Source: an uncultured Ignavibacteriota bacterium (GTDB lineage: Bacteria > Bacteroidota > Ignavibacteria > Palsa-1295). From it: a DNA stretch of 64,000 bases. Below, in pieces: positions 1 through 64,000 of this stretch. The stretch is from NCBI GenBank assembly GCA_903900335.1, contig CAIUMP010000053.1, positions 1 to 64,000 of the forward strand, given 5' to 3'. The notes beneath the pieces were generated by a model. The model saw only the letters and a program-made list of their open reading frames with translations, searched no databases and was not told the origin of the DNA. The position numbers and the translations under genes are program-made. Positions within the stretch are counted from its first letter, which is position 1. Every line of letters begins with the position of its first letter.

Positions 1-1
1 C

Positions 2-994
2 CTTCGATCCACGGGGCGGAGTGACTATGTAGCGACTGACCTTTATGGCAATGTATTCCATTTCAAGAATGATCCACCGTTCGATCTTTCGCAATTTGCA
101 CGCGCAATGTATGAGGATACACTTATAGCATCCTGGCAGAACCCAGAAGTGCATAGCGATTCGAATGGCGGAGGTGGTCGTGTCACTGTCCTTCCCATTC
201 TCCACCGTCTCGGAAATAACGCTACCGCAGACTTGGACATGTCCTGGGTTAGGAGTGACGACCCGAATGGAAATTACAGCGAAAACATCTTCGCTGGTGG
301 GCCAAACTTTGGCTCGAAGAGACTGACTGCCAAAGATACTACATTCTGCCTTCGATCACCGGGATATTATGATCCGATGTGGTTCATCAGTTGGGGCGGA
401 GGACTCGGCCTGTGTGGAGATATGACAGGCACGGGTGAGCCGGTGATCTCGATGGACGGTGGTGAGCCGGGCTATAGCCACAGTTTTTTTTACGTGATGG
501 GTGAAGCGACTGACCCATTGGTTGACATGTACTTTGGTCAAGCGCAGGGCGGTGGTGTGGGAGATACAATCACCGCCGATGGGGACAACCTTGAAGACAT
601 GATCGGGGGCAATCCTAACTACCGCACCGAGGGGGGCAAACAGACGAATGTGGGTACCATCGAGGTTCTACATGGCTCCCGCAAAATCCCCGTTCGCCTC
701 AACCCTCGCTTCGCCGTCGTGCCGCCGAGCGTTCAGTCCGGCGATTCGCTTCGCATCGCTCCAAATCCCTGCTCGAATCACACAGTGGTTACGTGGGAGT
801 CGTCGTGTTCGGGGTCAGTGGGGTTGCAGCTTTACGACGTGATGGGTCGTCAGGTTTTTCATGAGCGGCGTCCGACGACAGGCGCGCTGGAGAGCTTTAG
901 TCTCGATCTGCCGCGCCTGCCGAATGGGGAGTATTTCCTCGTGCTGCTTCAGGAGCCGTGTGTGCAGCGGGGGAGGATTTTGGTGCAGGAGTAG
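2..994 (+). CDS. Secreted protein with T9SS C-terminal sorting domain (5' partial)
   Basis: The reading frame is open to the first base of the window, so the true start lies upstream. About 330 residues are visible. The body is rich in Gly, Asp and Asn and contains no domain I recognise. The last ~80 residues have the layout of a Por/type IX secretion sorting domain: an APNPCSNHTVVTW strand, then LQLYDVMGRQVFHE, then LPNGEYFLVLLQ and a basic last strand ending LVQE. Proteins with this tail are exported by Sec, cross the outer membrane through T9SS and are released or anchored on the surface. A palindromic repeat begins about five bases after the stop. The function of the exported part is unknown. 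Confidence 0.75.
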   Translation, partial: LRSTGRSDYVATDLYGNVFHFKNDPPFDLSQFARAMYEDTLIASWQNPEVHSDSNGGGGRVTVLPILHRLGNNATADLDMSWVRSDDPNGNYSENIFAGGPNFGSKRLTAKDTTFCLRSPGYYDPMWFISWGGGLGLCGDMTGTGEPVISMDGGEPGYSHSFFYVMGEATDPLVDMYFGQAQGGGVGDTITADGDNLEDMIGGNPNYRTEGGKQTNVGTIEVLHGSRKIPVRLNPRFAVVPPSVQSGDSLRIAPNPCSNHTVVTWESSCSGSVGLQLYDVMGRQVFHERRPTTGALESFSLDLPRLPNGEYFLVLLQEPCVQRGRILVQE

Positions 995-999
995 CGCCT

Positions 1000-1060
1000 G
1001 TGTAGCGCGGACTTTAGTCTGCGCACATTTTGGGTCCCAGACTAAAGTCTGGGCTACACG
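1000..1060. repeat. Palindromic repeat, TGTAGC/CTTTAG family, copy 1
   Basis: The two arms (about 1001-1025 and 1036-1059) are inverted copies with a few mismatches. They begin TGTAGC and end GCTACA, and each carries a nested near-palindrome around CTTTAG/CTAAAG. A second copy with nearly the same bases is at 38921-38980, and a relative with different but compensating arm bases is inside tsaD (16779-16848). This copy lies directly after a stop codon, so it may also act as a terminator. Confidence 0.8.
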
Positions 1061-1219
1061 TCAGAGGTGTGCTTGAAACTCGGATCCAAAAATATTGGAT
1101 GAGCCGTGAAATCCGGTCACTCCAAGGTTACTCCATTTTGGACCAACGGGCTACATTGGTTACTCCAAGGCTATTCTATTTCAGGATCGAGAGCTTCTTC
1201 GAAGAAATCGCGGGAGGGC

Positions 1220-1249
1220 TTGACATCGGCGGTAGAATGTAGTATCTTG
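1220..1249 (+). promoter_or_regulatory. Candidate promoter (TTG ... TATCTTG)
   Basis: TTGACA at 1220 is followed 20 bases later by TATCTTG (1243-1249). This resembles the Bacteroidota arrangement of a -33 TTG and a -7 TAnnTTTG with one base missing. It would drive the small ORF at 1398 and aspA at 1506 with a leader of about 250 nt. Confidence 0.35.
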
Positions 1250-1397
1250 TGGGATGCAGTATGGGCACCTGTTTTCTCTTAAGAAGATTGGCGATTACGC
1301 ACGGGAAAAGGAGGTGTTCATTAAATGAATACACAATTGAGAGAATAGGGGCACCTATTTCAATTAGGAATTGAAAATTAAGAATTGGAGGAGGAAG

Positions 1398-1487
1398 ATG
1401 AAGTTTTTGGAAGAGAAGTTTGGAACGGCACCCGGAGCGGCGGGTGGTTGTTTGGTCGCGCAATTGGTAATCTCACTACAACTCTAA
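1398..1487 (+). CDS. Possible 29-aa small protein
   Basis: An ATG sits six bases after a GGAGG core (inside GGAGGAGG at 1387-1394), the strongest Shine-Dalgarno match seen in this part of the window, in a genome where most genes lack one. The ORF runs 29 codons to TAA. The product starts MKFLEEKFG and ends in a hydrophobic stretch (GGCLVAQLVISLQL). It stops 18 bases before aspA and could be a leader peptide for it. There is no recognised family; it may be chance or the broken start of a lost gene. Confidence 0.3.
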   Translation: MKFLEEKFGTAPGAAGGCLVAQLVISLQL

Positions 1488-1505
1488 TCTCTAACCCTCT
1501 TCCCC

Positions 1506-2885
1506 ATGCGCACAGAAAAAGATTCGCTCGGAACCCTCGAACTGCCCGATGAGGCGTATTATGGTATCCAGACACTCCGCGCCGTACAGAATTATCCGAT
1601 TTCGGGGCTGCGTCCGCACCCAACGTTTATCCGTGCTTACGCGCTGCTGAAGAAGGCATGCGCCGCTGCGAATGAGAAGGCCGGTGCGCTCAAGCCGGAT
1701 CTGTCGAAACTGATTCAGGATGTTTGCACCGAGATCATCGATGGCGGGCTCCGCGATCAGTTTGTTGTCGATGTCTTCCAGGCCGGCGCCGGGACGAGCA
1801 CGAATATGAATGTCAACGAGGTTGTTGCGAATCGTGCGCTGGAGAAGAGTGGCGAGAAGCGCGGGGAGTTCAGCAAGGTTTCGCCGAATGATCATGTGAA
1901 CATGTCGCAATCGACAAACGATACCTATCCGACGGCGATGCGCCTCTCCGCACTGCTGATGATGCAGGAGCGGATGTTCCCTGCGATCGAGACGCTGCGG
2001 AAGGCGTTCGAAGCGAAGGCGATCGAGTTCGATGATGCGGTGAAGTCAGGCCGCACGCATTTGCAGGATGCCGTGCCGATCACACTGGGACAGGAGTTCG
2101 GCGCATGGGCCAGCATGATGACGCGTCACTCGAAGCGCCTCGCCGGTGCGGTGCATGACGTGTCGTTTCTGGGTATCGGTGGCAGTGCGGCTGGTTCGGG
2201 ACTGAATACTCCTCTTGGTTATCGAACGTATGTAGTCGAGGAGCTTCGCAAGCTGACAGGACTGGATGTGAAGGAGAGTGTCGATCTCTTCGAAGCGATG
2301 CAATCGCTCGCGCCGTTTGTGGCGCTGATGTCTGGTCTGAAAAATTTGGCTCTGGATATTATCAAGATTTCGAGCGATCTGCGTCTGATGTGCTCCGGTC
2401 CGATGACAGGTTTTGCGGAGATCACTCTGCCCGCCGTTCAGCCAGGAAGCAGCATCATGCCGGGTAAGGTGAATCCGTCTATTTTGGAGATGGTCTCGCA
2501 AGTTGCGATGCAAGTTGTGGGCGCGGAGACGACGGTCTCCTACTGCTCGCAAGGCGGACAGCTTGAGCTGAATGTGATGATGCCAGTAGTGCAGTTCAAT
2601 ATCGCCTTCACCATAGAGATATTCTCGAACACGCTGGAAGTGATGGCAAGCAAGTGCATCGATGGCATCGTCTGCGACCGCGAGCGGATGCAGCATTATG
2701 CGGAGACGAGCGGAAGCCTCGTTACCGCGCTTGCGCCGGAGCTGGGGTATCTCGTCGCGGCGGAGATAGGGAAGGAATCGCTGAAGTACCGGAAGTCCAT
2801 TCGCGCTATTGTGCTTGAGCGCGGGCTGATGGGAGAGGAGAAATTGAATGAGGTTTTGGATATTGTGAAGATGGCGAAGGGGTAA
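1506..2885 (+). CDS. aspA: Aspartate ammonia-lyase
   Basis: A 459-residue member of the fumarase/aspartase superfamily, which splits L-aspartate into fumarate and ammonia in the cytoplasm. Signatures seen in order are: MRTEKDSLGTLELPDEAYYG at the start (typical of aspartase), a TSTNMNVNEV block near residue 98, QSTNDTYPT near 137, GRTHLQDAVPITLG near 181, and the flexible active-site loop GSSIMPGKVNP near 315 with the catalytic serine. Length and N-terminus match AspA. The loop reads MPGKVNP, as in fumarase C and many aspartases, where E. coli AspA has MPAKVNP. Fumarase C is therefore the main alternative, but the AYYGIQTLRA motif favours aspartase. There is no clear ribosome-binding site before the ATG. 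Confidence 0.85.
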   Translation: MRTEKDSLGTLELPDEAYYGIQTLRAVQNYPISGLRPHPTFIRAYALLKKACAAANEKAGALKPDLSKLIQDVCTEIIDGGLRDQFVVDVFQAGAGTSTNMNVNEVVANRALEKSGEKRGEFSKVSPNDHVNMSQSTNDTYPTAMRLSALLMMQERMFPAIETLRKAFEAKAIEFDDAVKSGRTHLQDAVPITLGQEFGAWASMMTRHSKRLAGAVHDVSFLGIGGSAAGSGLNTPLGYRTYVVEELRKLTGLDVKESVDLFEAMQSLAPFVALMSGLKNLALDIIKISSDLRLMCSGPMTGFAEITLPAVQPGSSIMPGKVNPSILEMVSQVAMQVVGAETTVSYCSQGGQLELNVMMPVVQFNIAFTIEIFSNTLEVMASKCIDGIVCDRERMQHYAETSGSLVTALAPELGYLVAAEIGKESLKYRKSIRAIVLERGLMGEEKLNEVLDIVKMAKG

Positions 2886-2886
2886 A

Positions 2887-2966
2887 AGTAACGAGTAGTG
2901 AGGGATGAGTAACGAGTGCGTTTGAAGCGATTTCACTCGTTACTCCTTACCCGATACTCGTTACTC
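2887..2966. repeat. Long inverted repeat built on AGTAACGAGT
   Basis: The arms 2887-2918 and 2934-2966 are inverted copies, each holding two AGTAACGAGT-like units around a less conserved middle. The repeat starts one base after the aspA stop. It could form a long hairpin that ends or stabilises the aspA transcript. A weaker relative (GTAACGTGTAACGAG) is seen near 23650. Confidence 0.7.
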
Positions 2967-3036
2967 CCGGAATGGGCCGGAATTCTTTCTCCGCCATATT
3001 GTTCGTAGCAAGCCGTAAAATTAAGGGCAACAATTC

Positions 3037-3438
3037 ATGTTTACACTACTCGTTATTCTGATTCTTTTGGTCTGCCTCGCTCTGACGCTGATCATATTGG
3101 CACAATCTTCCAAAGGCGACGGGCTGGCTGGCGCTCTGGGTGCTCCAGGTTCGGTAGGAGCGGTGTTTGGGGTGCGTCGCGCGTCGGATTTCCTTCAAAA
3201 GGGTACGATCTACCTAGGTGCGGCCTTCGTGGTACTGTGCATGCTCGCGAACATGTTCTTCCTGCCAACGAGCAGCAAGGCGCCAAATGCCGTCCAGACC
3301 GGAAATGCGGTTATTCCTAAGGCTCAGCAGGCGCCGCAACAGCAGCAGTCTGCTCCTGCTGTCCCGCAACAACCTGCCGGTGGGCAGCCTGGCACAGGTC
3401 AGACGAACCCGGATAACTCCCCGATGCCTGGGAAGTAA
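3037..3438 (+). CDS. secG: Preprotein translocase subunit SecG
   Basis: A 133-residue protein with the SecG plan: a hydrophobic helix at residues 3-23, the conserved loop QSSKGDGLAGALG followed by a Gly-rich GVRRASDFLQKGT segment, and a second hydrophobic helix at about 58-78. The last ~45 residues are a Gln/Pro-rich tail beyond the conserved core, longer than in E. coli but common in this group. SecG is the accessory subunit of the SecYEG channel in the inner membrane, which would also feed the T9SS cargo encoded here. It has its own terminator downstream. Confidence 0.93.
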   Translation: MFTLLVILILLVCLALTLIILAQSSKGDGLAGALGAPGSVGAVFGVRRASDFLQKGTIYLGAAFVVLCMLANMFFLPTSSKAPNAVQTGNAVIPKAQQAPQQQQSAPAVPQQPAGGQPGTGQTNPDNSPMPGK

Positions 3439-3460
3439 TTTTGATGAGTTCTAATCTTTA

Positions 3461-3486
3461 GAAGGTCGGTGCTTGCCGACCTTCTG
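3461..3486 (+). terminator. Rho-independent-like terminator after secG
   Basis: GAAGGTCGG, a short loop and CCGACCTTC form a perfect nine-pair stem, followed by TGCATTTT. It lies 22 bases after the secG stop. Confidence 0.7.
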
Positions 3487-3639
3487 CATTTTGAGTCCGG
3501 AGGTTAGCGTCTCACCCCCTGTCTGCTCCGCATTGCATTTGTCAGCCGGACTCCTTTGATTCGAGGTTGTTGTTATAGGTGCGGTTCTTTCGCGCACCGA
3601 AATTTGAAGGACGTTAACTCTTAGCAAAGAGGCTCCCAT

Positions 3640-4464
3640 ATGATGAAACGCTACCTGATAGCTTGGACGGTAATTCTGCTTGTCACACTCACGCTGATCG
3701 AAACGGCCCACGCCCGTCGGATCAAGATCTACAGGCTTCCGAAGGAAGTCGTTGCCGGGCAACTTGGCTTGATCATCTTCGAGAACCCGAGCCCGGAGCT
3801 CGTGAGATCGCAGTCCAAATGCACGGTGGAGAAATTGCTGGGATGGAGTAAGTCGGACATGCCTATCCTTCGCTTCGAACAGAACGGAAAGCAGGTGTGG
3901 ATGCCGCTCTGCTCTTATCAGACCATTGGCGATTCCTGCATCGCAACCTTCGTGGCGCCTTCTACGCTCGTCGCAGGATCCGTCACGGTGTTCCTAATCA
4001 ATGGGTCGGACCCGAGTGTTCCATCGCAGCTCAAGGTCGGGACAAAACTCCAGTCGGAATTGAATGGCATTGTTGGTGCATCGGTTGCTCCACTGGGCGT
4101 AGTGCGGGTGATCGGCGATGGGTTTGTACCGGAGGTCTTCTCCGATCATAAGAAGCTGAAAGATGAGCTCGAAGGAAACATCGCACTGAGCAAAATGTCG
4201 AATGCGGATCAATGGGGCGCGTTGAACCATCGGATCATGAAGGATTGGGATAAACTGCCGGTTGGAGACTATCTTCTCGTCGAGCAAGCCGGCAAGTCCT
4301 GGCGTTGTTTTGTGGATGAATGTGGCGTGGAGGCGAAAGGTATGACGCTCAGCTTTGTTGCTCCGCCTGATCTGCAGCCTGGCACCGCAACGCTGAAGGT
4401 CGTCTGCATGCTTGGTGGAACGGAGGCCGCGCGCAGCCAGGCGGTGACAGTGAGTGTACAATAG
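3640..4464 (+). CDS. Exported protein of unknown function
   Basis: A 274-residue protein with a clear signal peptide: MMKRYLIAWTVILLVTLTL followed by ETAHA, with cleavage likely near residue 25. The mature part contains two stretches that read like immunoglobulin/IPT-type beta sandwiches (near residues 30-125 and 190-274), each ending in a strand such as SVTVFLING or TATLKVVCML. Two Cys residues near 222 and 227 could form a disulphide. No catalytic motif is visible. It is probably periplasmic or surface exposed. It stands alone between the secG terminator and the glycosyltransferase cluster. Confidence 0.6.
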   Translation: MMKRYLIAWTVILLVTLTLIETAHARRIKIYRLPKEVVAGQLGLIIFENPSPELVRSQSKCTVEKLLGWSKSDMPILRFEQNGKQVWMPLCSYQTIGDSCIATFVAPSTLVAGSVTVFLINGSDPSVPSQLKVGTKLQSELNGIVGASVAPLGVVRVIGDGFVPEVFSDHKKLKDELEGNIALSKMSNADQWGALNHRIMKDWDKLPVGDYLLVEQAGKSWRCFVDECGVEAKGMTLSFVAPPDLQPGTATLKVVCMLGGTEAARSQAVTVSVQ

Positions 4465-4638
4465 TAGCGGCTGACTCACTGATTAAGAGGCCTGTTAGGT
4501 CTCGATTCTTTCATCGGGTTGATCCCCTAGGACCACTGCTACCCTGTACATTCGCAGTTTACTGTTCCTAGCTATATGCCTCGAAACCAGACTGAAGCAA
4601 TTCGAACGCTGCCGGCCATGCCGAAATCGAGTGTGCCG

Positions 4639-4920
4639 ATGAGGCTTCACGTCGTTGGGTTGGTTCACACAGAGACAACCACAGCGTTCGATTGGTGTGC
4701 ATTCAATGAGATTGTTCTTCAAGGTGTTGCCGGATTCCGTTGCGTTAGGCTCGCCGAGTTTGAAGATGCAGCTCAACGGGTCGGTGAGCTTGATCGTAAT
4801 TCGATTCGAGAGTACGCCATCCGCAATTACCCCTCGGAAGTTGTTCGTCACCAGAGTGACCACTCCTTTAAGCGACTCGCAACACTCAAAGGCAAGGGGT
4901 GGTACGAACTTTCGACGTAA
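4639..4920 (+). pseudogene. Internally deleted glycosyltransferase remnant
   Basis: This 93-residue ORF begins with a motif I associate with the N-terminus of a large glycosyltransferase-like family (HVVGLVHTETTTAFDWCAF; usual form H-V-x-G-L-P-H-T-x-T-T-x-x-x-x-x-C-A-F/Y). It ends with a motif typical of the C-terminus of such enzymes (REYAIRNYPSEVV ... FKRLATL ... GKGWYEL). The two ends are joined in frame near codons 24-35, and the 300 or so residues expected between them, including the donor-binding core, are absent. An upstream ATG at 4576 would extend it by 21 residues. It lies 14 bases before the GT2 gene, as expected for a former operon partner. Most likely a dead gene. The 4465-4638 stretch before it shows nothing else. 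Confidence 0.5.
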
Positions 4921-4934
4921 CATATCCCAAGGAA

Positions 4935-5969
4935 ATGTCACTATGTCTGAACATGATAGTCAAGAACGAGGCACACGTTATTCAGCGTTGTCTTCGTTCG
5001 GTGCGTCCGTTCATTGATTCGTACTCGATCAGCGATACGGGCTCCACGGACAACACGCTGGATTTGATCAGGGAAGAGCTTGCTGGCCTGCCGGGAGTTT
5101 TGATGTGCGATCCCTGGCTAGGTTATGGCCCAAGCAGGAATGTGGCTTTGTCTCGCTCCTCAGGTTCGCATATTCTTTGGCTCGACGCGGATGAAGTGTT
5201 TGTGAACGCTGGCGGGCCTTTGGAATTACCAGCGGAAGTTGACTACTTCGAGATTATGCAGATAGCGACCGGGTTCTCCGTCTGGCAGAGGAGAATCATC
5301 CGAAACGTGGAGGGTTGGAGATGGCAGGGGATGGTTCATGAGGTGCTCGTCTTCGATGGCGTTTCGAAGGGGATGATGTTGAACAATATCCAGATCCGAG
5401 GACTATACGACTCGCATCAGAACATCGTGGGAAATAAGTACCTCGACTACCTCGATATCCTCAAAGGCGAGGCCCCCACCCCCCGAAACGTCTTCTATCA
5501 CGCAAGTACGCTCTTCGAGCTCGAACGATACGAAGAGGCGATTGCCAAGTATGACGAACGCGTGGCGATGGGAGGATGGGAAGAGGAAGTGTACTACTCG
5601 TTGTGGAAGATCGGCGAGTGCAAACGCTACCTTTCACGACCTTTTCAGGAAACGGCGGGAGCCCTATTTGCCGCCTATGTGTATAGGCCGTCGCGATTTG
5701 AAGCGCTTGCATCGCTCTGCAGCATTTTAGGGCAGAACAAGAGATGGCAGGAAAGTTACCAGCTCTCTGCTCGTAGCGTCTCTCCACCGGGCGACGCGCT
5801 ATTCGTTATGCCGAGTGCAGAATGGCGCGTACTTGAAGAGCATGCGCTGGCAGCCTTTTACCTCGGAAAGAAAGAGGAGGCGCGCGAATATTTTCAACGG
5901 GTGGCTCAGTACGATCTTGACCCAACCGACAAAGCACGGATCAAAACCAACCTTAGTTATTGCACATGA
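4935..5969 (+). CDS. Family 2 glycosyltransferase with TPR-like C-terminal half
   Basis: A 344-residue protein. It opens with the GT-A fold signature SLCLNMIVKNEAHVIQRCL, then SDTGSTDNT (nucleotide-sugar binding) and the metal-binding DxD-type motif LWLDADEVF near residue 75. After residue ~190 the chain becomes helical with TPR-like pairs (LFELERYEEAIAKYDE, AAFYLGKKEEAREYFQ). GT2 enzymes with TPR tails transfer sugars to glycans or proteins, and the TPR half may bind the acceptor. The ATG at 4935 was chosen because the conserved region begins there; a GTG at 4899 would overlap the upstream remnant. Its TGA overlaps the ATG of the ATP-grasp gene by four bases, so the two are probably translated together. 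Confidence 0.85.
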   Translation: MSLCLNMIVKNEAHVIQRCLRSVRPFIDSYSISDTGSTDNTLDLIREELAGLPGVLMCDPWLGYGPSRNVALSRSSGSHILWLDADEVFVNAGGPLELPAEVDYFEIMQIATGFSVWQRRIIRNVEGWRWQGMVHEVLVFDGVSKGMMLNNIQIRGLYDSHQNIVGNKYLDYLDILKGEAPTPRNVFYHASTLFELERYEEAIAKYDERVAMGGWEEEVYYSLWKIGECKRYLSRPFQETAGALFAAYVYRPSRFEALASLCSILGQNKRWQESYQLSARSVSPPGDALFVMPSAEWRVLEEHALAAFYLGKKEEAREYFQRVAQYDLDPTDKARIKTNLSYCT

Positions 5970-6910
5970 AAGAACGCCTTCTTATTGGACTCCTATTCGG
6001 ACAAGAGCGCACGTTCCCCGAAGCATTGCGCGAACGGATCAACACTATCGGCGCGAGCGACGGCGTATCATGCGAATGGTGTTCACTCGACAATTGGCGG
6101 ATGGACGAGCCGAAACACTATGATGTAGTGCTTGATCGCATCTCGCAGGATGTGCCGTTCTACCGAGCCGTTCTGAAAAACATGATCCTGGCAGGTACTC
6201 GCGTGGTCAACAATCCGCTCTGGTCAAGCGCCGACGAGAAGTTCTTCTCCTACGCTGCGTGTGCCAAAGCGGGAATCGCAGTTCCGCGCACCGCCCTTGT
6301 CCCAAGCAAGGAGATGCCGCCCGACACCAGTGGAAACTCGTTCCGAAACATGAAGTTTCCATTGGACTGGGAAGCGATATTCGAGTACATCGGATTTCCG
6401 GCGTTCTTCAAACCGCACGCTGGTGGGGGCTGGAAGAACGTGTATAAGGTCGATACACCGGAGGATTTCTTCAAGGCATATGATGAGACAGATACACTTG
6501 TAATGACGCTTCAAAGCGCAGTACATTTTACAGAGTACTACCGCTGCTATGTGATAGGTAAGAAGCATGTTAGAATCATGCCGTATGAACCGCGCAATCC
6601 GCATCACCTTCGATACCAAGCCGGCTTTGAGCCGTCGGCCGAAATGCGCAAGCGAATTACCAAGGATTGCTTAACGATCTGCAATACGCTTAGCTATGAG
6701 TTCAACACAGTGGAGTTCGCTGTGGAGGATGGGGTGCCCTATGCGATCGACTTCACCAACCCAGCACCGGACGCGGAGCGAACGAGTGTCGGTGAGGAGA
6801 ACTTTGAATGGGTGGTGCAGACGGCGGCCGAGTATCTCATCTCACTTGCGAAGATGAAACCGCAGCCGCCGAGCACTAAGCAAACGTGGAAGGATCTGCT
6901 GCTCGCATGA
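5966..6910 (+). CDS. ATP-grasp ligase (RimK/glutathione synthetase-like)
   Basis: A 314-residue protein with an ATP-grasp layout: an N-terminal pre-ATP-grasp segment, the lysine/Gly-rich ATP loop FFKPHAGGGWKNV near residue 148, a central EYYRCYVIGKKHVRIMPYE strand pair, and the metal/ATP site NTVEFAVEDGVPYAIDFTNP near 250-270. The usual E-x-N metal pair appears as D-x-T-N. The family joins a carboxylate to an amine or thiol through an acyl-phosphate. The ATG overlaps the GT2 stop by four bases (ATGA), so the substrate may be the glycan or peptide handled by the GT2 enzyme. A YbdK-type carboxylate-amine ligase lies 1.9 kb downstream. The exact substrate cannot be told. Confidence 0.75.
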   Translation: MKERLLIGLLFGQERTFPEALRERINTIGASDGVSCEWCSLDNWRMDEPKHYDVVLDRISQDVPFYRAVLKNMILAGTRVVNNPLWSSADEKFFSYAACAKAGIAVPRTALVPSKEMPPDTSGNSFRNMKFPLDWEAIFEYIGFPAFFKPHAGGGWKNVYKVDTPEDFFKAYDETDTLVMTLQSAVHFTEYYRCYVIGKKHVRIMPYEPRNPHHLRYQAGFEPSAEMRKRITKDCLTICNTLSYEFNTVEFAVEDGVPYAIDFTNPAPDAERTSVGEENFEWVVQTAAEYLISLAKMKPQPPSTKQTWKDLLLA

Positions 6911-6928
6911 TCCTTCCCGCGTATTCTG

Positions 6929-8599
6929 TTAGTCGTTAAGCACAACAAATTCCACACGGCGGTTTTCCGCTCTGCCGGCTTCCGTTGAGTTGTCCGCGAT
7001 TGGTGATTGCTCGCCATATCCCTTGGCAACAACTCGTGTTCCTGGAATTCCCTTCTTGGTGAGGTAGGTGCGGACTGCATTCGCGCGGCGCTCCGAGAGA
7101 TCGCGATTGTACTCAACGCTGCCGATGGAATCGGTGTAGCCGGCGATCTCTACCTTCATTGTCGGGACGGCTTTCATCAGGCGTACGGCTCGATCCAGCT
7201 CCGGATAGGAAGAACCTGAGAGGTCCGACTTCCCGAAATCAAAGAAGACCAGCAGTCTTGTTCTGCCACCTTGCGCCTTGCTCAGCTTGATATCAGGATG
7301 CGAGGAGAGGATTCGCCCCTGATTGTCCACTTCAAAGTAGGCGGTGCCGAATAAGTATCCATTCGACTCGGCGGTAACGGAATACTTTCCTGGTGCACGA
7401 ACACGAACGTTGTATTTGCCGTCCGGATCCGTGTGACCTGTGGCCACGGATTCGTTATTCGTCAAGTCTATGACAGTGATGTCCGCCGAAACTGGATCAC
7501 CTGTCTTTGCATCAGCCACGCGCCCCTGAAGGGCGACCTTTCCATCATCGCCGATCTTGGAAGGTGCTTCGGTTGCGGCCGGTGTAACTTCGCTCGAACT
7601 GGTCGTTTCCGTGGAGGCACTGCCGGATGGAAATGGGAATCGGATTCCGACCGTGAGAGAAGCATAGAGCAGCTTCGGGTAGGTAACAGCAGGCAGGAAG
7701 AAGCCAGCGGCCGCAGCGTTAAGATTATCCTGCCCCGTGCTCGTAAGCCAGGAGGTAAGAGGGAAGCTAAGCAGTAGTTCGGCATCTATCATCGTTGAAG
7801 AGCCTTTGCTGATAGCGAAGGCGGTGCCTGCCCCGAGCTGCAATGCTGCGCGGCTGCTAGTAAAATAAGAAGACTCACTGGAAGCGGGATGGTCGATCGA
7901 ACCGGAGTTGCTGCGGTCTCCCGTTCCTGAATAGTAATAGGTTGCCCCGTTCGCCAAGTCCTGATGGATGGTAACAGAGTTTCCAAGAAGGGAAGAGTAT
8001 TCAAGTCCACCGATGCCGTAAATCTGGTCGGAAAGCCGCAGGTTCAGGAGCGCGGCAAAACTCAAGTTCGTTAATCGCAGCGAATACGAATTGGAAGCAC
8101 CGGAAGTGACTGTAGCCTGTTGCGTGGACGGATCAACCGCCAGGACGACATCCTGCGAGGAACTCTGTGAAGTGTAGTTCGTCAGGTAACGCAACTTCCC
8201 TTCGAGATCCAGACTGGAAGAGAGTGGGAATGCGACCTTGCCGCCGATGAGAAATCCAAGGCCAGTGCCAAAACTTTCAAACGGGACGTATGCGTGTACA
8301 TCGTTTGCTGGATTCTCTGTTGCCGGATCCACAAAGGTAGGATCTTCCAGATGCCAGAAGAAATTTTGATTTCCCATGTAGGTCGAATTGGTGATTCCCA
8401 AATCGAATCCCCAGTAGGCGCGTCCCGTGATCGGTGCTATCGCAACATCATTCGCGGCATCCGATGATGCTGGGGTTGGAGTCCCCTGGCTTTGGAAGTG
8501 GAGTGGAATGGAGTTTGCAGAGTGAGATTGGGAAAAGGCAACCGAATTGACGGAGATCGCGAAAACAACGCTCAGCAAAAACCAAAGAAGCTGTCTCAT
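6929..8599 (-). CDS. OmpA-family outer membrane protein with carboxypeptidase-regulatory domain
   Basis: A 556-residue protein starting MRQLLWFLLSVVFAISVNSVA, a signal peptide; the ATG at 8599 was chosen over an upstream start that would bury the signal. Residues ~40-320 alternate polar and hydrophobic as in an outer-membrane beta barrel. Next comes a carboxypeptidase-regulatory-like domain (LQGRVADAKTGDPVSADITV ... GKYNVRVRAPGKYSV). The C-terminus is an OmpA peptidoglycan-binding domain (VFFDFGKSDLS, VEIAGYTDSIGSVEYNRDLS, RRANAVRTYL, ENRRVEFVV). It likely links the outer membrane to the cell wall; this arrangement is also found in T9SS-associated PorE-like proteins. It converges on the ATP-grasp gene with only 18 bases between. 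Confidence 0.85.
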   Translation of the reverse strand: MRQLLWFLLSVVFAISVNSVAFSQSHSANSIPLHFQSQGTPTPASSDAANDVAIAPITGRAYWGFDLGITNSTYMGNQNFFWHLEDPTFVDPATENPANDVHAYVPFESFGTGLGFLIGGKVAFPLSSSLDLEGKLRYLTNYTSQSSSQDVVLAVDPSTQQATVTSGASNSYSLRLTNLSFAALLNLRLSDQIYGIGGLEYSSLLGNSVTIHQDLANGATYYYSGTGDRSNSGSIDHPASSESSYFTSSRAALQLGAGTAFAISKGSSTMIDAELLLSFPLTSWLTSTGQDNLNAAAAGFFLPAVTYPKLLYASLTVGIRFPFPSGSASTETTSSSEVTPAATEAPSKIGDDGKVALQGRVADAKTGDPVSADITVIDLTNNESVATGHTDPDGKYNVRVRAPGKYSVTAESNGYLFGTAYFEVDNQGRILSSHPDIKLSKAQGGRTRLLVFFDFGKSDLSGSSYPELDRAVRLMKAVPTMKVEIAGYTDSIGSVEYNRDLSERRANAVRTYLTKKGIPGTRVVAKGYGEQSPIADNSTEAGRAENRRVEFVVLND

Positions 8600-8657
8600 A
8601 ATGATAATCGTTAAGGAGTTGACTACAACGTGGGGGACGGAGGATCTTCCTCCCACG

Positions 8658-8665
8658 CAAAAATA
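8658..8665 (-). promoter_or_regulatory. Candidate -7 box for the OmpA gene
   Basis: On the minus strand this reads TATTTTTG, a perfect TAnnTTTG, about 60 bases before the OmpA start codon. A TTG lies 14 bases upstream, a little closer than the usual spacing. Confidence 0.4.
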
Positions 8666-8760
8666 CTACAACCAGAAGGCAAAGCCTTAGAACCGCTTTT
8701 GCCAGCAAGCAGTTTAACCTCCAATACTCCTCCGATCGCTATCAAATTCTAACCAATCGC

Positions 8761-9867
8761 ATGACTTCCGCACCAAGCCTCACCCTCGGTATCGAAGAGG
8801 AATTTCAGCTTATCGACCCGATCTCGCGCGATCTTAAGTCGCACATCCTCGAAATTCTCGATGATGGCAAGACCGTGATCGCTGAGCACGTGAAGTCCGA
8901 GATCCACCAGTCCGTTGCTGAGGTAGGCACTGGGATATGCCAAAATATCCAACAGGCCGACGGTGAGGTGAGAAATTTGCGCCGCATCCTCAGAGACATT
9001 GCCGCAGATAAGGGCCTCAAGATCGCCGCTGCCGGCACGCATCCTTTCGCAAGCTGGAGAGAGCAGCTCATTACTCCGAGCGCGCACTACGACAGCCTTA
9101 TCGAGGAGATGCAGCTCATCGCACGCGCGAACCTCATCTTCGGTCTGCACGTCCACATTGGCATCGAGGATCGGGATCTACAGATCCAGATCATGAACGA
9201 ATTTCGCTACTTCCTGCCTCACTTGCTCGCGCTCTCCACAAATAGCCCGTTCTGGCTGGGGACGGACACGGGGCTCAAGAGTTTTCGCACAAAGGTGTTC
9301 GACCGCTATCCTCGAACGAATATACCTGACTCATACGAGAGCTATAGTCAGTTCGAAGACTTTGTGGATCTGCTTATCCAAACCAACTGCATTAACAACC
9401 GGAAGAAGATATGGTGGGACATCCGTCCCCACGCAGTCTTCCCGACGCTCGAGGTACGTGTGTGCGACATCCCAATGCTTGCAGATGAGACGATCTGTCT
9501 GGCGGCGCTGATTCAGGCGATCGCAGCGAAGCTCTATAAGCTTCGCGCGAAGAATCTTGGGTTCCGGCAGTATAGTCGAGCACTACTCATGGAGAACAAG
9601 TGGCGCGCATCCCGTTATGGCATCCGCGGCAAACTTGTGGATTTTGGCCGCGGTGTGGAGGTGGATGAGCCCACGCTTATCTTGGAATTGCTCGAATTCA
9701 TTGATGACGTTGTTGATGGATTGGGCAGCCGGAAGCAATGCGAATATGTACATACGATCCTTGCCCGAGGAACCGGTGCCGACCGTCAGGTAGAAGTCTT
9801 CCGCAAGACGAACCAGATCAACTCCGTTGTAGATTACATTTGCGAGGAAACAGTTACGGGACTCTAA
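8761..9867 (+). CDS. ybdK: Carboxylate-amine ligase, YbdK/GCS2 family
   Basis: A 368-residue protein of the glutamate-cysteine ligase 2 superfamily. Motifs seen are LGIEEEFQLID at residues 9-19 (metal and ATP carboxylates), AAAGTHPFASW near 98, FGLHVHIGIEDRD near 127-139 (conserved HVHIG), WWDIRPHAVFPTLEVRVCD near 218-236, and a basic helix with ENKWRASRYG near 280. These enzymes form an amide bond between a carboxylate and an amine at the expense of ATP; E. coli YbdK has weak glutamate-cysteine ligase activity, but the true substrate is usually unknown. Members often sit near ATP-grasp genes, and one lies 1.9 kb upstream here. It is divergent from the OmpA gene across 161 bp. Confidence 0.87.
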   Translation: MTSAPSLTLGIEEEFQLIDPISRDLKSHILEILDDGKTVIAEHVKSEIHQSVAEVGTGICQNIQQADGEVRNLRRILRDIAADKGLKIAAAGTHPFASWREQLITPSAHYDSLIEEMQLIARANLIFGLHVHIGIEDRDLQIQIMNEFRYFLPHLLALSTNSPFWLGTDTGLKSFRTKVFDRYPRTNIPDSYESYSQFEDFVDLLIQTNCINNRKKIWWDIRPHAVFPTLEVRVCDIPMLADETICLAALIQAIAAKLYKLRAKNLGFRQYSRALLMENKWRASRYGIRGKLVDFGRGVEVDEPTLILELLEFIDDVVDGLGSRKQCEYVHTILARGTGADRQVEVFRKTNQINSVVDYICEETVTGL

Positions 9868-9984
9868 AGCCATTCCTGCCCAGGCGCTTGCAGCTGCATT
9901 TGGTGCTGAACCACTTGACTTTCGCAACGAATCACGGGCACTGACGGTTAATGGAATAATCACACTCAGAACGCATTTTTTTTC

Positions 9985-10650
9985 GTGATCTACCGAGCGC
10001 TCTTTCTCAGCCTGGTTCTTATCGGTATCGGCCTAACCATCCGGCCGTTGTCAGCTCGTTCCCAAAATTCGGCCCCCACCGTCCGAAAGAAGATAACACA
10101 ATCACGTTCACCTCGCAACCATGCGCCGACCGATACCGTAGGTGTCGTCAACGGGGTGGTGATAGCGTATGGGGATTTCAAGTCGATCATGTCGGGCTAC
10201 CTCAGAACCTTTGTCGAGCGTTCTCACAATGATCTTGTTACCGATAGCTTGTACTCGGTCATCGTGGATTCCGCCTGGATCCGCGCCGTTACGGATGTGC
10301 TCATAGAGCAGGAGATCCATAAGCGTAAACTCGCCATGAGCGACACAGCGATCAAATCCGCGCTTCTTGACAATCCTCCGGATTATCTGCGCGCGCAATT
10401 CACCGACTCACTCGGTGTTTTGCGAAAGGATGTGCTCAAACGTGCACTCGCTGACCCAGCAAGCGATAGCATCGTTGAGATGATCGTGGGCGCGGAGAAG
10501 ATCCGCCTTGAGACAGATCGACTCATCCAGACCGTTGCGGCCAAGGCCCATACCCCCGCCGAGCGGATACGGCTGTTCGATCTCTGGCTTCGAAAGGCGA
10601 TGGCCACTTCCAGGATCGTCGACCGCCGAACCGCCTTTGGATATTATTGA
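9985..10650 (+). CDS. Exported SurA_N-like protein lacking a PPIase domain
   Basis: A 221-residue protein with an N-terminal hydrophobic signal or anchor (YRALFLSLVLIGIGLTI) after a GTG start. A short basic linker leads to a segment like the N-terminal chaperone half of SurA/PpiC proteins: VGVVNGVVIAYGDFKSIMSGYL (usual form VA.VNGE.I...dF...), then long helices with DVLIEQEIHKRKLAMSDTAI. The parvulin prolyl-isomerase domain that normally follows is missing; the protein ends in charged helices. It could be a periplasmic holdase for outer-membrane proteins, or a diverged lipoprotein-type chaperone. The upstream 117-bp gap shows no clear signal. Confidence 0.5.
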   Translation: MIYRALFLSLVLIGIGLTIRPLSARSQNSAPTVRKKITQSRSPRNHAPTDTVGVVNGVVIAYGDFKSIMSGYLRTFVERSHNDLVTDSLYSVIVDSAWIRAVTDVLIEQEIHKRKLAMSDTAIKSALLDNPPDYLRAQFTDSLGVLRKDVLKRALADPASDSIVEMIVGAEKIRLETDRLIQTVAAKAHTPAERIRLFDLWLRKAMATSRIVDRRTAFGYY

Positions 10651-10750
10651 ACTTCACCGATGAACTGTTGTTCTGGATGCTCAGTCATCGACTCCACATG
10701 CAGCCTCCCACAGACTCGTAAGTATTAGCACCTCATCACCCCAACTCCGC

Positions 10751-11317
10751 TTGATTACTTCGACGCACGTCCAACACCCACCGCTCGAACGGCCCGAGAT
10801 CGAAACCGACGAGCAATTTGAAAATGATCCAGCCCGCGATCGCAAGCTTCCGCGCAGACGCTTAGCCCGTGAGCGCGTAATGCAAATGCTGTATGCGCAC
10901 GATCTTAGCGGCGAGGATCTGGACGGACTCTTTTTTGATCTCGTCCAGCGGGATCTGGCTGAGGATGAGGCGGCGCTGGGTTTTGCTCGTGACCTTGCGA
11001 GGGAAGTGTCACTTCACAGGGAAGAGATCAATGTCCTGATAACGGACAAACTTCAGCGTTGGGATTTTGCACGCGTCGCCTTGATCGACAGGCTGCTCAT
11101 TCAGATGGGGATCACGGAGCTGATGTACTTCCCGGAGATCCCTCCGAAAGCCACGATCAACGAACTCATCGAGATCGCCAAGGATTATTCGACGGAAGAA
11201 AGTGGGAAGTTTATCAATGGGCTGTTGCACTCCGTTCTTACGCATTTACGCGACAACGGTGGGCTGAACAAAACCGGGCGCGGACTCGTAGATAAACAAG
11301 TCAATGGAAAGGCATAG
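10751..11317 (+). CDS. nusB: Transcription antitermination factor NusB
   Basis: A protein of about 188 residues. The conserved core begins RRRLARERVMQMLYAHDLSG and includes ITDKLQRWDFARVALIDRLL, MGITELMYFPEIPPKATINE, and EIAKDYSTEESGKFINGLLH, which is the NusB signature set. NusB with NusE (S10) binds boxA RNA in rRNA operons and helps antitermination. The core is preceded by ~35 polar residues. No ATG is available; the TTG at 10751 is the only upstream start in frame, so the exact N-terminus is uncertain. The MFS gene follows after 23 bases. Confidence 0.9.
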   Translation: MITSTHVQHPPLERPEIETDEQFENDPARDRKLPRRRLARERVMQMLYAHDLSGEDLDGLFFDLVQRDLAEDEAALGFARDLAREVSLHREEINVLITDKLQRWDFARVALIDRLLIQMGITELMYFPEIPPKATINELIEIAKDYSTEESGKFINGLLHSVLTHLRDNGGLNKTGRGLVDKQVNGKA

Positions 11318-11340
11318 ATAGTATCCGAAGTATCTGATTG

Positions 11341-12609
11341 ATGAGTGTGAGCGTCACCTCCGGTTTTTCCAAGAAGGTAGTAGCTGCATGGGGCAGCTTT
11401 GACTATGCTATGGCCTCGTTTTCGGGGATCATGGTGACGTTCGTCTTCCCGATCTATTTCCGCAATGTGATCGTCACCAATGGCCATGGTGATGCCTATT
11501 GGAGCGCCACCGTTGCAAGCTCCATGCTGCTTGTCGCACTGTTAACACCATTGCTGGGCGCGATGGCGGACGTGCTGAATAACAAGAAAGTCTATCTCGC
11601 CATTTTCACCGCAGTGACGGTCGCGACGACAGCGTTGCTATACTTCATGCAGCCTGGGATGGTGCTCATTGCTGCGCTTTTGTTCATACTTGCAAATGCG
11701 GGGTTTGAGGGTGGCATTGTGTTCTACGATGCTTTCCTTCCAGAGATCACTACACCGCAGACGTATGGCAGAGTATCCGGATTTGGTTTTGCGTGCGGCT
11801 ACATCGGCTCGCTTGCGATACTCATCATCAACCAACCGTTCTTTGAGACCACTCCAAAGACGACATTCTTAGTTGTCGCTGCCTTTATTACCGTCTTCTC
11901 GCTTCCGCTGTTTCTGATCGTCCCTGAGAAGCGGCACCCGATACGAATAAACTTCAGAGCACTTGTCCGGAGAGGGTTCGGTCAGTTGCGGACGACGATA
12001 GGTCATATCCGGGAGTACGAACATGTGACGAAATTCCTTCTCGCATATTTTCTATATAATGATGCTATTCTTACCGTCATAGCATTTAGTGGGGTCTATG
12101 CGAATGCCACTCTGCATTTTGGTATGACCGAGCTTGCACTATGGTTTGCGATGATCCAGATCGTGGCGGTTATTGGCTCTCTCATCTTTGGCAGGATAGC
12201 AGATGCGAGTGGGCCCAAATTGGCTATCTCGATTACACTCCTAATTTGGATCCTTGTCGTCACGCTCGCCTACTTTACTACCACGAAGACGGCATTCTAT
12301 TTCGTTGGAGCGATTGCCGGGCTTGCGCTTGGCTCAAGTCAATCCTGTTCGCGAAGCCTGATGGCACTGCTCACACCACCAGAACATACAGCAGAGTTCT
12401 TCGGCTTTTATGATGGCTTCTGCGGCAAGGCAAGCGCGGTGATAGGGCCGATCACCTTCGGAATTCTATCCGAGCTCTTTGGTAGCCAGCGGCCGGCGAT
12501 ATTGGCGCTGGGTTCTTTCTTCATCATGGGATTACTTCTGCTTAGACGAGTGAAAGAACAGAAGGCCGTCGCTGAGGGCCAGTCGTTTGAGGGGGCAACT
12601 GTTGGGTAG
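11341..12609 (+). CDS. MFS transporter, UMF1/Atg22-like
   Basis: A 422-residue protein with about 12 hydrophobic segments. The N-terminus KVVAAWGSFDYAMASFSG, the helix ending LLTPLLGAMADVLNNKK (the MFS motif-A loop), EGGIVFYDAFLPEITTP and YGRVSGFGFACGYIGSLAILI are characteristic of the UMF1/Atg22-like branch of the major facilitator superfamily. Yeast Atg22 exports amino acids from the vacuole; bacterial members are uncharacterised efflux or uptake carriers. The ATG at 11341 is used; the TTG directly before it is unlikely. It probably shares a transcript with nusB and converges on cinA with a 32-bp gap. Confidence 0.85.
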   Translation: MSVSVTSGFSKKVVAAWGSFDYAMASFSGIMVTFVFPIYFRNVIVTNGHGDAYWSATVASSMLLVALLTPLLGAMADVLNNKKVYLAIFTAVTVATTALLYFMQPGMVLIAALLFILANAGFEGGIVFYDAFLPEITTPQTYGRVSGFGFACGYIGSLAILIINQPFFETTPKTTFLVVAAFITVFSLPLFLIVPEKRHPIRINFRALVRRGFGQLRTTIGHIREYEHVTKFLLAYFLYNDAILTVIAFSGVYANATLHFGMTELALWFAMIQIVAVIGSLIFGRIADASGPKLAISITLLIWILVVTLAYFTTTKTAFYFVGAIAGLALGSSQSCSRSLMALLTPPEHTAEFFGFYDGFCGKASAVIGPITFGILSELFGSQRPAILALGSFFIMGLLLLRRVKEQKAVAEGQSFEGATVG

Positions 12610-12641
12610 GTCATAACCCACGCCTCTGGATCTTGTGATCG

Positions 12642-13898
12642 TCACACAGTGTCTGCTAAGCGGCGTCGCAGCATTTCCAAGGCTCCCATTACCGCCCGTT
12701 CGCGGTTGAGCGAGCGGCCAAAATCCAGCTGAAGTTTTTTTGTACCGGTCTTTGCCCCTCGTTCAGCGAGTGCGAGCCAGATAGTACCGACCGGTTTTTC
12801 GGCTGTTCCACCATCGGGGCCAGCTATGCCGGTAACACTTATCGCGAAATCAGAGCCAAGCTTCTTGAGCGCACCCTCAGCCATCTCGATAGCGGTCTCT
12901 TCGCTTACGGCCCCAAAACGCCCCAACGTGTCGTGCTTTACTCCGAGCTGGGATTCCTTGATCGTATTGTCGTAGGCTACAACGCTACCCATGAATACCG
13001 AGCTTGCCCCAGGCACTTCAGTCAGCTTCGCCGCGATCAGTCCACCGGTACAACTTTCTGCGGTTCCAAGTGTCTTGTGAACGGCGGTTAGTGCTTTGAC
13101 GATTGCCGCCTCAAGCGTTTCGTCATCGGAGCCATAGATGTACTTGCCCGCGCGTTCACGAATAAACTTCTCCGCACGATCAATGTCGGCATTGACTTGG
13201 CGGCTTGAACTTCCTCTGGCACTAATACGAAGGCGCACCGCGCCCGCCCGTGGAAGAAAGGCGAGCGTTGTTCCGGGGCGAAGAAATGTGGTTGGGTCGC
13301 CGATCCTTTCGGCGAGCACAGATTCTCCGATCCCGCTGGTTAATAGGGTGCGGTGCCGAATCGCTTCGAGATCCTTTCTGTACGTTCTCCGAAGGAAGGG
13401 AAGCACGCCATTCGTCATCGTGAATTCCATCTCTACCGGGACGCCGGGTAAGATCACAAACGTCTTGCCATCTTCATGAAAGAGCAGCCCCGGTGCTGTG
13501 CCGCGATCATTGCGAAGCGCGGTGAAACCTTCAGGGACCATTGCTTGCCCCACATTGATCTCTGGCATCTTCTCATATCCAAGCGACCGGAATCGCTCCT
13601 GCACTGCGCGAAGTGTTGGCTTGTGGAGCACAAGTGATTTGTGGAAGAATTTCGCCACTGCAGCTTTGGAGATGTCGTCGTGCGTGGGGCCAAGCCCGCC
13701 GGTTACCAGCACGACCTCATTCTCTTTCCATGCTCTCCGGAAAGTGGACAGAATGGCTTTCACATCGTCGCCGATCGTGGTTACACGCTCTACAGCAATT
13801 CCTGCCGCATTCAACTCGCGGCTCATCCAGGATGCGTTTGAGTTGACGACTTGTCCGATCAGCAATTCGTCGCCGATGGAGATAATTTCAGCTTTCAT
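12642..13898 (-). CDS. cinA: CinA: molybdopterin-binding / NMN amidohydrolase protein
   Basis: A 418-residue two-domain protein. The N-terminal MoaB/MogA-like domain shows KAEIISIGDELLIGQVVNSN at the start and VLVTGGLGPTHDDIS near 65-80. The C-terminal CinA amidase domain (from ~residue 260) shows TAESCTGGLIAAKLTEVPGAS, FMGSVVAYDN, AISVTGIAGPDGG and KPVGTIWLALA. The C-terminal domain deamidates nicotinamide mononucleotide in the pyridine-nucleotide salvage cycle; the N-terminal part has ADP-ribose pyrophosphatase activity in some bacteria. The ATG at 13898 fits the conserved N-terminus better than a start six codons upstream. It is the last gene of the seven-gene minus-strand operon, 21 bases after pgpA. 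Confidence 0.93.
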   Translation of the reverse strand: MKAEIISIGDELLIGQVVNSNASWMSRELNAAGIAVERVTTIGDDVKAILSTFRRAWKENEVVLVTGGLGPTHDDISKAAVAKFFHKSLVLHKPTLRAVQERFRSLGYEKMPEINVGQAMVPEGFTALRNDRGTAPGLLFHEDGKTFVILPGVPVEMEFTMTNGVLPFLRRTYRKDLEAIRHRTLLTSGIGESVLAERIGDPTTFLRPGTTLAFLPRAGAVRLRISARGSSSRQVNADIDRAEKFIRERAGKYIYGSDDETLEAAIVKALTAVHKTLGTAESCTGGLIAAKLTEVPGASSVFMGSVVAYDNTIKESQLGVKHDTLGRFGAVSEETAIEMAEGALKKLGSDFAISVTGIAGPDGGTAEKPVGTIWLALAERGAKTGTKKLQLDFGRSLNRERAVMGALEMLRRRLADTV

Positions 13899-13919
13899 GG
13901 GTGACAAAAAAAACAACTG

Positions 13920-14468
13920 TTAAGAAGCGACGACAAAGTGCATCACAATGTGCGCCAAGATGTTTGCGTAGATGCCGGCAACAGCATCATCCAGCATGAT
14001 CCCGGTTCCTCCAGGCTTGCGCTCAAAATAGCGAGCGGGTTGTGGCTTTAGAATATCAAATGCCCGAAAGAAGAAGAACGCCAGCGCGACAAATCGTAGA
14101 TCCCCGGCGTAGCTCAGCGTGAGTAACGCGACCCACTGTCCGAGCACCTCATCGATCACTACGATCCCTGGGTCGGGGATCCCAAGAATGCGCTCTATTA
14201 TTCCGCCGGACCAAATGCCAGCAAATAGCACGACAGCACAGCCGATCAAGAGCGCGACAGGATTCTGCAAACTCGGTAGCGCGAGATAAACGATCGCTGC
14301 GGCAAAGCTACCGACCGTCCCCGAACTAACGGGCGAAAGGCCCGTGAAGAAGAACGTACCGACGATGAGGGGAAGTCGTGGAATTGCTGAAAGATCTCGG
14401 CGATCTTTAACCCAAAGCCGAGAACGTGCTTTGGTAAACCACTCGAACGAAGAATTGGGGCTGCCCAC
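13920..14468 (-). CDS. pgpA: Phosphatidylglycerophosphatase A
   Basis: A 182-residue integral membrane protein. Key PgpA motifs are present: FFTGLSPVSSGTVGSF near residue 40, DPGIVVIDEVLGQWVAL near 98-114 (acidic metal site), FFRAFDILKPQPARYFERKPGG near 133-154, and GIMLDDAVAGIYANI near 155-169. It removes the phosphate from phosphatidylglycerol-phosphate to give phosphatidylglycerol in the inner membrane. It lies eight bases downstream of pgsA, which makes its substrate, so the two steps are encoded side by side. Confidence 0.92.
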   Translation of the reverse strand: MGSPNSSFEWFTKARSRLWVKDRRDLSAIPRLPLIVGTFFFTGLSPVSSGTVGSFAAAIVYLALPSLQNPVALLIGCAVVLFAGIWSGGIIERILGIPDPGIVVIDEVLGQWVALLTLSYAGDLRFVALAFFFFRAFDILKPQPARYFERKPGGTGIMLDDAVAGIYANILAHIVMHFVVAS

Positions 14469-14475
14469 GGTTGTC

Positions 14476-15096
14476 TTAAATTATCTCCTGTGAAGCGTGG
14501 CGCAACAGGTAGCGTGATACCACCGCTCGGAGTGCTGGCCAGTTATCGTAACTGTACAAGATCGCCGAAGCTGCTGTAAGGAATGTGACAATACCCATCG
14601 GCCAAAACAACAGCGCCGGACTCTTGAGCTGCCTTCCAATTTCTTGCAACCAAGAACCCAATCCGCCGTCAGCCGCGACGAGCGCAAAGAGCATCACAGA
14701 GATAAAGATCATCTGGACTGCGGTCTTCACTTTCGCAATAAAGCTCGTCTGCACCGATAATCCTTGTGTATCAGCGAGTAGTCGGAAGAGCGTGAGATAG
14801 GCGTCGCGGAAGAGTACCACGATCACCATCCACCAGGGAATATAATCCTGCCAGGCGAAGGCGATGAACGCGGCCCCTGTGAGCAGTTTATCCGCGAGTG
14901 GGTCGAGAAAGGCACCTAGCGCCGAAGTGAGGTTCATCTTGCGCGCGATGTGTCCGTCCCACCAATCTGTGATGGAGGCCACGATGAAGATACCGATCGC
15001 CCACTCCGTCTTAGGCGGCGTAACGAGCGCGAACAGCACAAAGAAGACCGCGGCAAGCACGATCCTCAGGACTGTCAGCTGTGTCGGTATTCTCAT
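14476..15096 (-). CDS. pgsA: CDP-diacylglycerol-glycerol-3-phosphate 3-phosphatidyltransferase
   Basis: A 206-residue membrane protein of the CDP-alcohol phosphatidyltransferase family. The signature D-x2-DG-x2-AR-x8-G-x3-D-x3-D is seen as TDWWDGHIARK then GAFLDPLADKL. It makes phosphatidylglycerol-phosphate from CDP-diacylglycerol. The ATG at 15096 (MRIPTQLTVLRI) matches family N-termini. A longer reading to 15309 would overlap rsmB by about 165 bases and adds no conserved residues, so it was rejected. The product feeds PgpA, encoded next. Confidence 0.92.
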   Translation of the reverse strand: MRIPTQLTVLRIVLAAVFFVLFALVTPPKTEWAIGIFIVASITDWWDGHIARKMNLTSALGAFLDPLADKLLTGAAFIAFAWQDYIPWWMVIVVLFRDAYLTLFRLLADTQGLSVQTSFIAKVKTAVQMIFISVMLFALVAADGGLGSWLQEIGRQLKSPALLFWPMGIVTFLTAASAILYSYDNWPALRAVVSRYLLRHASQEII

Positions 15097-15143
15097 GAAG
15101 GGGCGAGGGCTGTGGTTTGTTGTTCGAATAAGTGGCGCCCAAG

Positions 15144-16433
15144 TCAAACACTGGCAGATGCAGATACTTTCCTCATTCGGGCCGCAAAAAAGCCATCGCA
15201 ACCGTCCAATTCGGGGTGAGTACGAAGCGTCTCCTCGAGCTGGAATTCGGGATGTTGCCCGGTAAACCACTTCAGTTGCGCTTCGCCCTCCTCCTTCAGC
15301 ACAGAGCACGTCGCATAAAGCAATGTTCCGCCTAGCTTTACGAAGCTTGCGTTCTCTTCAAGGATCGTCCGCTGCTTTTGGACAAGCTCGTCGAGCATCT
15401 GCTCGGTCAGCAGCCACTTGATACCGGGGTTGCGGCGAACGGTGCCGCTGCCGGTGCAGGGAACATCGAGCAGAACGAGGTCGAACCATCCGGACTTGTC
15501 TTCGCCGAGAAATTTGATCTTGTCCGCTTGTTTGACGATTCGAATATTCTGTGCACCGCTCCTGCGAGACCGAAGCTTGAGTTCATCCAGCTTCCAGTCA
15601 TCGACATCGCTGGCAAAGATCTCGCCGTGGTTTTTCATTAGCGCGGAAAGGTGCAGCGTCTTCCCGCCAGCTCCGGCGCAGGCATCGAGGGCTTTGATGG
15701 CGGTCTTGCGGATTCCGGCGAGTGGTGCAACGAGTTGGCTTGCCTCGTCCTGCACCTCGAATGCTCCGCGACGGAAGGAGTCCAACCCGAAAACATTCAC
15801 CCGCTTTTCCAGGATGATCGCGTTCTCCGCGATTTGGGAGAAGGCTGTTTCGCAGCCTTCGCCGCGAAGCTCTTTCGTGAGTGCGTCGCGGTCGGTGATG
15901 AGTGTGTTTGCGCGGAGCGACGTGGGTGCTTCGCCGTTGAGCGTAAGGAGCAGTTGTGTTACTACTTCCTCGCCATACTCTTCCCGAACGCGAGAAACGA
16001 ACCAAGTTGGATAGGAATATCGACTACCAAGCTGTTCATCGAGTGGTAATGAAGCGAGACGCGCTTCCTCTCGTTCACGATCTGCTAAGCGAATGAGCGC
16101 GTCAGTCGCAAGTGGCTCATTGCGGGGAATCTCAGCAAACGTGGCGCGGGTAGTCTCGGCAGACTCATCCAGATATGCTATGGAGTACGCGGCAAGAGTT
16201 CGGGTTGCAGTAATAGTTTGGTCCTCGAAACAGTCGACCACTAGCGATTCCAGTCGCCGCCAATTTTTGATGGTGCCAAAGTATGCGTCTGCAATGAAAC
16301 GGCGATCCTTCGCACCGAGATATTTTCGGTTCAGGAAGAACTTGCGAATGATAGCGTCAGCGGGAATCGCAGGATTCTCCCGAAATTCCGAATAGACTTC
16401 TATTGTATGACCAAACAAGCTCGATGGGTACAT
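15144..16433 (-). CDS. rsmB: RsmB/NOP-family rRNA (cytosine-C5) methyltransferase
   Basis: A 429-residue protein. The N-terminal ~130 residues are helical and NusB-like (KDRRFIADAYFGTIKNWRRL). Then comes the pre-catalytic region (SLRANTLITDRDALTKEL, FEVQDEASQLVAPL) and an SAM-dependent methyltransferase domain with ALDACAGAGGKTLHLS, the catalytic-loop motif LLDVPCTGSGTVRRNPGIKW and the second cysteine motif LLYATCSVLKEEGE. Enzymes of this type make m5C in 16S rRNA. Whether it is a true RsmB (C967) orthologue or a related NOP2/SUN protein cannot be settled by eye. It lies six bases after tsaD in the operon. Confidence 0.87.
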   Translation of the reverse strand: MYPSSLFGHTIEVYSEFRENPAIPADAIIRKFFLNRKYLGAKDRRFIADAYFGTIKNWRRLESLVVDCFEDQTITATRTLAAYSIAYLDESAETTRATFAEIPRNEPLATDALIRLADREREEARLASLPLDEQLGSRYSYPTWFVSRVREEYGEEVVTQLLLTLNGEAPTSLRANTLITDRDALTKELRGEGCETAFSQIAENAIILEKRVNVFGLDSFRRGAFEVQDEASQLVAPLAGIRKTAIKALDACAGAGGKTLHLSALMKNHGEIFASDVDDWKLDELKLRSRRSGAQNIRIVKQADKIKFLGEDKSGWFDLVLLDVPCTGSGTVRRNPGIKWLLTEQMLDELVQKQRTILEENASFVKLGGTLLYATCSVLKEEGEAQLKWFTGQHPEFQLEETLRTHPELDGCDGFFAARMRKVSASASV

Positions 16434-16439
16434 GGTGGG

Positions 16440-17546
16440 CTATGATTGACGAGGCGCCAGCGGGACGCGCGGAAGCGCTTTGAGTTCTAACCCGCTGGTT
16501 TCACCTCTATCCAATTTCAACGCGCCGAGCATGGCGATCATCGCGGCGTTATCGGTGGAGAACAATGGTCGCGGCACAAAGAAGCGCATGGAGCGGCGCT
16601 CGCACTCCGTTCGGAATCGCGCTCGCAATTCCGAATTCGCGCTGACGCCACCGACACAGACGATGTCGCGAATCCCGTGAGATTCGGCAGCGCGCAGCGT
16701 TTTCGAAACGAGGACATCTACCATCGCGCGTTGGAAGGATGCCGCGATGTCGCGAATCAGGTCGTCCGCCACCGCCGTTGTAGCCGTGGGCTTTAGCCCA
16801 CGGTGTCTTTCCTCAACGATTGACCGTGTGCTAAAGCCCACGGCTACACCAGTTTGCTTCTTCAGCCAATATAGTACAGAGGTCTTGATCCCGCTAAAGC
16901 TAAAATCAAAATGATCCTCATTCATCATCGCTCGTGGGAAGCGAATGAAATTCGGATTGCCATCTTTCGCGAGTCGGTCCACTTCTGGTCCTGCTGGATA
17001 TCCAAGGCCAAGCATCTTGCCGACCTTGTCGAAGGCCTCTCCTGCTGCATCGTCGAGCGTTTCACCAAGGAATTCGTACTTGCCGACATCGCGAACGAGT
17101 AGCAGCAACGTGTGTCCACCGGATACGACTAATGTAATGAATGGCAACTCCGGCTTCGCTTCTTCGAGCAGCGAGCTAAAGATGTGCGCCTCAATGTGAT
17201 GCACTCCGATGAGCGGAATGTTCAGACCAAGCGACAATCCCTTCGCGAAGTTCAGCCCAACGAGCAGCGAACCCATGAGGCCCGGCGCATACGTGACAGC
17301 AACAGCAGTTAGCTCCTTGTTCGTGATCCCTGCTTGCGAGTATGCTTCTCGAACAATGGGCAGAATGCTCCGCACATGCGCGCGTGACGCAAGCTCCGGC
17401 ACTACTCCACCGAAGTTCTCGTGGAAGAATTGCGAGGATACGACGACTGATGCAAGTTCGCCATCGCGAAGAATGGCGGCGCTTGTTTCATCGCAGGACG
17501 ATTCGATGCCAAGGATCGTCCCGGTTAGCGGCATGTCGAGCTTCAC
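16440..17546 (-). CDS. tsaD: tRNA N6-threonylcarbamoyladenosine transferase TsaD with in-frame palindrome insertion
   Basis: TsaD joins threonylcarbamoyl to A37 of ANN-decoding tRNAs, with TsaB and TsaE. Seen in order: [48 protein letters not shown], the metal-binding [11 protein letters not shown] near 117, [32 protein letters not shown]-like region, [25 protein letters not shown] and [12 protein letters not shown]. Between KKQTG and [13 protein letters not shown] sit about 24 extra residues (233-256) encoded by a palindromic repeat; total length 368 versus roughly 335-345. The GTG at 17546 overlaps the uvrC stop (GTGA) and has a perfect GGAGGTGAT seven bases upstream; an ATG at 17534 is the alternative. 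This tRNA modification is essential or nearly so in many bacteria, so the gene is expected to be functional. Confidence 0.93.
   Translation of the reverse strand: [368 protein letters not shown]
16779..16848. repeat. Palindromic repeat inserted in frame within tsaD
   Basis: The arms 16779-16804 and 16823-16848 are 26-base inverted copies with one mismatch, separated by 18 bases. Each arm begins or ends with TGTAGC/GCTACA and is itself nearly self-complementary around CTTTAG. The skeleton TGTAGC-N6-CTTTAG-N6 is shared with the intergenic copies at 1000-1060 and 38921-38980, while the variable parts differ but keep base pairing. On the tsaD strand it is read through with no stop codon. Confidence 0.9.
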
Positions 17547-19615
17547 CCGATCACCTCCACATCCGCTTCCATTGGTTCGCTCTCAGCGTTAGCGTCAATG
17601 TCCGCCGCAGCAGCCAGAGCTTTGTCTGCGAAGAAAGTGATGATAACCTTCATCGCCTTCAACCCCACGAGGCTAACCAATTCAGGCTCGCTCGCTGCTC
17701 TAACGCCTTCGACTGAGCCGAAGTGTTCAAGCAACTTGATAGCAGTCTTCTTCCCAACTCCCGGAATTTCAGTAAGTTCTGTTTGGAACGTCCGCTTCTC
17801 GCGAAGTTGCCGATGGAAGGTGATCGCGAAGCGGTGTGCTTCGTCGCGAATATTCTGCAAGAGCCGCAAGCTGCTTGAGGAGCGCGGCAGAATCAGTGGG
17901 TCGAGCGAGTTGACCGTATAGACATCTTCCAGTCGCTTTGCGAGGCCGATCATTGGTGTGTTCGCCAGATCGAGCTCGGATATGACTTCGTATGCGCTCG
18001 ATAGTTGTCCCTTACCACCATCGATAATGATGAGATCGGGTAGTTCACTCTTCTCTGCAAGCGCGCGCGTGTAGCGCCGACGCACGACTTCCTTCATCGC
18101 TGCGAAATCATCGTTGCCTTCGACGGATCGAATCCGATACTTACGGTATTCCGACTTCTTCGGCTTGCCGTCCATAAAGACGACCATCGAGCTAACATAC
18201 TCCGTGCCTTGCAGATGGGAGTTGTCGAAGCACTCAATGCGCCGCGGCGGCTTGCGAAGATGCAGATCGCGTTCAAGCGCTTTGAGGACATGCGGAATGT
18301 GATCGGTCTGCTTCAGCTTTTGAAGCTTGATCTCATTGAGCAGAAAGCGCGCGTTCGTCCGCACCATCTCCATCAGTTTCGCCTTCTCGCCGATCTTCGG
18401 CACAACGATCTTCGGTGCCTTCATCGCACCTGCTTCTTCGTCATGCTCCAACTCGCGTACCCTTCGTGCAAGCCATGCGGAGAGCGTGTCCTCGTCTTCG
18501 AGTTCGAGTGGGAGAAGCACTTCCTCAGGGATGTAGTCGGTGACCGAATAATACTGTTCGAGCAACGCGCCAAGAATCTCCTGATCGGGCTTGCCTTCAA
18601 TGTTTGTGAAGAAGAAATGCTGTTTCCCGACAACTTTGCCATCGCGGACTTTGAAGACAATACCGCACGCATCATCGTCTTCATGAGCAAGCGCGAAGAT
18701 GTCGCGGTCGATGTCCTCTTCCGTTACGACCTTTTGCTTGTTCGCGTAATCTTCGAGGATGCGAAGTTGATCGCGAACTCTGCCCGCTTCTTCGAAACGC
18801 ATCTCTTCCGCGAGCGTTTGTATCTGCGCCTTCAGAGCTTGCTCGACATCGCGCGTTCTGCCAGAGAGCAGCTTCCGTACTTGCTTTATCATGTTCTGAT
18901 AATGCTCCATACTAACCAATCCCTCACACGGGCCTTCGCACTTCTTGATATGGAACTGCAGACAGACCTTTACCTTGCCACGAAGGATAAGCTGCTCGTC
19001 GATGTGATACTCACACGTGCGGATTGGGAAAATATCGCGGAGCGTCTTTAGTAAATATCGAAGATAACCCGCTTCGGTATAAGGGCCATAGTATTTTGAG
19101 CCATCGCGAATCTTCCGACGCGTGGCGAATACGCGCGGATAGGGTTCGTTCGTCACGACGACGAACGGATACGTCTTATCATCCTTGAGATTGACATTAT
19201 ATCGCGGCTTCAGCTTCTTGATGAGTGTGTTCTCAAGTATCAGGGCCTCAACATCACTATCAGTCAGCATCACCTCGACGTCGGCGATCTTCTCCACAAG
19301 CGCGCGCAGCTTCGCATCACCCGCGCCGCGCCGGTAATTCTGGAAATATGACCGAACACGATTGCGCAGGATCTTCGCTTTGCCAACATAGATCACTTTC
19401 CCCGCCGCGTTCTTGAATTGATAGACGCCCGGGTCTTTGGGCAAAGAGTCGAGCTTCTCTTCGAGCGTCAGATCATCGACATTGATCGTGAGGCGTATGT
19501 GCGCGCCGTTCGACGCGATCTCGACGGCGTCCTCCTCTTGTTCGAGTTCGTCATCGTGATAAGGGACGAAATCGAAATCATCGCTGCCGGAATTAATGGG
19601 AAGTATCGGATCCAT
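17543..19615 (-). CDS. uvrC: Excinuclease ABC subunit C
   Basis: A 690-residue nucleotide-excision-repair endonuclease that cuts both sides of a lesion after UvrAB. Domains in order: GIY-YIG nuclease (PGVYQFKNAAGKVIYVGKAK, residues ~61-80), a Cys cluster (CLQFHIKKCEGPCEG), the UVR motif that binds UvrB (LAEEMRFEEAGRVRDQLRIL), the RNase H-like C-terminal nuclease (IECFDNSHLQGTEYVSSMVV, LIIIDGGKGQLSSA, RDEAHRFAITFHR) and a C-terminal helix-hairpin-helix (IPGVGKKTAIKLLEHFG). An acidic ~50-residue extension precedes the GIY-YIG domain, with no internal start that would remove it neatly. Its start overlaps the 3' end of mce by 23 bases and its stop overlaps the tsaD start. Confidence 0.96.
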   Translation of the reverse strand: MDPILPINSGSDDFDFVPYHDDELEQEEDAVEIASNGAHIRLTINVDDLTLEEKLDSLPKDPGVYQFKNAAGKVIYVGKAKILRNRVRSYFQNYRRGAGDAKLRALVEKIADVEVMLTDSDVEALILENTLIKKLKPRYNVNLKDDKTYPFVVVTNEPYPRVFATRRKIRDGSKYYGPYTEAGYLRYLLKTLRDIFPIRTCEYHIDEQLILRGKVKVCLQFHIKKCEGPCEGLVSMEHYQNMIKQVRKLLSGRTRDVEQALKAQIQTLAEEMRFEEAGRVRDQLRILEDYANKQKVVTEEDIDRDIFALAHEDDDACGIVFKVRDGKVVGKQHFFFTNIEGKPDQEILGALLEQYYSVTDYIPEEVLLPLELEDEDTLSAWLARRVRELEHDEEAGAMKAPKIVVPKIGEKAKLMEMVRTNARFLLNEIKLQKLKQTDHIPHVLKALERDLHLRKPPRRIECFDNSHLQGTEYVSSMVVFMDGKPKKSEYRKYRIRSVEGNDDFAAMKEVVRRRYTRALAEKSELPDLIIIDGGKGQLSSAYEVISELDLANTPMIGLAKRLEDVYTVNSLDPLILPRSSSSLRLLQNIRDEAHRFAITFHRQLREKRTFQTELTEIPGVGKKTAIKLLEHFGSVEGVRAASEPELVSLVGLKAMKVIITFFADKALAAAADIDANAESEPMEADVEVIG

Positions 19616-20012
19616 CTGACGGAAGTTGGCAGAGCTCGACTAAGACGCCATTCGTTGACTTCGGATGCAGAAAGGCGATCTGCATCCCATGCGAACCCGC
19701 GCGAGACTTCTCGTCGAGTAATTGAAATCCCTCGCCCTTCAGCCGGGCCAATTCCGCATTGACATCACCGACCTCAAAGGCAAGATGATGGATTCCTTCA
19801 CCGCGCTTCTCCAGGAATTTGGAGATTGGTGAGTCCGGACTGGTCGGCTCAGTGAGTTCGATCATGGCGTCGCCAAGTTGAAACGAGGCGATGCGGACCT
19901 TCTGATCGGCGACGGTTTCGTGGTGGATGTTGTCGTCCCCTAGCAGCTTGCGGAATATAGTCTCTGCGCTGGCGAGGTCTTTAACGGCAATACCGAGATG
20001 AGAAATTTTCAT
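19593..20012 (-). CDS. mce: Methylmalonyl-CoA epimerase
   Basis: A 139-residue vicinal-oxygen-chelate (glyoxalase fold) protein. Two beta-alpha-beta-beta-beta halves are visible: MKISHLGIAVKDLASAETIF at the start and GEGIHHLAFEVGDVNAELARL in the middle. Metal ligands are expected at His5, Gln/Glu near 48, His near 80 and Glu near 130 (VLVELCQ). It interconverts (R)- and (S)-methylmalonyl-CoA in propionate and odd-chain or branched-chain catabolism. A longer reading to 20225 adds an unconserved, low-complexity N-terminus and was rejected. It is the first gene of the seven-gene operon and overlaps uvrC by 23 bases. Confidence 0.9.
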   Translation of the reverse strand: MKISHLGIAVKDLASAETIFRKLLGDDNIHHETVADQKVRIASFQLGDAMIELTEPTSPDSPISKFLEKRGEGIHHLAFEVGDVNAELARLKGEGFQLLDEKSRAGSHGMQIAFLHPKSTNGVLVELCQLPSDGSDTSH

Positions 20013-20273
20013 AAATCGCACAACAGCAAGGAGGAAGGAAAAAGCGCGAGAATGTCCCAAACTGGCTTCAAATGCCTTTGGGCAGTGGGTTTTCCATGGG
20101 GCGGGAGGCAGGGTGTTATCCGGAATTCGTTTCAGGACTTCCAAATTACAGAAGTGTTTGGTTGAACTCCGGTCATTAGCGCGAACTTCCGTGCTTCGAG
20201 AACGGTTTACGGCACTCCAAGACAATGGGAGCAGGGAATTCTTGATTCCTCACTCTCCATTCTATGTTGGCAA

Positions 20274-20347
20274 GCACCCGTAGCTCAATTGGATAGAGCA
20301 TCTGACTACGAATCAGAAGGTTTGGGGTTCGAATCCCTGCGGGTGCA
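20274..20347 (+). tRNA. tRNA-Arg (ACG)
   Basis: A 74-base cloverleaf. The acceptor GCACCCG pairs with CGGGTGC with discriminator A; D arm TAGCTCAATTGGATAGAGC; anticodon stem TCTGA/TCAGA with loop CTACGAA, anticodon ACG at 20308-20310; T arm GGTTCGAATCC. ACG (read as ICG after deamination) decodes CGU/CGC/CGA arginine codons. Confidence 0.96.
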
Positions 20348-20452
20348 CTTTGTCCCTGTAAGTCGTTGTAAATCAACGCTCTAATTTTCAGACCGTGATT
20401 CTGAGTAACAAACGGATAACAATTGTTGCTCGACTTTTCCCCACTTTTTGAC

Positions 20453-20526
20453 GCACCGGTAGCTCAACTGGATAGAGCATCAGCCTTCGAAGCTGAGGGT
20501 TCGGGGTTCGACTCCCTGCCGGTGCA
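20453..20526 (+). tRNA. tRNA-Arg (TCG)
   Basis: A 74-base cloverleaf. The acceptor GCACCGG pairs with CCGGTGC with discriminator A; anticodon stem TCAGC/GCTGA with loop CTTCGAA, anticodon TCG at 20487-20489, which decodes CGA/CGG. It lies 105 bases after tRNA-Arg(ACG) and shares most of its D and T arms, which suggests an old tandem duplication of the gene. Confidence 0.95.
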
Positions 20527-20914
20527 CTAGGTCCCAAACCAGCCGGTACTGACGCTGTTGTTTCCCGCTATTTTTGCTCTCCAAACTGCGTCGCTTGAAT
20601 CACAGAATTGACTCTCACAATTTCAACTGCGATCGCATTCTACGACGGACATAACTACGGTGAGGATTCTAACCCAGTACCATCAGCGATTTGGCGACCT
20701 GTATTTCGAGATTAACCAAAGTGCTTCGCTGGGCTTGCCCTAAATTACTGGACAGTGTATTGGGTTGGCTTTTGGAGCTACATCGAATACACTATGGGGA
20801 TACTAAATACGACGAGGCGTTCTAGACCGAACGCTTCGATCTCAAAACTCAGCTATCCGGGTTGCACCAGTGATACTTGTTTGCCTGAAGTGAGCCGCTC
20901 GTGCGAGCAGTCTG
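20527..20914. other. 388-bp gap with nothing recognised
   Basis: Between tRNA-Arg(TCG) and the end of the sialate-esterase gene I see no coding signature, strong hairpin or repeat. Short ORFs here have no ribosome-binding site or conserved motif. Confidence 0.6.
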
Positions 20915-23440
20915 CTACTCCGTGGGTTCTTGTATCAACTCAAGTACTCTTGTGGATTCAGGAGTTACGACCTGCAGGAACAAGGTCCGGTTCACGGAGC
21001 TAAGTTGCGGAAGATTCAGTACACACTCCACGGTGTTATCCCCGACTGCTCGAAGTTCGCTCAGGGAAGGCGTGAGTACGGTCTGACCGCGCTCATCGAA
21101 CAAGCGAAGCCGCACGGATGTCGGCGAGCTATCCAGACGGAAGTGAATCGTCGTCCGCATTGAGAAGGGATTCGGGAAAGCCAGTATGTCCGTTACCGCC
21201 GGCGATGCCGTGCTTTCCTTCATGGTTTGAGTGAACGGTTGGATCGGAAACTTGTGAAATGTTAGCGCGCCAATACCTCGGCTGTTCACTATCGTTGGTC
21301 CTTCGTACGCGGTAGAGGTGCCATTGAAATATTGCTCTGGCAAATACGTGAGCGTCTGAGCTTTAGAGAGTTCGCTAAGCTTCAGATAGACCGTGTCATG
21401 CGAAATCGAGACGGAGGTGATCGCCGCGTCTGCCCCGTCATGATAAAAATACTCATTCATCGATGCCTTCCCAGCGCCTTTGATCGTATCGCCGATGATA
21501 TGTAGCCCAAGTTGTCTTCCTTTGAAGACCAGAGCGATCTCATTCCGGAGCGCCGATGTATAGGCAGCCGTGCAGATCGCTGGAGGCTCAATATTGACAG
21601 TGTCCGTTCCATGATAGAAGTCCTGCTCGACCATCGGCAGGATGGCAGCGCCGATCGCGTTATATCCTTCGGCGCTGAAGTGGCAACCGTCATGGCCAGG
21701 GGCACTAGCAGTCGACATTAACCGGATGTTAGGAAGGCTGTCAGCAAGCGTTCGTTGCAGATCGCGGAGCGCGCTCGTTGGGCCAGCGCCACAGCGGCTT
21801 GGTCGCACCTGGAAGAGATAGATTCGCTGCGCATTCGGATAGTCCTTCTGCCAGCTTTTATACAGCGCCTTGAAATTCGCGTAGTAGTTCGTGCGTGTAT
21901 TTGATTCGCCCTGATACCAGAAGATCGCCTTGAACTTGTCCGCAAGGCCACACGTGAGCGATCGGTAGAGCGTCCGTCCGTAGATGGTCTCCAGCGCTGT
22001 GGAATCGGTGTCGTTTCGAAGATTGGATTCGATCGTAGAGCCACCTGCGCCACCGTTGATCACACATATGGGAAGATGATACTTCTGCATGAGTTGCTGC
22101 TGAAGATAATATCCCCAGACTCCCGTGAGGTACTTTCCGCTGAGGTATTGTCCGAAGCCGTGCGCATTTGCAAGACCCCATTCCGTATCGGCCGCGTCGT
22201 AGGTATCGAAATTCGAGTTGGCCGTTTGCACGCCGAAGGTCCGGAGGAATGGTGATTCATCTTGGATCGCCGTGTCTGCAGGATGGCTATTGGATTGCCC
22301 GCAGATGAGAAACGCATCACCGCAAACAAGATCGCTCACTTCTCGAATCGTCCATGTTGAATCCCCTTGCTTCAGCAATAAGCGAAGTGAGAACTGAGAC
22401 AGCTCCGCATGAATGGAAGGTGTAAACCGAAATGGCGCATAGATCTTGGTGTACTCCAGCGCACTGCGGAGCGTCTGGATCACTGTGTCATTCCGTTCGA
22501 TCTCAACAATAGCGCTATCGAATCGCGCCTCTGGAGTTCCGCCTGTAACACAGCCTTGTATGAGGAGCTGAGCGGAGTCATGTTCGTTGCGGGCGAAGAA
22601 TTGCATCGGCCTTGGGAACGCCCGGATGATCACCTGCGGACGGAAGGGTGCATCGTAAATGGGTAAACTGGTGAGCGTGTCAAGTGCGTAGACCCCATTG
22701 AGTGGAGCATCGATCGAATCCAGGCCGGTGCGTCGTGAGTGGTTCACGAGGCGCTCGCCGTCATGGCCTACGCAGGTGGACATGTCGTAATGAATGACCA
22801 ATCCCGAATCTTGCGAGGTGCCATACGTGTACATGCGCGCCCGAATGGAGTCTTCCGAACGAGCCACATTCCAGACGCGAAGCTCTGCGATCTCACCAAC
22901 GAAGTGACGACCAATGATGAAGATGTTCGCGGCTGCGGCTGGTGCACCGGTATAGTGGCCGATGAATTCCCCGTTCTGATACAATCGCCAATTTGTGCCC
23001 TTGCGTGTTAGTGCGAGATGCGTCCAGCGATGCGGGATGAGGCGGGCTGAATTTCCTGTCGCTGAGTTCTGAGCCCAGACGGTCGCAGGCTGCAATATGC
23101 ACAACGATACGCGGTCACCGGGATGATTGGAAGAGCCATCATGCATGTAGAAGCCATAGGACAGCTTCGACGCCGACTCAGCGAATGCGAAGATATTAGC
23201 AAGCTGGTTCCTACGGTCGGATCTCACCCAGCACTCGACCGTCCAGCTGGTATCGCCGTGGGCAAGCATTTTTCCACTGGCAAATCCTGAATCGAACCGG
23301 ATTCCGTGGAATCGGGCTCTGGATATTCCGCTTGAGCTGGTCTGCCCGGAAGCGTCCAGTACCAGTGAGGAGACTGACAGGAGAACAACAATGCAACAGT
23401 GCAGGGGCCGCAAATGGCCTCTGCGATGGAGTCGCGTCAT
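20915..23440 (-). CDS. Secreted LamG + sialate O-acetylesterase-type hydrolase with T9SS tail
   Basis: An 841-residue exported enzyme. After a signal sequence (LHCCIVVLLSVSSLVLDAS) comes a LamG/concanavalin-like domain at ~35-230 (SWTVECWVRSD, HRWTHLALTRKGTNWRLYQNG, GEIAELRVWNVARSEDSI). The hydrolase (~300-640) is of the SGNH sialate O-acetylesterase type: FLICGQSN with the nucleophile Ser, INGGAGGSTIESN, KAIFWYQGESN and the Asp/His block GHDGCHFSAEGYNAIG. A C-terminal T9SS sorting domain follows (LAFPNPFSMRTTIHFRL ... VRLRLFDERGQTV). Such enzymes remove acetyl groups from sugars; the LamG domain may bind the glycan. It is probably surface bound or released for polysaccharide use. The 275-bp upstream gap holds a hairpin. 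Confidence 0.82.
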   Translation of the reverse strand: MTRLHRRGHLRPLHCCIVVLLSVSSLVLDASGQTSSSGISRARFHGIRFDSGFASGKMLAHGDTSWTVECWVRSDRRNQLANIFAFAESASKLSYGFYMHDGSSNHPGDRVSLCILQPATVWAQNSATGNSARLIPHRWTHLALTRKGTNWRLYQNGEFIGHYTGAPAAAANIFIIGRHFVGEIAELRVWNVARSEDSIRARMYTYGTSQDSGLVIHYDMSTCVGHDGERLVNHSRRTGLDSIDAPLNGVYALDTLTSLPIYDAPFRPQVIIRAFPRPMQFFARNEHDSAQLLIQGCVTGGTPEARFDSAIVEIERNDTVIQTLRSALEYTKIYAPFRFTPSIHAELSQFSLRLLLKQGDSTWTIREVSDLVCGDAFLICGQSNSHPADTAIQDESPFLRTFGVQTANSNFDTYDAADTEWGLANAHGFGQYLSGKYLTGVWGYYLQQQLMQKYHLPICVINGGAGGSTIESNLRNDTDSTALETIYGRTLYRSLTCGLADKFKAIFWYQGESNTRTNYYANFKALYKSWQKDYPNAQRIYLFQVRPSRCGAGPTSALRDLQRTLADSLPNIRLMSTASAPGHDGCHFSAEGYNAIGAAILPMVEQDFYHGTDTVNIEPPAICTAAYTSALRNEIALVFKGRQLGLHIIGDTIKGAGKASMNEYFYHDGADAAITSVSISHDTVYLKLSELSKAQTLTYLPEQYFNGTSTAYEGPTIVNSRGIGALTFHKFPIQPFTQTMKESTASPAVTDILAFPNPFSMRTTIHFRLDSSPTSVRLRLFDERGQTVLTPSLSELRAVGDNTVECVLNLPQLSSVNRTLFLQVVTPESTRVLELIQEPTE

Positions 23441-23587
23441 GTACGTGCGAAGAAAAGGTTTTCGGGGTCGAGACTTTTAGTAGCGTAGAATTATGCCACG
23501 CCTCGAAACTGCGACTTAGGCGCCCTCCACGCTAATTCGGGGTTAGTGTGAATAGCAAGATCGAGTAAAAATCTTACCGCAGGCATA

Positions 23588-23628
23588 AGATAATCGCTGG
23601 CCGCCTCGTTCCGATGAGGAGATTATCT
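23588..23628 (-). terminator. Hairpin downstream of a T9SS gene
   Basis: AGATAATC and GATTATCT form an outer stem, with CCTC/GAGG as an inner stem. It lies 89 bases after the stop of the minus-strand gene at 23717 and before the next gene start, so a terminator role is likely though the T-run is short. Confidence 0.45.
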
Positions 23629-23716
23629 TTGTGTTGTCAGGAGAGAGTGTAACGTGTAACGAGTTCGAAATCGAGTTCTGACACCTCCGCGCTCGCTATT
23701 TGTTACGCGGCCACTA

Positions 23717-24949
23717 TCAATGCACAACCCCAATCTTCCGCACCTCCCGCCTTTCACCGACTTCCACAACCGCGAAGTATATCCCCGCCGGAATGTGCCA
23801 GAGATCGAACGTGAGAGCACCAACGCCATGCTGAGACACCACCACACCACCAAGCATGTCGATGATCCGCACGGAGATCGCTTCGCCATCATCGGCAACC
23901 GACAAGCGGTCGCCGCGCTGCGTTAGGAGGATGGATGATGGAGCAGGTGCGTCAACGCTGGCGGTTGTTACTTGCGAATAATCGAAGGCGAGATCGCTGC
24001 AATAAACGGTGTCGATGTATCCATAGACGCTTGTTCCGGGCAACGATACCGAAGGTGCCATAACAACAACCGCCCTTGCGCCTCCGCCTGGGTTCGGCGT
24101 GCTGACTGTTCCACCCGCGCGCACATAGCACACATCCGGAGTGCCGAGGTAATCGGCATAGTTGCCACAGACCTCGCACTGCCCACCTGGCTCGACGAAG
24201 ATGAGCTTTGGTCCGGCAGCATACATTGGGTTGTAATCGCCACCGGCCTTTACCCAGATCACGCTGTCCAATCCCGAACCGTAATCGAGCTGCGTAATGA
24301 TACGCGCGCCTCTGCCAATGATGGGATTGCAGCCAAGCACAGGAAATGATTTCAACCCATCGCCGTCGCACCCGTCCGTGTTCGTTGCGCGAAGTGCGAC
24401 GTGCTTGAATCCATCCGTAGTGAAGCGGACGAGGGCCGCAGTGTCGGTTGATGTCTTTGGATTTGCATTACTATCGAACTGCCAGAGGAAGGTTGTTCCA
24501 GCCGCTTCCTTTTTCGTATCGTTGAGAATCAATTGCTCACCGACGAAGATGTGCTTGGGTGTCTTTCCCGTCACCGCGTCGCGCAATTGGACGGTCGGTG
24601 ATGGAATATCAAGAACAGCAATATCGGAGCTACTTGTATCGGACCAAACCCCGTTGCATGCGACTCGATATCGGAAGTTATTACCCGCCCACATCATCTT
24701 AACTCGAAATGTACCATCCATTCCTGTGTCCCAGCCAACGCTTGTCTCAGGACCGAACGTCCCCTTCACGTCCGATAGGTAGAGATACAAGGTTTTCCCT
24801 TGCATGACGGAGCCACTCGCGTGATAGGGCACAAAAAGCGTGTCGCCGTAGCAATAGGTGGTCTTCGCCAGCGGCCCAAGTGTGATTCTCTGGGCATTCG
24901 CCGAGACAGCAACGGCCAAAAGGCCTAAAATAGTCAGAATTCGCAGCAT
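23717..24949 (-). CDS. Secreted protein with PKD-like domain and T9SS tail
   Basis: A 410-residue protein with signal peptide MLRILTILGLLAVAVSANAQ (ATG at 24949). The mature part has Ig/PKD-type stretches (TTFLWQFDSNANPKTST, TDGFKHVALRATNTDGC) and a Cys-bearing segment with CEVCGNYADYLG and CYVRAGGT. The last ~75 residues are a T9SS sorting domain ending WHIPAGIYFAVVEVGERR. That tail, and the DNA encoding it, is almost the same as in the upstream gene at 25013. Function unknown; likely a surface or secreted structural or adhesive protein. Confidence 0.7.
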   Translation of the reverse strand: MLRILTILGLLAVAVSANAQRITLGPLAKTTYCYGDTLFVPYHASGSVMQGKTLYLYLSDVKGTFGPETSVGWDTGMDGTFRVKMMWAGNNFRYRVACNGVWSDTSSSDIAVLDIPSPTVQLRDAVTGKTPKHIFVGEQLILNDTKKEAAGTTFLWQFDSNANPKTSTDTAALVRFTTDGFKHVALRATNTDGCDGDGLKSFPVLGCNPIIGRGARIITQLDYGSGLDSVIWVKAGGDYNPMYAAGPKLIFVEPGGQCEVCGNYADYLGTPDVCYVRAGGTVSTPNPGGGARAVVVMAPSVSLPGTSVYGYIDTVYCSDLAFDYSQVTTASVDAPAPSSILLTQRGDRLSVADDGEAISVRIIDMLGGVVVSQHGVGALTFDLWHIPAGIYFAVVEVGERREVRKIGVVH

Positions 24950-24960
24950 AGCAACTCCCT

Positions 24961-24978
24961 GTGGTAAATTAGTACCAC
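24961..24978. other. Short perfect palindrome between two T9SS genes
   Basis: GTGGTA AATTAG TACCAC forms a six-pair stem 12 bases upstream of the minus-strand gene starting at 24949. It could be an operator, a processing site or a weak terminator of the upstream gene ending at 25013. Confidence 0.35.
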
Positions 24979-25012
24979 ACAAGAACGCAAAAACCCGCTC
25001 CGGTTACAAAAA

Positions 25013-26287
25013 TTAATGCAAAACGGCGATTTTTCTCACCTCCCGTCGCTCACCCGTCTCCACAACCGCGAAGTATATCCCCGCCGGGATGTGCGAGAGA
25101 TCGATGTCGAGCGTGCCGATGCCGCGCTGGGAGAGGAGTTCGGTGCCGAGGAGGGAGAAGATGCGGCACGAGGTAGCCTGCTGCTCACCTGAGATTTTCA
25201 GGTGATCGGAATTCTGCGAAATGGTAAACGAGGGTTCGATACTGGTATTGACAGCAAGTTCAGGCAAGAACGTAAGCTGACGTACAATGCGCCCGTCAAT
25301 GGTAATCTCCCATAGCGGTGATGATTCATCGCCGTCCTTGTGCATTGAGACAGCAATTGTTGAATCGGTGATGAATTCAGGATAGATACCCTTGAAGGAA
25401 TAAGTGCAATACAAGTCCTGAAAGTTTATCGTGTCGATAGGCTTCGTCGGGTCGATGAAGCCATAGATACAAACGTGTTCGAATCCGTCAGTAGGTTGCA
25501 CGCCCAGAGCAATCAACTTCTGGTTCGGCGAAAAACTTGCCCAGTTCACGCCAATAATTGGAAATGGAAATTCTATTCGAGAAGAGTCGAGGAAGTATCT
25601 TATGGTGCTGTCTTGATAGATAGTGTGCAAACCATCCCGAGAAGTAGCTAGAACCGTTTTAGAAAACACAAGCGGTGTTGCTATTAAGGATTGTGTTTTT
25701 GGTACGTATAGACCATGAAAATTGCCCTTCGTTGAGCCATACCCTATTGTGAAAGTGTCATTGCCTGGCGTTGAGCCAGAATACCATCCTCCTGCAATCT
25801 GCCCCGAGCCGAACGGACCTAAGATCTTTGGAGTGATCAACTGGAACGCGCCAGTCGAAAATCGGTAGGTGAATAGGTTCTGTACATAGGTAGATGCGTG
25901 ACCGCTACTATCACTATCGACAAAAGAAACCACCATCAGCGAAATCAAGTCGGGATCGTAAGGACACGAAGTCAGGTACTGCCAGGAGATGTCTCGTTCA
26001 CTGGGCAATCCGCCAGCGACGACAATCTGCTTTCGAGTGAGCGTTTGCATGTTTACGAAATAAGCGCCGCCATCGCCTTGGTTGTTTACGAAAACAAGGT
26101 TCTTGCCGTCGGGTGAATTTCTCTGCATCATGTCTGCGAATGCAGGAATGCGATCACTCCCATCAATCTCGACCGGAGGAGGGCAAGCACTTTGGGTCAA
26201 GGTTTGACCACGGCCCGAGATGGCAAGCCCAAAGAGGCTTGCCATCCACACCATACGGCAAATATTTTTTCTTGCTCTTTGGTTCAT
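25013..26287 (-). CDS. Secreted beta-propeller-like protein with T9SS tail
   Basis: A 424-residue protein. The N-terminus has a signal sequence (RMVWMASLFGLAISGRGQ). Repeated blade-like strands suggest a TolB/WD40-like propeller: NSPDGKNLVFVNNQGDGGAYFV, ISWQYLTSCPYDPDLISLM, VNWASFSPNQKLIALGVQ, LWEITIDGRIVRQLTFLPE. The C-terminus is a T9SS sorting domain ending SHIPAGIYFAVVETGERR, nearly the same as the neighbour at 23717. The ATG at 26287 was chosen; a TTG three codons upstream would overlap the preceding stop by four bases. It follows the truncated subtilase by five bases, so the two may once have been one operon. Function unknown. Confidence 0.7.
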   Translation of the reverse strand: MNQRARKNICRMVWMASLFGLAISGRGQTLTQSACPPPVEIDGSDRIPAFADMMQRNSPDGKNLVFVNNQGDGGAYFVNMQTLTRKQIVVAGGLPSERDISWQYLTSCPYDPDLISLMVVSFVDSDSSGHASTYVQNLFTYRFSTGAFQLITPKILGPFGSGQIAGGWYSGSTPGNDTFTIGYGSTKGNFHGLYVPKTQSLIATPLVFSKTVLATSRDGLHTIYQDSTIRYFLDSSRIEFPFPIIGVNWASFSPNQKLIALGVQPTDGFEHVCIYGFIDPTKPIDTINFQDLYCTYSFKGIYPEFITDSTIAVSMHKDGDESSPLWEITIDGRIVRQLTFLPELAVNTSIEPSFTISQNSDHLKISGEQQATSCRIFSLLGTELLSQRGIGTLDIDLSHIPAGIYFAVVETGERREVRKIAVLH

Positions 26288-26292
26288 CGCTA

Positions 26293-27552
26293 TCAATGGT
26301 GAACGATAATTCTGGCCTCTTCTATCCCGACATCAGTTGTCAACCTCCCGATGTAGAATCCAGAGCTAAACCTATTTGTAGCAACGTCGAAGGAGCGCGT
26401 CCCGGATTGGAGGATTTGCTCAAAGACCGGCCTCCCTATCAAATCGATCAACTCGAACTTTCTGGGATTAACTGAGTTTTCCACGTCAATCTCAATTCGA
26501 TTGGATGCGATGCTAGGCCAAACGGCGAATGAGCCATTCTGCGCTTGATACCGTTGAACTCCCGAGGAACCAAGTAGGACTCCGAAAACAGTAAATCCCA
26601 ACCCTATGTCAGCCGAATCCGGCGTAACGGAGGTTATCGTTCCAGTTCCGTCGCAGATTCCATACTGCCAAGTATGCAGTGTTACGGTCTTCAAATATTT
26701 GTGTTCAATGCCTGGCGTAAACGACGTATCACCCGGCATCCCAAAACCTTGTTGGCCGCTGGTCACTTCGCACCATGGCTCCTGCCAATTCGGGTACATC
26801 TTCGCACGCCCTCTATGATGGAAATGAGCACTGTCCAGTCCGGTATTTCCCCACACGTAAAGCTTTTTCGTCGTATCAAAACCCCAGGGAGCGTATGAAT
26901 ATGTCGCTGTGATTTCTCGCACTCGCACGTTGTACTTGCTGCTCGGCACATGTTCATGCACAGAAGTATCACTAGTCGCGTCATAGAAGAGTTTGTTTGA
27001 ATCGATCCCCAAGCTCCAAATTCCGAAATGAAGCGCCGAATCTGGAACTTCAATATGAGCGAGCACATACGCTTTTCTCGTTGGGTCGAGCATCATAAAC
27101 ATTGTGTCTGCTTGCACGAAGCCAAATCCAGTTAAGGTATCATAACCGATTGGGTACGCAGGATGAGTCGAGTATGGATCGAGATCAAATGGCGGATTTA
27201 CAGTCACAACGTCATGAGCCGAAGCTTTCAATACACCCTCGACATCCTCGCGAGCATATGCACGTCCATTCCTTTGCATGTAACCTCGGAAGAGCGCGAT
27301 TTGTCCACTCACAAGTGGCGCTGCTGCAGATGTTGCACCAAACCAGGTGTATTGGTCTGTATTGTGTGTCGCTCCTCCGATACTATCTGCATCGTCCGGC
27401 ACAAGGGCCATCGCAATATTAACCGGGAAGGAAGGAAAGGCAGTATCGTATAAACTCTCCACTCCTCCAGGAGCGATAAAATCCACGTTGTTGCTTGTAT
27501 TCGAGGTGACCTCTCGGATTTTATTGTAGTCAGAATTACCGACCGAGGACGC
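26293..27552 (-). pseudogene. N-terminally truncated subtilisin-like protease with T9SS tail
   Basis: The frame begins just after a TGA at 27553-27555 and has no ATG where a signal peptide should be. The visible part starts inside a peptidase S8 domain: VGNSDYNKIREVTSNTSNNV, DFIAPGG and then the serine motif FGATSAAAPLVSGQIAL (usual GTS-x-AAP-x-x-G). The catalytic Asp and His halves, signal peptide and prodomain are absent; the def gene occupies the place where they would be. About 250 further residues and a T9SS sorting domain (VWPSIASNRIEIDV ... SGFYIGRLTTDVG) follow. A GTG at 27486 could start a 397-residue product, but that would have no active site and no export signal. Confidence 0.7.
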
Positions 27553-27611
27553 TCAACCTACGCAACAATATACCACAACAATCTCTTCCTCTTGCAAATT
27601 GTGTGTACCCC

Positions 27612-28202
27612 TCACATCCCACTCAACCGCTTCACTTTCCCCTTTGGCTTCGCGTGATGGGCGGAGGGCGGGGCGAGCGGGTAGTCGGTGTCGATATCGC
27701 CGCGCATCATCTTCGAGAGTTTGTTCTTCAACAGCGACATCTTGAACGGCGAGAGATAGTCGATAAAATACTTTCCGTGCAAATGATCGATCTCGTGCTG
27801 GACAACGCGCGCGACGATCTTGTCGTACTCCATCTCGACCTCCTTCAAATTGCGGTCGAAATACTTAACGCCGATCTTCTCGGGCCGCACGATCTCCTCC
27901 CGAATTCCCGGCAAACTCAAACAGCCTTCCTCGAACACCGACTCGCCCTCGGTGCCGATCAGCACCGGATTGATGAGCACCAGCGCATCCTGCTCCTGCA
28001 TTCCATCCACACCGCTTACGTCAATCACAGTCAGCGCCAGCGCCTTCCCCACCTGGTTCGCCGCCAGCCCGATGCCATCGGCATTGCGCATGGTGGCGAG
28101 CATATCCTTGATGAGTTTTTGCAGCTCGCCCGAATCCTTCTCGATCTGCGCAGTTTCCTGTCGCAGAACGGGGTGATCGAAGGTGTAGATTGGCAGGATC
28201 AT
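27612..28202 (-). CDS. def: Peptide deformylase
   Basis: A 196-residue protein with the three deformylase motifs: GIGLAANQVG near residue 43-52, EEGCLSLPG near 91-99 (Cys metal ligand) and the zinc/iron helix QHEIDHLHG near 134-142. It removes the formyl group from the N-terminal methionine of new proteins. The C-terminal ~35 residues are basic and Pro-rich beyond the core. The ATG at 28202 (MILPIYTFDHPVLR) matches family starts. It stands alone: a long inverted repeat and tRNA-Ala lie upstream, and the broken subtilase lies 57 bases downstream. Confidence 0.95.
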   Translation of the reverse strand: MILPIYTFDHPVLRQETAQIEKDSGELQKLIKDMLATMRNADGIGLAANQVGKALALTVIDVSGVDGMQEQDALVLINPVLIGTEGESVFEEGCLSLPGIREEIVRPEKIGVKYFDRNLKEVEMEYDKIVARVVQHEIDHLHGKYFIDYLSPFKMSLLKNKLSKMMRGDIDTDYPLAPPSAHHAKPKGKVKRLSGM

Positions 28203-28206
28203 GTCA

Positions 28207-28307
28207 GAACCTTGATTTTAAGAGATTTAATAGATTAATGAGATTGGAAGAATTAGATTAAGAGAAGTCATCGCACAAATCTATGAAATCTCTTAAAATC
28301 AAGGTTC
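28207..28307. repeat. Long inverted repeat between def and tRNA-Ala
   Basis: The arms 28207-28237 and 28277-28307 are ~31-base inverted copies with about two mismatches. They begin GAACCTTGATTTTAAGAG and end with its complement, and are separated by 39 AT-rich bases. The repeat ends four bases before the def start codon, so it sits in the def leader region. It is MITE-like in shape but encodes nothing. Confidence 0.85.
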
Positions 28308-28320
28308 AGACAGTGGGCTG

Positions 28321-28393
28321 TGGACCTGAGGGGACTCGAACCCCTTACCTCGTCGTTGCGAACGACGCGCTCTACCAGATGAGCTACAGGCCC
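28321..28393 (-). tRNA. tRNA-Ala (CGC)
   Basis: Read on the minus strand this is a 73-base cloverleaf. The acceptor GGGCCTG pairs with CAGGTCC, giving the G3:U70 pair that marks alanine tRNAs. The anticodon stem CGTCG/CGACG holds the loop TTCGCAA, anticodon CGC (28358-28360), which decodes GCG. The discriminator is A. It is divergent from the NFACT/RqcH-like gene 163 bases away. Confidence 0.95.
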
Positions 28394-28555
28394 CCTTGGG
28401 CAAGGATGAATGATGAATGATGAATTATGAAAAGGGAATTAGGCCCTTCTTTACGGATTCAGCCGTCGTCGCTCATCGCAGTCGCGTGAAAATGTTCTTT
28501 GGGGAGTGAGAGTTCCGGCGAAGTGCGTGAACGGCGACGTAGATTTGCAATACGA

Positions 28556-30055
28556 ATGACATCCAACTACTTCACGCTTGCTGCCATTGTTCGCGAACTC
28601 GGGCCAATTCTGCACGACGCACGGTTCGAGGAGGCCTATTCTCTAAGGCCGAACGAGCTTCGACTTCGGTTCGATCTGGGTACATTGGTGGCGGTTTTGC
28701 GGCCCATAGACGGCGCTCTCTTCTTCTCTGACAGGGAGGAGCGGCGGCCGAAGCATAACGTGCAGCTCTTTTTCTCCGAACTGGTCGGGCGGGCCGTCAG
28801 CGGAATTTCCATCGCCGCTGAAGATCGCGTGGTGTATCTGTCGTTCGGGGAATCCGAAATAGTCCTGTCGTTCTTCGCAACGCCGAATGCGGTGTTGATG
28901 CAGAATGGAGAGGTTGTCGCGGGGTACAAGCGGATACGAGAGGGAGCATCCGGTTGGCGGGAAGGGGCAAGTGCGACGGACACGGTGACGCACACTAATC
29001 TGCTGGGGAAGCAATATCTTCGCGAAGCGGTGGCGCGAGATTGCAGTCCGGAATCCTTGATAGCTGAGTTGCAGAATTCCCGAGCAGCTTACATCCATCG
29101 CACGCCGAGCAAGATACTGCTCGCGCTTTTGCCACTCGCTTCCTTGCCGGACGCAGTAATAGAAAAGCGTGACTCTATTACCACTGCCGTGCGCTCAGTC
29201 ATCATTGAGCGTGGCAAGTTCGTGATGGTGAATTCGTTGCGGTCCCGTCTGTTGTCCTCATGCGACGCCGAGATCGAACGGCTTCGTCATTCGCTTGCGG
29301 AAATGCGAAAGGGTGTGGAGAACTCCAATCGTGCGGAGAAGTACGCCGCCATCGGTAATGCACTCCTCATGGCGGCAAGTGGGATGATCAGCGGCTTAGA
29401 GGAGACGACGCTGGAAATTGAGGAGCGTCCGATGATCGTGAAGCTGAACCGCGATCTATCGCCGTACGAAAACGCTTCGGCATATTTCGAAAGAGCAAAG
29501 GGTGCAAAGGCTTCGAAAGAAGAATTACGGCAACGGACACAAACGACGAAAGCCACGATTCAACAACTCGAAGTCATCAGAGCAGGTATTGCGGACGCTT
29601 CGGATCTGAAAGATTTGGAGAAATTTGAACGACAGCGCTCTTCGTCTGATTCGATGGCACCTGCCAGCACATCCGCTTCGGCCACAACGACCCGGTTCCG
29701 GGAATTCACGGTCCCAGGTGGCCTGACCGTTTTGGTCGGAAAAAATGCAAAACAGAATGACGAGCTGACCACCAAGGTTGCCAAGAAGGAAGACATCTGG
29801 CTGCACGCGCGAGGTGTTCCGGGGTCGCATGTTGTGTTGCAATGCGGTAAGCGTCCGCAGGTGCCGAAAGAGGCGATCGAACGCGCAGCGGAAATTGCAG
29901 CGTATTTTAGTGACGCAAAATCGCAGCCGCTTGCTCCCGTCTCCTACACACGCAAGAAGTATGTTCGCAAACCACGAAACGCCGATCCCGGTGCAGTAGT
30001 GATGGAGCGCGAGGAAGTGATACTGGTTCGACCACAAATCCCGGAGAAGAAATGA
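28556..30055 (+). CDS. rqcH: NFACT/RqcH-like ribosome quality-control protein
   Basis: A 499-residue protein with NFACT-N at ~1-180 (LRFDLGTLVAVLRPIDGALFF), a middle helical/coiled-coil region at ~220-360 (CDAEIERLRHSLAEMRKG, KASKEELRQRTQTTKATIQQ) and a C-terminal NFACT-R domain (LVGKNAKQNDELTTK, DIWLHARGVPGSHVVLQ). The conserved Asp-Arg pair that RqcH/Rqc2 needs to hold tRNA is present as EDRVVYLSF (Asp90-Arg91). In bacteria RqcH binds obstructed 50S subunits and adds C-terminal alanine tails from tRNA-Ala, marking the stalled chain for proteolysis. The middle region is shorter than in Firmicutes. The ATG at 28556 matches family starts. The kinase gene overlaps its stop by four bases. Confidence 0.85.
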   Translation: MTSNYFTLAAIVRELGPILHDARFEEAYSLRPNELRLRFDLGTLVAVLRPIDGALFFSDREERRPKHNVQLFFSELVGRAVSGISIAAEDRVVYLSFGESEIVLSFFATPNAVLMQNGEVVAGYKRIREGASGWREGASATDTVTHTNLLGKQYLREAVARDCSPESLIAELQNSRAAYIHRTPSKILLALLPLASLPDAVIEKRDSITTAVRSVIIERGKFVMVNSLRSRLLSSCDAEIERLRHSLAEMRKGVENSNRAEKYAAIGNALLMAASGMISGLEETTLEIEERPMIVKLNRDLSPYENASAYFERAKGAKASKEELRQRTQTTKATIQQLEVIRAGIADASDLKDLEKFERQRSSSDSMAPASTSASATTTRFREFTVPGGLTVLVGKNAKQNDELTTKVAKKEDIWLHARGVPGSHVVLQCGKRPQVPKEAIERAAEIAAYFSDAKSQPLAPVSYTRKKYVRKPRNADPGAVVMEREEVILVRPQIPEKK

Positions 30056-30960
30056 GCATTTACGTTGGTGTGGAAGGCGGTGGTACAAAGACGCGAATAC
30101 TGATACAGCGCGGCGATGCGGCACCCAGTTACCACGAGTTTGAAGTCTCGCTAAAAGTTCGTGACAACGATTGGTCCGCGTCTTCAGATGCGCTTGGAAC
30201 AGTGCTCACCGAGTTGCTGGGGAAAGACATATCGCAGGTGACAGCTGTAGCGGTCGGGCTTTCTGGAATGAGCCGCACCGAAGATCAGGATGCGTGGAAG
30301 TCCTCGGCGCGAGCCAATCCTGCATTCACGAATGTGAATCTCCACATCGAGACAGACGCGACGCTGACTCTGTCGGCAGTTCTGGGGGAAAGTGAAGAGG
30401 GAATTGTGCTTATAGCAGGTACTGGTTCCGTCCTGTTCTTTCAGCCACATGGTGGCGCGCCGAGGCGCATTGGTGGCTGGGGGTCTCTGCTATCAGACGA
30501 AGGAAGCGGTTATCGAATTGGACTGCGTGTGCTGAGCTATTACATCCGGGTTCTCGACGGAGTCTATCCGCCGGATGAGTTGAGTCAAGGAATACTGCTT
30601 CGACTGCCCGAGGAGATACGAGAGAATCGGATGGAAATCGTCAAGCTGGCGGAACGGGATTCAGCGTTTGTATCGAGCCTTGCACCTATCGCATTTGAAT
30701 TGTCGCAACAACTTGCCCCCGCGCACGACCTGGTCTATGAGGAGCTGATCGAGCTGGCAATGTTGGTGTTTCCTGTATTCGCGGCAAATGTCATGAGCGG
30801 TAAAAAGCCGTACAAGCTGTTCCTCTCCGGTTCGATCGCGAAGCATCCGATCATGATCGACGTGCTTCAAAATGGATTCGAGGAAACAGACATCACGCTG
30901 ATCCCTGTTGAAGATCACTTACCCTGCCTGAAGGCGCTGGAGATCGCTCGTTGGCTGTGA
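30052..30960 (+). CDS. BadF/BadG-family sugar kinase (N-acetylglucosamine kinase-like)
   Basis: A 302-residue protein of the ASKHA (actin-like ATPase) superfamily. The first phosphate loop is YVGVEGGGTKTRILIQ, followed by VGLSGMSRTEDQ, ETDATLTLSAV, the second phosphate motif LIAGTGSVLF, then IGGWGSLLSDEGSGYRIG and the adenosine motif LFLSGSIAKHP. Family members phosphorylate N-acetylglucosamine or related sugars, often recycled from the cell wall. Its ATG overlaps the rqcH stop (ATGA), so the two are co-translated, though a functional link is not obvious. Confidence 0.87.
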   Translation: MSIYVGVEGGGTKTRILIQRGDAAPSYHEFEVSLKVRDNDWSASSDALGTVLTELLGKDISQVTAVAVGLSGMSRTEDQDAWKSSARANPAFTNVNLHIETDATLTLSAVLGESEEGIVLIAGTGSVLFFQPHGGAPRRIGGWGSLLSDEGSGYRIGLRVLSYYIRVLDGVYPPDELSQGILLRLPEEIRENRMEIVKLAERDSAFVSSLAPIAFELSQQLAPAHDLVYEELIELAMLVFPVFAANVMSGKKPYKLFLSGSIAKHPIMIDVLQNGFEETDITLIPVEDHLPCLKALEIARWL

Positions 30961-31011
30961 GCTGGTCAGCAACATCAACTCTATTCTGAATCTATCGTAA
31001 CGAATTCGCCA

Positions 31012-31899
31012 ATGTCCGAGCTTGTCTTTGTGGCGGCGCTGCCATTAATAATATCTTCAGCCTACTATTGGCTCCTGAATGTGGACACCGGCCGAGCGCT
31101 CTATCCGGATTCCCACCGCTATTTTGCCGCAGGTGGGGGTGAGCGGTTGCATAAGCCGTTCCATCTGCGGTGGTTGTTGCCGTTCGTGTGTAGGCAGTCA
31201 CCCCGGCTCTGGAAGTGGGTGACCGGTGGAGCGATGGTTCTGCTCCCGGTGATGATGTCGGTTTACCTTTACGAGCAAGGGGTTGAGCCGAAGAAGTGCC
31301 TTGTCGGCGCGTGCTTACTGCTGGGGCTTCCGGGAATTATCCGAATGAATGCACTCGCGGAATACTTGCTCGATGGGACGGCCTTGTTATTCATGTTGAC
31401 GAGCGCAACCTGCTTCCTTGCTGGGAATGTCCCACTGGGGATCGCATTCTCTTGTCTGGGGGGGATGACCAAAGAGTCCACTCCGATCTTCGCAGCACTT
31501 GCCTGCTGGAATCCGTTAGCGCTTTTGGGGTTCGTCCCGGTTATCGCAGCGGCATTGATACGCAAGCCGAATCCAGTGGACATGCTTGGTGGCGAGGTGA
31601 TCTTGTCGCATCCATTCCAGACAGGGATCCAGTTTCATCGCGGTCGCTGGTTCAGCTTGGAATTCATGCTGCTGCCATTTGGAGTTTGCATTCTGGGGCT
31701 CATGCATCTCAGCGTACCACTTATCGTGATGATCGTCGTTTCCTACGCACAGCTTTTGGTGGCAACTGACAGCGTCCGATTGTACCAATGGTGCTTCCCC
31801 CTGCTGATTCTCGCCACGGTCCAAGTCCTACCGTTGGAGTACTCAGCGATCGCGATAGTAATGCATTGGCTGAACCCGTATCAGAAGTATTATATTTGA
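31012..31899 (+). CDS. Polytopic membrane protein, possibly GT-C-like
   Basis: A 295-residue protein with about eight hydrophobic segments and short loops. The motif GGMTKESTPIFAALACW near residue 150 resembles the K-E segment found in several integral-membrane glycosyltransferase-like (GT-C/DUF2029-type) proteins, but the acidic first-loop motif of GT-C enzymes is not evident; ALYPDSHRYFAAG near 30 is the nearest candidate. The predicted ends are in the membrane. It follows the kinase by 51 bases and is followed by a hairpin. Function unknown. Confidence 0.6.
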   Translation: MSELVFVAALPLIISSAYYWLLNVDTGRALYPDSHRYFAAGGGERLHKPFHLRWLLPFVCRQSPRLWKWVTGGAMVLLPVMMSVYLYEQGVEPKKCLVGACLLLGLPGIIRMNALAEYLLDGTALLFMLTSATCFLAGNVPLGIAFSCLGGMTKESTPIFAALACWNPLALLGFVPVIAAALIRKPNPVDMLGGEVILSHPFQTGIQFHRGRWFSLEFMLLPFGVCILGLMHLSVPLIVMIVVSYAQLLVATDSVRLYQWCFPLLILATVQVLPLEYSAIAIVMHWLNPYQKYYI

Positions 31900-31904
31900 G
31901 TCGA

Positions 31905-31925
31905 AGCGCGGGTTCTCGCGCTATT
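31905..31925 (+). terminator. Hairpin after the membrane-protein gene
   Basis: AGCGCG GGTTCT CGCGCT followed by ATTTG, five bases after the stop codon at 31899. Confidence 0.5.
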
Positions 31926-32222
31926 TGTGCCGAATGAAGACGGGAGGATACCTGCTGAATTTGTGCCACCTGGAAGGCATTCCCTACAGCTACCGCCTAC
32001 AGGTTGCCATCCCGGAACGGGCAGAACGCCGCACTCGTTTACGGCGCAGGAATTTCAGGTCCGGGCATGTGGTCCGGCATTTATCCATCCTCCGCCCGTT
32101 TTGAACAGAGAATCCATTCTACGTCAATGGCCGACTCCAAAATCTCCTCAACCTCCGAGGTCACCTCAACAATAAATCGCAACGGCCATTCGAAAAATGG
32201 CGAAAAACAAGGATCAGCTGCA
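31926..32222 (+). other. Leader region of leucine dehydrogenase
   Basis: The leucine dehydrogenase frame is open back to 32004 but the extra residues are Ser/Thr-rich and unconserved. A possible alternative start is the ATG at 32127. An AAGGATC ribosome-binding-like site precedes the ATG at 32223. No riboswitch was recognised. Confidence 0.4.
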
Positions 32223-33362
32223 ATGAGCCAAGAAAATTCTACATCCAGACCAGAGCTTTTTGACATGATCGGTGAGCGGGACCACGAGCAGGTGGTTATG
32301 TGCCACGATAAGGAATCCGGTTTGAAGGCCATCATCGGCGTTCATAATACAACCCTCGGACCCGCCCTCGGCGGAACCCGCATGTGGACATACGCCAGCG
32401 ACTACGATGCGCTCAACGACGTGCTTCGTCTTTCACGCGGCATGACCTACAAGGCCGCAGTTGCCGGACTCAACCTCGGTGGTGGCAAGGCCGTTATCAT
32501 CGGCGATCCGCGGAAGGATAAGAGCGAGGCGATGTTCCGTGCGTTCGGACGTTTCGTCGAAGGTCTCGGTGGGCGTTACATCACGGCCGAAGACGTTGGC
32601 ACCGGACTCAATGAGATGGTATGGATCCGCTCGGAGACAAAGTATGTCACCGGCATTCCCGTGGAGCTCGGCGGTTCAGGCGATCCTTCGCCAGTGACGG
32701 CTCGCGGCACGTACGTTGGTATCAAGGCGTGTGCGGCGGTCAAGTACGGCAGCGATTCGCTTGCTGGCAAGAAGGTTGTCATTCAGGGTGCTGGTAACGT
32801 GGCGGCATCGCTCGCGAAGTATCTTACCGACGATGGTGCTAAAGTTGTCATAACGGATATTTATCTGGACAAAGCGAACGCTGTTGCCAAGGAGACGGGC
32901 GCTGAAGTGGTTGCGCCAGAGAAGATCTTCGGGTTGGATTGCGACATCTTTGCTCCGTGCGCGTTGGGTGCGATCATCAATGATGAGTCGATCGCACAGC
33001 TTAAGTGTGCGATCGTTGCTGGTGCTGCGAACAACCAACTTGCAAATGAAGAGCGTCATGGGAAGGCACTGAAGGATCGCGGTATTCTCTTCGCGCCGGA
33101 TTACGTCATCAATGCTGGCGGACTCATCAACGTTGCTAACGAGCTCGAGGGCTATACGCAGAGCCGTGCGCTAAAGCAGGCTGATGGTATTTACGATTCG
33201 CTCAAGAAGATCCTTCTTCGTGCGCAGGATGAGAACATCACGACCGTCGAGGCCTCCAACAAGGTCGCCGAAGATCGAATCCGGGCCGTCGCATCAACGA
33301 AGCGCATTTACGCCTCGAAGTCCGATTTCAGCGGACGTTTCGGGGAGTATTGGAAGCGATAA
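32223..33362 (+). CDS. Leucine (branched-chain amino acid) dehydrogenase
   Basis: A 379-residue Glu/Leu/Phe/Val dehydrogenase. Seen in order: DHEQVVMCHDKESGLKAII, NTTLGPALGGTRMW, the catalytic lysine region MTYKAAVAGLNLGGGKAVI, ITAEDVGTGLNEM, GGSGDPSPVTARGTYVGIKA, the NAD-binding loop KKVVIQGAGNVAASLAKYL, DIFAPCALGAIIND, AGAANNQLAN and VINAGGLINVANELEG. It oxidatively deaminates leucine, valine and isoleucine with NAD, or runs in reverse. Compared with typical members the N-terminus has about 12 extra Ser/Thr-rich residues; the start may be 32127 instead. With mce this suggests branched-chain and propionyl-CoA catabolism. It ends at a bidirectional terminator. Confidence 0.93.
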   Translation: MSQENSTSRPELFDMIGERDHEQVVMCHDKESGLKAIIGVHNTTLGPALGGTRMWTYASDYDALNDVLRLSRGMTYKAAVAGLNLGGGKAVIIGDPRKDKSEAMFRAFGRFVEGLGGRYITAEDVGTGLNEMVWIRSETKYVTGIPVELGGSGDPSPVTARGTYVGIKACAAVKYGSDSLAGKKVVIQGAGNVAASLAKYLTDDGAKVVITDIYLDKANAVAKETGAEVVAPEKIFGLDCDIFAPCALGAIINDESIAQLKCAIVAGAANNQLANEERHGKALKDRGILFAPDYVINAGGLINVANELEGYTQSRALKQADGIYDSLKKILLRAQDENITTVEASNKVAEDRIRAVASTKRIYASKSDFSGRFGEYWKR

Positions 33363-33423
33363 GATAAGTGTACTCGCGCAAAAAGGTCGGAGAATTGTCC
33401 GCTCTTTTTTGCATGAAATAGAA

Positions 33424-33447
33424 GAGGCCGGGTTCAAACCCGGCCTC
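33424..33447. terminator. Bidirectional terminator between convergent genes
   Basis: GAGGCCGGG TTCAAA CCCGGCCTC is a perfect nine-pair stem lying between the leucine dehydrogenase stop and the stop of the convergent Spy-like gene. It is preceded by an A-run and CTTTTTTG at 33400-33410. Confidence 0.7.
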
Positions 33448-33470
33448 GCACATTGGAAATGTGACGGGAG

Positions 33471-33848
33471 TTAGTCTTTGTCCTTGTGCTCGTGCTTGGC
33501 GATCATCTCTTTCCACTTCGCTTGCTGATCGGCGGTTAGGATTGGCGTTACTTGCGCTTTGACGTTCTCCATGTCAGCCTTCATCTTAGCTTTGGCCGTT
33601 TGCTGCGCTGGCGAGTCCTTGGTCGCTGCCTTGACAGCTTCATGGTCTGCTTTGAACGTTGCTTCGTTCTGCGCGTAGATCGCTTTGATCTGCGTGGCCT
33701 GCGCGTCGGTGAGGTTCAGCTCTTTCTTCATGTGCTCGATCCGATTCTCCGGGTCGAAGCGATGCCCACCTGCACATGCGGTGAGTGTACCCGCCGCGAG
33801 CGTACCGCAAACGGCGAAAGCGCTGAGTGTTCTCTTGATTGTAGTCAT
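33471..33848 (-). CDS. Spy/CpxP-like periplasmic lipoprotein
   Basis: A 125-residue protein with a lipoprotein-type signal (LAAGTLTAC, modified Cys expected at residue 25). The mature part is all-helical and charged, with two LTxxQ-type motifs: LNLTDAQATQIKAIYAQNE and ILTADQQAKWKEMIAKH. This is the layout of Spy/CpxP proteins, ATP-independent periplasmic chaperones that respond to envelope stress. The chain ends in a His/Lys/Asp-rich tail (KHEHKDKD) that could bind metal. No regulator is adjacent, so its trigger is unknown. Confidence 0.78.
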   Translation of the reverse strand: MTTIKRTLSAFAVCGTLAAGTLTACAGGHRFDPENRIEHMKKELNLTDAQATQIKAIYAQNEATFKADHEAVKAATKDSPAQQTAKAKMKADMENVKAQVTPILTADQQAKWKEMIAKHEHKDKD

Positions 33849-34055
33849 AGTCTTGTTCGAGAGTTGTTGTTCTGCAACGAAGCGGGCGGTTTCAAGCGCT
33901 TGCGCTTCGTGTGATTGTTTGATACACTCTCTACTCTTTGTTGTGGGACTTTGTTACCGGACGGGGGATTTAACTTTCTTCACCAATCAATTCATGCATG
34001 ATGCGTCATCTCGGGACTCTTCGCAATGACGTCAGAGCGTGAACATATAATGAAG

Positions 34056-34074
34056 ATGGGGCCGAAGCCCCACC
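34056..34074 (-). terminator. Hairpin downstream of the YfhO gene
   Basis: On the minus strand GTGGGGC TTCG GCCCCAT forms a stem closed by a stable TTCG tetraloop 33 bases after the YfhO stop, followed by CTTCATT. The rest of the 33849-34106 gap holds nothing recognised. Confidence 0.55.
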
Positions 34075-34106
34075 TTTCAAGTCACTCAAATTTCAGAAAG
34101 CTACGT

Positions 34107-36863
34107 TCAAACATTATCCGGCAGAATCTCGACCTCCGGTTTCCTCTTACGCTTTGCCATCCCGAAGCTTGCGATGCCCAAGCCGAAGCCGATGAGCGCC
34201 AGGCAGTTCATGCCAAGCGAAATGGAGCGGCCCGTCTGGTAGTTGGCATCACGGAAGGAGAAGTGGATTTCATGCGCACCAGCAGGAACGACGATCGCAC
34301 GGAACGCATAATCAGCACGATAGATTGGCGTCGGTTTGCCATCGATAGTGGCAGTCCAATCAGGATACCATGTGTCAGACATGAAGAGTAGTCGATTGCC
34401 CTTGGTCTTCGTTTGCATGCTAACGTTCTCGTTCTTGTACTGCGTGATCGTCGCGGACTCAGCGCTGTCGATCGGTTGCTGTTCCAGCGCGGGCATACCC
34501 TTTGGTGCCTCATCGAAATAGACAACATCGCGCGGATTGAATGAGCCGGCATTCATCGCGTGCAGAATGTCGAGCTTCGGTTTTACATCATAGCGATAGG
34601 ACAAGAACGCGCGCGGCAATACATGAGGGTTCTGCCAAACGATCGCAGGAATTCCGGGCTTGCCGTCCTGGCCTTGAGGGGCTGGCTCTTTGGATTGGAA
34701 TGCACCCAAGAACCGCGTCTGGTCATTCGAGAGTCCGCCGTTCGCGATGATGTACTTCGTGTTCAGCAGATCGAACATGAACGGATTGAAGATGCCGTTG
34801 CCATTTTCGTTGCCGGTGATGTCGACCACATCCTGGAAGGCACGCATCTTGGCAGCGTGATATCCGCCAGCAGATTGAATGCCGTAACTGACGAGCACGT
34901 TGGATGGATTTTGTTCCGTCAAGTCTGTGACGCGATAGAGCGACTTATCCTGCTTGATGAAGTCTATGTAGTCATGCGAAGCGAAGCTGCTCTGGTATTG
35001 ATCTTTTGTGATGATCTCCATGGGACGAGTATCCACGCGCCAGAGATCAATGATGCAGAGCAAGAATAAGCCAACGGCTAAGACAAGCGGGGAGAGCTTG
35101 CGCTGCAAGAAGTAGAGTGCAAGACCACATGCGGCCACAGCGAGCAGCGCCCCGATGACGGCGTCGTTGGCGGCTGTCGAAGCGATAAACTCCTTGATGC
35201 CATCGGGATAGCTCGCGATGTGGCTCTTCGCCATCCCGGATTTCACCGCGCCGGTGATCATGCTACGGCCAAGCAGGGAGATAAGGAAGAATGCACCGGA
35301 TGCATAGAGTCCGTACTTAAAGAACTTTTGCAAGCGAGCATCTTCTTCCGGTCGCTTGATCTTCCATACGCGGAGGATCTCCTCGAAGGTCAGCGCTGCG
35401 AGTATAGGGAAGCAGAGCTGCATCAACACGAGCGCCATCATCGGCGCACGGAATTTGTTGAACATCGGGAAGAGATTGAACATCGGCTTGAAGAGGATGG
35501 ACCGGAATGCGAATCCATGCTCCGTGGTAGCATCGCCGCCGAATGAAAGCAGCAGCGCGAAGAGGCTGATGATCGTTAGCGGCGCGACCAGTCGGTCGCG
35601 CTTCCAAAGCGAGAAGATCCCTATGATGGCAAGAACGAATACGACGATGCCCGTATAGTTAGCCGCGTCGGTACCGTTCATCTGTCCCCAGTAGGTTGGG
35701 ATGCGCGTTTCACCTTGAACCTCTGGTCCCTCGTAGGGGAGCTTGCCGAAGCCATAATAGCCTGGGATAAGGAATGTGATCATTTCTCCGGGAGAGAAGG
35801 ACCACGCCGTTGCATAATTCCAATCCAAGCCGCCGGACTCTGTCGTAGCATTATTCGAGGAGACTCTGCTTTCCTTACCATCTGCCGCTTGGGTATCCTT
35901 GATCGGAGGGGAGGAGCGAATGGAATAGGGTGCGTATGCTTGCATGGACATATAGCGATCTGCCGACATCGCAAACGCGACACCCGTCATCAGCAGCGCG
36001 AGCACTCCGGAGCGCAGTAACGGTCCGATCACATGCATCTTTGAACTCTCGTGTTTACGCAGAAGCTCGACGATCAACGAGACTACGAAATAGAGCAGCA
36101 CCGCAAGGAAGACGTAGAAGATCATCTGCGCGTGCGTGGACTCCAGCAAAAAGTGGAAAGAAGTTGCGAGCACAGCGGACCAAAACACGAGGGCCGGCCA
36201 CTCCATCTTCTGGGAGCGTAGCCGCTCAATGCCCATGAAGATATACGGCATCGTCATGATGGCGAAGATCTTCGTGTTGTGGCCGATCATTACGTACGTA
36301 ATGATCCACGTTGAAAAAATGGCGCTAAATGCGGCAAAGAGTGCGACGACGCGCGATGTGTTCCGCGTGACCCGCATCAATAAGTACATGCCGAGACCCA
36401 GGATAAAGTAATGCCAGATATGCGTCATCGCATCCGTGTTCGGCGAGAGCGCGCGTGGGATGGATTGAGCAAAATCGAAGACGACATGCACCAGGTCATA
36501 CGTTCGCGTGCCCGTTACGACAAGCGCCGAGAACGCTGGCATTCCGCAGAAGATGTTCGGCATCCATTGCGGGACAGCAGATCCGTTGGCCGCAGCAGAA
36601 TCCACGAAGGGCTTGAAGCTATCGGAAGCGACATTGTCGCCGGCGGAGAAGACGTGCGAGGAATCCAGTACGCCGCGGAAGAAGACGATCAGCGAAAGGA
36701 AGAGCAGCGCGACGGCAACGGCATCGCGCCACTTCTCCGGGATGAAATGCCCGAGCGAGCGGGAGGCAACGTCCCGCTCAGCCTGCATCGCCGCGATGTG
36801 CGGATGCTGCTTGGTGGACTTGGACTTTGTTACAACTGGTTGTCCGTTCGGTTCTTTCGCCAT
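34107..36863 (-). CDS. YfhO-family multi-pass membrane protein
   Basis: A 918-residue protein. About 50 polar residues precede the first membrane helix (VAVALLFLSLIVFFRGVL), followed by the conserved first periplasmic loop SAGDNVASDSFKPFV and WMPNIFCGMPAFSAL, and then roughly a dozen further helices to residue ~600. A soluble C-terminal domain (DYIDFIKQDKSLYRV ... FNPFMFDLLNTKYIIANG) and a last membrane helix (SISLGMNCLALIGFGLGI) complete the YfhO plan. The family is related to GT-C glycosyltransferases that use lipid-linked sugars; in Gram-positive bacteria YfhO helps glycosylate lipoteichoic acid. The acceptor here is unknown. It is monocistronic. Confidence 0.85.
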   Translation of the reverse strand: MAKEPNGQPVVTKSKSTKQHPHIAAMQAERDVASRSLGHFIPEKWRDAVAVALLFLSLIVFFRGVLDSSHVFSAGDNVASDSFKPFVDSAAANGSAVPQWMPNIFCGMPAFSALVVTGTRTYDLVHVVFDFAQSIPRALSPNTDAMTHIWHYFILGLGMYLLMRVTRNTSRVVALFAAFSAIFSTWIITYVMIGHNTKIFAIMTMPYIFMGIERLRSQKMEWPALVFWSAVLATSFHFLLESTHAQMIFYVFLAVLLYFVVSLIVELLRKHESSKMHVIGPLLRSGVLALLMTGVAFAMSADRYMSMQAYAPYSIRSSPPIKDTQAADGKESRVSSNNATTESGGLDWNYATAWSFSPGEMITFLIPGYYGFGKLPYEGPEVQGETRIPTYWGQMNGTDAANYTGIVVFVLAIIGIFSLWKRDRLVAPLTIISLFALLLSFGGDATTEHGFAFRSILFKPMFNLFPMFNKFRAPMMALVLMQLCFPILAALTFEEILRVWKIKRPEEDARLQKFFKYGLYASGAFFLISLLGRSMITGAVKSGMAKSHIASYPDGIKEFIASTAANDAVIGALLAVAACGLALYFLQRKLSPLVLAVGLFLLCIIDLWRVDTRPMEIITKDQYQSSFASHDYIDFIKQDKSLYRVTDLTEQNPSNVLVSYGIQSAGGYHAAKMRAFQDVVDITGNENGNGIFNPFMFDLLNTKYIIANGGLSNDQTRFLGAFQSKEPAPQGQDGKPGIPAIVWQNPHVLPRAFLSYRYDVKPKLDILHAMNAGSFNPRDVVYFDEAPKGMPALEQQPIDSAESATITQYKNENVSMQTKTKGNRLLFMSDTWYPDWTATIDGKPTPIYRADYAFRAIVVPAGAHEIHFSFRDANYQTGRSISLGMNCLALIGFGLGIASFGMAKRKRKPEVEILPDNV

Positions 36864-37222
36864 GCGAGGTTACGTCGTTTGATAGGTTGCCGAAAATACT
36901 AGCCCTACGCTAACTGGACTCCCGGAAAAATAGTGCGACAGGGGGCGATGTTTGGGAGGTAATCGCGCGGGTGGCATGACTTCAAGGCGTAGACCGCTAC
37001 TTTGCGATATCCGATCATTCAAGACATTGCACGGTCGGAGTTCATAGCGTCAGGAAATAATGGTCTGCGGTGTTGAGATCGAAGTGATGCCGGCTGGGTG
37101 CAAAGCGCTATCCACACGCCAGGCGCCGACCATCGATGCCAGAAGATTGCCCGGTAGCAGAGGACGCACCGAGACACTCGCTGATCGTGTAGTTGAAGTA
37201 GCGGGTTGTGGATATTGGCGTG
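36864..37222. other. 359-bp gap upstream of the YfhO gene
   Basis: It holds the YfhO leader; TATTTTCG on the minus strand near 36890-36897 is one base from a TAnnTTTG box. No gene or strong repeat was recognised. Short minus-strand ORFs that run on from the kelch-like gene have no known motif. Confidence 0.45.
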
Positions 37223-38515
37223 TCACTGAACGGGGTGCTTCCAGAAGCTTGATGCGTCGAGGTTCGATGGGCAGAGGTAAATCCAGTTTGCAGAGGCAAC
37301 GAGAATCGGGGATGGTCCTGCGTCCATTGGAACATTGCACACAATTCGCGAGGATCCATCCGCAAGCGAGTACTCCTTGATCTTACCGAGAGCCACGTAA
37401 TACAGAGACTTTCCCGTTACCGCATACGACGCGGATGGCGGTTCAAGTTGTGATGCGGCAATCGCTGGATTCTTGCTCCATGCATCACTCATCGGATTGT
37501 ACGCCCACCATTGATAGGTCTCTTGGTAGAGGGAGTCGAGATGCCCCGTCAATACATAGCACGTGCCAGTGCCGCTGATCGATTCGACGATGTTCAATCC
37601 CCAGAACGGAGGTGTTGCCATCTCCTTCCACTCGGATGTGGCATCGTCGTATCGCCAGAGATTCACGATCCGCGTTGTGTCGCCATAGTACGCGTTGTTA
37701 TGGCCGCATCCAGCAAATATGAAGTTGCCATCGGTGAAGAAGATCGGTTGGAGCGGCGCCAGCGCCGGGTTTGTCGGGAGTTTTGAAACGCTGTTCGTCT
37801 TCGGATCGAACACTTCAAATCCCGCCGCATTCGTTACACCTGAGAGGAAATAGGCCTTGCCATGAAGTGTCAACGACAGAGGCTGAATTAGATCGAAAGC
37901 TTTTGAAGACCATGTGCCGCTGTTCTCATCGAAGAGTTCGAGCTTCTTCTGCGATCCCTGTTGCGCCGAACCAAAACAGAGCTTCCCTGAGCACGCCACA
38001 GGTACGCAGACAGGGTCGAACGCTTCGGGTCGGACTCCCGCTGAGACCCACCCTTGTGAGTCACGTGAGGCGAAGACGCCTACGTTCGAAGCCCAATATG
38101 TTTTGCCGTTGATCAAGACAAAAGCGGTAGCAGTCAGCGCCGTATCCGCCTGTGGCGGAAGTGTAAGAGTGACGGAGAAGACCGCTATGGCCGGACTGGG
38201 AGAGGGGTTGGTTGCTTGGCAAAATAGGGTAGTATCGAATTTCCGGCCGTCTGAGACTTTGAACCCGCAGGATGAAATCAAGTCAATATCATAACCGCTA
38301 ACAAAGGGGAGCACGGGTCCGACAGGACATTGACAACTTGCATTGAGGAACACCTGGCCGAGATAGACTGCGCGGCCTCCCATTGTCAAGCCAGGGTCTC
38401 CTTGGGAGGAACTCAGCCCAGAGGGCACGCTAAGGGAATTGGTGCAACCCGCTAGCATGAAAAGAATCCATATCCGAGAAAAAGTAGCGAATAATATCGA
38501 ACGTTCAGTTGTCAT
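37223..38515 (-). CDS. Kelch-like lipoprotein
   Basis: A 430-residue protein with a lipoprotein signal (WILFMLAGC, Cys24). The middle and C-terminal parts contain four to five kelch-like blades of ~50 residues built around paired Gly and Trp/Tyr: GKAYFLSGVTNAAGFEVFD, NFIFAGCGHNNAYYGD followed by LWRYDDATSEWKEMATPP, GTCYVLTGHLDSLYQETYQW followed by WAYNPMSDAWSKNPA, and KSLYYVALGKIKEYSL. Kelch propellers bind proteins or sugars. It has an unusual number of cysteines in the N-terminal third (NASCQCPVG, SSCGF, VCVPVACSGKLC), which may form disulphides. It is anchored to a membrane by lipid; function unknown. Confidence 0.65.
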   Translation of the reverse strand: MTTERSILFATFSRIWILFMLAGCTNSLSVPSGLSSSQGDPGLTMGGRAVYLGQVFLNASCQCPVGPVLPFVSGYDIDLISSCGFKVSDGRKFDTTLFCQATNPSPSPAIAVFSVTLTLPPQADTALTATAFVLINGKTYWASNVGVFASRDSQGWVSAGVRPEAFDPVCVPVACSGKLCFGSAQQGSQKKLELFDENSGTWSSKAFDLIQPLSLTLHGKAYFLSGVTNAAGFEVFDPKTNSVSKLPTNPALAPLQPIFFTDGNFIFAGCGHNNAYYGDTTRIVNLWRYDDATSEWKEMATPPFWGLNIVESISGTGTCYVLTGHLDSLYQETYQWWAYNPMSDAWSKNPAIAASQLEPPSASYAVTGKSLYYVALGKIKEYSLADGSSRIVCNVPMDAGPSPILVASANWIYLCPSNLDASSFWKHPVQ

Positions 38516-38810
38516 GGAAATTCAGATCAATCAATTCACGAGTAAAATTTGGTATCAGCTGCATATTTCTAATGCAAAAATAGCCATTCCCAAAAGTCGC
38601 GTTGTCATGGTTCTGTCATAAGAGTGTCAGATGTTTGAAATGGATTTCAGCAGAGGGATCGTCGTCTCTGACGGCAGTTGTAGAGCAACCGTGATTGATC
38701 TCGGTGTCGGTGGGTTATTTCTCCGATCCTGGCCATAAGCGGCAACCCTGACTCAACTGGATTCAGGAAGCGAAAAATAGTACCGATTCTCCGCGCACAT
38801 AGTCGGACAG

Positions 38811-38908
38811 ATTGGCACGCTGGAGGTTTCACGTTGCCGATGGGATCTATTATTTGCGAGTGAGTTCGGGCGGTTTTTGTTGAGACGCGGCGGGTTGTGG
38901 TGGGGTGA
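38811..38908 (+). pseudogene. Decayed T9SS sorting-domain fragment
   Basis: Translating with two single-base frame changes gives IGTLEVS, then LP-DGIYYLRVSSGGF, then VETRRVVVVG and a stop. This is the last part of a Por/T9SS sorting domain (usual form LPxGxYxxRxxxG...xxxKxxxxR). One base seems lost near 38837 (in TTGCCGATGG) and one T gained in the T5 run at 38874-38878. No body of a gene is seen upstream. A palindromic repeat of the TGTAGC family starts 12 bases after the stop, as at the end of the intact T9SS gene at 994. Confidence 0.45.
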
Positions 38909-38920
38909 TGATGGTAGTGA

Positions 38921-38980
38921 CGTGTAGCGCGGACTTCAGTCTGCGCATAGGGGGTCACAGACTAAAGTCTGTGCTACACG
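38921..38980. repeat. Palindromic repeat, TGTAGC/CTTTAG family, copy 2
   Basis: Starts CGTGTAGCGCGGACTTCAGT and ends CTAAAGTCTGTGCTACACG. It shares almost all arm bases with copy 1 at 1000-1060, including the nested GACTTTAGTC-type core, and differs mainly in the loop. Confidence 0.8.
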
Positions 38981-39220
38981 GGGAGGTGGGGAGAAATTTG
39001 TGGCTTTCTACCGAATTCCTGGTCGGTTCGGGAACCGCAAAAAATTTATGGAAAGCGCTTTCTGTCCTATAGACAAAAAGCTGTAAGTTGTTGATTTATA
39101 TGAGAAGTTCATGAATCGCGAATTTACATCACACAACTAATGTGCTTGCGCGTGGTACCTCTGCTTGGTATTATGAATTGCCAATTTACACACGCACCGA
39201 AATTTGCTGCGCTATGAAAG

Positions 39221-41299
39221 CTATTCTTTCGTCGGGGTAGTGACGATGACAGTAACGGTTCTGGAGTAGAAACGGCCTTCGGGGAGGGAGTTGTCGTAAA
39301 GAAGGACAGAGCGCCCGAGTCCGCGGACCTCGCCCTGGTCGATGCCAATGATACGCTTTGTGGATTTAGCTCGGAGTTCGGAAAGCTGTTGGTTGTACTC
39401 ATCGGAGCCCATGCGATCGGTATATCCGAGAATCGCGACCTTGGACTGGCTGGTAATGCGTGCCTTGACGAAATTGGCTATCCGGCGGTTTGCATCTGAA
39501 AGCTCACCTCGGTCGAAATCGAAGAGAATGAGGCTATATCGGGAAATAATGGTGTCCACCGAGCCCTGGTTGTGCTTGTCGCTGAGCGTGAAATGTCGGA
39601 ATGGGATGGGCACGTCGCCAGACTCCGCTGGGCGGCCAGTTTCGTCCGCAACCTGTAGCAGGGTGTGGACCGTGTCGAGGTGAAGGAGGGTGGATTCGTG
39701 CTCCTTATCGAGATCCCAGTCGAGGTGGGTCGGTAGGGAGTCCTTGCCTGCAAAGCCCTTGAGTTTATTGGAGTTACTGGTGGCCGAGACCTCCCACTGC
39801 CGGAATCCGGACTCGGCGACGCCGTGTGGTAGGAATCGAATCTTGGCGGGATTCGGAATGTGGGCGGTATCGGTCGTGAATATGGGCTCCATGACCTGCC
39901 AAAGGTTGGAGGTGATCTCGACTCGGCGGTTTTCTACGGAGCCGTCGGAGTCGGCAACGGAAGAAGGCTTTTCTGGTAGGCCTCGCACCTCGAGTTTCAA
40001 GCGTGCCGGGTCGATCTTCCAGGTGTCGCGGAGGTAGTTGAAGACGGTTTCAGCTCGGGCCTGCGAGAGTGCTTTGTTGCCCTCTTCAGATTGGCCGTCG
40101 TTGCAGCCAGTGATGGTCAGCCGCCCCTTGGGGTAGTCCAGCATGCGCCTGCCGAGAATATTGATCATATCATAATAGAGCGGCAGGGTTTCGTAGTCGT
40201 TGAGCTTGGCATAGCTGAAGTGCTCCGCCTCGGCCGCGGAGATCTGATGATAGCGAGCCGCAAGTGCGGATGAGCCCTTGTCGAAAAAGAGGTAGTTCAG
40301 CAGTGGCCGATATTGCGTGCGTATGTAATCCTCGAGCACTACTTCCTTCAGCGGGTGTTCCTGGCCGACAGAGTCTACCCTCGCCAGTTGCAGGGATACG
40401 GAAAGCGCCGGGACTTTCGGTGCATGCACTTCGACTACAACCGGCGCTGGTGTAGGTGGCGGTGGTGGGGGAGTTGCCGGCGGCGGTGGGGGTGGAGGAG
40501 GAGGAGGTGGCTCTTTGAAGAGGCGATATTCGATCGCCACGCCACCCATGATGGAGCTTGCCTTCCAGTTTACACTGCTGGCCAAATTGCTGAAACCCAG
40601 CGTATAGAATGCCTCCGGAAGTGCAAAGAGAGTACCTCCGGCGTTCAGCGGAAGGCGATACTGTGCGCCAAATGTCAAGCCGAGATACAGCTTGGAGAGA
40701 TTTGGGGTGGTACCAGTGGAGTCATTGCGGATACGCTTGCCATTTTCGAAAGTGCCAGTGTTGGCTGGTTCCAGCATAGTCTCCTGCTGGTGAAATGTGT
40801 TGGCAAGTACGAAGCCGGCCACTGGTCCTACGTTGAGGGTGAGGTTTTCAACGGGAGAGTACCGCGCTAAGGGGGTGAGCGCGATCATTGAGATCGAAGA
40901 GGCGAGGGAGTGCTCGAACGTGCCGATCGTGGGGACGCCTCCGACGAGGACTGTGGTTGAGCTATCCGCCTTGAGCGTTGCGCCGAGTGTTCGAAAGCCA
41001 AGTCGCAACTCGAACGAGAGCGGGTTCGCCCAGAGAAAGTCGTAGAAGCCGCCAATTCCGAAGCCGAGACCAGAGCCGCTGGAGAATTGCGACCCGCATG
41101 TTGGGCAGTCGGGGAGCGATTGAAATGTGGCGCTGTGCTGATTAATGCCCGCCTGAACGTATCCACCAAAATGGGACGTCTCGATTCGCTCTTGGGCCAC
41201 CGAAGGGGTTGTATGGCAAAGCGAGAGCAGTAGTAGGAAGAAATACCAGCGTCCTTTGACTCCTTGATGTCGCTGCGGGTAGAGGAGGTTAAATGCCAT
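39221..41299 (-). CDS. Envelope protein with two OmpA domains
   Basis: A 692-residue protein with signal sequence (WYFFLLLLSLCHTTPSVAQ). Residues ~30-265 look like an outer-membrane beta barrel ending in a Phe-rich strand. A Pro-rich linker of about 25 residues with long proline runs follows. Then two OmpA-like peptidoglycan-binding domains occur: the first at ~330-460 (LNYLFFDKGSSALAARY, GRLTITGCNDGQSEEGN, SVENRRVEITSN) and the second at ~570-690 (SLILFDFDRGELSDANRRI, KVAILGYTDRMGSDEYNQQL). The middle segment (~470-565) resembles an Ig-like spacer. Its ATG overlaps the upstream stop by one base (TGATG), so it is co-translated with the T9SS protein at 41299-44205. Confidence 0.8.
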   Translation of the reverse strand: MAFNLLYPQRHQGVKGRWYFFLLLLSLCHTTPSVAQERIETSHFGGYVQAGINQHSATFQSLPDCPTCGSQFSSGSGLGFGIGGFYDFLWANPLSFELRLGFRTLGATLKADSSTTVLVGGVPTIGTFEHSLASSISMIALTPLARYSPVENLTLNVGPVAGFVLANTFHQQETMLEPANTGTFENGKRIRNDSTGTTPNLSKLYLGLTFGAQYRLPLNAGGTLFALPEAFYTLGFSNLASSVNWKASSIMGGVAIEYRLFKEPPPPPPPPPPPATPPPPPPTPAPVVVEVHAPKVPALSVSLQLARVDSVGQEHPLKEVVLEDYIRTQYRPLLNYLFFDKGSSALAARYHQISAAEAEHFSYAKLNDYETLPLYYDMINILGRRMLDYPKGRLTITGCNDGQSEEGNKALSQARAETVFNYLRDTWKIDPARLKLEVRGLPEKPSSVADSDGSVENRRVEITSNLWQVMEPIFTTDTAHIPNPAKIRFLPHGVAESGFRQWEVSATSNSNKLKGFAGKDSLPTHLDWDLDKEHESTLLHLDTVHTLLQVADETGRPAESGDVPIPFRHFTLSDKHNQGSVDTIISRYSLILFDFDRGELSDANRRIANFVKARITSQSKVAILGYTDRMGSDEYNQQLSELRAKSTKRIIGIDQGEVRGLGRSVLLYDNSLPEGRFYSRTVTVIVTTPTKE

Positions 41300-44205
41300 C
41301 AATGGAAAACCTCCATCTTCGAGTGGAGGGTTTGTGTGGGTGTGCGGAGTACGACGTCGTACATGCCGTTTGGCAGATTTGCAGCGTCGATGACAGCATG
41401 ATAGTCACCTGCAACTCCTTCGCCGTTCAGGATCGTGCTGACCGTGCGCCCAAGCATATCGCGAATAAGTAGCTGAGTTGAACCGGGCTCAACGAGCGAA
41501 TAATCCAACGTTCCAAAGTCGTGCACAGGATTCGGTCGCGCTGCGCTGAGCAGTACTCTGCCGTCTTCGCTAAAGAGCCTCGTGCCGCCTGCATGACAGA
41601 TGCCAAGCAGAATGAACTGGCCACTATCGAGTGTCGTGCGAATCGCCTTTCCATTCGACCAGACGATGCTGTCGAAATAGATGGGGGTCGCGGTGGTGTC
41701 ACCGAGGGCGGCGATGAGTTCGAGCTGGTCGAGTGTGCCAGTAGTCAACGTCGCAGAACGTGTACCTTGTTTGGTAACACTCCGCCACTTACCGTTGATC
41801 GCCGAACTGACAACAGGGCCTACCGGAGCCAGGAGAGACTTATCGAAGTGAATCGTGTATTGATAGTCCGTTGCAGCCCCCTTATCGAGGTTGCGTGACG
41901 AGAGAATACTGATCGGAAGCTGGATGTGATCCCCAGCGTATGCCTGAGTAGTTTGAATGCCAAGCTCAACAGCGGGGAGTGATGCTGCGTCGATAATGTC
42001 GATGCTCGCCGTGCTGCTGCATCCGTTGGCATCTGTCACTGTCAGCTTGTATGTTCCGGCGGAAGTAATGGTGATGTTCGCAGTCTTCTCACCTGTTGAC
42101 CAAAGATACTGTGCGAATACTCCATTTGCGGAAAGTACACTCTGGTCGCCTGGGTGCTCCAGCAACATCAGTGTCGCGTTGATGCCGATAACCGGAACGG
42201 GATGAACCGTTACAGTGCGCGTTTCAGATGTGCCTGTGCAGCCACCGCTGGTCACTGTCAGGGAGTAGGAACCTTGCTTGGCAATTGTAATCGCAGAATC
42301 AGTTTCGCCGGTGCTCCAAGAGTACGATGCATATTTTGCGTCTGCTGCCAGTACTAGGGATTGTCCTTCGCAAAGATTAGAGTCTCCCAAAATCTTGGGG
42401 ACAACCTGCGTTCCTACCGTAATCTGCTTGGTCAGCGTTGTGGAGCACTTCCCATTATCCGCCTTAAGTGTGATGGTCTGTATCCCCGGAGTATTCCAGG
42501 AAACATCAATCGACGGCCCCACCCTAGTAAACGGCGTGCCGCCAGTAACTTGCCATGTATAGAACGTAGTACCTTCTTGTGGAATCGAATAGGTCACCGT
42601 TGTTCCGCTGCAGGCGGTCGTAGGACCACTAAAAGCAACTTGAGGTTGAGGAAGCACCTCGACGTGCACGGTATCAAGATAATGGCAGGTACCTCGCGTT
42701 ATGTCAACATGATACACCTTAGTGGTTGCTGGAGATACGGATTGTTGGGGCTTTGTAGGATCGATGATGTCTGGAGATGCTGCCCACGAATAGGAGTCGC
42801 CGCCGCTTGCGGAGATCGAGGCCGCATCGCCAGCGCAGATGGTGTCCAGATGATTATTAGCGGACGGAAGTGTGAATGGGGTAGATGAACCGATTATGGT
42901 TGCCGAGGAGTAAACATTATCATTATCCTCGCCAGGTGTGGCACCATAAGTGGTGCCGTTGACAGTGAGATCCGTGCAGTTCTTAATGATCCCGGCTGAT
43001 CCGCTATCGATGTTGCCAGTTGCCGGTGTTGGCCCCCAATAGGTACCACCTGCTCCGCCACCGCCTGGACCGAATGCATCCGTGAATGCGTCGCAATCAA
43101 CCGAACCGCCGTCGCCCCCGCGGAGGTCGATAAGGCAAGTGCTGCTCGTGCCCGCGTCTATGAATATAGCTCCTCCCGCACCTCCGCCTCCGGCCGCATC
43201 ACGAAGAGAGGTCTGTCCAGAGGCACCTTGTGCGCTGATGATGTGTCCGTTCGTGGTAAGTTTTGGAGTGATGAGGATCGCAACACCACCTCCTGTGCCA
43301 CCGGCGGTTCCTCCGCCGTCATTTTGATGACCACCGCCACCGCCGCCGCCCATCATCAAACAGGTCTCCCCAGGATGGCCGAGAAATGCGTGCCCTCCAA
43401 TTCCTCCATTAGGAAATCGACCGTAGCTCTGGTTGTTGGTTTGGTCTCCACCCTTGCCACCTCCAGCTCCGAATGAGCCGCCACCGCCTCCTCCGGAGTT
43501 ATGAGCATTTCCACCGCCTCCACCAGTTGCCGCCGCACCACGTGCGGCGCCAATGTTGCTCGGCAAGAGTCCGGCAATGCCACTCCCCTTCATCCCAGCT
43601 AAGTCGCTCTGGTCCGGGAGGAAATAGTCCGAGTCATTTTTGGTAGCAGGTGTACCACCTAGTAGCGAAGCTGCGCCACCGAGGAATCCTGCACTGTCAG
43701 CACTGATATCGGCATTCAAGGTAACGCTGTTGGATGCTAGTAGCACCACCACTCCTCCTGTTGAGCCATCCCACGGTTGTGCTTTAAGTGTGCCAGTCAC
43801 AACTGCATCCTTATAGTTTGGGACGCGAATGATCTGGGCCACACCCGTCGCCGCATTGTACTGATGCAAAAGCGCATTTTGGAAACGGAGTGTGGTTGCA
43901 TCAGGAATTGCACTGATTCGGGCAAACTCAATATTCGAGATTCCATTCTCGTTCAGGACTGTACCAAAGTTTGCTGTGTTCGTCTCATCAATGGATACCC
44001 CTGTCATCTGCATTATCAGCACACTATCTCCGACCACAAAGCCTGAGGTACCCGCGATACGTACTGTGTTCTCGCAATAATCGAAAACCAGTGCACGCGC
44101 GTAGGTATTGATGATGCCGGAAATATTCTGCGCAAGGAGATGCTCCGCCGAGAAGCAGAGAGCAATGAGTGCGAAAAGGAAGTAGCGGAACGAGCGTATC
44201 AGCAT
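41299..44205 (-). CDS. Glycine-rich, Ig/PKD-repeat surface protein with T9SS tail
   Basis: A 968-residue protein. Signal sequence (YFLFALIALCFSAEHLLAQ); residues ~25-190 form a beta-rich head (GDSVLIMQMTGVSIDE). Residues ~190-420 are extremely Gly-rich with repeated GGGGG runs (GGGGGGSFGAGGGKGGD). Three Ig/PKD-like repeats follow (FSGPTTACSGTTVTYSIPQE; KYASYSWSTGETDSAITI; VFAQYLWSTGEKTANITI), then a cohesin-like segment (AYAGDHIQLPISILSS) and a T9SS sorting domain (AARPNPVHDFGTLDYSL ... LPNGMYDVVLRTPTQ). The Gly-rich belt resembles coat or adhesive proteins. It is translationally coupled to the dual-OmpA gene, which may anchor or help display it. Confidence 0.72.
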   Translation of the reverse strand: MLIRSFRYFLFALIALCFSAEHLLAQNISGIINTYARALVFDYCENTVRIAGTSGFVVGDSVLIMQMTGVSIDETNTANFGTVLNENGISNIEFARISAIPDATTLRFQNALLHQYNAATGVAQIIRVPNYKDAVVTGTLKAQPWDGSTGGVVVLLASNSVTLNADISADSAGFLGGAASLLGGTPATKNDSDYFLPDQSDLAGMKGSGIAGLLPSNIGAARGAAATGGGGGNAHNSGGGGGGSFGAGGGKGGDQTNNQSYGRFPNGGIGGHAFLGHPGETCLMMGGGGGGGHQNDGGGTAGGTGGGVAILITPKLTTNGHIISAQGASGQTSLRDAAGGGGAGGAIFIDAGTSSTCLIDLRGGDGGSVDCDAFTDAFGPGGGGAGGTYWGPTPATGNIDSGSAGIIKNCTDLTVNGTTYGATPGEDNDNVYSSATIIGSSTPFTLPSANNHLDTICAGDAASISASGGDSYSWAASPDIIDPTKPQQSVSPATTKVYHVDITRGTCHYLDTVHVEVLPQPQVAFSGPTTACSGTTVTYSIPQEGTTFYTWQVTGGTPFTRVGPSIDVSWNTPGIQTITLKADNGKCSTTLTKQITVGTQVVPKILGDSNLCEGQSLVLAADAKYASYSWSTGETDSAITIAKQGSYSLTVTSGGCTGTSETRTVTVHPVPVIGINATLMLLEHPGDQSVLSANGVFAQYLWSTGEKTANITITSAGTYKLTVTDANGCSSTASIDIIDAASLPAVELGIQTTQAYAGDHIQLPISILSSRNLDKGAATDYQYTIHFDKSLLAPVGPVVSSAINGKWRSVTKQGTRSATLTTGTLDQLELIAALGDTTATPIYFDSIVWSNGKAIRTTLDSGQFILLGICHAGGTRLFSEDGRVLLSAARPNPVHDFGTLDYSLVEPGSTQLLIRDMLGRTVSTILNGEGVAGDYHAVIDAANLPNGMYDVVLRTPTQTLHSKMEVFH

Positions 44206-44215
44206 GAATCTCGGG

Positions 44216-44223
44216 CAAATATA
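44216..44223 (-). promoter_or_regulatory. Candidate -7 box TATATTTG
   Basis: On the minus strand this is a perfect TAnnTTTG only 11 bases before the start of the gene at 44205, which would give an almost leaderless transcript. No matching TTG is seen at the expected -33 distance. Confidence 0.35.
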
Positions 44224-44389
44224 CGAACGCGAGTCGTAATTTCAGTGATTGTGTAAAACTGAAGACTTTCGCTTTGCGGCAACGAACGCGCAGCACGGAG
44301 CAACCTCCGCAATGGAAAGTCCGTCTAAATCCTGCAGGACCGACACCGGGGCAACGCAATTCATTGCCTTGGGAGCGCTACGATTGTGG

Positions 44390-47300
44390 TTACCTCGACT
44401 TGTTGACGATCATGTAGCCGATCCGAATTTTATCGCTAGTGGAGTAATTCGAGGCGCTTGTCACCGTTGGTAGCATCTTGATCCGGACGCTGAACGATCC
44501 GTTGGCAGTATTGTCAGCGTTCACGATAAATCCGGCATCGCGCGGATCAGGAGCGACTCCGTCATCCGTGAAGGCGACGACATTCACAAGTACGATACTC
44601 CCGACCTGACAGTAGCGATTGTTGATCGTCACGCTGCCCAAGTTCTGCACTGCGCCAGCGGTCGGGGCGGTAGTTGTCAGGTTGCCGGTTGCGCCAAGCG
44701 TGAACTCTACGATACCGCTAGGTCCCTGTGCCGAATATGCCGTACCACCCGTTGCGGCCTCAACGTCAGTTCCGCTGCCAGGAGCCTCCGTGGTTCGACC
44801 CATGGCAAACTCGCCGTCATTGATCTGCATCGCGACGTTGGTTTGAGAAGCGGTAGTATTTCCATTGCCAGTTGCCAGCACACCAATGGTACCGGTGTTT
44901 GAAGCCGAGGTATTGCTTGCATCACCCCATAGTCCGATAGCTTGGTTGGTTGTTGCGCTTGTGGCGACCCCAAAGACTGCGGCCATTTCATCCGTTGTTG
45001 CGGCGTTAATGCTGTGGATAGGATGCGATGGCGTGGTTGTGTTTACGCCGAGCCGCGAGTTGGTATTATCCCAAACCAGTCCGGTGGACCAACTCCAACT
45101 ACTTGCAGCTCCCGAAGTCGCAAGTAGCATATTTCCCGTCGCGACTGGCGCAGTAGCTGGAAGCGTGTAGACGATACTTCCGGAAGAGTAACTCAAAGGC
45201 GCCTGGAAAGCGGAGTAATACGTTGTTGCAGAGTAGGTGTTAGCAGAGTTAGTTTGGAAGAATCGCAGCTGACGCGGACGTCGGCCACCTGTATTTCCTA
45301 ACCAGAGATCAACATTCCCAAAGTAGGCGATGCTGTCATAGTTTGAGACATCAGCGCCATAGGTATTTAGCTGTCCATCCCCGGAGCTATTAAATCCAAA
45401 ACTAAAGCTTCCAAGAGTTAGTACAGAGCCGCCGGGGATCGCGGAATAGGAACCGGCGATCGAGTTGCGTTCTCCACCGGCGATCGTAGCGTCGAAGCCA
45501 TTATTGCCGATTCGATTTCCGCGGCCACCGCCAATCGCAGCGTAGTTCGCACTAGAGAAGATATAGGAAGAGTCCCCTCCGCCAATGGTCGCCATGCTGC
45601 TGTACACATAATTTGCATTACCAGCATATCCTCCTCCTGCAATCGTCGCGCCCCCAATGCCTGCACCAACGGTGTTCCCCTGATACCCGCCAATGATATT
45701 GGGGCCAAGCGTAGTAGGTTCATACCGCATCACCCGCTTCGAGCCCTTGTTTGCCGCGTCTCCGTCATAGACGTGAATCTCAAAAGCGATGTTATCCGTG
45801 GTGCCGAGATAATTCGTCCCCGCCGTGGTTCCGGTGTTGCCCGTTAGTCCCCAGCCCGCGCCTGACGCGTTTGACCATCCGAGAGTCACTGCAAATGGCC
45901 CGGCCCCTGTCACAGATGTAGCTGCAAGCACCTGATTCGTCGAGGGCTGCGAGGTTGGAAGAATGTAGTTAATATCGGCAGACTGTCCACTTCCAGCAGC
46001 GAAACTGGAGTAGTTTGTGGAAGCACCTGGGAATGTGACTCCGCCATTCTGCGGTTCGTAAAAGCGCAGCTGGCCTGAGGTATTATTGGTATTCCCAATC
46101 CACAGGTTCACATTCCCGAAGAAGGCCGTGCTGTTTGCATTGACGGCGGCACTATCTGCCGAGCCAGTCCCGGCATGGAATCCGAACGAGTGCGTTCCGG
46201 TCAGCCGTAAGTAACCTCCGCCAGCAATGGCGGAGTTCGCTGCGCCGATATAGGTGTTCACTCCGGAGTGAATAGACGATGAGACTGCGCTTGAGGTAAT
46301 AGTATTGTATTGGCCTCCGACGATTGAGGAGTAATCGCCATAGACTGTATCATGTCCACCGCCAACCACAGCAGCGGCTGGATGTATCGTGCCACCCGCA
46401 AGATTTGAAATGCCGCCTCCAATGAAGGAGTTCAGATAGGACGCATTGCCCTGACCACCTGCGACAGCACCATCAGAACCGAGCGACAGATTGTGTGCAC
46501 CACCTCCAACGAAACCGCCGAACGCTGTAATAGTATCGTCGAAACCACCACCGATGAACGAATGATCGCCAGAGATGTATCCATTCTCGCCCGCGGTTAT
46601 ACCGCTTACTTGGTTTGTGATCTTGTTGTGGTAGCCACCAGTGATTGAACTGTAGGTTGCTGTTGACACGATGGAGTCGTATGCCCCGGCTCCATTGAAC
46701 GCATAGTCAGCACCAGCATAGTTATATCCGCCCGCAGCCACAAAGGAGCCGGCAGCGGTGCTCACGACATTGTTGTCACCGCCCCCGGCAATAAAGCTTG
46801 GGGCGATCGCGGTAGGCTGAATACGGAACGCACGGTTATTATTCACGCGTATTGTGAAGGCGACGTTATCCGTGGTGCCGAGAAAATTGGTGCCATCGAC
46901 CGTACCGGCATTCCCCGTTAAGGCCCATCCACCACCGGACGGGGTTGCCCAGCCAAGCGTTATGTTGTAAGGGCCGGCGCCTGTGATGGCGGTAGCGCTG
47001 AGAGCTTGATTCGCCGTTGGCTGCGAAATGGGGAGTGTATAGTTTATTACGGCGGATTGTGCACCCGCAGTAAGGCTGGAGTAAACCCTCGTCGCATACG
47101 AGGTACTCGAACTGGCTGGGTAAAATCTTAAGCCGCGCGCGACGTTGTCGGTGTTGCCGAGCCAGAGATCCATATTGCCGAAGTACGCGAGATTAGAGAG
47201 CGCTCCGAGGTTTATAATACCTGCGAGGGCACTCCCACCTGGCACATTCATTCCAAAGCTGCTTGCTCCGACCGTAAGTGAGTCGCCGCCTGGAATAGCG

Positions 47301-50300
47301 GAGAAGTTTCCCGCAGTATTTCGAAGACCGCCTCCAATCACTGAATGACTGCCATTGGCCGAGCCATATTCACCGCCGCCGGTCGCGCTGGCAATCCCGC
47401 CAGCAGTATTGAATTGCCCTCCGGAGATCGCGCTGTAGGTTGCGGAAGCGGAAGAGGTGTTTGATGCACCGCCACCGATCACGCTATTCCCGGCACTCGA
47501 GGAGTTGCCAGCGCCACTTCCGATAAACGAATTGGCCGATGAAATAGCGTTGCCAGTACCGCCGGCAATCGTGGAATAATTTCCCGTAACGGAATTTCCA
47601 AATCCGCCGCTGACTGCGGAGTAGCTGCCGCTGAGTCCACTTGTCGAGCCACCACTGATGACGGAGTATGTACCGGTTACGGTATTTGATGTGCCGCCAC
47701 TGATGGCGGAATAATTTGCCGAAACCGAATTCGTTGCACCGCTAACTCCACCACCCGCGATGATCGCTCCGACCGCACCGCTAGTGACTGCATTACCCTG
47801 ATATCCCGCAATGACATTTGCGCTCGTTGCATTCGGCTCGAACCGCATCACGCGCTTCGATCCTTTGCTGGCCGCATCACCATCAAAGACGTGAATCTCG
47901 AACGGTTGGTTGTCGGTGGTCCCGAGATAATTGGTCCCTGCGGTTGTGCCGGTGTTGCCGGTAAGTCCCCACGCGTTGCTGGTTGGTGCTGCCCAGCCGA
48001 GTGAAACTGCGTATGGGCCCGCTCCGGCAACTGCCGTTGCAGTAAGAACTTGATTCGCGGATGGCTGCGCGGTTGGCAAGGTATAGTTAATTGTCGTTGC
48101 ACCTTGTGCACCGGCGACAAAACTTGATATACCTGCTGATGTTCCCTGGAATAGCAAAGAGTCTGCAGCATTCGCACCTGTGCGCGAAAGAAGCAGATTA
48201 CCGTTCTCCACATTGAGTTTTTGCTGTGGCGTTGTCGTGCCAATTCCAACTTTCGCATCCGAGCTCGCAGAGTTCATTCCAGCGATGCTGCCGAGCACTA
48301 CACTGTTGCTTTGCCCGACGAGTGCGTTCGCGCCGATGGCAGTCGCGTTTGAGAGATTGTTCGCGCCAACATTCGCGTAATGCCCGAGCGCGCTGTTCGT
48401 TGAGCCTACAATATTAGATAACAGTGTACTATCACCAACGGCGGTGTTTCGGCTACCGGTGGTGTTGTTCACAAGGGAGTTTTGGCCTGAGGCAGTGTTG
48501 TTGCTTCCTGTTGAATTTGAATAGAGCGATTGGTATCCATACGCGGCATTGGCACTTCCCGTTGTGCTAGCATACAGCGCTTCATATCCGCTAGCGGCGT
48601 TCTGATTTCCCGATGTATTGGAATAGAGAGTGCGGTAGCCATTGGCCGTATTGCCATCTGCGTTGTTATGATTCAATGCATCAGAACCAGCGGCGGTATT
48701 GTAGCTTCCAGTTGTGTTGTTAACGAGCGCATTGTATCCGTTTGCGGTATTGTTGTTCCCCGTTGTGTTGAAGTAGAGTGCCTCCGCTCCGTTTGCGCTG
48801 TTGTAATAGCCTGTCGTGTTCGAAGAAAGTGCAGATGCTCCGCTCGCGTTATTGAGAAAGCCTGTCGTGTTTGCAAACAGTGCCTCCCAGCCCACGGCTG
48901 TGTTCGCTGTTCCCGTCGTGTTGTGCGAAAGAACTCCATACCCAAAGCCTGTTCCCCCTGTGGCTGCAACTTGTATCAATCCCGACTGAACATTATTTGC
49001 ACGGAATTGGAGATCGACGTTGTCGATCGTTCCGAGGAAATTCGTCCCCGCGGCCGTGCCGGTATTCCCTGTAAGATTCCACGCAGTGTTGCCACCATTC
49101 GCAGTCCAACCGAGCGTGACGGCATACGGCCCTGTACCTGAAATCGCTGTTGCGGTGAGGACCTGATTTGCAGTCGGTTGCGCCGTTGGAAGTGTATAAT
49201 TAATATCTGTCGATTGCGCTCCGGCTACGAAGCTTGAAAAGTTTGTTGATGCACCGGGGAAGGCGACACCACCATTTTGCGGCTCATAAAATCGCAATTG
49301 GCTAGCTGTGTTATTCGTATTACCGAGCCAGAGATTGACATTCCCGAAATACGCAGTGTTGGCAGAAGTTACAAAGGCACTATCGGCGGAGCTGCTTCCG
49401 GCATTGAAGCCAAAGGAGTTGGCGCTGGCAAGTCGCAAGTATCCGCCGCCCGTGATCGTAGAATAATTTCCACCGATGTAGTTATGGACGCCTCCGCTAA
49501 TGGTCGAATAATAAGCATTGACCGTATTATAGACGCCACCAGCAATAGTAGCATCGTTACCCGTGATATTATTCACACCACCACCAGAAATTGTCGAGCT
49601 AGTCCCGTTTACATGGTTAAGTCCCCCACCTCCAACCGTCGCTGCCGCGCCGCTTACTGTATTGTAATTTCCGCCACCAATAGTCCCTTCGTTTGCGGAG
49701 GAACTCACGGTATCATAGGCACCGCCAGCAATAGTGCCATCGGCTGCGTTCACATAATTGAACTCACCGCCACCGATTGTCCCAAGTTGTCCGGCATTAT
49801 AATTATCCGAGCCACCACCGATCACGCCGCCAGTGTTATTGGTGGTATCCCTGGCCCCGCCGCCAATGGTACTATAGTTTGAATTCGTCCCAATATAATT
49901 TCGATATCCGCCGGCAATCGCGCTATTGAATGCAGCAATAGTACTTCCATCTCCTCCACCAATCACCGATAACTGCCCTGCAACTGAATTGTTTGTTCCA
50001 GATCCGAGAAAACTGTTCGCGCCGGAAGCAACTTGTGTAGTGGCAGTTCGAGTGTTCTGCAAATCGACGGCACTTGCTCCCCGGGCACTTCCACCGGCAT
50101 CCCGCTGAATGCTCCCGTTCGGATTTAGAATAATGCTATTATTCACCGTCGCGCCATTCTTAACCTGAATCTCCATCGCCTGATTATCGGTCGTCCCGAG
50201 AAAATTCGTCCCGGCTGTCGTCCCGCTATTACCGGTCAGATTCCATGCGGTGTTGCCGGAAGCGGCGGCCCAACCGAGCGTAACGGCATACGGGCCGGTG

Positions 50301-53300
50301 CCCGCGATGGCTGTTGCAGTGAGAACTTGGTTTGTTGTCGGCTGTGCAGTGGGAAGAGTATAATTTATGGTGTTAGACTGCGCGCCTGCCATGAAGCTCG
50401 AATATTTTGCGCCGGCATACGTCAGGCTTGAGTTTGGCCCATAGAATTGGATCTGACGCGGACTGTTGTCGATATTCCCTATCATCATATTTACTCCGCC
50501 GAAATAAGCGACATTTCTATACGATGATGAGGAAAGATCGACAAGTGCTGCGCCGCCAAGTGGTGTACCGTTGAATCCGAAGCTCCATGGAGCAAGTTTC
50601 AAGTGTCCGCCGCCAGGGATTGCGGAAGAAGTATCAGCGGTGTTGTAGGCACCTCCGCCAACTGCTGCGTACGACGAGGCGTTGTTGTATGTACCACCGA
50701 GGAGTGAGCTGTAAGCACCACGCGTGGAATTGCCCTCTCCGCCGACTATTATTTGGTATAGATCTGAGGACTGGGAGCCTGCGGTGTTACTCGCTCCGCC
50801 CCCGACAAATGAGCCCGTGCCACTCGCCAAATTAAACTCCCCACCACCAACAAATGTAGATATGTCGGCGGCACCGTTGTGATTACCACCCACCACTGCA
50901 GCATAATTCCCACTTGCAGTGTTCGTCGAACCTCCACCCACGACAGTATAATAACCAGCAAAGTTTTGCATGCCGCCCCCAATGAAGGCTGATGTTCCGG
51001 CTGTGTTCCTTGCACCTCCCGCAATCGCCGCGTATGAGGCCGTCGCGGCATTGGAGTCGCCTGCATATCCGCCCCCTCCGATAAAAATACCAACCGCTCC
51101 GGACGCCGCATTATTGCCGCTGTATCCACCAATGATATTGGGGCTTGTTGCCGTTGGTTCAAACCGCATCACGCGCTTGGAGCCTTTATTCGAGCCATCA
51201 TTGTCGAAGACATGTATCTCGAATGGTTGATTGTCTTGGGTGCCAAGATAATTAGTCCCAACCGTCGTTCCCGCGTTACCCGTGAGATTCCACGCCGTGT
51301 TGCCGGAGGCCGCTGCCCAGCCGAGCGTGACGGCATAGGGGCCGGTGCCGGTAATTGCGGTCGCGGTGAGGACTTGGTTAGTTGTCGGTTGAGCCGTCGG
51401 CAAAGTATAATTAACCGTCGTCGCTCCCTGATTGCCTGCGACGAAACTCGATGATCCGGTTGAAACGCCTTGCATCCTGAGGGTGTCGGCCGCGCTTGCA
51501 CCGGTGCGCGAAAGAAGGAGATTACCGTTTTCAAGATTTATCTTCTGTGATGGCAGTGTGGTACCGATGCCCACATAACCTGCGCTTGACACACGGATTG
51601 CTTCGGCACTGTTCGTCTTGATCACGAAATCCTGAGCATCTGTTGTACCAAGAAAATTTGTGCCGGCAGCTGTTCCGGTGTTACCTGTAATTGTCCAATT
51701 ATTGGCGGCAGGGCTGTTGGTAAGGATTACATCGCCGCTGGTATTTACCGAGAGGACAAGGCCGTTGGAGGTGAACGCCATAGCAGACTGCTGAGCCGAC
51801 GTGCCCGAAAAATCAGAGAGGCGCAGTCCGCTTGTTGGATTACGCGTAACGGTGATAGTCCCATTTGTAATTGGGAAGGATGGCGCGGAACCAGGTGCAA
51901 CTCCTCCGCGCAAAATATCGACCTTATTTTGGGGAGCCCAGGGGAGCGCGGCATAATGAGGAGCACCGTTGTCCGGTGGAATTGTCCCAACACCGATGTC
52001 GCCACCGGCGTCAATTCTCACGCCGGGGACAAACTCGAACACTCCACTGGGTGCCTGCCCGCCACCAAAGGAAATGAAGTCGGCTCGTGGAGAAGTGGTT
52101 GCGTTATCGCCGAGCATGACGCGCAGCTCAGAAACATCATTGCCGAGGTTTTTGCGTGCTATCCAAAACGGATCACTGTTGTCATTGTCGAAACCGGAAA
52201 AGCCAGTGCCCCCTGAGAAGATGAGCCCATTGCTATCGGGTGGATACTGATTGGTCGGCAAGTGTGTGCCGGAGCCTTGCGGTCCGATGCGAATATTGCC
52301 TCCGGCAAGCATTGACATCCTCTCGACGCCATCAGTCTTGAACATCATCGCATTGTTGTCCGTGGTTCCGAGGAAATTCGTCCCGAAGGTTGTTCCGCTG
52401 TTGCCCGTGAGATTCCATGCGTTACCTGTAGCCGCGCCCCATGCGAGATCAACGGAGTATGGGCCAGTACCCGTCACTGCATTTGCTGTCAGGACTTGGC
52501 CAACCGTTGGTTGAGTCGTGGGCAAGAGGTAATAGATATCGGCAGTCTGCACGCCAGTCGAAAGCGAGGAGAAGTGAGTAGAGGCCGCCGGGAAACTCGG
52601 ACCACCATTTTGTGGTCCATAGAGACGGAATTGACTTGATACGTTATCCGTATTGGCTAGCCAGAGATTCGTATTGCCAAAGACCGCAACCCGCCCTGAG
52701 GAAACACTAATAGGATTTTGACCGACGGCACTTTCTCCGTTGAAGCCGAATGATCCCGTGCCGGAGAGCGTAAGGCTGCTGCCTCCGGGGATAGCGTCCT
52801 GAGCGCCGGACGCAACGTTGCTCGAACCTCCACCCACTGCGGAGTAAGCGTCCGCGGTGTTGGCTGAGCCACCCGCGACCGTTCCATAGGATCCCGTCGC
52901 CTGATTTGCAGCACCGCCGCCGATGGACGTGCTGATCGCACTCGCCGTATTTCCAGTGCCACCAAGTACAGATGAATATTGTCCACTTGCGATATTGCTT
53001 CCGCCGCCAGCCACTGTTGCGTATGCTGCACTCTGAAGCGAGCCAGCATTATCTCCAGCGCGGTTATTTGTGCCGCCGCCGATGAAGCCCCAATCGTCTG
53101 TGACCGTATTGACGAAGCCGTTGAGACCACCACCGGCGATCGTTGCACCGACTACACCGCTTGTTACCGCGTTACCCTGATAGCCGCCGATGAGATTTGC
53201 ACTTGTTGCGTTGGGCTCATATCGCATCACACGTTTTGAGCCGCGTGCATTGCCATCGCCATTATAGACGTGGATCTCGAACGGTTGTGCATCGGTGGTG

Positions 53301-54604
53301 CCGAGGAAGTTTGTGGGCACACTGGTGCCGCTGTTTCCGGTGAGAAGCCAGCCGGCCGTACCAGTATTGCCAATGGTGATCGCACCTCCGGCTGTGGTGA
53401 TGCTGATGCCAGAGCCTGCTGTTAGTGTTGCGGTTGAAATGGGATTGATGCCGTTGCCGATGAGGATTTGTCCGGCAGGAATATTGCTCACGCCAGTGCC
53501 GCCATGCACTACGGGAATGACACCGGTGACATCTGTCGTCAAATCAATCTGCCCGACGGAGAGCACTCCCGCATTGTTGCTTTTGACGATTCCCTGACCG
53601 AAGCCATTTACGGAAACTGTCCCGGTTCCAGGGTTCATCACGATGTTATCTGCGCCAGTGCCATCGCCGAGTGTTGTGGTGCCTGTGATGTTGAGCGATG
53701 CAGCGGAGAGTGCGCCAGTCGCGGATTCCAGCACGGTTGGATTTTCGACCCACGCTGTTCCATTCCATCGAAGCGTGCTATTCAGAATGGAGCCCGGTGG
53801 GAATGCTCCTCCCACGCTTTCATTCGCTACTGTCCAAGAGGTGCCGTTCCACTTCAGGATTTGTCCCGGCGTGGCTCCCGATTGATTCAGTTTTGTAAGC
53901 GTGACGGAGCCATCTGCAAGTTTTGCGGTGGTGATGGCATTATCAGCAACGCCAATGTCCGCATTCGGTCCATTGCCGTTGGTGATCGCGATGGTCTTGT
54001 CTTTGCTTGTAACGGATTGAAAACCATTCGCTATGGCTGGCTTTGCGTGAATGGAAATCGTGTTGCCAATTTCGGTGATCGTCGTGATGCTGTCGCCAGT
54101 GATGTGCAGAGCGCCTGCGAGTTCATTAATGCTTGTGACGACGCCGTGTGCATCGGGCGTCAGTCCTTCGGCGAGTTCGGAGATGTGGGAAGCGAGTGCG
54201 TATGGTGCGCTTGAGAGAGCGGAGCGCGGCGAGAGTTCGGCTTCGCCATCAATACTGACGCCGAGATAGTAGGGATGATCAAAGCGAAGGGTTGCCGGGA
54301 ATGGTGTGAGGGAGCCGATCTGAATGTTGAATATGCCACCGGTGATGGTAGTCGTGTGAGTTTCCTGATACAACTGCTGCCCACCAGAGAGCGAGTCGTA
54401 GAACGCAACGCGTAGAACGTGCGGGCCGCTCGCGGGCTGACTCCCACTCGTTACAGCGCCTTGATAGCTGATGGTGCGCGGCGTTTGCGCGTTCGCAGAA
54501 AGCACGAACGCGATCAGCGTCAGGAGCAGGAACAACAAATAGATTATGAGCCGATTGGTCGTCATCATCGTCGAGTTAGTGCTGTGCCGTATCGAGTGTA
54601 CCAT
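44390..54604 (-). CDS. Giant modular repeat protein (about 3,404 aa), tail-fibre/YadA-head-like
   Basis: One uninterrupted frame of over 10 kb. After a signal sequence (LIIYLLFLLLTLIAFVLSANA) comes a beta-sandwich head: RTISYQGAVTSGSQPASGP, GGIFNIQIGSLTPFPATLRF, HPYYLGVSIDG and LSPRSALSSAPYALASH. Nine modules follow, each opening with a variant of LTGNSGTTxGTNFLGTTDNQ. Most contain a block of short GGG-x-x-N repeats like YadA/Hep-Hag heads (SFIGGGFDDTITAFGGFVGG) and a SFGFN ... AYFGNVNLWLGNTDN ... YTLPTAQPTxNQVLTAT segment. One module carries eleven 17-residue repeats. The C-terminus (VGSIVLVNVVAFTDDGVAPD ... RIGYMIVNKSR) is neither a T9SS sorting domain nor a membrane anchor, so its export route past the outer membrane is unclear. 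Start could also be 54568 or 54565. It lies 58 bases after the anti-sigma gene and is probably in that operon. Confidence 0.85.
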   Translation of the reverse strand: MVHSIRHSTNSTMMTTNRLIIYLLFLLLTLIAFVLSANAQTPRTISYQGAVTSGSQPASGPHVLRVAFYDSLSGGQQLYQETHTTTITGGIFNIQIGSLTPFPATLRFDHPYYLGVSIDGEAELSPRSALSSAPYALASHISELAEGLTPDAHGVVTSINELAGALHITGDSITTITEIGNTISIHAKPAIANGFQSVTSKDKTIAITNGNGPNADIGVADNAITTAKLADGSVTLTKLNQSGATPGQILKWNGTSWTVANESVGGAFPPGSILNSTLRWNGTAWVENPTVLESATGALSAASLNITGTTTLGDGTGADNIVMNPGTGTVSVNGFGQGIVKSNNAGVLSVGQIDLTTDVTGVIPVVHGGTGVSNIPAGQILIGNGINPISTATLTAGSGISITTAGGAITIGNTGTAGWLLTGNSGTSVPTNFLGTTDAQPFEIHVYNGDGNARGSKRVMRYEPNATSANLIGGYQGNAVTSGVVGATIAGGGLNGFVNTVTDDWGFIGGGTNNRAGDNAGSLQSAAYATVAGGGSNIASGQYSSVLGGTGNTASAISTSIGGGAANQATGSYGTVAGGSANTADAYSAVGGGSSNVASGAQDAIPGGSSLTLSGTGSFGFNGESAVGQNPISVSSGRVAVFGNTNLWLANTDNVSSQFRLYGPQNGGPSFPAASTHFSSLSTGVQTADIYYLLPTTQPTVGQVLTANAVTGTGPYSVDLAWGAATGNAWNLTGNSGTTFGTNFLGTTDNNAMMFKTDGVERMSMLAGGNIRIGPQGSGTHLPTNQYPPDSNGLIFSGGTGFSGFDNDNSDPFWIARKNLGNDVSELRVMLGDNATTSPRADFISFGGGQAPSGVFEFVPGVRIDAGGDIGVGTIPPDNGAPHYAALPWAPQNKVDILRGGVAPGSAPSFPITNGTITVTRNPTSGLRLSDFSGTSAQQSAMAFTSNGLVLSVNTSGDVILTNSPAANNWTITGNTGTAAGTNFLGTTDAQDFVIKTNSAEAIRVSSAGYVGIGTTLPSQKINLENGNLLLSRTGASAADTLRMQGVSTGSSSFVAGNQGATTVNYTLPTAQPTTNQVLTATAITGTGPYAVTLGWAAASGNTAWNLTGNAGTTVGTNYLGTQDNQPFEIHVFDNDGSNKGSKRVMRFEPTATSPNIIGGYSGNNAASGAVGIFIGGGGYAGDSNAATASYAAIAGGARNTAGTSAFIGGGMQNFAGYYTVVGGGSTNTASGNYAAVVGGNHNGAADISTFVGGGEFNLASGTGSFVGGGASNTAGSQSSDLYQIIVGGEGNSTRGAYSSLLGGTYNNASSYAAVGGGAYNTADTSSAIPGGGHLKLAPWSFGFNGTPLGGAALVDLSSSSYRNVAYFGGVNMMIGNIDNSPRQIQFYGPNSSLTYAGAKYSSFMAGAQSNTINYTLPTAQPTTNQVLTATAIAGTGPYAVTLGWAAASGNTAWNLTGNSGTTAGTNFLGTTDNQAMEIQVKNGATVNNSIILNPNGSIQRDAGGSARGASAVDLQNTRTATTQVASGANSFLGSGTNNSVAGQLSVIGGGDGSTIAAFNSAIAGGYRNYIGTNSNYSTIGGGARDTTNNTGGVIGGGSDNYNAGQLGTIGGGEFNYVNAADGTIAGGAYDTVSSSANEGTIGGGNYNTVSGAAATVGGGGLNHVNGTSSTISGGGVNNITGNDATIAGGVYNTVNAYYSTISGGVHNYIGGNYSTITGGGYLRLASANSFGFNAGSSSADSAFVTSANTAYFGNVNLWLGNTNNTASQLRFYEPQNGGVAFPGASTNFSSFVAGAQSTDINYTLPTAQPTANQVLTATAISGTGPYAVTLGWTANGGNTAWNLTGNTGTAAGTNFLGTIDNVDLQFRANNVQSGLIQVAATGGTGFGYGVLSHNTTGTANTAVGWEALFANTTGFLNNASGASALSSNTTGYYNSANGAEALYFNTTGNNNTANGYNALVNNTTGSYNTAAGSDALNHNNADGNTANGYRTLYSNTSGNQNAASGYEALYASTTGSANAAYGYQSLYSNSTGSNNTASGQNSLVNNTTGSRNTAVGDSTLLSNIVGSTNSALGHYANVGANNLSNATAIGANALVGQSNSVVLGSIAGMNSASSDAKVGIGTTTPQQKLNVENGNLLLSRTGANAADSLLFQGTSAGISSFVAGAQGATTINYTLPTAQPSANQVLTATAVAGAGPYAVSLGWAAPTSNAWGLTGNTGTTAGTNYLGTTDNQPFEIHVFDGDAASKGSKRVMRFEPNATSANVIAGYQGNAVTSGAVGAIIAGGGVSGATNSVSANYSAISGGTSNTVTGTYSVISGGSTSGLSGSYSAVSGGFGNSVTGNYSTIAGGTGNAISSANSFIGSGAGNSSSAGNSVIGGGASNTSSASATYSAISGGQFNTAGGIASATGGGEYGSANGSHSVIGGGLRNTAGNFSAIPGGDSLTVGASSFGMNVPGGSALAGIINLGALSNLAYFGNMDLWLGNTDNVARGLRFYPASSSTSYATRVYSSLTAGAQSAVINYTLPISQPTANQALSATAITGAGPYNITLGWATPSGGGWALTGNAGTVDGTNFLGTTDNVAFTIRVNNNRAFRIQPTAIAPSFIAGGGDNNVVSTAAGSFVAAGGYNYAGADYAFNGAGAYDSIVSTATYSSITGGYHNKITNQVSGITAGENGYISGDHSFIGGGFDDTITAFGGFVGGGAHNLSLGSDGAVAGGQGNASYLNSFIGGGISNLAGGTIHPAAAVVGGGHDTVYGDYSSIVGGQYNTITSSAVSSSIHSGVNTYIGAANSAIAGGGYLRLTGTHSFGFHAGTGSADSAAVNANSTAFFGNVNLWIGNTNNTSGQLRFYEPQNGGVTFPGASTNYSSFAAGSGQSADINYILPTSQPSTNQVLAATSVTGAGPFAVTLGWSNASGAGWGLTGNTGTTAGTNYLGTTDNIAFEIHVYDGDAANKGSKRVMRYEPTTLGPNIIGGYQGNTVGAGIGGATIAGGGYAGNANYVYSSMATIGGGDSSYIFSSANYAAIGGGRGNRIGNNGFDATIAGGERNSIAGSYSAIPGGSVLTLGSFSFGFNSSGDGQLNTYGADVSNYDSIAYFGNVDLWLGNTGGRRPRQLRFFQTNSANTYSATTYYSAFQAPLSYSSGSIVYTLPATAPVATGNMLLATSGAASSWSWSTGLVWDNTNSRLGVNTTTPSHPIHSINAATTDEMAAVFGVATSATTNQAIGLWGDASNTSASNTGTIGVLATGNGNTTASQTNVAMQINDGEFAMGRTTEAPGSGTDVEAATGGTAYSAQGPSGIVEFTLGATGNLTTTAPTAGAVQNLGSVTINNRYCQVGSIVLVNVVAFTDDGVAPDPRDAGFIVNADNTANGSFSVRIKMLPTVTSASNYSTSDKIRIGYMIVNKSR
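48365..48922 (-). repeat. Eleven tandem 17-residue repeats within the giant gene
   Basis: The 186 residues encoded here divide into eleven units of 17 residues (one of 16), consensus N-T-T-G-x-x-N-T-A-x-G-x-x-A-L-x-x, for example NTTGYYNSANGAEALYF and NTTGNNNTANGYNALVN. At DNA level the unit is 51 bp. Such left-handed coil-like repeats are found in YadA heads and tail-fibre-type proteins. Confidence 0.85.
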
Positions 54605-54662
54605 AGTATTGAATCCCTTCTGAAGCCTTCCGGGGTCGCCCCCACACAAACTGCTAACGTAT

Positions 54663-55796
54663 TTACTTCACAATATTCCATGTCACACCGGCGTCATGCG
54701 TGGTAAGCGCAATGCCATGCGCTCCACGAATTTCGCCTTCCTCACCATTCTTCCACTGCATGCGGAAAAAGTTCGCGGACGTGCCGCTTGTCTGTCTCGT
54801 CCAGACATTGCCAGCATCGGTGCTTCGAATGATAGAGCCACCGTCGCCACAAGCGTAAAGCGTGTCCGCAGTCACGTATCGCACGGCGATGAGCTTTGCA
54901 TCGGTGCCGCTGATTACTTGCCGCCAGTGGCGACCAGCATCGCTCGTGCGAAGTACCGTTCCGTGCCCGCCAACGGCCGCGCCGTTAAGCGTATCAATAA
55001 AGTTGACGCCGTAGAGGTCTGTTGTTGTGCCGCTGGATTGCAGCATCCATGCGTGTCCGCCATCTTCCGAGCAGAATATCTTTCCGGACTCAAAGACGCC
55101 GATAATCTTCTCGCGGGTCAAATAGTCAACCGCGTAAAAATTGCCGACGTTAAGATAGGAGATGATCGGTTCATTGGCAATGTCGGTTTGTCGCACGTCG
55201 GTCACATGGATGAGCTTCTCTGCGTCGTTGGATGATGCCGTCGCTGGTGATGGCGTTCGCTCCTTCTGCACTCGATCCGCAATGGCATTAGGAATCGGCG
55301 GAGTCGTGGGAAGTGAGCTAGTCGGAATAATGGTCGGGGCGACGGCGGAATCGGAAACCGGTGGCATTTGCGGAGGGAGTCCGTTGGCTCGGACAGGCGG
55401 CGTGGTGCTTGTGTTAGACTTAAGATTCGAGTAGAGCACGAATGCCGAGCCGGAAAGCAGTATTGCGATTGTTGCGATGCGAAGAGCGCTATACACGCCA
55501 AGATGCTCAGCGCCTTTGCCGAATACAAACCGACGTATGGCGGAGGGAGTCTCTGCAATCATGCTCCGCTGCTCGGATGGTGCAAAGCGGATGCGTGAGA
55601 AGATGGCGTTCGTTGCGGCGGGTGGCACGGCAACCATCGTGAGATCGCGGCGCATGGCTTGCTCCATCTGGAGTTGGAGCGCCATCTCTTCGCGCCACTC
55701 CGGATGTTCGGCGAGGCCATCGAAGAGTTCGCGCTCGCGCGGAGTGCCCGCGAGTTTGCCGTCCAAATATTCGTTGATGAGTTCTGGATACGTCAT
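54663..55796 (-). CDS. Membrane anti-sigma-like protein fused to a Ycf48/BNR-type propeller
   Basis: A 377-residue single-pass protein. Residues 1-55 read like a cytoplasmic anti-sigma domain (MTYPELINEYLDGKLAGTPR ... LAEHPEWREEMALQLQM), without a clear HxxxCxxC zinc motif. A membrane helix lies at ~105-125 (LRIATIAILLSGSAFVLYSN), followed by a Pro/Ser/Thr-rich linker to ~180. The exported part holds repeated BNR/Ycf48-like blades: IFCSEDGGHAWMLQSSGTTT, GTVLRTSDAGRHWRQVISGT, GSIIRSTDAGNVWTRQTSGT and ALTTHDAGVTWNIVK. The start codon overlaps the sigma-factor stop (TAATG), which is typical for a sigma/anti-sigma pair. The propeller may sense something at the cell surface or in the periplasm and release the sigma factor. 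The role is inferred from position and layout. Confidence 0.72.
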   Translation of the reverse strand: MTYPELINEYLDGKLAGTPRERELFDGLAEHPEWREEMALQLQMEQAMRRDLTMVAVPPAATNAIFSRIRFAPSEQRSMIAETPSAIRRFVFGKGAEHLGVYSALRIATIAILLSGSAFVLYSNLKSNTSTTPPVRANGLPPQMPPVSDSAVAPTIIPTSSLPTTPPIPNAIADRVQKERTPSPATASSNDAEKLIHVTDVRQTDIANEPIISYLNVGNFYAVDYLTREKIIGVFESGKIFCSEDGGHAWMLQSSGTTTDLYGVNFIDTLNGAAVGGHGTVLRTSDAGRHWRQVISGTDAKLIAVRYVTADTLYACGDGGSIIRSTDAGNVWTRQTSGTSANFFRMQWKNGEEGEIRGAHGIALTTHDAGVTWNIVK

Positions 55797-56356
55797 TACT
55801 TCTGGATTCCTAATTCTGCAAAATGTGGGCGCAGCGCGGACTTGACTTTTTCCTTTGCGCGCCACACACGATTACGGAGCGCATCGACGCTGGCCCCCGT
55901 CATTGTGGACATTTCCTGATAGTCGTAGCCCTGATAATACTTAAGCACGAACGCCTCACGGTATTCGTAGTCCAATAGTTCGAGCGCGAGATTGATCAAT
56001 CGGGTGAGTTCGGCCGCGTCTTCTTCGGGACGTGCGGTCATTTCCTCAAGACCTTCGAGTGAGAGCATCGGTTTCGTATCGCGCTTCCAATTGAGACAAT
56101 GGTTGCGCGCGATCATGAGCAGGAAGCCAACGGGATTCGTAACGACGACGTCGGCGCGAGCCGCGTCATAGAATTTCAACCACACCTCTTGCATGAGGTC
56201 TTCGCTGGCTTTTGCGTCACCCGTCATGCGCAGGATGAAGGCGTAGGTGCGCTGCGCGTGTCGAGCGTAGAGTTCGGTGAAGGCGCGTTCAGTACCCTTC
56301 GCGTTTCCACGCAAGGCCGCAACGAGATCCTGATCCGTTAACCGATGGTCTTTCAC
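55796..56356 (-). CDS. ECF-family RNA polymerase sigma factor
   Basis: From a GTG at 56356 the product is 186 residues, the usual ECF length. Sigma-2 region: AFTELYARHAQRTYAFILRM, ASEDLMQEVWLKFYDA (the conserved DLxQEVWLK), NPVGFLLMIARNHCLNWKRD. Sigma-4 region: LLDYEYREAFVLKYYQGYDY, EMSTMTGASVDALRNRVWRA, KEKVKSAL, which is the helix-turn-helix for -35 binding. A TTG at 56509 would add 51 residues with no family match. Its TAA overlaps the ATG of the anti-sigma gene by one base, so the two are coupled. Targets likely include the giant gene downstream. Confidence 0.88.
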   Translation of the reverse strand: MKDHRLTDQDLVAALRGNAKGTERAFTELYARHAQRTYAFILRMTGDAKASEDLMQEVWLKFYDAARADVVVTNPVGFLLMIARNHCLNWKRDTKPMLSLEGLEEMTARPEEDAAELTRLINLALELLDYEYREAFVLKYYQGYDYQEMSTMTGASVDALRNRVWRAKEKVKSALRPHFAELGIQK

Positions 56357-56617
56357 AATTCGCTCGGGTGGGGTTTCGTTGCGTAAGGATTCGCGAGACA
56401 CCTCGCATTTCCACCGCAACCGTTCGAACGTTTGGTCGATCACTTCTGGAGCGATCGGGAAGCAGCACTTATGTTGTCGTGACACTCTCCTACGAGCGCC
56501 ACTCGACAATCCGACACTAGATAGACACGAATTCGAGAAGGATGTCTCAAAAAAATTCGAAGCGTGAAGGGGGGCTTCCGCGCAGCCCTTTTACGCCACG
56601 AGTATAAGTCACGAATA

Positions 56618-56651
56618 TTGGGAAATGTTCGCCGGAAACGGCGTATCTTTG
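56618..56651 (+). promoter_or_regulatory. Candidate promoter TTG-N23-TATCTTTG
   Basis: TTG at 56618 and a perfect TAnnTTTG box (TATCTTTG, 56644-56651) are separated by 23 bases, the upper end of the Bacteroidota range. It lies 26 bases before the lipoprotein ATG at 56678. The 56357-56617 stretch, between this gene and the divergent sigma gene, holds no other recognised feature. Confidence 0.5.
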
Positions 56652-56677
56652 TGCCTTATGTTGTTGCAGAGAAAGTC

Positions 56678-57268
56678 ATGATGTATGCTCGCTGCGGTTC
56701 GGTATTTTTACTTCTGATTTGTTTGGCGTTTTGCGGCTGCTCCGGCAGCTCGGCAGATGCGGGGCATCACGTCGATTTCGCGCTGGAGGACGGTACACAC
56801 GTGGACGGACTCCTCGTCTCCGTCGAGCCGGATTGGCTCGTGCTGGATCGAAATGTCTCGTCTGGGGAGCCGGACATCATGCTCGTGGATTATGCAATCG
56901 TCGATACGGTGACGATCCATGACGAGATGACCTCGGGGCAAAAGGCGGGGATCTCCTTGGTCAGTGCGGCCGCGGGCGGGCTTGCGGGCTACTGGATTGG
57001 CGAAGGATACTTACCGGACAGCACCCGTCCGGCAGATCCACGCAGAAGTACGAGGGCTACGGTTGGTGCAATCGCAGGTGTTGCGCTTGGAGGACTTCTG
57101 AGCTACTTCATCGCAGAAGAAGTGGGATCGACGAAAATTGTGTTTCCTGATCCGAATGATGACGATTACGATTCCATCAGCATGTATGCGAAATATCCCA
57201 CCGGGCTTCCAGCGGATCTCCGGATGGCGCTCGATAGTGGGTGGGAATGGGGATCAGTTAAGAAGTAA
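56678..57268 (+). CDS. Lipoprotein with Gly-rich membrane-spanning segments
   Basis: A 196-residue protein. The N-terminus SVFLLLICLAFCGC is a lipoprotein-type signal with the modified Cys most likely at residue 21, although the lipobox is weak. Residues ~30-85 form a beta-rich domain (VDFALEDGTHVDGLLVSVEP, DWLVLDRNVSSGEPDIMLVD). Two glycine-zipper-like stretches follow, GISLVSAAAGGLAGYWIGEG and ATVGAIAGVALGGLLSYFIA, which may insert into a membrane or pack together. No enzyme motif is seen. The ATG at 56678 was chosen because it begins the signal; an upstream reading has no such feature. A promoter candidate lies just upstream. Function unknown. Confidence 0.6.
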   Translation: MMYARCGSVFLLLICLAFCGCSGSSADAGHHVDFALEDGTHVDGLLVSVEPDWLVLDRNVSSGEPDIMLVDYAIVDTVTIHDEMTSGQKAGISLVSAAAGGLAGYWIGEGYLPDSTRPADPRRSTRATVGAIAGVALGGLLSYFIAEEVGSTKIVFPDPNDDDYDSISMYAKYPTGLPADLRMALDSGWEWGSVKK

Positions 57269-57292
57269 GAGTTAAGAATTAAGAGTTGGGTA

Positions 57293-57310
57293 GAGTGCTG
57301 CTTTGCACTC
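57293..57310 (+). terminator. Small hairpin after the lipoprotein gene
   Basis: GAGTGC TGCTTT GCACTC, 24 bases after the stop, preceded by two copies of AAGAGTTAAGAATT-like sequence (57261-57287). It lacks a T-run, so a terminator role is uncertain. Confidence 0.35.
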
Positions 57311-57331
57311 ACTCGCTACTCAGCCTATTAG

Positions 57332-60271
57332 ATGCCTGAACTACTCGATATAGCTATTCCCTCAGTGCGACTTGATATCGCTCGTCTCGAAGCCGAACTT
57401 CGCGCACGCACCACCGCCGAAGTGCGATTCGATGCCGGTTCGCGTGCTCTTTACGCAGGTGATGCATCGAACTATCGGCAAGTCCCGATCTGCGTTGTAA
57501 TTCCAAGAACGATTGAGGATGTGATCGCGACGGTCGCAACAGCGAAAGCGCACGGCGCACCAATACTTAGCCGCGGCGCGGGCACGAGCATTGCAGGGCA
57601 GTGCTGCAACGTAGCCGTCGTTATGGACTTCTCGAAATATCTGAACAAGATCATCGAGATCGATTCTGTGCGCCAGATAGCGCGTGTTCAGCCCGGAGTT
57701 GTGCTCGATGATTTGCGAAATGCCGCCGAAGAGTTTGGATTGACGTTCGGTCCCGACCCTGCAACGCATCGCTGGTGTACGCTCGGTGGGATGATCGGGA
57801 ATAACTCGTGCGGAGTGCATTCCATCATGGCTGGCAGGACGGTTGATAACGTCGAGGCGCTCGATGTGCTGTTATACGATGGTACGCGACTAACCGTGGG
57901 AAAGGACTTCGTCCAAGGTACGGATCACCATGCGAGCGACGGCAGGGCAGCCGAGATCAATCGAAGTCTCAAAACAATCGCAGAGACTTACTCAGGTGAA
58001 ATTCATCGCACCTTCCCGGATATTCCTCGCCGTGTATCGGGATATTCTATTGATCAACTACTTCCCGAGAACAGCTTCCATGTTGCTCGCTCACTCGTCG
58101 GTTCAGAAGGGACCCTTGTAACGATTCTGGAAGCGACGGTTCGGCTGATTCCAAGTCCGAGGAAGCGAGTGCTGCTTGTTGCGGGGTTTGATGATATTTC
58201 GACAGCGGGTGATTGTGTGCCGATGGTGATGAGCCACAAGCCGATTGGTCTTGAAGGCATGGATCGTCGATTGACGAACGCGATGGTCAAGAAGCATCTG
58301 CATCCCAAGCAGCTTGCGATGATGCCAGGTGGGGAGGGATGGTTGCTCATCGAGTTTGGCGCGGGCAGTGCGGAAGTTGCCCACCAAGCGGCAGAGGAGC
58401 TTGCGAATGAGTTGAAGCGCGATAAGCATCTTGTTGATCTCAAGATCTTCGATGATCCCGCTGAACAAAAGTTGATTTGGACGGTGCGGGATTCGGCGCT
58501 CGGTGCTGTCTCGCGAACGCCGAGTGAGAAGGACAATTGGGAGGGATGGGAGGATTCTGCCGTACCACCAGCGAAGATCGGGCCGTACTTGCGTGACTTC
58601 CGCAAGCTACTTGACATGTTTGGATATAGCGGCGCGGTCTATGGTCACATCGGTGATGGTTGTATGCACAACCGCATCGACTGGGATCCGAAGAGCAAAG
58701 AAGGCATTGCGACGTGGCTTGAGTTTGTCGATGAAGCGACTGATCTTGTGCTGAGTTACGGTGGTTCTATCTCCGGTGAGCATGGGGATGGTCAAGCTCG
58801 CGGGGCGTTGCTTCCGAAGATGTATGGCCCGAAGATCATGCAGGCATTCGAGGAGTTCAAGACGATCTGGGACCCCGATTGGAAGATGAATCCCGGCAAG
58901 TTGATTCGCCCGAATGGGATTGGCGACAATCTTCGATTCGGTGCGGACTACAACCCGACGCAAGTCAAAACGCACTTCGAATTCCCGGACGATGATGGCA
59001 GCTTCTCGCGCGCGACGGAGCGTTGCGTCGGCGCGGGAGTGTGCCGAAAGGAAGACGGCGTGATGTGTCCAAGCTACATGGCAACACGCGATGAGGAGCA
59101 CGTTACGCGAGGTCGTGCACATCTCCTCTTCGAGATGATGCGGGGTGATTCACCCATTACTGGTGGCTGGAAGGACGAGCAGGTAAAGAACGCGCTGGAT
59201 CTGTGCCTTGCATGTAAAGGTTGCAAGGGAGAGTGCCCCGTGCATGTCGATGTCGCAACGCTGAAGGCGGAGTTTCTTTCACATTATTACGAAGGTAAAG
59301 TTCGTCCGCGCGCCGCTTATGCGATGGGATTGATCTACCAAGCATCGAAGGTTGCATCGCGCTTCCCTACGCTTGTCAACCTTGTGACACAGTCTCCACT
59401 GACTCGCTCCATCGCGAAGAAGCTCGCCGGAATTCATCCCGATCGAACTATCCCGAAGTTTGCGAAGCAAACGTTCAAGAGCTGGTTCTTTTCGAACTCC
59501 CCCACCTCCGATAGGAGGAGGGGGCTGGGGGGTGGAGCAGTTAGCAACGAGAGACAGGTAATCCTTTGGGCTGACACCTTCAACAACCACTTCCATCCTG
59601 AGACAGCCATCGCAGCAGTCAAAGTATTAGAAGACGCGGGCTTTGCAGTGAAGGTGTATGAAAAGTCCATGTGCTGCGGACGCCCACTCTACGATTGGGG
59701 AATGCTAGAAAAAGCGAAAAAGCAATTGGCGGAGATTCTCGATGTGGTGAAGGAGGATGTCGCAGCGGGGATTCCAATTGTTGTGCTTGAACCAAGCTGT
59801 GCCTCCGTGTTCCGCGATGAGCTGACAAACTTGTTCTCGAAACGGGAAGAGGCAAAGCGATTGAGCGAGGGGACATATCTTCTCGGCGAGTTCTTGGAGA
59901 AGTTCGCACCGGAATATCTCACTTCGCGTAGGTCGGGCGTCCTCCCCCGAGATTCCGCTCTTGTTCAATTGCATTGTCATCATCATTCCATCATGGATCG
60001 GGATTCTGAATGCTCTGTGCTTCGCAAGAATGGAATCGACGCCGAACAATTGGATACTGGATGTTGCGGCATGGCAGGTGCATTTGGGTTTGGCGAAGAG
60101 CATTACGACATCTCGCAGCAGATCGGCGAGCTGAAGCTTTTCCCGAAAATCCGGTTAGGGTCGGAAAAGCAGATTATCGTCGCGGATGGCTTCTCGTGCA
60201 GAGAACAGATCGAGCAGGGGACGGGGAGGAAGACGGTGCACTTGGCGGATGTGCTGGCGCGTGGATTGTAA
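57332..60271 (+). CDS. FAD-linked/Fe-S 2-hydroxyacid dehydrogenase (YdiJ/GlcD-GlcF fusion type)
   Basis: A 979-residue fused enzyme. FAD-binding half (~40-270): ICVVIPRTIEDVIATVATA, ILSRGAGTSIAGQCC, GPDPATHRWCTLGGMIGNN, GSEGTLVTILEATVRLI. FAD-oxidase C-terminal domain (~270-540): VYGHIGDGCMHNRIDWDP and GGSISGEHGDGQARG with flavin/metal-ligand His. Two iron-sulphur clusters: CVGAGVCRKEDGVMCPSY and CLACKGCKGECPVHVD near 565-640. Two CCG domains: EKSMCCGRPLYDWG and LDTGCCGMAGAFGFG. Relatives oxidise D-lactate, glycolate or D-2-hydroxyglutarate and pass electrons to the quinone pool. Length is close to E. coli YdiJ (about 1,018). An extra Pro/Gly/Arg-rich stretch near residues 722-736 is encoded by a palindrome. 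Its stop lies four bases from the stop of the convergent subtilase. Confidence 0.88.
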   Translation: MPELLDIAIPSVRLDIARLEAELRARTTAEVRFDAGSRALYAGDASNYRQVPICVVIPRTIEDVIATVATAKAHGAPILSRGAGTSIAGQCCNVAVVMDFSKYLNKIIEIDSVRQIARVQPGVVLDDLRNAAEEFGLTFGPDPATHRWCTLGGMIGNNSCGVHSIMAGRTVDNVEALDVLLYDGTRLTVGKDFVQGTDHHASDGRAAEINRSLKTIAETYSGEIHRTFPDIPRRVSGYSIDQLLPENSFHVARSLVGSEGTLVTILEATVRLIPSPRKRVLLVAGFDDISTAGDCVPMVMSHKPIGLEGMDRRLTNAMVKKHLHPKQLAMMPGGEGWLLIEFGAGSAEVAHQAAEELANELKRDKHLVDLKIFDDPAEQKLIWTVRDSALGAVSRTPSEKDNWEGWEDSAVPPAKIGPYLRDFRKLLDMFGYSGAVYGHIGDGCMHNRIDWDPKSKEGIATWLEFVDEATDLVLSYGGSISGEHGDGQARGALLPKMYGPKIMQAFEEFKTIWDPDWKMNPGKLIRPNGIGDNLRFGADYNPTQVKTHFEFPDDDGSFSRATERCVGAGVCRKEDGVMCPSYMATRDEEHVTRGRAHLLFEMMRGDSPITGGWKDEQVKNALDLCLACKGCKGECPVHVDVATLKAEFLSHYYEGKVRPRAAYAMGLIYQASKVASRFPTLVNLVTQSPLTRSIAKKLAGIHPDRTIPKFAKQTFKSWFFSNSPTSDRRRGLGGGAVSNERQVILWADTFNNHFHPETAIAAVKVLEDAGFAVKVYEKSMCCGRPLYDWGMLEKAKKQLAEILDVVKEDVAAGIPIVVLEPSCASVFRDELTNLFSKREEAKRLSEGTYLLGEFLEKFAPEYLTSRRSGVLPRDSALVQLHCHHHSIMDRDSECSVLRKNGIDAEQLDTGCCGMAGAFGFGEEHYDISQQIGELKLFPKIRLGSEKQIIVADGFSCREQIEQGTGRKTVHLADVLARGL
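59499..59524. repeat. G/C-rich palindrome inserted in frame in the FAD/Fe-S dehydrogenase gene
   Basis: CCCCCACCTCC GATA GGAGGAGGGGG forms a ten-pair stem with one A-A mismatch, followed by GGGGGGTGGAG, which is a second, imperfect complement of the 5' side. It is read as NSPTSDRRRGLGGGA, a sequence out of character with the well-conserved flanks (KSWFFS before, RQVILWADTFNNHF after). Confidence 0.75.
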
Positions 60272-60275
60272 GACG

Positions 60276-63200
60276 CTACTTCACATCATCCACGATCACC
60301 AACTTTGCCGCCTGTCCTTCGACGGCTGTACCGCTTTCGTCCTTACCAGTCGTGTAATAGATGTACTCCCCACTTGGAACGCGGTTGCCTTTGTCATCGC
60401 GCATGTCCCAGAAGGCGCCGCCGAGTTTCTCCGTTGTTGAAATCTGTCGGACGAAGCGCATACCGATGGTGTAGATGCGAATATCCGCTTGCGGTGTGAG
60501 GCGTGAGAAGGTAAGCTGTCCATCCGATTGCTTTGCTGGGTTGGGATAGACCATCACGTTCGCGAGCGTTGGTTCGGTGAACGATACACCGGCGCAATCG
60601 CCTTCTTGCGCATCGAGCGGCGTGTTGTGAATACTTGCAATATCCTTCACACACAATACGAACGGCACACCGAGCGCGATGAGCTTCATGTCGCTGCTTA
60701 CATCAATGTAGAGCGCGTTTGCATCTGCGGGATCGGGATAGACTTTATCGAGCGTCCCATACGGCGAAAGCGAGAAGTGGGTGATGTCATTCGCCCCTTG
60801 CGCCGGAGGCACGTTGAAGACAACATGAATACGAACGCCGCTCGGTAGCTGCTCGAAATACCAGTGGGCAATGTAGAAGCGTTCGGGAGTAGTAGCGATT
60901 GGAGCATTCCATGTTACGCGGCTTAGGGTATCGAATGGCGAGTTCATCGCATCGCGCAGCTCGAAGGAATGTACGCGCGCGAAGTGCGGGCCGGGAGGAA
61001 TGGGGAGCGGAAAGCCGACATCAAGCAGGCTATCGCCAGCCACGGCAACCGAAGATGGTGTGAGTGTATCATCAATGATAATACTGCCTGCCGATAACAG
61101 ATTAGTGCGAAGAACTTGTGATGTGTGAATCCGAATGTGCTTGTCTTCGACACCATTCACACGTGTAAGCTGTGGCATTGCATGAACAGTCACCCACATT
61201 GGAAACGCTGGTTCGCTTACCGGGATAGTGTGTTGTCGATCAACTGCTTCAACGGAGTACAAGAGTATGTCACCGTCGTTGACGAGCATGTCGGAGTAGT
61301 GCGTCAGGCCTGTCGAATCAATCCTTGTGAACTTAGTATCGCCCTGTGCGGCGCGGAGGATGTAGTATTGCTGCGCTCCTGCGACGGCTCCCCAGTCGAG
61401 ATCGACATGGTCCACATCACGGGGCGAGACGTTGAGTCCGCCGGGGGCAGGCGTTTGTGTTGCGTATGTGGTATCCCGCTCGAAGAAGCGAATGGAATCA
61501 CCCGCGACGAAGCCGAACTCGCGCTTGCCATTGCGGTCGAAGTCGTATGCTATCGCGCCGCGCGGACTCGCAGAGACGGGGTAGTGCCAGATCGGCTTCA
61601 TCTTGTGCGAATTCCCATCGTACTCGAGGAGATAGAAGTTCGGGAAGAGGGAGAGCGCGAGATTATCGACAGTGCCACCCGTGACACTTCGCATCGCTTG
61701 AACACTCGAACGATACGGCGTGAGAGGCTTTGCGTAGTAGAAGCGATCGAAGAAGATCGTTTCGAACTTCATTCCGCCGAGATTGCGAAGGACTTTAACC
61801 GTCCAATAATTCTGTGGCGCGCCCGGTGCGTATTCACCAATCGCATCGTTGGAGAAGACGGAATGCCACGCATACGCAATGTCCGGCTTTCCGTCGCCAT
61901 CGAAATCGCCAGTTGTTACAAGGCTTCCCTCTGCTTGTCCGTCGTTCGATTCTTCATACACCGTCTTGAACTTCGTCGGTGCACTTGCATCGTATTCATA
62001 CACGATGAGATCGGCATCGTTATCGAGCGTGATCAAATCCTGAAATCCATTACCCGTAAGATCGGTATGAGCGGCGTTTGGTTCGGAGTATTGATTGGAG
62101 GCGTTGTAGAATTTATCTGGCGGGGACGAATTCGGCATCCACCCAAGAATTTGGTAATAGCTGCCATTCCACTTGTAGGAATAGTAGGTACTATCATGCC
62201 CTCCGAGAAGTCCATCCGCAGTGCCCCCATATCCAACGATGTCTGCTTTGCCAGAGTTATCCAGATCGACCAATGCACCCGCCCACAGAGTTCGAGGAGC
62301 ATCCGCCCGCCCCAAGGGGATGCGATCACCAAGTATGCTATGTTGCGCGTTTTGCTTATAGAGAATGGTACTATCACCGACTTGCAGCAGCAGTTCGGGT
62401 CGTGAATCCCCCCGTGTATTGCCCAGCGCTCTCGGAATCCACGTGTCAGGAAGCGAATCAACTTGCTTGAATCGCTTGCCATCGAACGAAAACACTTTGA
62501 GAGGACCGAAGTTAATGCCATCGGGAAAGACGCTCTCGATCACTTCATCACCTGTTGGCATGGAAAGAACGGAATCGAGCGCGTAGCCTTGAGGGAGTGA
62601 GTAGGGCTTGCGCGTAAAGCCTACTTCGGATATGCCTTCGTTGGGGATAGTCGCCGTTACTTCGCTAGAGACAATGGCACCCGCTGGAGTTGTCAGATTA
62701 AGATCCAACGTGAGGGGAACGCCAGAGGCAATGTCCTCGCTCTTGATGAGCACAGCGTGTTCTAGCCCAAGATGATCGTCCGTCTTGGATATTGAAGCAC
62801 CGCCGCCCGAAGCATCGACGCGGAACATACTGGGTTGATCGGAAATGGCTTTGATGAGAAGGCCGCGGCGATCATTCACATAAATCGTGTCGACTTCTGC
62901 GGACACGAGCGATGGATCGCCATCACTTAGCCAAACGATAATGTGTTCTTCGGTGCTGCGGTTGTCGGTTGAGGTGACCGCAAGGCGAATGGTGTAGAAG
63001 CCCGCCTTGAGTGTTTGCGTCTTCCATGTTGCCAGCAGACCATCCAGCACTTGCGATGAACCGCCACCGATGTTATGCCAATTGCTTACTTGCGGGTTGG
63101 TGTCGGGTTGAACTCCGTAAGCATAGTCCAACGTATAGCTTGTGAACAGCGTGGACATTGCACTGCCGCTGATTTGCACATCATCGCCAATGTGAATCTG

Positions 63201-64000
63201 ATCCATCGTATGAAGCGATGTGATCTTGATGTTCGCACCACCGATATACTTTAACGCGCGCAACGCATCTACACGCCCGTTTGCTGTTTCGTGATCGTAA
63301 CCCTTTGCGAGAATATCCTGTGTTGCGGATTCAAGCACAGAGCGAAGTTGAACCGGACCGTAGTTCGGATGTTGCGAAAGAAGCAGTGCTGCAACGCCGG
63401 CCACGACTGGTGAGCTAAAGCTCGTGCCTTGTGTCTTCGTGTACGTGCCATCGAACTTGGTGGTGATAATGTCATCTCCCGGCGCAACCATATCCATCCC
63501 TTCGCCGTGGGATGTGAATGCAAAGAGATTATCCGGCGTGGGGTTGTTCGTTGTTGCGCCGACTCCAACTACTTCATCGAAGTCGGAGGGGTAGTGCGGT
63601 TTATCTCCTCCATCGTTGCCGCTCGACGCAAAGACGAGCGTACCCGTACTCGTTGCATAGCGGATGGCATCGCGCTGCAACAGTGACGGGACAATATCGC
63701 CGAAGGAGCAATTGAGAATCTGGATGTGATTGTCGGCGGCATAGACGATGGCGGATGCAATGTCGTCGTCCTCGCCGTTGCCGGTGGCATCGAATGCACG
63801 GAGCGCCACGAGCTTGCATTTCGGAGCAATGCCGCTCACGCCGATGTGATTGTTCTGCTGCGCAGCAAGCACACCCGCGACCATCGTGCCATGTCCGTTC
63901 TCATCCCACGGATACGGATCGCGGCCTGACCAATCGCCGATGTTCAGCGACTCCTGATCGACAAAATTATAACCGATCACATCGTTCGCATAGCCGTTGC
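60276..64000 (-). CDS. Large T9SS subtilisin-like protease with FG-GAP repeats (N-terminus beyond window)
   Basis: About 1,241 residues visible; the frame is open to the window edge, so the signal peptide, prodomain and the catalytic Asp region lie outside. Peptidase S8 core: His motif DENGHGTMVAGVLAAQQNN, then ILNCSFGD, the oxyanion Asn region VFASSGNDG, and Ser motif TQGTSFSSPVVAGVAALLL. After ~residue 430 come five FG-GAP/VCBS-like calcium repeats (LVDLDNSGKADIVGYGG, TTGDFDGDGKPDIAYAW, AYDFDRNGKREFGFVAG) that suggest a propeller, a fibronectin type III-like segment (GAVAGAQQYYILRAA) and a FlgD-like T9SS sorting domain (WDMRDDKGNRVPSGEYIYYT). It is an intact counterpart to the truncated subtilase at 26293. 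Probably surface bound or secreted, breaking down protein. Confidence 0.87.
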   Translation of the reverse strand, partial: NGYANDVIGYNFVDQESLNIGDWSGRDPYPWDENGHGTMVAGVLAAQQNNHIGVSGIAPKCKLVALRAFDATGNGEDDDIASAIVYAADNHIQILNCSFGDIVPSLLQRDAIRYATSTGTLVFASSGNDGGDKPHYPSDFDEVVGVGATTNNPTPDNLFAFTSHGEGMDMVAPGDDIITTKFDGTYTKTQGTSFSSPVVAGVAALLLSQHPNYGPVQLRSVLESATQDILAKGYDHETANGRVDALRALKYIGGANIKITSLHTMDQIHIGDDVQISGSAMSTLFTSYTLDYAYGVQPDTNPQVSNWHNIGGGSSQVLDGLLATWKTQTLKAGFYTIRLAVTSTDNRSTEEHIIVWLSDGDPSLVSAEVDTIYVNDRRGLLIKAISDQPSMFRVDASGGGASISKTDDHLGLEHAVLIKSEDIASGVPLTLDLNLTTPAGAIVSSEVTATIPNEGISEVGFTRKPYSLPQGYALDSVLSMPTGDEVIESVFPDGINFGPLKVFSFDGKRFKQVDSLPDTWIPRALGNTRGDSRPELLLQVGDSTILYKQNAQHSILGDRIPLGRADAPRTLWAGALVDLDNSGKADIVGYGGTADGLLGGHDSTYYSYKWNGSYYQILGWMPNSSPPDKFYNASNQYSEPNAAHTDLTGNGFQDLITLDNDADLIVYEYDASAPTKFKTVYEESNDGQAEGSLVTTGDFDGDGKPDIAYAWHSVFSNDAIGEYAPGAPQNYWTVKVLRNLGGMKFETIFFDRFYYAKPLTPYRSSVQAMRSVTGGTVDNLALSLFPNFYLLEYDGNSHKMKPIWHYPVSASPRGAIAYDFDRNGKREFGFVAGDSIRFFERDTTYATQTPAPGGLNVSPRDVDHVDLDWGAVAGAQQYYILRAAQGDTKFTRIDSTGLTHYSDMLVNDGDILLYSVEAVDRQHTIPVSEPAFPMWVTVHAMPQLTRVNGVEDKHIRIHTSQVLRTNLLSAGSIIIDDTLTPSSVAVAGDSLLDVGFPLPIPPGPHFARVHSFELRDAMNSPFDTLSRVTWNAPIATTPERFYIAHWYFEQLPSGVRIHVVFNVPPAQGANDITHFSLSPYGTLDKVYPDPADANALYIDVSSDMKLIALGVPFVLCVKDIASIHNTPLDAQEGDCAGVSFTEPTLANVMVYPNPAKQSDGQLTFSRLTPQADIRIYTIGMRFVRQISTTEKLGGAFWDMRDDKGNRVPSGEYIYYTTGKDESGTAVEGQAAKLVIVDDVK

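Follow-up and report, generated by a model that had tools for sequence, protein, structure and literature searches.

A probable in-frame deletion remnant of a PHROG 3408-type glycosyltransferase gene ahead of an intact GT2 gene in an uncultured Ignavibacteriota bacterium

A short open reading frame in the genome of an uncultured Ignavibacteriota bacterium carries the beginning and the end of a glycosyltransferase and little in between, which raises the questions of how it arose and whether its product is still of use. The window analysed here is a stretch of 64,000 nucleotides, corresponding to bases 1–64000 of contig 53 of a draft genome (G000) that comprises 62 contigs. The frame, 114 codons at 4576–4920 on the + strand, contains the family start at ATG 4639, which gives a product of 93 residues (hereafter the stump). 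The features of the locus are listed below.

3640–4464, + strand: conserved flanking gene upstream of the stump/GT2 pair, with no Pfam match; of 21 genomes, 12 carry it, and 11 of the 12 are relatives
4576–4638, + strand: optional 5' extension of the stump frame, 21 codons, absent from the family
4639–4704, + strand: N-terminal stump, MRLHVVGLVHTETTTAFDWCAF, 22 codons with the first strand of the family and the HTxTT...CAF motif; aligns with the starts of full-length relatives
4690–4710, + strand: deletion joint D-W-C-A-F-N-E, placed by DNA comparison and by counting motifs over 71 distinct relatives of full length
4705–4920, + strand: C-terminal stump, 71 codons plus stop, comprising the final strand and the three final helices of a GT-B C-terminal domain; ends in GKGWYELST-stop
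4935–5969, + strand: intact GT2 glycosyltransferase with a TPR tail (PF00535, E 8.4e-9; PHROG 13126, E 6.7e-29)
5966–6910, + strand: ATP-grasp-like gene downstream of the stump/GT2 pair, with a weak R2K_2 match below Pfam's cut-off

The motifs of the family are found at both termini of the stump. The N-terminal HTxTT...CA[FY]TE motif is represented by HTETTTAFDWCAFNE, with N replacing T at the joint, and the C-terminal motif, GxTG[FY]RC followed by a GWY end, is present with A replacing T in GVAGFRC. A Pfam search of the stump gave no match. The sequence-only reading had allowed that codon statistics favouring the opposite strand would count against it, and the opposite strand does score slightly higher per codon (0.035 vs 0.019 for the + frame, over a short ORF). 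Homology nevertheless settles the + strand, and the higher score opposite the stump cautions against assigning the strand of short ORFs by codon statistics. The shadow ORF on that side spans 4495–4941 (− strand, 148 codons).

A search of the stump ORF against its own genome found only one other matching gene, located on contig C23 and matched twice: residues 21–45 of the ORF against C23:17003–17077 (64%, E 1.2e-5) and residues 36–102 against C23:16010–16210 (55%, E 2.7e-19). The two matches are ~0.8 kb apart, inside a single open frame of 807 codons that also has a short 5' extension. The gene product, of 803 residues, has a GT4 domain ahead of TPR and a GT9-like domain. The stump is identical to this protein at 16 of 22 positions at the N end and at 35 of 69 positions at the C end, and the N end alone (22 residues, 73%) matches it with an E value of 1.1e-7 in a small local database.

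The C23 protein is the nearest intact copy for the N end (identity 0.73) and one of the two nearest for the C end, which is about equally near the viral relative L153 (0.52) and C23 (0.51). This difference between the ends is compatible with their descent from different paralogous genes joined by recombination. However, each end lies at its native terminus, both are near C23 and a third family member was not found in G000; we regard such a chimeric origin as very improbable. Like the stump, the C23 gene has a GT2 in its cluster, one related to that of the window; unlike the stump, it is intact, is fused to the TPR and GT9-like domain, and is separated from the GT2 by one gene. Its contig (bases 1–18163) is occupied by a glycosylation cluster that contains several GT2 copies, a pyruvyl-transferase-like gene, the gene for the GT4-TPR-GT9-like protein and one for a double protein that has galactosyltransferase/Fringe-like matches. 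A collagen-like (GxTGPTG) repeat protein is encoded at the contig end, and the cluster resembles the tail-fibre and glycosyltransferase neighbourhoods of cyanophages.

Full-length members of the family to which both ends belong come mostly from viral contigs. PHROG 3408 (glycosyltransferase, 363 positions) matches a viral relative with an E value of 5.6e-81, C23 with 2.9e-66 and the stump with 3.4e-9, the last through the C-terminal part and up to position 362 of 363. Among 50,697 phage records, 60 match the intact C23 domain, with at least 80% of the query covered in 51 cases; 51 of the 60 are Synechococcus phages, with identities to the C23 domain of ~36% in the best rows. One viral contig is 50% identical to the domain. 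A profile search of viral contigs yielded at least 585 relatives among the 600 candidate stretches listed, of which 80 were kept. The comparison set comprised 79 ORFs from these 80 viral loci (L188 was left out) together with C23, three phages and one plasmid, 84 sequences in all and 71 distinct. Both ends of the stump align with this same family across the 71 distinct relatives; thus the claim of the sequence-only reading that the ORF joins the N- and C-terminal ends of one glycosyltransferase family is borne out by the alignment, by the two C23 matches and by the PHROG 3408 match.

The PHROG 3408 members found in cyanophages, among them Synechococcus phages S-CAM7, ACG-2014f and S-CBWM1, and in other viral contigs share the HT...CA[FY]T and GWY ends with the stump. 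Unlike it, they are ~350–375 residues long and have a complete GT-B core, whereas the window copy is without about 260–277 codons and sits in a bacterial operon. The PHROG 3408-type gene of each of the three annotated phages has tail, tail-fibre or collagen-repeat genes nearby. A published account of large marine phages proposes that glycosyltransferases of the tail-fibre region alter the host surface (PMC7029224). Homologues of the GT4 and the GT2 occur together in none of 140 viral loci, and therefore the stump/GT2 pair is not a known phage cassette.

The stretch missing from the stump, relative to full-length genes, is ~780–831 bp and includes the E-x7-E motif. The distance from N site to C site is 822 bp in C23, 831 bp in the viral relative L112, 786–804 bp in the phages and the plasmid and 780 bp in further viral rows. 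In terms of the C23 domain, approximately residues 23–296 are absent, including EPFGNVAVE, and nearly all of the Glycos_transf_1 domain (residues 212–349 of the intact C23 protein) is missing. The frame remains open to the native stop, in agreement with the sequence-only reading, which had described the catalytic core as gone and the frame as kept.

The predicted structure of the C23 GT4 domain is a confident GT-B fold (pLDDT 90.4, pTM 0.88). Its best solved fold matches are tll1591 (7fg9, 8x3q) and tetrahydrobiopterin glucosyltransferases (5zer, 9v0l), with Foldseek E values of 1.4e-19 to 7.1e-16 for the GT4-type matches; a sequence search also finds these enzymes, which differ from the C23 domain in being only ~17–20% identical to it. 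Mapped on the C23 model, the lost stretch corresponds to nearly all of both Rossmann domains, and the stump retains, besides the first strand, the last one with three helices. Neither the E-x7-E/nucleotide-sugar site nor the two Rossmann domains of the GT-B fold, which are features of a functional GT4, are found in the stump, and catalysis by it is excluded. The model of the 93-residue product itself has a pLDDT of 62.9 and shows two strands and three helices, with residues 1–17 below 50 and the C-terminal helices at ~70; a structural search with it gave no match (best E 6.9).

The position of the joint suggests how the core was lost. At the N site of the 71 distinct relatives, xxCA[FY]TE, the counts are C 71, A 70, F 47 or Y 24, T 71 and E 66, and at the C site, DWGAFTE, they are D 71, W 70, G 71, A 69, F 70, T 63 and E 71. 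The stump reads DWCAFNE, such that the joint falls at the spot where the N-site and C-site peptides coincide in register. Both ends are thus from one family, the core between them is missing, and they meet on two look-alike sites in the same register. A short-repeat deletion from one site to the other would produce just such a peptide: mispairing of the short repeats in replication or repair would join CAF to AFNE.

Over 15 nucleotides, the DNA of the two sites is identical at 10 positions in 24 of the 71 genes, at 11 in 22, at 13 or more in 8 and at 6 in C23. In 9 of the 71 genes the site pair ties for the longest exact repeat at lags of this size, and by the median a fraction of 0.001 of the 15-mer pairs at those lags resemble each other as closely as the two sites do. 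Because the sites agree only moderately at the DNA level, the repeat mechanism is plausible rather than proven. A scan of viral contigs with one degenerate version of the joint pattern gave no matches. Deletion between short repeats is a general way in which bacterial pseudogenes arise, and the stump is like them in that the gene core is lost between short look-alike sequences; it is unlike the general case in that conserved peptide motifs of the family form the repeats. A search of literature listings returned nothing on point for an in-frame-deleted glycosyltransferase remnant or for short-repeat deletion.

The genome is fragmented and the C23 contig measures only 18 kb, circumstances in which the joint could have been made during assembly. 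The joint copies neither C23 nor any other sequence compared, however, and a short imperfect repeat should not collapse an assembly; an assembly artefact is extremely improbable. We interpret the stump, with good confidence, as what is left of a PHROG 3408-type gene for a GT4-type (GT-B fold) glycosyltransferase after a single in-frame deletion of ~0.8 kb.

The surroundings of the stump bear on why its frame has persisted. The GT2 gene begins 14 bp past the stop of the stump and its own stop overlaps the ATG of the ATP-grasp-like gene (ATGA), in agreement with the earlier placement of an intact GT2 in the same apparent operon. Because the two joined sites share one frame, translation would continue through the joint to the native stop, and the deletion should consequently be non-polar on the GT2 and the overlapping ATP-grasp gene. 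This arrangement would explain the persistence of the frame despite a non-enzymatic product.

An alternative explanation is that the stump acts as a translated leader for coupled translation of the GT2, in which case its being read would matter, its sequence would not, and only in-frame deletions would survive. The close spacing of the genes is consistent with it, as are the lack of a well-spaced Shine-Dalgarno sequence ahead of the GT2 ATG and the lack of a sigma-70-like site on the + strand between 4400 and 7000, where a scan for promoters and terminators gave nothing above chance. That scan covers one promoter type, however, and the frame could persist by chance (1 in 3), and we judge a leader role decidedly improbable.

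The slot itself holds neither glycosyltransferase in the relatives read. The sequence-only reading had suggested looking for a full-length gene at the same place in related genomes. This was not found: in 14 stretches from 13 relatives with one or both flanking genes, no GT2, GT4 or stump was present at the slot at an E value of 1e-4. The two flanking genes are directly adjacent in G011 and G012, unrelated genes lie between them in G007 and G008, and in G001, G002 and G004 the upstream flanking gene is followed by a gene found further down in the window. Among the genomes read, the stump/GT2 pair is thus particular to this lineage. The GT2 has no match at an E value of 1e-5 in six same-genus genomes; within G000 it has six close paralogues (47–60% identity) on C4, C23 and C56.

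Several related genes were observed elsewhere in G000 and in the window. On contig C1, a 331-residue ORF (4678–5673) matches the tail of the window's GT2 over its C-terminal 100 residues (39%), and its N-terminal part does not; the GT2 tail may be a movable module. On contig C4 (2834–6792), two GT2 relatives flank the gene for a 187-residue protein that gives the impression of an oxygenase, and a 138-residue TPR-tail protein comes after them. This 138-residue neighbour was considered as a second truncated glycosyltransferase and rejected, as it consists of a TPR piece and an apparent membrane segment and is probably a gene of its own. The ORF at the start of the same contig looks like a putative tail-fibre-type protein. 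In the window, the product of 107–994 (+ strand) has a C-terminal end resembling what we take to be a type IX secretion C-terminal sorting domain.

Whether the stump is kept for its own sake was assessed from its sequence evolution. At the 95% level of conservation, the stump retains 7 of 9 and 16 of 19 conserved columns, compared to 6 of 9 and 15 of 19 in the intact C23, and it contains no stop or frameshift. In a tree built on 98 columns from 72 sequences, the stump and C23 form a pair, with a branch of 0.53 for the stump and 0.37 for C23. Relative-rate counts of stump-only versus C23-only changes were 13 v 7, 7 v 10, 9 v 8, 8 v 11 and 8 v 5 with five outgroups, and differences by codon position do not clearly separate the two branches. 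The stump thus evolves at most slightly faster than the intact gene. In a simulation, 51% of sequences remained free of stops with 20 random substitutions, falling to 19% with 60, so that the open frame alone says little on the age of the deletion. The stump is as little decayed as C23, which fits a recent deletion or else weak constraint on what remains.

These features could also be accommodated by a small protein under selection, acting as an adaptor, as a partner of the GT2 or of an intact GT4, or as a dominant-negative piece: conserved residues are retained as in the intact C23, relative-rate counts are not clearly raised, the frame is open and the C-terminal helices are predicted at ~70 pLDDT. 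A recent deletion accounts for this retention equally well, however, and the stump branch is longer than that of C23, two tyrosines conserved at the 95% level in the last helix are serines in the stump, and the predicted fold is poor and without a structural match. Moreover, the short two-ended form occurs nowhere else in 391 genomes of the class (three matched, including G000, the other two weakly and partially) or in 395 genomes of the phylum (four matched, including G000, the other three being partial matches within frames of 357–403 codons). We consider a selected small protein quite unlikely. Loss in progress by way of an internal deletion is the simpler of the two outcomes that the sequence-only reading had left side by side, and the adaptor has gained no positive support, having no short homologue and a low-confidence fold.

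It is also unlikely, on our assessment, that the in-frame look-alikes of the family (CAFTE and DWGAFTE, ~0.8 kb apart) favour the same deletion and that the 90-residue product is kept as a GT2 partner or translated leader. The stump is most likely a dead gene fragment, with no function of its own peptide.

The case is thus one of ordinary gene loss by a mechanism that is tidy and likely, and it offers a clean example of a glycosyltransferase gutted without harm to the operon behind it. For annotation, the ORF is better described as a glycosyltransferase remnant than as a hypothetical protein. The most useful additions are the placement of the joint on look-alike conserved peptides and the non-polar arrangement before the GT2. 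Conserved repeats of this kind may predispose PHROG 3408-type genes to such deletion, and the joint on two conserved look-alike motifs suggests a weak spot in a widespread family of phage glycosyltransferases.

Follow-up and report, generated by a model that had tools for sequence, protein, structure and literature searches.

An in-frame palindrome in a dehydrogenase gene of an uncultured Ignavibacteriota bacterium is assigned to the BoxC/triplex-motif repeat class, with a DUF559 nuclease as candidate mobiliser

The short hairpin inside a FAD/Fe-S dehydrogenase gene of this bacterium is best explained as a solo, non-autonomous copy of a BoxC/PIT/TM mobile element whose mobiliser is a DUF559 nuclease, an activity that is inferred; we put the probability of this reading at roughly 0.7. 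The hairpin lies in a stretch of 64,000 nucleotides, referred to here in its entirety as the window. Judged by its sequence, the element represents a new family within the known BoxC/PIT/TM repeat class, one that inserts in frame; its triplex folding here is inferred. The original prediction, which saw in it a second kind of palindrome that had entered a gene without breaking it, is supported with corrections, and the element amounts to much more than another odd palindrome, being placed in the BoxC/triplex-motif class with DUF559 as its candidate mobiliser. The features concerned are as follows.

57332–60271, + strand: host gene, YdiJ/GlcD-GlcF-like FAD/Fe-S dehydrogenase, 979 aa, unbroken reading frame
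59497–59537, + strand: solo copy of the 39–42 nt palindromic triplex-motif element, CTCCCCCACCTC-loop-GAGGAGGGGG-CTG-GGGGGTGGAG
59499–59509, + strand: C-rich stem CCCCCACCTCC
59510–59513, + strand: hairpin loop GATA, which differs among copies
59514–59524, + strand: G-rich stem GGAGGAGGGGG, complementing the C-stem except at A59504/A59519
59525–59527, + strand: 3-nt spacer CTG, from G-stem to tail
59528–59537, + strand: tail GGGGGTGGAG, which mirrors the G-stem and has T facing A (motif definition, PMC4666352)

The 979-aa reading frame contains the Pfam domains FAD_binding_4, FAD-oxidase_C, Fer4_8 (residues 563–639) and CCG (752–827), and the protein shares 66–72% identity with its orthologues within the genus. 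Coordinates, reading frame and Pfam matches all agree with the claim that a G/C-rich hairpin sits in frame between the Fe-S and CCG domains, where it is translated as ..NSPTSDRRRGLGGGAV... The extent first given for it, 59499–59535, was too short: the hairpin is present at that place, but the feature runs from 59497 to 59537 and includes a G-rich tail. The hairpin proper, CCCCCACCTCC-GATA-GGAGGAGGGGG (59499–59524), has an 11-bp stem with a single A.A mismatch (59504/59519) and is directly followed by the G-rich CTGGGGGGTGGAG, which ends at 59537; the conserved unit spans 59497–59536/7. In an intrastrand triplex of the purine motif, the tail GGGGGTGGAG could serve as third strand. Taken alone, the hairpin folds only modestly better than shuffled sequences (z −1.9), which is unremarkable for such a composition, and 100 dinucleotide shuffles of the window gave no match to it. 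Chance is excluded by its status as a repeat and not by its folding energy.

A search of the genome for further copies, suggested with the original prediction, returned a dispersed family. The 4.0-Mb genome has 22 matches to the 21-nt right half of the hairpin, with no more than three mismatches allowed, and none to the reversed pattern used as a control; the full hairpin has one further copy, on contig C42, with one mismatch. The family thus totals at least 22 copies of a 39–42 nt unit that consists of a C-rich stem, a loop, a G-rich stem, a spacer of 2–3 nt and a tail mirroring the G-stem, and the aligned copies give CTCCCCCACCTC-loop-GAGGAGGGGG-CTG-GGGGGTGGA. Among the 19 copies with clear edges the unit is 39 nt long in 16 and 40–42 nt in the remaining three. 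None of these 19 shows a target-site duplication, direct repeats of ≥3 nt being absent from their edges, and the element does not meet the classical criteria for MITEs of DDE transposons (terminal inverted repeats together with target-site duplication). The fourth position upstream of the unit (−4) is C in 17 of 19 copies (flanks of L003–L021) and bases five and six of the right flank are rich in C, which may reflect either a target preference or element sequence that has gone unrecognised.

In-frame residence in many genes was observed directly: 19 of the 22 copies are in frame, with the open frame continuing on both sides, and most of their hosts have a clear Pfam match. The hosts include KBL, UbiE, the large subunit of ExoVII, two SpoU methylases, MazG, a carboxyltransferase, RecQ, YdiJ, a radical-SAM/TRAM protein and a glycosyltransferase, while one amidohydrolase and one DUF4062/NACHT protein hold two copies each. 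The other three copies are intergenic (L007, L016) or ambiguous, at the start of an ORF (L008). Several different frames, on either strand, are used among the copies, which speaks for spread at the level of DNA rather than selection for a peptide. Of the 27 readable copies in the sister genome G003, 17 are spanned by ORFs of 200 aa or more, one of these copies being in sequence resembling valyl-tRNA synthetase; since 76% of random positions in those loci would also fall inside an ORF of that size, what is distinctive is the frame kept by genic copies and not their location within genes.

An empty site was observed for one gene. The KBL linker is 27 nt shorter in seven orthologues than in the present genome, the element replacing about 12 nt of linker. 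The linker that holds the element in the window gene is hypervariable, measuring 25 aa in G003, 24 in G004, 30 in G005, 26 in G006 and 26 in G000, and 14 aa in more distant relatives. In this gene the element seems to have replaced tolerant linker sequence rather than simply lengthened it. The G003 linker carries a related element of the same class in the opposite orientation, which is independent support for insertion, though the exact junctions cannot be read in so variable a linker. Hairpin-free orthologues with the same linker length and residues had been named as grounds for refutation, and this was met in part: the hairpin-free G006 linker is equally long, but its residues are quite different. 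At that position the G006 orthologue (L031) has a CTCTACC tandem repeat in place of the hairpin, indicating that the linker tolerates different kinds of sequence gain.

Two explanations would do without mobile DNA. That the in-frame copies are selected protein linkers, or convergent low-complexity sequence rich in Pro and Gly, is favoured by linkers of similar length in hairpin-free orthologues of the window gene; however, it is the DNA that is conserved and not the peptide, near-identical DNA recurs in unrelated genes and also outside genes, and the KBL orthologues lack the element altogether. Conservation of DNA across reading frames and strands refutes this explanation, and we give it next to no credence. 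Very improbable as well is a function as terminators or regulatory structures, with repetition merely incidental. They do form hairpins, but most copies lie within coding sequence, no Rfam family matched the element, and for the E. coli motif PMC4666352 cites earlier tests in which neither promoter nor terminator activity was found.

The element meets the general definition of the triplex-motif (TM) class, namely a C-stem of 6–15 nt with at most one mismatch, a loop of 1–6 nt, a G-stem, a short second loop and a mirror-symmetric, G-rich third strand: in the window copy these are an 11-nt stem with one mismatch, a 4-nt loop, a 3-nt spacer and the mirror tail. It shares with BoxC/PIT/TMECO (Holder et al., 2015; PMC4666352) the order of C-stem, loop, G-stem, 3-nt spacer and mirror G-tail within about 40 nt, as well as dispersal, occasional inverted pairs and a copy number that varies strongly between strains. 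The strict BoxC/TMECO consensus, CCCTCNCCC N3-6 GGGNGAGGG N3 GGGNGAGGG, is not met, since the window C-stem is CCCCCACCTCC where the E. coli motif has CCCTCNCCC, and the element is therefore filed in the general TM class only. Triplex-type covariation was observed among 34 distinct stems around DUF559 genes, in which A in the stem is answered by A or T in the tail in 75 of 82 cases and G by G in 87 of 92; overall agreement between stem and tail is 95%, compared with 68 ± 3% when tails are shuffled. As a sequence pattern this matches the rules of purine-motif triplexes, and triplex formation as folded DNA has been demonstrated in vitro for TMECO only (PMC4666352).

In contrast to E. coli K-12, where copies are always intergenic, most copies here lie in frame within genes. 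In this they resemble the Rickettsia palindromic elements (Ogata et al., cited in PMC10969869), which are likewise found in frame and translated in unrelated genes. Those elements are about 150 bp long and encode a conserved peptide, whereas the present one is 39–42 nt and its copies use several frames, on either strand; it satisfies their criterion of in-frame residence in many unrelated genes (19/22) and not that of a ~150-bp element with a conserved peptide.

The nuclease proposed as mobiliser matches PF04480 (117.7 bits) and the structures PDB 3hrl (E 8e-29) and PDB 3r3p (E 6e-8), and its residues D51, E62, D64 and H68 are invariant, which meets the criterion for a PD-(D/E)XK/Vsr-like nuclease. 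Its genes are flanked by elements across phyla. Strong flanking inverted repeats were present at 37 of 76 DUF559 loci, drawn from an 80-locus scan of the genome collection queried with a four-member subset of the DUF559 alignment, and at none of 283 shifted controls. Among 100 DUF559 loci from many phyla, a hairpin of the element type stood on some side of 89 and on both sides of 61, the corresponding counts in 135 control windows being 8 and 0; about 11 of the 100 had no element, and arrangements varied (inverted, direct, pairs). According to Holder et al. (2015; PMC4666352), no transposase or integrase was ever seen close to triplex motifs, and they reported no mobility gene by the repeats, unlike the situation here. 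None of the open-access papers naming DUF559 that seemed most relevant connects it with palindromes, though a report in a subscription journal could exist; as far as that literature shows, the link is new, and it can be tested directly.

Units of DUF559 with its ends were observed at non-homologous sites. In the genome under study a DUF559 domain is fused in frame to RecQ and stands between two element copies in inverted orientation, and the ends of this unit match dispersed solo copies in the same genome; RecQ orthologues in the genus lack the fusion, and related genomes have neither element nor DUF559 at that site. L070 and L076 occupy unrelated sites, and the homology between them sets in exactly with the element's first base, at its outer edge; in L086 and L090 homology stops at the end of the tail. 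With these two pairs and RecQ, the criterion for a mobile unit (unit and ends at non-homologous sites, with empty sites) is met. Other units are located at rnhA, within a methylase-like protein and between what look like cas1 and cas2. The palindrome-flanked unit between cas1 and cas2 occurs in two sister species (L066, L068) and is likely an old shared insertion. At L061 (G018, contig C84) a full unit with both palindromes in frame lies in an uninterrupted 839-aa ORF resembling a DNA methylase, an arrangement that is intein-like without known splicing. At L071, L224, L089 and L195 DUF559 is flanked by repeated bipartite pairs of elements, the spacer being TT/TTA in one member and C-type in the other, which recalls the inverted pairs of type A and type B reported for E. 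coli.

The elements might instead spread by host repair, replication slippage or another transposase, with DUF559 as a homing endonuclease that invades existing copies and for that reason appears flanked by them. We regard this as unlikely without dismissing it. PDB 3r3p is deposited as 'Mobile intron protein', DUF559 has been placed in the EDxHD homing family (PMC9403480), and some units lie within arrays of several elements (L089, L071). Moreover, two members of the genus, G001 and G002, have 10 and 19 elements and no detectable DUF559, from which it follows that elements can outlast DUF559 or do without it; copy number in the genus does not track the number of DUF559 genes (G004 has three DUF559 and two elements). 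The element counts were made with a degenerate pattern and its reversed control rather than with a covariance model, since the stems are too short and the G-runs misalign. Against homing, the two ends of one unit resemble each other far above chance and the RecQ site in relatives has neither element nor DUF559; that homology between two units stops at the outer edge of the element fits both models. The resemblance to the homing type of 3r3p extends to a shared nuclease superfamily, by sequence, and a link to mobility, but DUF559 is associated with no intron or intein, has palindromic ends and is sometimes fused in frame to a host ORF without known splicing. Still less plausible is a RAYT/REP system, in which the palindromes would be REPs mobilised by Y1 transposases (RAYTs, PF01797). 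The genome has six PF01797 matches and REPs are also short palindromes; both systems combine a small nuclease-type gene with solo and gene-flanking copies. RAYTs, however, are HUH (Y1) transposases and DUF559 is a PD-(D/E)XK (Vsr-like) nuclease, and the palindromes at the RAYT genes here (CACCGGAGCTAAAGCTCCGGTG, CCAGGGGTAGAG..., TAGCCCCCGGTG...) are not of the form of a hairpin plus mirror tail. A RAYT/REP origin was rejected, the flanks of all six PF01797 loci having different palindromes.

The window holds other repeats. An in-frame palindrome, TGTAGCCGTGGGCTTTAGCCCACGGT...ACCGTGTGCTAAAGCCCACGGCTACA (16779–16848), lies inside the 368-aa ORF of tsaD and resembles the GCTAAAGC palindromes at the Y1-transposase locus L060, a likeness that makes it probably a RAYT-type REP, as far as sequence can tell. 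It is unrelated to the window hairpin, as had been claimed, and two kinds of palindrome are indeed found in frame inside genes here. A further dispersed REP-like family is a CAGACTAAAGTCTG palindrome whose arms are GTGTAGC/GCTACAC, with copies at 997–1063 and 38918–38982 in inverted arrangement. A long stretch of degenerate tandem repeats with a spacing of ~1.05 kb (45426–53354) probably encodes, to judge by the repeats alone, a large repetitive surface- or fibre-like protein.

In E. coli the DUF559 gene is ycjD, between sapF and fabI, and BoxC copies lie 3′ of it. In a spread sample of chromosomes, ycjD-positive strains had 13–28 BoxC matches (median 19, n = 37) and ycjD-negative strains 1–17 (median 5, n = 21), with 12–17 in some of the latter (Mann-Whitney p 1.2e-9). 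The correlation is confounded by phylogroup, and thus counts as few independent events; ycjD is typical of phylogroups A/B1/C (PMC12817139). The sapF–fabI interval could not serve as a clean empty site, since in ycjD-negative strains sapF is followed by other genes, for an MFS transporter and for efflux. BoxC was reportedly first described in the 1992 paper on envM (fabI), which is among the references of PMC4666352.

Under the preferred reading, of a mobile element with DUF559 as mobiliser, the autonomous form would be a unit of ~0.4–0.65 kb in which a DUF559 PD-(D/E)XK nuclease gene is bounded by element copies, often inverted. The nuclease would recognise the hairpin or triplex ends and cut, and whole units and solo ends would then spread. 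That DUF559 moves the elements is inferred, as are its enzymatic activity on the ends, the chemistry of insertion and its recognition of folded (hairpin or triplex) DNA. No PD-(D/E)XK nuclease is known to act as a transposase by itself, which counts against DUF559 in this role. Genic copies would persist where the net difference in length is divisible by three, since the element has few stop codons on either strand and encodes a short, loop-compatible peptide rich in Pro, Ser, Gly and Arg; the in-frame bias is inferred to come from selection rather than targeting.

On balance, we favour the view that DUF559 and triplex-forming palindromic ends constitute a distinct class of bacterial mobile element, widespread across phyla and driven by a Vsr/homing-like PD-(D/E)XK nuclease in place of a transposase, of which solo ends are the orphan BoxC/PIT/TM repeats and which rewrites proteins in some lineages through in-frame insertion. 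BoxC, PIT and triplex motifs have been known since the 1990s, in hundreds of bacterial genomes, without a known function or mobility gene. A nuclease family with the motif at its ends makes the origin of the motif directly testable, with ycjD of E. coli K-12. In-frame residence means that a tiny selfish DNA adds segments of ~13 residues to core enzymes, and the in-frame copies amount to a natural protein-insertion experiment, comparable to that of the Rickettsia palindromic elements.
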